Below, piece by piece: positions 1 through 9,685 of a DNA stretch of 9,685 bases. The notes beneath the pieces are model-generated. The model made no database searches and was not told the DNA's origin. It worked only from the letters and a program-made list of their open reading frames with translations. Positions within the stretch are counted from its first letter, which is position 1. Each line of letters opens with the position of its first letter. The translations under genes were made by a program, and so were the position numbers. Source of the stretch: Clostridia bacterium. Lineage in GTDB: Bacteria > Bacillota_A > Clostridia > TANB77 > CAG-508. The DNA lies in NCBI GenBank assembly GCA_017621295.1, contig JAGATI010000122.1, forward strand, positions 1-9,685, read 5' to 3'.

Positions 1-437
1 AAAAATAAAGCCTTATCTAATATCGATATAGACTTCTTCTTATCTAGTGTTTTATTTACTTCTTCTTGTCCTTTTTTATAATAGTAATTTGCATCTTCAT
101 ACATTATTTGTTTTTCATATTCATCTAGTTTACTCTGCTCTTCTATGTAAGCACTATATATTAACAGTTCTAATATTTCACTATTTTTTACTCTAGTTCT
201 TTTGTATATATTATTACATAACATTCCAAAATAACCATTTAATAAGCCTTTATCTTTCCATTCCTCAATATATGCATCTATTCTATTTTTAGTTTTAATA
301 TCTGCTATATTGTAAAAATCTGAAAATTCTATATTAAAACCATTAAATATTTCCTGCAAGTGATTTTGTGTTTGTTGACTGATTTTTTGATAAGTCTTCT
401 TTAGTTTTATTAGTAGTTTGTCGTGATAATCCCACAT
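1..437 (-). CDS. Minor head protein, MuF / SPP1 gp7-like, N-terminal part (runs off window)
   Basis: The reading frame stays open from an ATG at 437 to the window edge, 145 codons, so the C-terminus is missing. The protein begins MWDYHDKLLIKLKKTYQKIS and is rich in Lys, Glu, Tyr and Ile with long amphipathic helices; residues 28-100 include KTKNRIDAYIEEWKDKGLL and NNIYKRTRVKNSEILELL. This is the usual appearance of the N-terminal half of MuF-type head morphogenesis proteins, which sit directly after the portal in SPP1-like phages and enter the capsid at the portal vertex. The ATG at 437 is preceded by AGGTGAT at a suitable distance, which decides the start; a TTG further in has no site. The start lies inside the portal gene, giving a 95-nt out-of-frame overlap. 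The MuF domain proper would lie outside the window, so the family call rests on N-terminal resemblance and gene order. Confidence 0.75.
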   Translation of the reverse strand, partial: MWDYHDKLLIKLKKTYQKISQQTQNHLQEIFNGFNIEFSDFYNIADIKTKNRIDAYIEEWKDKGLLNGYFGMLCNNIYKRTRVKNSEILELLIYSAYIEEQSKLDEYEKQIMYEDANYYYKKGQEEVNKTLDKKKSISILDKALF

Positions 438-1962
438 CTTCATCACCTACTTTTTCTTTTTGTTCAATTTCAAATCCACTATTTTGCTGTATTTTCTGAA
501 CATTTTCTATATTTTTTTGTATATTTTCTTCATTTTGCATATCCATCTTTGAAATTTCATTCTTAGCGTCTAAATCCATATTTAAAGAATTAATAACAGT
601 TTCGTCACTTAAAAGTCCTCTTAACTTTAATGCATTTGTTATATCTGTTGCTCTATCAGATGGAACATTTCTTTGCAGTTTAACTTCTATATCTCTAAAA
701 TCAAATGTTTTCCCTTTTTCCTTGTTGAACTTATTTAAGATTATTTCCCATCTTCTTAGCAATCCTTTTTTGAACTCTCCTTCAAAAGTTGCTATATATT
801 GTTGCAAGCTAAAAAACTTTTTCTCTAATGCACTATTATTATCTGCACTTGTAAAACCTAAATCTGTCATATTCGGACAAAATGAACATAAACAAATAAT
901 ATCCATTAGAGTTTTCTTATGATTTTGTAGCGCATTATCATTTATATCTTTTAAAACCCAACGAACATCTCCATCAGTTCCTAAATACCATGTTTTTGTT
1001 TGTCTTCTATACTCATCTTCTTTTATTCTTGCTGGATTTAAAACTTCATTTCCATTATTGTCTAATATTGTTAATGGTGTATCAGTATCATACCCTGTTA
1101 CTACTAATATGGCATCATCATTGTATTTAAATGTATTTCTTGAATTTTGCACCACTCTTTGATACGCCTCTATTACACTAATAACTGGTTCAAATATAGC
1201 TAGTCCATCTTCTTGCTCTATAGCAGTTGCTGGTATATCATTATCCCATTTTCTAGGTTGTTTCATTTTTTTGTCTTCTTTAAATAAACTTTCATTTTTA
1301 AACTTGATTTCATACTCTTTAGTACCAAATAATTTTCTTTTCTCTGGTGTATCCATATAATATCTTTTACCTTTTGAAGTAGTTAATTCTACCATATTTT
1401 GATACTCCCCATTAGCCATTGTTGTTTGGATTATTCTATAAATACCTATCAAGTTCTTAGGTAACGAGTAATCCCATATTGCAACTGTTTCTAAAGCATC
1501 ACTTCTAGCAATTGTTATTTCCCCTGTATCTTTATCTTTGTAATATATTTCGTAACATGCTCTTTTAACTAAAAAGTCTAAAACAAGCTCTAAAAAAAGA
1601 GCTCCATCATCATTATAATCTACTATGTGACTAATAAGCTCTTCTATTTCTTTTACATCTTGTTCATTATTTGTAGTTTTATCAAACAAATCTTCTATTA
1701 TTTTATTTCTATCTTTATCATAAGCTTTTACCTTATATACTGGTGCTTTTCCTCCAAAGTATCCTGCACTCATTACACTTATATACCTCTCTAAAGGTAC
1801 TTTTATCTCTTCATCTGATAAACTTGATAATTCTTCATCTGTTAATTTTCTTCTAAAACGTTCATATAACAATTTTCTGTTTTCCAGCTCTGCCTGTGCT
1901 TTAAAAAATATATCTGTTACTGCGTCTTCACTCTCTAATCTTGTTTTACTGTATCTTAACAT
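343..1962 (-). CDS. Phage portal protein, SPP1 gp6-like family
   Basis: A 539-residue protein of the size usual for SPP1-type portals (roughly 450-550). The portal is the dodecameric ring at one capsid vertex through which the terminase pumps DNA. Family-like features: a helical N-terminus, a segment ending LERYISVMSAGYFGGKAPVY (about residues 57-76), mixed alpha/beta body with YEIYYKDKDTGEI (about 137-149), then PNMTDLGFTSADNNSALEKK (about 362-381) followed by LQQYIATFEGEFKKGLLRRW, the long helical region near the crown. The last 90 or so residues are a Gln/Asn/Lys/Glu-rich low-complexity tail. The start ATG has an AGGAGG site seven or so bases upstream. It follows the terminase large subunit after only nine bases and its 3' end overlaps the head protein gene, so all three are surely one transcript. 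Confidence 0.93.
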   Translation of the reverse strand: MLRYSKTRLESEDAVTDIFFKAQAELENRKLLYERFRRKLTDEELSSLSDEEIKVPLERYISVMSAGYFGGKAPVYKVKAYDKDRNKIIEDLFDKTTNNEQDVKEIEELISHIVDYNDDGALFLELVLDFLVKRACYEIYYKDKDTGEITIARSDALETVAIWDYSLPKNLIGIYRIIQTTMANGEYQNMVELTTSKGKRYYMDTPEKRKLFGTKEYEIKFKNESLFKEDKKMKQPRKWDNDIPATAIEQEDGLAIFEPVISVIEAYQRVVQNSRNTFKYNDDAILVVTGYDTDTPLTILDNNGNEVLNPARIKEDEYRRQTKTWYLGTDGDVRWVLKDINDNALQNHKKTLMDIICLCSFCPNMTDLGFTSADNNSALEKKFFSLQQYIATFEGEFKKGLLRRWEIILNKFNKEKGKTFDFRDIEVKLQRNVPSDRATDITNALKLRGLLSDETVINSLNMDLDAKNEISKMDMQNEENIQKNIENVQKIQQNSGFEIEQKEKVGDEDVGLSRQTTNKTKEDLSKNQSTNTKSLAGNI

Positions 1963-1971
1963 TTTGTCCTC

Positions 1972-3375
1972 CTAATTTATTTTTATTAAAGATTCTTTAC
2001 TTGTTTCTATTGTTTTTGGTTTTGGGTGTTCATATACTCCTGTTAGTGTATCCTCTGCATCATCATGTTCATTTTTTCCTGTTCTAAGATAATGTTTTAT
2101 ATGTTTTGCAAACTCTGGAAACTTATCTTCCCAATTTATTGGAAAATAAATATTGTTCATTACTGCAGTTGAATTACTTAATATTCTTGCTTGTTTATTT
2201 TCTCCCTGGTGAAACCAATTAACTTTCGTATGATTATTTTTTAGCATTCTTAATTCTTTTTGAACATTTCTTGCAAATCCTCTACCACCATTATTACTCT
2301 CTATATTTGAATATCCCACATGGTCTTTTGTCATCATTTTTGCTACTGCTGGTTCTGTTACTTCCATTGATTCTTGTGTATATATAATGTCTAATATGTA
2401 ATATTCACTGTTAAACATTTGATAATCAATAGAACATAAATAGTCGTCACCTTCATCTGCTGTATCTGTATAGTTCATAATATAATGTGCTGGTGGCAAC
2501 TTCTCATATGTTTTAAATTTACTATATAATCTATTTTTTACATCTATTGGCTCTTGTTGATAGTTAGCATAAATAATGTCTTTGTTCATATTTTTAGTTT
2601 TTAAGTCATAATCTTCTTTGTTTAGGATATCTTCACACAACATTGATCCATCTTCCTGTACAGCTTGATAATTGATATGTTTTACATTATCAAAGTTTTC
2701 TAGCACATATCCTGCTAAATCATTACTTGCCCATCTAGTCATAATTATTATTAGCTTAAATCCAGTTTCTGTTCTTGATAACATTGTATTATTAAACCAA
2801 TCAATATGTTTTTGTAATACTGCTTCATTATAAGCTTCTTGTGCATTTTTGATTAAATCATCAATAATCATTAGAGTACAACCAAATCCTGTAGCAGTTC
2901 CTGTTGGAGATGTCGCCAAATAATTAGCTTGTCCACTACCTTCTAATGCCCATTTTTTAGCACTAGATTCGCCATATTTTATTTTTGTATCTTTAAATAT
3001 ATCGTTATATACTAAAGTACCTAAAGTCTTTTCTGAGGCAATCGTGTCTCTTACGGATTTTGCAAATGTACTTGATAAATCTTCATTATATGAACCAGTC
3101 ATTATTTTTTCGTTTTTATTTCTTCCTAATGCCCATTCTACCAACTTTCCTGCTGTTCTTGATTTTCCATGTCTAGGTGGCATATTTACTACTAAAATTT
3201 TATCTTCTGGCTTATTACTTTCATAAAATTTCTGCAAGTCATTACACATTTGTTTTAAAAACAATCTATCTTCTTTGTAAAAATCTGATGCAGTTAATTT
3301 ACAATATTCAAAAAAATCACGCCTAGCTAATTCTAAACGTGCTTGTTTCTTTAATTCTTCTTTTAAATTATTCAT
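1972..3375 (-). CDS. terL: Terminase large subunit (packaging ATPase and nuclease)
   Basis: A 467-residue DNA-packaging motor that drives DNA into the prohead through the portal and cuts the concatemer. The N-terminal ATPase has a Walker A-type loop MPPRHGKSRTAGKL (PPRHGKS at about 65-71), a Walker B LMIIDD at about 167-172, and the coupling segment MTRWASNDLAG at about 211-221. The C-terminal RNase H-like nuclease is visible as CSIDYQ (about 313-318), IESNNGG (about 357-363) and HDDAEDTLTG (about 436-445), which supply the expected acidic metal ligands. The Walker A loop PPRHGKS is of the variant type common in TerL proteins rather than a classical GxxxxGKT. Its ATG overlaps the end of the small subunit gene by 8 nt, which implies coupled translation. 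Length is normal for the family and no disruption is seen. Confidence 0.95.
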   Translation of the reverse strand: MNNLKEELKKQARLELARRDFFEYCKLTASDFYKEDRLFLKQMCNDLQKFYESNKPEDKILVVNMPPRHGKSRTAGKLVEWALGRNKNEKIMTGSYNEDLSSTFAKSVRDTIASEKTLGTLVYNDIFKDTKIKYGESSAKKWALEGSGQANYLATSPTGTATGFGCTLMIIDDLIKNAQEAYNEAVLQKHIDWFNNTMLSRTETGFKLIIIMTRWASNDLAGYVLENFDNVKHINYQAVQEDGSMLCEDILNKEDYDLKTKNMNKDIIYANYQQEPIDVKNRLYSKFKTYEKLPPAHYIMNYTDTADEGDDYLCSIDYQMFNSEYYILDIIYTQESMEVTEPAVAKMMTKDHVGYSNIESNNGGRGFARNVQKELRMLKNNHTKVNWFHQGENKQARILSNSTAVMNNIYFPINWEDKFPEFAKHIKHYLRTGKNEHDDAEDTLTGVYEHPKPKTIETSKESLIKIN

Positions 3376-3703
3376 TTAGTATTTCCCTTAACTCTTCAGT
3401 TGATAGTCCTTCAAACGGATTATTAAGTTCACCAGATATTTTTACATTATCTTGAGGCTTTTCTCCTATAGTATCTCTTATTATTTCATAAGCCTTTGTA
3501 TTTCCCTTTAAAGCTTCTTGTATTAATGATAGACTTATTCTTTCTTGTGTTTGTCCTTCTGATAAAAGTAATAATAATTCTTCTTTTAAAGTTTTTCTTT
3601 CCTTTACTTTTTTTGCTTTCGCTTTACCGCCTTTCGACTGTATTTCTCTTTGCACATTCTTTGCAAGAGTATTAAGTGGTTTTAAATTTTGTTCATTTGC
3701 CAT
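3368..3703 (-). CDS. terS: Terminase small subunit-like protein
   Basis: A 111-residue protein directly before and overlapping the terminase large subunit. The N-terminal third is very basic (QSKGGKAKAKKVKERKTLKEE, split around residues 22-42), then come helices LLLLLSEGQTQERISLSLIQ and EALKGNTKAYEIIRDTIGEKP. The acidic C-terminus reads NPFEGLSTEELREILNE. The pattern of basic region, helical body ending in an IGEKP-type motif, and an acidic 'FEGLSTEEL' tail is common in small terminase subunits of Bacillota phages; the small subunit recognises the packaging site and stimulates the large subunit ATPase. The ATG at 3703 follows AGGTGA. I cannot define a classical helix-turn-helix by eye, so the call rests on the pattern, size and position. 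Confidence 0.8.
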   Translation of the reverse strand: MANEQNLKPLNTLAKNVQREIQSKGGKAKAKKVKERKTLKEELLLLLSEGQTQERISLSLIQEALKGNTKAYEIIRDTIGEKPQDNVKISGELNNPFEGLSTEELREILNE

Positions 3704-3718
3704 ATATTTTCACCTACT

Positions 3719-4114
3719 TTAACTTTGTCCCATCATTGACAGTTTGTTTGATATTGTTTGTCCTATCTTGTTACCATCTATATAAATACTTGTTGTTATA
3801 GTTTTTGGACCTTTTATATATTGCTCCACTACCTCATTTACAAAGCTGTTACTACTTGCTACTATTTCACAAACTTCTTCATAACTGTATTTTCTGTCTT
3901 CATCTTGACTATGTCCATATTCCCATAACCAAACATGCATTAATTCATGTTTTAAAGTTCTTATTTTATTAACATTATTATTTAATAACCATATTTTATT
4001 AGTTTTATAAAAAGTTAATCCTAATGTATAATCATTCTTTTCTTCATTATTTATTGTCGCTTCATCTACTTCTTCAATTGTCCATTCTGTATTATTACAT
4101 TTAAATTTAAACAT
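3719..4114 (-). CDS. Putative zinc metallopeptidase (HELMH), with a C-terminal 'IDG' strand segment
   Basis: 131 residues. The segment LKHELMHVWLWEYG carries a gluzincin-type HExxH motif (H56, E57, H60) and a later helix SYEEVCEIVASSN supplies a possible third ligand (E80 or E83), an arrangement seen in ImmA/IrrE-like and other small phage metallopeptidases. The N-terminal 50 residues look like beta strands (FKFKCNNTEWTIEEV, GLTFYKTNKIWLLNN), as expected before the active-site helix. The C-terminus, KTITTSIYIDGNKIGQTISN, resembles a short strand-turn motif frequent in phage structural proteins and is not part of a usual peptidase core. No signal peptide, so it is probably cytoplasmic. It lies just before the terminase small subunit, where a role in head or packaging protein processing is possible but unproven. 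Start ATG is preceded by AAAGGAG. Substrate unknown. Confidence 0.65.
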   Translation of the reverse strand: MFKFKCNNTEWTIEEVDEATINNEEKNDYTLGLTFYKTNKIWLLNNNVNKIRTLKHELMHVWLWEYGHSQDEDRKYSYEEVCEIVASSNSFVNEVVEQYIKGPKTITTSIYIDGNKIGQTISNKLSMMGQS

Positions 4115-4127
4115 TCTTTCTTCTCCT

Positions 4128-4343
4128 TTAATTCCAACTAGGATTATATAATCCCATTATTGATCTACTAAACTTAACTGTTCTTTCTTTAGGCTTTACA
4201 TAACCTTTTATCTTACTTTCATCTTTTTCATAATTGTTACATCTTATTGTTTTTATTTCTTTATTTTCTTCTAGAATTATTACTTTATTGCATTGTGCCT
4301 TGCAGTATTTACATATATTATCTTCAAAATACTTAATCTTCAT
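4128..4343 (-). CDS. Four-cysteine miniprotein (second of a tandem pair)
   Basis: A 71-residue protein of unknown function. Its N-terminal half has a C-x2-C-x3-C-x16-C arrangement (C11, C14, C18, C35) within DNICKYCKAQCNKVI and IKTIRCNNYEK, suitable for binding one zinc or an iron-sulphur cluster. The C-terminal half is basic and ends in MGLYNPSWN. The spacing and flanking residues match the gene just upstream, so the two look like a duplicated pair. I place the start at the ATG at 4343, giving an 11-nt overlap with that gene; a GTG three codons earlier (4352) is an alternative and neither has a strong ribosome binding site, so translation is probably coupled. Its stop codon lies inside the ribosome binding region of the metallopeptidase gene that follows. 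Confidence 0.6.
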   Translation of the reverse strand: MKIKYFEDNICKYCKAQCNKVIILEENKEIKTIRCNNYEKDESKIKGYVKPKERTVKFSRSIMGLYNPSWN

Positions 4344-4461
4344 CTTTCTCACATCTCGTTTCTTTTGTTATTGTTACATGTATTCCATCACAATTTTCTT
4401 TTGTACAATATCTACATTTCTCTTGTACATGTTCTTTTATTAGTTCTTGTATAGTGTACAT
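4333..4461 (-). CDS. Four-cysteine miniprotein (first of a tandem pair)
   Basis: A 42-residue acidic protein. Cysteines C16, C19, C24 and C37 form C-x2-C-x4-C-x12-C in EKCRYCTKENCDGIHV and TKETRCEKDED. No function is known; a single zinc-bound finger is the simplest reading. The start at 4461 is chosen because AAAAAGGAGC lies upstream at good spacing; an upstream in-frame ATG at 4515 has no ribosome binding site and would run into the promoter of the divergent plus-strand gene. The C-x2-C core and closing T-x-R-C resemble the downstream neighbour, suggesting duplication. Confidence 0.6.
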   Translation of the reverse strand: MYTIQELIKEHVQEKCRYCTKENCDGIHVTITKETRCEKDED

Positions 4462-4523
4462 AGTATCAGCTCCTTTTTTATTTTCTTTTTCGACTTCCTT
4501 CGACAGTATTTTCATTTTTCTAT

Positions 4524-4532
4524 TGTTATACT
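4524..4532 (+). promoter_or_regulatory. Extended -10 promoter for the plus-strand Cas2-like gene
   Basis: TGTTATACT at 4524-4532 is an extended -10 element (TG, one base, then TATACT at 4527-4532). A weak -35-like TCGACA lies at 4500-4505 but its spacing of 21 is too long, so the extended -10 would carry recognition. Transcription would begin near 4539, two or so bases before the ribosome binding site AAAGGAGGTG (4541-4550), giving a very short leader. The element lies between two divergent genes and fits only the plus-strand gene. Confidence 0.5.
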
Positions 4533-4557
4533 CACCTTTGAAAGGAGGTGAAATATA

Positions 4558-4809
4558 TTGAAAAAGTATTGTATTACATATGATTTAAATAAATCTGATA
4601 AGAATTACGATGGATTGTATGAAGCAATTAGAAATTTTGATTACTTTCACGTAATGGATTCTGTTTGGTTTATTAAAACTAACTTTACTGTCACAGAAAT
4701 TTATAATAAATTAAAACCTCAAATAGATAGTAATGATTATTTATTTATTTCTGAAATTACTTCCAATTACTATGGATATTTAAATAAAGATGTTTGGAAT
4801 TGGTTGTAG
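4558..4809 (+). CDS. Cas2-like ferredoxin-fold protein (orphan, 'SinR family' type), phage moron
   Basis: An 83-residue protein, the only convincing plus-strand gene here. It opens MKKYCITYDLNKSDKNYDGL, where a first strand ending YD (D9) matches the Cas2/VapD-like ferredoxin fold. It continues with a helix (YEAIRNFD), a strand (MDSVWFIKTN), a second helix (VTEIYNKLKPQID) and SNDYLFISEIT, ending DVWNWL. This order is that of the small stand-alone proteins often named SinR-family or Cas2-domain proteins in bacteria and phages. Some Cas2 relatives (VapD) are ribonucleases; activity here is unknown. Start is TTG at 4558, decided by the excellent AAAGGAGGTG seven bases upstream. It has its own promoter and terminator and lies opposite the late operon, the hallmark of a moron. 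There is no CRISPR array or other cas gene in the window. Confidence 0.8.
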   Translation: MKKYCITYDLNKSDKNYDGLYEAIRNFDYFHVMDSVWFIKTNFTVTEIYNKLKPQIDSNDYLFISEITSNYYGYLNKDVWNWL

Positions 4810-4817
4810 TTGTTATC

Positions 4818-4848
4818 AGCTAGTACATTTGTTGTACTAGCTTTTACT
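4818..4848 (+). terminator. Intrinsic terminator of the Cas2-like gene
   Basis: A perfect 9-bp stem AGCTAGTAC (4818-4826) / GTACTAGCT (4834-4842) with a 7-nt loop, starting eight bases after the TAG stop codon and followed on the plus strand by TTTACTTA. On the minus strand the hairpin is followed by GATAACAAC, with no T tract, so it should stop only plus-strand transcription and let late minus-strand transcripts pass. Confidence 0.7.
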
Positions 4849-5188
4849 TACATATAACATCAATTCTCTCAACCTCTTCATTTTTTAATATTTCTGATAT
4901 TTCCTCTACAATTTCTGATTTTTTTACATGGCCACATGAACCTTTTTTACCATCACCACAAAAAAGTTTTATTAAAGTTTCAGATAACTCTTTAATAGTT
5001 GTATTTTTTAAGTCATCTACTGTAATACCTTTAGCAATACTAGAACCATCAAGTGTTACTTCTATTTTTCTATTACCAAGTGTACAAATTAATTCGTTTG
5101 CTCTTTCTAGTAAATCTACTAGTTCTTTCGCTTTCTTTATTTCCTCATCAAAATTTGATTTTACTTTTACTTCAAATTCACTTACCAT
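4844..5188 (-). CDS. Phage protein of unknown function, first gene after the structured RNA region
   Basis: A 114-residue acidic protein that I do not recognise. Residues 5-37 form a long charged helix (EVKVKSNFDEEIKKAKELVD and on), then a strand-turn-strand KIEVTLDGSSIAKGI (41-55), helices DDLKNTTIKELSETLIKLF, a Cys/Gly turn CGDGKKGSCGH (C77, C85) and a C-terminal helix plus strand ending IDVICK. The VTLDGSSIAKGI stretch is similar to IYIDGNKIGQTI in the metallopeptidase-like protein downstream. The ATG follows GAGGG at good spacing. It lies between the structured RNA and the moron; its stop codon is one base from the moron's terminator stem. There is no membrane segment or signal peptide. 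Confidence 0.65.
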   Translation of the reverse strand: MVSEFEVKVKSNFDEEIKKAKELVDLLERANELICTLGNRKIEVTLDGSSIAKGITVDDLKNTTIKELSETLIKLFCGDGKKGSCGHVKKSEIVEEISEILKNEEVERIDVICK

Positions 5189-5434
5189 TTTATTTCCCTC
5201 TTTTCTTTTAATTTATAAACACTATGTAATGATATATTAGATAGACTGATTAGGTCTTAACACGATTAATTTGTAGCATTAACCAGCTTTTTACTTTTTT
5301 CGGCTCAAGTATTAACCGTTCTTTTTCAATGTTTAGTGTCATAACATTAAGGCTTTAGAGAACCTTTGTCTTTTAAATAATCACAAATAAAAAACTTTTT
5401 TAATATATCACTACATACTATTTATAAAAAACAA

Positions 5435-5464
5435 AAGAAGCATATACTTGTATATATACTTCTT
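5435..5464 (-). other. 12-bp hairpin followed by a U-rich tract (RNA domain or terminator)
   Basis: Minus-strand AAGAAGTATATA (5464-5453), loop TACAAG, TATATGCTTCTT (5446-5435), with one G-U pair, followed by TTGTTTTTT. It could be a helix of the structured RNA or an intrinsic terminator, though the stem is AU-rich and the T run is interrupted. If it terminates, the 3' domain downstream would belong to a separate or read-through transcript. Confidence 0.45.
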
Positions 5465-5755
5465 CAGGAACTCCTTCTACTGCTTTGGTAGATGAGTAAA
5501 TTATATTAATTTATCTAGTATAATTAATAACTAAATTCTCTATAAAGTTAAAAACATTAGAATCTTTATGCGTTCGTCCGTCTGCTCGTTTTTATTTGCA
5601 GTACCCGACACAAATCCTCTATAATCTGCTCTTTCGCTTGACCGCATAGTAGCATTTCACTACTCAAAAAACTTTATAGAATAGAGAGAGCTAATCTCTA
5701 TATTATAAAAATAATGTAGTAGCTAATTACATTACTGTTATAATCTTAATCTAAA

Positions 5756-5785
5756 AAGAGCTAACCGCCTTTGCAGTTAACTCTT
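5756..5785 (-). other. 13-bp hairpin with T5 at its 3' side (RNA helix or terminator)
   Basis: Minus-strand AAGAGTTAACTGC (5785-5773), loop AAAG, GCGGTTAGCTCTT (5768-5756), merging into a run of five T (5757-5753). It is the strongest hairpin in the window, with two G-U pairs on the minus strand and two A-C mismatches if read on the plus strand. Its form fits an intrinsic terminator, yet it lies inside a longer run of paired elements, so a structural helix is at least as likely. Confidence 0.55.
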
Positions 5786-5871
5786 ACTGAATACCTTTTG
5801 TTATTTGGCAAGTGCTATATTACAGTCTCTAGAAAACTTTATTGTAATATACATTGCAAAGTTCTGTATTG

Positions 5872-5892
5872 TAGTATCTATCTTAGATACTA
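5872..5892. other. Perfect 9-bp inverted repeat at the predicted late transcript start
   Basis: TAGTATCTA and TAGATACTA separated by three bases. On the minus strand it would be the first hairpin of the transcript, a few bases after the predicted start. As DNA it is also a near-perfect palindrome in operator position, so a repressor or regulator site is an alternative. Confidence 0.5.
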
Positions 5893-5901
5893 ATTTATAT
5901 T

Positions 5902-5933
5902 AATATATTACCACATTGTTTTAGAAAAAACAG
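5902..5933 (-). promoter_or_regulatory. Candidate late promoter upstream of the structured RNA
   Basis: On the minus strand TAATAT (5910-5905), or the overlapping TATATT (5907-5902), is a -10-like box after GTGG. No good TTGACA box exists 17 bases upstream, where the sequence is a T run around 5930-5924. A weak -35 next to upstream direct repeats is what one expects of an activator-dependent promoter. The transcript would start near 5898-5895. Confidence 0.4.
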
Positions 5934-5936
5934 TTA

Positions 5937-5969
5937 CTTTTCGTGTATCTTTTGTGTATTTTTCGTGTA
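5937..5969 (-). repeat. Three 11-nt direct repeats, likely operator of the late regulator
   Basis: Minus-strand units TACACGAAAAA (5969-5959), TACACAAAAGA (5958-5948) and TACACGAAAAG (5947-5937), exactly 11 bases apart, so about one DNA turn each, with consensus TACACRAAARR. They begin two bases after the stop codon of the ArpU/RinA-like gene and end just before the -35 region of the candidate late promoter. Binding by that regulator is inferred from position and from what is known of RinA/ArpU-controlled late promoters, not shown. Confidence 0.6.
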
Positions 5970-5971
5970 CT

Positions 5972-6460
5972 TTATATATTTATTACATCTTTCATCTTTT
6001 TTAATGCTTCTATCTTTATTCTTTTTAATCTTTCTATTGTAATTTTATTTTCATCTCTGTACTTTTCATTAAATCCTATCTCTACTTGTACCCATTTCCA
6101 ATTATCTATACATTTACAATCTATTACATAATTCTCTTCTTCTGTTAAAGAACCTAACGCTATTTCTATTTGCTTTACTTGTTGTTTTACAGGTCTTATT
6201 CGAGATTGGTCATCTTTAATCCATTGTTTAACCATTTCTCTTGTAACTTCATGTGCTACAATTTCTTTTTCTACAGGACTATTATTATTTCTTGCCTTAG
6301 GCATTCCATATGTATCCGGTTGTGTATCTACAAATTCTTTTGCAATTTCATCATCTGTCATTGTATCTAAGCATTCTTGCCAATATCTACATCGTTCTTC
6401 AGATGTTTCTATTTTGCCTTTGTTTTTTCTATAATCTCTTAAAGCCTTTTCTATATTCAT
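5972..6460 (-). CDS. ArpU/RinA-like late transcription regulator (sigma-70 region 4-like)
   Basis: 162 residues from the ATG at 6460. The N-terminal part is helical and charged (NIEKALRDYRKNKGKIE), followed by a middle segment DTYGMPKARNNNSPVEKEIV of the 'GMP...SPVE' kind typical of this group. The C-terminus from about residue 105 (LTEEENYVIDCKCIDNWKW and on to ITIERLKRIKIEALKKM) has the layout of sigma-70 region 4: LTEEE helix, WKWVQVEIGFNEK as scaffold and turn, and a basic recognition helix. Such proteins activate the promoter of the phage packaging and structural genes in staphylococcal (RinA) and enterococcal (ArpU) phages. The gene is the last before the structured RNA and the terminase module, as expected. 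The start is set by GGAGG at 6466-6470; an upstream TTG (6478) has no site. Confidence 0.8.
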   Translation of the reverse strand: MNIEKALRDYRKNKGKIETSEERCRYWQECLDTMTDDEIAKEFVDTQPDTYGMPKARNNNSPVEKEIVAHEVTREMVKQWIKDDQSRIRPVKQQVKQIEIALGSLTEEENYVIDCKCIDNWKWVQVEIGFNEKYRDENKITIERLKRIKIEALKKMKDVINI

Positions 6461-6470
6461 TTGTACCTCC

Positions 6471-6611
6471 TCACTCAAATTCTATAATATCAAATTCTAC
6501 CTGTTCTAAAATCCTCTCTGGTGTTCCTTCTTTAAATACTCCTACTTTCTTTCCTTCTTCGTTAAAGTAACTGCATATAAAATATTTATCAAATTTTTCG
6601 TATGTGTCCAT
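6471..6611 (-). CDS. Small phage protein, 46 residues, unknown function
   Basis: This short gene fills the gap between the membrane protein and the late regulator. It starts at ATG 6611 after GGAGG with seven bases spacing, reads MDTYEKFDKYFICSYFNEEG then KKVGVFKEGTPERILEQVEF and ends DIIEFE. It is acidic, with a probable strand-rich N-terminus (FICSYFNEEGKKVGVF) and a helix (PERILEQV). Its TGA stop overlaps the ribosome binding site of the regulator gene, so the two are translationally linked. I do not recognise it. Confidence 0.7.
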   Translation of the reverse strand: MDTYEKFDKYFICSYFNEEGKKVGVFKEGTPERILEQVEFDIIEFE

Positions 6612-6620
6612 TGTAGCCTC

Positions 6621-7106
6621 CTACTCCTTCAATTCTATATCCTTTATTAACTTACTTCCAAAATCTTTATATGTTTCATATCCACCTTTATATCCACTTA
6701 TAATCCACAATTCTTTATACATATTGTTTTTTAGTTTTTCTACTAGTTCCTTGTCTTCATAATAACAATAAAATGTGTCTTTTTCTATATGTTTATTTAC
6801 TATTACACCATCTTGAGTCGGTGTATTTGTTAAATATTCTACTTCTACTTTATAGTATGTTCTAAAAGCTGTTTGCTCTTGTGTTACTGCTGTTATTCTT
6901 GCTAAATCTTTATCATTACTCTCTTTGTAATCTATGTATCCATGCAAACTTCCTACTATAAACGGAACTGCTACTAATAATGCAACACATACAAAACTTA
7001 ACATCATAAATGTTACTTCATGTTTCCAACTTTCATTACTTAAATATCCAAACCATATAACTAATCCTAAAATAATAATTTCTATTAAAATTACTGTTAA
7101 AACCAT
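6621..7106 (-). CDS. Membrane protein with two N-terminal helices, unknown function
   Basis: 161 residues. Two hydrophobic segments are clear: about residues 3-21 (LTVILIEIIILGLVIWFGY) and about 33-54 (TFMMLSFVCVALLVAVPFIV). They are followed by a soluble domain of roughly 105 residues with alternating strands (ARITAVTQEQ, FRTYYKVEVEYL, NKHIEKDTFYCYYED) and a helix (KELVEKLKNNMYKEL). No cleavable signal or known catalytic motif. The short loop between the helices suggests both termini lie on the same side, so the domain is probably cytoplasmic. It begins three bases after the stop of the preceding membrane protein and is followed closely by the 46-residue gene. Neighbourhood suggests an accessory rather than lysis function, since late genes lie further downstream. 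Confidence 0.65.
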   Translation of the reverse strand: MVLTVILIEIIILGLVIWFGYLSNESWKHEVTFMMLSFVCVALLVAVPFIVGSLHGYIDYKESNDKDLARITAVTQEQTAFRTYYKVEVEYLTNTPTQDGVIVNKHIEKDTFYCYYEDKELVEKLKNNMYKELWIISGYKGGYETYKDFGSKLIKDIELKE

Positions 7107-7108
7107 CT

Positions 7109-7354
7109 TTATTTACCTTCTTTCTTTAAATTATTTAATTCTTCTTTAAAAAATATGTCACTAATCTCGCTTTTTATGTAGTCTAAAATTATTATATTTG
7201 CTATTGCACACATGCCTAACGTAATACTTATTGCACATAGAACATCGTTTTGAATCAATAATGCTATAAATCCTGAAATTACCATTAGTGCTATTGCTGT
7301 ATATCTAGTTATAAAATCTATTTTATCTATCTTTTCTGTTATTTTATTTTTCAT
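7109..7354 (-). CDS. Small two-helix membrane protein, unknown function
   Basis: 81 residues from the ATG at 7354. A basic N-terminus (MKNKITEKIDKIDF) precedes two hydrophobic helices, about 18-36 (TAIALMVISGFIALLIQ) and 39-60 (LCAISITLGMCAIANIIIL), then a charged C-terminal tail ending NNLKKEGK. The start at 7354 is preferred because GAGGAAAA lies upstream; the earlier in-frame ATG at 7378 has no ribosome binding site. It overlaps the end of the DUF4406-like gene by 11 nt and ends two bases before the next membrane protein. The two helices could suggest a holin-like shape, but the location among pre-late genes argues against a lysis role. Confidence 0.6.
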   Translation of the reverse strand: MKNKITEKIDKIDFITRYTAIALMVISGFIALLIQNDVLCAISITLGMCAIANIIILDYIKSEISDIFFKEELNNLKKEGK

Positions 7355-7667
7355 TTTTATTTTCCTCGCTTTCTTCATATATTATAGCTTTTGAATATTC
7401 TACACATATTAAATTTTCAATTTTGCAGCCTCTAGCATTTTCCCAGCCTTTCATGAAATAAACGAAATCAACTTTGCTTATAAATTCTATTGATTTTGAT
7501 AAATAATAAATTGGTTCGTCAATCCCTTCTGGTAGATTTTCTGAAATAATAGTATCTATTACTTCAAATCCCTTTTCTTGTAGCTTTTTAACAAATGATG
7601 CTCTGTCGTTTCTTATTTGTTCATTTGTTTTACCTCTCATAGGTTGACTTATCATTGCTTTCATCAT
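7344..7667 (-). CDS. DUF4406-type nucleoside 2-deoxyribosyltransferase-like protein
   Basis: 107 residues. The N-terminus MKAMISQPMRGKTNEQIRND is the signature of this small phage family: a first strand, then a QPMxG loop and helix. A second half has DFVYFMKGWENARGCKIENL, matching the GWxxSxGxxxE active-site motif of nucleoside deoxyribosyltransferase-like folds, followed by ICVEYSKAIIYE. The motif serine is alanine here (WENARG), while the glutamate that acts as nucleophile in true deoxyribosyltransferases is present in KIEN. Members are thought to act on nucleotides or NAD-like compounds, but the phage enzymes are mostly uncharacterised. Two adjacent ATGs begin the gene; the first overlaps the previous stop (TAATG), after AAGGAGAAAG. 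Confidence 0.75.
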   Translation of the reverse strand: MMKAMISQPMRGKTNEQIRNDRASFVKKLQEKGFEVIDTIISENLPEGIDEPIYYLSKSIEFISKVDFVYFMKGWENARGCKIENLICVEYSKAIIYEESEENKNEK

Positions 7668-8185
7668 TATTCTTTCTCCTTCCTTGTTCTTTTATCTAGT
7701 TGTTTTAATGCTCTTACTAATTCATTAATTTTATTTAAAAATGCTATATCCATTTTTCTTGTTTTAAATGCTCCTAAATCTGTTTGTATAAAATTATTTT
7801 CATCTATTTCAAATTCTTTTATATTATTTATATCTATCTCTTCATCTTCTATTAGTTCAAAAGTATAAATAAGAAAATCTTCAATTGTTAAATTTCTCTT
7901 GTTTCCTTCTGTAAAATGTAATGTGCCTTTTTCTAAAATGGCTATTGCTCCTACTGTTTTGTGTACTTTAAATTCACTACCCTCTTTTATCTTTCCTTCT
8001 GCAATTGCTTGTATTAGTTCATAACCTTTATATATTTTAATCAATTTATCTTTATTAACAGATACTGTCTGTTTATTTTTTTCCTTTGCTCTTTCTCTGC
8101 ACATATCACATATCGCAAACTCATTATCTCTTAAAGTTCTTCCACATTCGTCACAATGTGTTATTCCTCTATATGCAAAACTCAT
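7667..8185 (-). CDS. Phage protein with N-terminal zinc ribbon, unknown function
   Basis: 172 residues from the ATG at 8185. The N-terminus has CDEC and CDMC pairs (C11, C14, C26, C29), a treble-clef or zinc-ribbon finger. Then a linker (KEKNKQTVSVNKDK) leads to YKGYELIQAIAEGKIKEGSE at about 52-71, a 'GxELIxAIxxGKIKEG' pattern common in small phage proteins of Bacillota, followed by strands and a C-terminal helix FLNKINELVRALKQLDKRTR. The start is fixed by TGGAGG nine bases upstream; a TTG two codons earlier is too close to that site. The stop codon overlaps the next start. A nucleic-acid or protein-binding role is plausible, not shown. Confidence 0.7.
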   Translation of the reverse strand: MSFAYRGITHCDECGRTLRDNEFAICDMCRERAKEKNKQTVSVNKDKLIKIYKGYELIQAIAEGKIKEGSEFKVHKTVGAIAILEKGTLHFTEGNKRNLTIEDFLIYTFELIEDEEIDINNIKEFEIDENNFIQTDLGAFKTRKMDIAFLNKINELVRALKQLDKRTRKEKE

Positions 8186-8191
8186 TCTCAA

Positions 8192-8356
8192 TTACCTCCA
8201 TATTTTTAAATTTTCTTCCTGTATTGTGTTAATACTAGAAGATTTTTCGGCTTTCTTTTCAAAATATTGTTTTATATATTTTGTATCCATCATTTTTTCA
8301 TCTACTGCATATTCCTCATTTATTGATCTATTGTCACTTGCTATTTTATCTGCCAT
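8192..8356 (-). CDS. Small phage protein, 54 residues, start uncertain
   Basis: It occupies the gap between two clear genes. It reads MADKIASDNRSINEEYAVDE, then KMMDTKYIKQYFEKKAEKSS, and ends NLKIWR; the last codons TGG AGG supply the ribosome binding site of the next gene. The KYIKQYFEKKAE helix is a pattern I associate with small phage proteins whose fuller forms carry Cys pairs before a similar helix. The ATG at 8356 has no good ribosome binding site. The frame is open further upstream (reading KKKDKIIDLMADK) with no ATG, GTG or TTG before a stop, so either an unusual start such as ATA is used, the gene has lost its start, or there is a small error in the nearby A7 run. Confidence 0.5.
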   Translation of the reverse strand: MADKIASDNRSINEEYAVDEKMMDTKYIKQYFEKKAEKSSSINTIQEENLKIWR

Positions 8357-8392
8357 TAAATCTATTATCTTGTCTTTCTTCTTATTTTTTTA

Positions 8393-8659
8393 CTAATTTA
8401 TTGGAAAAAGTACTATACATTTTCGACATTTATCTATGTTCTCTATGTATTCAAAATATTCATATTGTTCTTTATCTTTTACATATTCTTCATTTAAAAA
8501 TGTTCCACACCATGTTTTTTCTGGTAAATAATAACCTCTTCCAAATCCTAATGTTCCTTCTAGTGGACTAAAATAATTTCCTTCTTCATCGGCACTTAAT
8601 ATTACTTCCGCTTCTGGATTTTCTAATTTAAGAGCTTCTATTAATTCTTTAACTTTCAA
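8393..8659 (-). CDS. Small phage protein of unknown function (MKVKELIEALKxxxPEAEV type)
   Basis: 88 residues. The start MKVKELIEALKLENPEAEVI followed by LSADEEGNYFSPL is a recurrent form among hypothetical proteins of Bacillota phages: a helix, a strand, then an acidic turn. The remainder has GFGRGYYLPEKTWCGTFLNE and a C-terminal KCRKCIVLFPIN with a CxxC (about C79, C82) that may bind metal together with other residues, though only one pair is clear. The start codon is TTG at 8659, chosen because a very strong AAAGGAGGTG lies ten or so bases upstream, inside the last codons of the preceding gene. No catalytic motif recognised. Confidence 0.7.
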   Translation of the reverse strand: MKVKELIEALKLENPEAEVILSADEEGNYFSPLEGTLGFGRGYYLPEKTWCGTFLNEEYVKDKEQYEYFEYIENIDKCRKCIVLFPIN

Positions 8660-8662
8660 AAT

Positions 8663-9052
8663 CTATCCACCTCCTTTTAATAATTCTTCTAAACCTTCTA
8701 TTTTGCACTTCAGTATAAACGCTTGTATAGAATTTTTATCTAGTTCTTTTATGTATTCTGCTTTTAATTGTTCTATTGTTTCTTTTATTATAAATTTTGA
8801 TATATAGTCTTTTAATATTACTATTTCTAATTCTTCTATTCTCTTTTTATTAGCCTCATTTTCTTGTTGTAATTTTTGTATTATATGTTGCGCTATTGCT
8901 AAATCTTTGCCACTTATTATTTGTTTTGTAATAGTATCTACTATTGTTTCCATATTGTTATCTATGTATCTTATTTCATCTTCCATCACCAGTGATGCTT
9001 TAATACTTAATTCTTCTTGTCCTACATTTATTTTTATATCCTCTTTAGACAT
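8663..9052 (-). CDS. Coiled-coil phage protein, unknown function
   Basis: 129 residues, acidic and almost wholly helical after a short strand region (DIKINVGQEELSIKASL). The segment from about 55 to 85 (AQHIIQKLQQENEANKKRIE, continuing ELEIVILKDY) has heptad spacing of hydrophobic residues, consistent with a coiled coil and an oligomer. The C-terminus is helical and ends in EELLKGGG, where the Gly codons form the ribosome binding site of the next gene. ATG at 9052 follows GGAGGG and overlaps the previous gene by 8 nt. Function unknown. Confidence 0.65.
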   Translation of the reverse strand: MSKEDIKINVGQEELSIKASLVMEDEIRYIDNNMETIVDTITKQIISGKDLAIAQHIIQKLQQENEANKKRIEELEIVILKDYISKFIIKETIEQLKAEYIKELDKNSIQAFILKCKIEGLEELLKGGG

Positions 9053-9410
9053 CTTGTCCCTCCTTTAATCTAAAACATTCACTTTCAAATTTTTCTTTTG
9101 TTAGAATTGTTTTAATATCATCTTGTTTAATATAATTTTTAAATTTAAACTCTCCATTGTCAACCACAACGCCGATTCTTTTTTGCTCTTTTCTTCTGTC
9201 AACGCCATTGAAATATGTTAAATCAAAGTTAATTACTTTATACTCATTTACCAAATCTCCTTCTTCTATTAAATCTATTATATTTTTAGAATGTTTTACT
9301 ATGTAATTATAAAATTTGTCGCGCAGAAACTCATAATCGTTCAAATTTTTAACTTTATAAATGTCTCCAAAAACAGTTCTAACTAGTTCTCCTACTTTTA
9401 TTTTTCCCAT
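9045..9410 (-). CDS. Phage protein of unknown function (KVGELVRT...NIIDLIEEGDLVN type)
   Basis: 121 residues. It begins MGKIKVGELVRTVFGDIYKV, a beta-rich start, then HSKNIIDLIEEGDLVNEYKV at about 40-59, and closes IKTILTKEKFESECFRL. This combination is a recurring layout among uncharacterised proteins of Bacillota phages and mobile elements: an SH3-like opening with 'GD.V' turns followed by a 'TKExFE' tail. No catalytic residues are evident. ATG at 9410 has AAGGAGG upstream; the gene overlaps its upstream neighbour by about 32 nt and its downstream one by 8 nt. Confidence 0.7.
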   Translation of the reverse strand: MGKIKVGELVRTVFGDIYKVKNLNDYEFLRDKFYNYIVKHSKNIIDLIEEGDLVNEYKVINFDLTYFNGVDRRKEQKRIGVVVDNGEFKFKNYIKQDDIKTILTKEKFESECFRLKEGQDV

Positions 9411-9564
9411 TAGCTTTCCTCCTTCTTACCAAATCTCTAACACTACTAACCCACAACCCAACTACAGCTATTTCTAAAGCTATAATTAATATATCTCCTA
9501 GATTCCATAATAAAACGGGTCTTGTTAGCCAACCGAAGAATGTTTCTATTAGTATGTATTTCAT
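9379..9564 (-). CDS. Small single-helix membrane protein
   Basis: 61 residues: a short N-terminus (MKYILIETFFGWLTRP), a hydrophobic helix about 18-40 (LLWNLGDILIIALEIAVVGL), then a strongly basic tail (VRDLVRRRKANGKNKSRRTS). The positive-inside rule puts the C-terminus in the cytoplasm. ATG directly follows the TAA stop of the upstream gene with GAGGGTGAT as ribosome binding site. Function unknown. Confidence 0.6.
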   Translation of the reverse strand: MKYILIETFFGWLTRPVLLWNLGDILIIALEIAVVGLWVSSVRDLVRRRKANGKNKSRRTS

Positions 9565-9685
9565 TTAATCACCCTCGTAAATCTTAAATTTATTTAACAT
9601 ATCTTTTGTTGTAGGAATTTCTCTTTCTTTTAGCCATGCCCTAAGTTTCTTTTCACAGTTTGCACACAAATCAAAAGATTTTTTA
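9565..9685 (-). CDS. C-terminal end of a Cys-finger phage protein (runs off window)
   Basis: The last 39 codons of a gene entering from the right edge. The visible part has FDLCANCEKKLRAWLKEREI (CxxC followed by a helix) and ends KFKIYEGD. The CxxC-EKKLxxWL form is typical of the second half of small phage zinc fingers whose first Cys pair lies upstream, here outside the window. Its TAA stop abuts the next ATG. Confidence 0.6.
   Translation of the reverse strand, partial: KKSFDLCANCEKKLRAWLKEREIPTTKDMLNKFKIYEGD

What the first reader, a model, noticed from the sequence alone, without database searches (positions are those of the whole stretch)
5240..5897. Candidate large structured non-coding RNA in the late-gene leader
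A phage genome this tightly packed rarely leaves about 780 bases without a gene. The stretch holds at least ten inverted repeats, a long-range 10-bp helix enclosing a GC-richer core with a nested 6-bp helix, and a 3' domain of several hairpins. Large ornate RNAs (ROOL, GOLLD) are known in prophages of Bacillota and relatives and have similar length. This may be a member, a divergent branch, or a separate class.
Basis: partly seen in the sequence, partly recalled or inferred. Interest (0 to 1): 0.85.

Follow-up and report, generated by a model that had tools for sequence, protein, structure and literature searches.

The report
Modular structured RNA leader of phages
The long gene-free stretch before this phage's packaging genes is a mosaic RNA leader that ends in a conserved long hairpin, which other phages also carry, in some of them beside the puzzling giant RNA called ROOL, and which may cut such RNAs free from the phage's messenger RNA.

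Summary
In detail: window 5189-5971, minus strand, has no ORF of 50 aa and folds far better than shuffles. The reading as one large ornate RNA is not supported: no ROOL or GOLLD match at E<=10, and a terminator-like site lies 110-140 nt after the inferred start. The leader looks like a mosaic: promoter-like region, terminator, an orphan core (5537-5749, no convincing homologue), then conserved pieces: hairpin A (5503-5530), a two-hairpin module (5429-5500), and a 23-bp stem (5404-5426 with 5214-5236, one conserved G.G mismatch) around a 167-nt insert. A model built without the window finds this stem at 50.7 bits. Elsewhere the stem shows compensatory changes and lies ahead of different terminases. 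ROOL accompanies it in 2 of 25 stem loci, and 3 of 5 ROOL loci carry it. In relatives loops A and B pair in 19 of 20 cases; the window keeps A, not B. Best guess, inferred only: the stem is an RNase III-type site separating cargo RNA from late mRNA. There are no wet data.

The parts
5972..6478 (-). ArpU-like late transcription regulator gene (phrog_36, 'transcriptional regulator') just upstream of the leader
5937..5969 (-). three 11-nt direct repeats (TACACGAAAAA, TACACAAAAGA, TACACGAAAAG), possible operator of the regulator
   Evidence: read from sequence; similar layout by eye after the regulator gene in 7 relatives; function inferred
5905..5915 (-). extended -10-like sequence TGTGGTAATAT, inferred late promoter; start near 5897
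   Evidence: shared position in 7 relatives by eye; not found by the sigma-70 scan, which needs a -35 box
5873..5891 (-). 5' hairpin AGTATCTAAGATAGATACT
   Evidence: fold z -3.9, 1 of 100 shuffles as good; similar hairpin at the same place in L012, L013, L015, L016 by eye
5756..5785 (-). intrinsic-terminator-like hairpin T1 (13 bp, U-rich tail)
   Evidence: 2 such sites found in 4700-6100 against 0.1 expected, this being one; z -6.1, 0 of 100
   Evidence: structure; no convincing homologue; ROOL and tRNA (L029, L065) or a tRNA (L001) lie upstream of hairpin A elsewhere
5503..5530 (-). hairpin A, loop ATACTAGATA
   Evidence: conserved in relatives; weak on its own by energy (z -0.55, 25 of 100 as good)
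5429..5500 (-). two-hairpin module C (CATCTACC..GTAGAAGGAG; GAAGAAGTAT..GCTTCTTTTG)
   Evidence: only other copy in the fetched loci is in L029, next to the stem there too; z -4.4, 0 of 100
5404..5426 (-). 5' arm of the 23-bp stem
   Evidence: model R1, 50.7 bits, built without the window
5237..5403 (-). insert enclosed by the stem (167 nt); matches none of the other inserts at E<=1e-4
5214..5236 (-). 3' arm of the 23-bp stem; G5418 and G5222 face each other as the conserved G.G mismatch
4844..5188 (-). first gene after the leader (114 aa, unknown)
   Evidence: no PHROGs or Pfam match; no relative in viral contigs

Best explanation
The stretch is the 5' leader of the late (packaging) operon, read on the minus strand from a promoter just after the ArpU-like regulator. 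It is a mosaic of RNA modules, not one RNA. Shown by comparison: its 3' part (hairpin A, module C, the 23-bp stem) consists of elements shared with other phages, and the stem is kept as an RNA stem on the leader strand. Inferred: the stem is a processing and insulating element. Two helical turns of duplex would be cut, most likely by RNase III, which frees the upstream RNA and the enclosed insert and leaves the late mRNA with a short defined 5' end next to its Shine-Dalgarno site. In some other phages the same stem lies downstream of ROOL, skipping-rope RNA or tRNAs; here the upstream slot holds an orphan structured core. T1 would keep the leader short until the late regulator or an RNA signal allows read-through.
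For: Single-arm searches recover the other arm: 7 of 7 contigs (checked in 44, 49, 64), 11 of 13 (of the other two, one stored stretch begins 12 nt before the arm and one hit lies in a 1.5-kb open frame), 9 of 12 genome loci (8 and L046; the other three lie in open frames of 804-1008 nt), 12 of 13 (the other, L064, lies in a 3-kb open frame). The searches overlap: one search leaves 26 distinct elements. Stem covariation in those 26, chosen by sequence alone: 92.2% of cells paired (shuffles at most 91.2), 8 pairs with change on both sides (at most 7), 18 such cells (at most 16); the position left open in both patterns is T-A 19, A-T 6, C-G 1, all paired. A second set of 23, partly chosen by pairing: 15 such pairs (at most 14), 46 cells (at most 21). 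G-U cells 69, A-C cells 14 of 650, and model R1 scores the window at 50.7 bits on the minus and 19.2 on the plus strand, so the leader strand is the RNA strand. ROOL with the stem: L029 (partial) and L058, found through the stem; L065, L066, L068, found through ROOL; skipping-rope with the stem: L055. One ORF picked downstream in each of 10 loci: 8 terminase large subunit or terminase, 1 portal, 1 terminase small subunit.
Against: No transcript, cleavage or protein data. One of four shuffle measures is not exceptional (extra pair types: 35 of 1000 shuffles reach it), and relatedness of the sequences is not controlled. The stem is more conserved in sequence than RNase III should need (recalled), and its G.G mismatch (25 of 26) suggests a specific binder. 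Six of eight regulator relatives (L001, L002, L011, L013, L014, L016) show no stem within the sequence held (L002 ends about 480 nt after the gene). Two of five pattern-found ROOL loci (L067, L069) show none in the 3 kb held. Of 25 loci found through the stem, only L029 and L058 show ROOL, though many hold little upstream sequence.
Confidence: 0.5

Rival explanations
1. The 3' elements are a cis-acting translational regulator: stem and hairpins hide or present the ribosome-binding site of the first late gene and are bound by a phage protein or the ribosome.
For: The stem ends about 3-14 nt before a Shine-Dalgarno-like site in the loci read for this (window, L012, L015, L017, L021, L041); in a number of relatives the A-B interval holds a CCTCCTTTC-like sequence, complementary to a Shine-Dalgarno site (by eye); the conserved G.G mismatch suggests a specific binder.
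Against: The window lacks a canonical hairpin B and the CCTCCTTTC stretch (by eye); the Shine-Dalgarno site lies outside arm 2; stems also occur in tandem, so that one of them is not next to a gene (L030, L035).
Confidence: 0.22
2. One large ornate RNA of a new class: the whole 700-nt leader folds and works as a unit.
For: Very low folding energy of the whole leader; length like ROOL; same kind of genomic place as ROOL in some phages.
Against: Internal terminator-like site; the conserved modules occur elsewhere in other combinations and without the core (L012, L022, L029, L065); no Rfam match; no convincing homologue of the core.
Confidence: 0.12
3. The stem is a DNA-level element: a recombination hot spot or cassette boundary by which phages swap inserts and leader modules.
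For: Conserved arms around changing inserts; identical 84-nt inserts in L019 and L029 with different flanks; recurrent insert classes; tandem or second copies (L030, L035, L032).
Against: Compensatory changes and the excess of G-U over A-C cells point to RNA. Both roles may coexist.
Confidence: 0.1
4. The stem is a packaging (cos/pac) or replication signal.
For: Lies upstream of terminase genes.
Against: Shared by phages with terminases of different PHROGs families; about 1.5 kb upstream of the small-terminase candidate (by position only; phrog_2412, unknown function) in the window; RNA-type covariation.
Confidence: 0.04

Closest known systems
ROOL RNA (Rfam RF03087)
   Same: Phage late-leader or tRNA-island place; in five fetched loci (L029, L058, L065, L066, L068) the 23-bp stem of the window lies downstream of a ROOL RNA
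   Different: No ROOL match in the window at E<=10; the window's core is shorter and unrelated in sequence; the stem and hairpins A/B lie outside the ROOL match
Skipping-rope RNA (Rfam RF02924)
   Same: Closing stem with a very variable insert; found in the same leader as our stem in L055
   Different: Different sequence and hairpin order; the 23-bp stem in L055 is a separate element; the window has no match
GOLLD RNA (Rfam RF02032, accession recalled)
   Same: Large phage RNA near tRNAs (passages of PMC12286853)
   Different: No match in the window
RNase III processing stems of phage and ribosomal RNA precursors (recalled)
   Same: Two-turn duplex around or between RNAs that must be separated
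   Different: Conserved primary sequence and a conserved G.G mismatch; cleavage not shown

Membership tests
ROOL (RF03087) | Rfam covariance model match | tested here: not met
   window 5150-5990 at E<=10: no ROOL; in the same library L058 and L065-L069 score 282-327 bits
ROOL (RF03087) | forms RNA-only nanocage | not testable with these tools
   needs cryo-EM
GOLLD (RF02032, accession recalled) | Rfam covariance model match | tested here: not met
Skipping-rope (RF02924) | Rfam covariance model match | tested here: not met
   the model does match L055
Shared 23-bp leader stem (described here) | match to a covariance model built without the window | tested here: met
   50.7 bits; E 2.3e-7 in 260,708 bases, 8.4e-9 in the window alone with filters off
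Shared 23-bp leader stem (described here) | compensatory changes in the stem across loci | tested here: met
   with the limits given there
A-B kissing hairpins (described here) | hairpin A with [AG]CTAG[AG] loop | tested here: met
   window 5503-5530
A-B kissing hairpins (described here) | hairpin B with a loop complementary to A | tested here: not met
   no TCTAGT or CCTAG found upstream of the stem; the only other CTAG of the leader (q140), in the loop of a hairpin by eye, could give 5 bp
Intrinsic terminator | GC-containing hairpin followed by a U run | tested here: met
   5785-5756
RNase III substrate | cleavage in the stem | not testable with these tools
   needs RNA ends with and without RNase III
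tRNA | ARAGORN or Rfam tRNA call in the window | tested here: not met

The most novel reading that the evidence does not exclude
Late leaders of these phages are an RNA-cassette system. An activator-driven promoter and early terminator feed a slot that can hold ROOL, skipping-rope RNA, tRNAs or orphan structured RNAs; kissing hairpins and one or more 23-bp stems then fold, protect and release the cargo and start the late mRNA. The window's core (5537-5749) would be a new class of cargo RNA in the slot that some other phages fill with ROOL.
Probability: 0.25. Interest if true: 0.85.

Novelty: new variant of a known kind. Interest (0 to 1): 0.62.

Why it matters
ROOL forms cages, can be as abundant as 16S rRNA and has no described function (passages of PMC12286853). 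A conserved stem and a kissing-hairpin pair that occur in phage late leaders with and without ROOL give small, testable handles on how such RNAs might be made, cut out and tied to late gene expression, and suggest that ROOL's place can be filled by other RNAs.

Tried and rejected
ROOL or GOLLD membership: rejected. The weak S15-leader match (20.4 bits against a cut-off of 39.5) and cow-rumen-4 match (21.2 against 48.5) are below threshold and were taken as chance. A 17-nt pattern from the core in viral contigs gave 5 hits with unrelated flanks and a second gave 4 such hits. BLASTN of 5525-5900 against 195 genomes gave five weak hits of 22-58 nt; all five lie in open frames of 270-3021 nt and were taken as chance. 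The core against 385 genomes gave one 31-nt hit in a 1728-nt open frame. Named phages and plasmids: no match to the leader; the L017 leader gave 18 weak partial hits in phages (best E 2e-3) and a ROOL from L066 none, so no cultured example was found.

A hammerhead-like string in L019 was considered and dropped: no Rfam match and the expected cleavage site is absent (by eye, motif recalled). A micro-ORF on the other strand across hairpin A in L019 and L036 was considered; by eye its frame is not kept in L012, L018 or L022, while the hairpin is. The automatic hairpin finder missed several A and B hairpins, so pairs for one search were picked by hand from the listing (17 elements plus the repeats L034 and L052) and L065, L001, L046 by pattern: 22 rows, 20 distinct. 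Where that listing offered several candidates (among them L012, L015, L018, L019, L029, L030, L035, L036, L037, L062) the others were dropped. B had been listed by the pattern TCTAGT or CCTAG, which limits what B could be, though not which A it goes with. Seven of 26 elements gave no A-B pair: the window (A only), L020, L026, one of two in L030, L040, L055, L058. One row (L041 at 1264) was dropped as an artefact. Rows were chosen partly by pairing, so one search is the fairer test. The arm-2 pattern with one mismatch also hits 9 of 385 genomes when read backwards, so it is no evidence without its partner arm; the arm-1 control is 1 of 195. One search repeated the arm-1 search around another genome: 7 of 117, six of them genomes and one the starting genome, with no new element. 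With default filters model R1 missed L046; with filters off it gives 28.6 bits there, E 7e-4. The model search over the phylum used the stricter filters.

Full report
What was checked. The finding concerns 5240-5897. No ORF of 50 aa lies wholly inside. The RNA folds far better than shuffles (z -5.4; z -9.5 from the inferred start). Of eighteen tiles of the minus strand, the one mostly in the leader gave z -6.6; the next best, in coding sequence, gave -3.9 (10 shuffles each). The interval given misses the last arm of the best-supported helix.

Is it ROOL or GOLLD? No. Rfam 15 on 5150-5990 with E up to 10 gives only weak matches below their cut-offs; no tRNA was found. The same library does find full-length ROOL in other loci, so it works on this kind of sequence.

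How relatives were found. The regulator protein led to two, then three, virus contigs and five contigs of MAGs titled Clostridium or Clostridia. Seven of these eight (not L011) share the first 80-110 nt of the leader with the window, and by eye these have the same layout of about 11-nt direct repeats and an extended -10-like sequence. Two of them, L012 and L015, also align in the 3' part of the leader (E 3.1e-7 and 2.2e-9). That alignment exposed the two arms TATAAATAGTATGTAGTGATATA and TATATCATTACATAGTGTTTATA, which pair as a 23-bp stem with one G.G mismatch.

The stem is a family. Searching with one arm at a time recovered the other in 7 of 7, 11 of 13, 9 of 12 and 12 of 13, checked; the searches overlap and leave 26 distinct elements. 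Inserts between the arms run from 9 to 167 nt. In those 26, chosen by sequence alone, 92.2% of cells pair (1000 shuffles: mean 89.2, at most 91.2), 8 pairs change on both sides (at most 7), 18 cells do (at most 16), and the number of extra pair types, 18, is reached by 35 shuffles. The position left open in both patterns is T-A 19, A-T 6, C-G 1, always paired. In a second set of 23, including variants from ROOL loci, 15 pairs change on both sides (at most 14 in shuffles), but here some pairing was required for selection. G-U cells outnumber A-C cells 69 to 14 of 650, which assigns the RNA to the leader strand. A model built from nine other loci finds the window's stem at 50.7 bits on the minus strand and 19.2 on the plus strand. 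Loci taken as negatives (L003-L010, L038, L042, L043, L070-L073) gave nothing below E 1.

Spread. By arm-1 pattern 12 of 195 genomes of one family match, 9 of them with a partner arm (control 1 of 195); by arm-2 pattern 13 of 385 of the order, 12 with a partner (control 9 of 385). With the model and stricter filters, 1 of 299 genomes drawn from the phylum, and that one is the starting genome. So the stem may be confined to phages of one order, on limited sampling; the hosts of the virus contigs are not known. No named phage with it was found.

Company. Counting duplicates once, the stem searches gave 25 loci including the window. Rfam was run on each of them or on a duplicate, often with little upstream sequence. 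ROOL is in 2 (L029, cut by the contig end, and L058), skipping-rope in 1 (L055), a tRNA in 4 (L029, L032, L055, L058). Of five ROOL loci found by a ROOL pattern, all five confirmed by Rfam, three show the stem downstream (L065, L066, L068) and two do not (L067, L069). One ORF picked downstream of the stem in each of ten loci is terminase large subunit or terminase (8), portal (1) or terminase small subunit (1), of different PHROGs families (in L015 the best family is of unknown function and the terminase match is weak). The element is thus tied to the late-leader position, not to one packaging module.

Kissing hairpins. Upstream of the stem, 19 of 26 elements have a recognisable hairpin A ([AG]CTAG[AG] loop) and hairpin B. 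With L065, L001 and L046 added there are 22 pairs, 20 distinct. In 19 of 20 all six loop positions pair (18 by Watson-Crick pairs only); 20,000 permutations never reach this. The combinations among the 22 rows are ACTAGA/TCTAGT 8, GCTAGG/CCTAGC 10, ACTAGG/CCTAGT 2, ACTAGG/TCTAGT 1, ACTAGG/CCTAGC 1. The selection was by hand, B had been listed by a pattern, and relatedness is not controlled. In a number of loci the interval between A and B holds a CCTCCTTTC-like sequence (by eye). The window keeps A but has no canonical B; the only other CTAG of the leader lies, by eye, in the loop of a 9-bp hairpin in the 5' part and could give five pairs.

Anatomy of the window. Direct repeats 5937-5969; extended -10 5905-5915; 5' hairpin 5873-5891; terminator-like T1 5785-5756 (2 sites found against 0.1 expected). 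A strict script finds a terminator in the first 420 nt of the leader in 5 of 8 leaders, the window included; that of L014 lies further downstream. The other three (L013, L015, L016) have AT-rich hairpins with U runs by eye. Then come the orphan core 5537-5749, hairpin A 5503-5530, module C 5429-5500 (its only other copy in the fetched loci is in L029), and the stem with insert 5214-5426. In L029 and L065 the order is ROOL, tRNA, A, B, stem, with tRNA-like stretches before A (L065) or between B and module C (L029) (by eye with Rfam). In L012 and L022 T1 is followed closely by A. The window's core thus occupies the slot that holds ROOL and tRNA in L029 and L065. It has no convincing homologue, so nothing can be said about its class.

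Mechanism. Shown by comparison: structure, conservation, covariation, strand, position. Inferred: promoter and operator use, termination at T1, processing at the stem, release of cargo. I prefer RNase III-type processing because the duplex is two helical turns long, lies at the border of non-coding RNA and first late gene, and occurs in tandem or as second copies (L030 and L035, L032; L044 and L058 by eye). The conserved G.G mismatch and arm sequence argue for an extra specific binder, which keeps the translational-regulator rival alive.

Novelty. No Rfam 15 model matched the stem or the A-B pair in the loci scanned. Paper searches and passages of PMC8040213 and PMC2864571 named no such element; supplements and subscription papers could not be read, and the former paper reports thousands of candidate structured RNAs that may include parts of it.

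Noticed in passing
L012, L015, L018, L019, L022, L036, L044, L046, between hairpins A and B: A CCTCCTTTC-like stretch, complementary to a Shine-Dalgarno site and like the 3' end of 16S rRNA (recalled), recurs between A and B; absent from the window (by eye).
   Followed up: partly
window 5937-5969 and the same place in L001, L002, L012-L016: Three or four direct repeats spaced about 11 nt between the phrog_36 regulator gene and an extended -10-like sequence: a candidate operator for this regulator family.
   Followed up: partly
L030, L035, L044, L058; also L032 1696-1787: More than one 23-bp stem element in a leader: two in L030 and L035, a second model hit in L032, and by eye in L044 and L058.
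   Followed up: partly
L012, L058, L040, L019, L029 (inserts of 84-86 nt): One insert class inside the stem recurs in loci with and without ROOL; L019 and L029 inserts are identical although their flanks differ. Other classes: L015/L036/L041, L018/L044, L022/L053, L017/L034/L052.
   Followed up: partly
L066 2454 onwards: The insert enclosed by the stem looks tRNA-like (GGAGTTCGAATCCC arm) in a ROOL and tRNA-array leader.
   Followed up: no
L002, L013-L016, just after the promoter: A second short structured element in leaders of relatives, with AAGTCC or similar and followed by a terminator-like hairpin; may be an antitermination or small RNA module.
   Followed up: no
L065, L046, L067, upstream of ROOL or hairpin A: A similar hairpin element (GTTTCA..GAGATTGTACTT..AACAGTCTC) upstream of ROOL in L065 and L067, and upstream of hairpin A in L046 (by eye).
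   Followed up: no
window 4558-4809 (+): An 83-aa gene of phrog_1090 stands on the opposite strand among the late genes.
   Followed up: no
L019 about 3760-3960 (-): The slot between terminator and hairpin A holds another structured-looking stretch, partly like a tRNA on the other strand (by eye).
   Followed up: no
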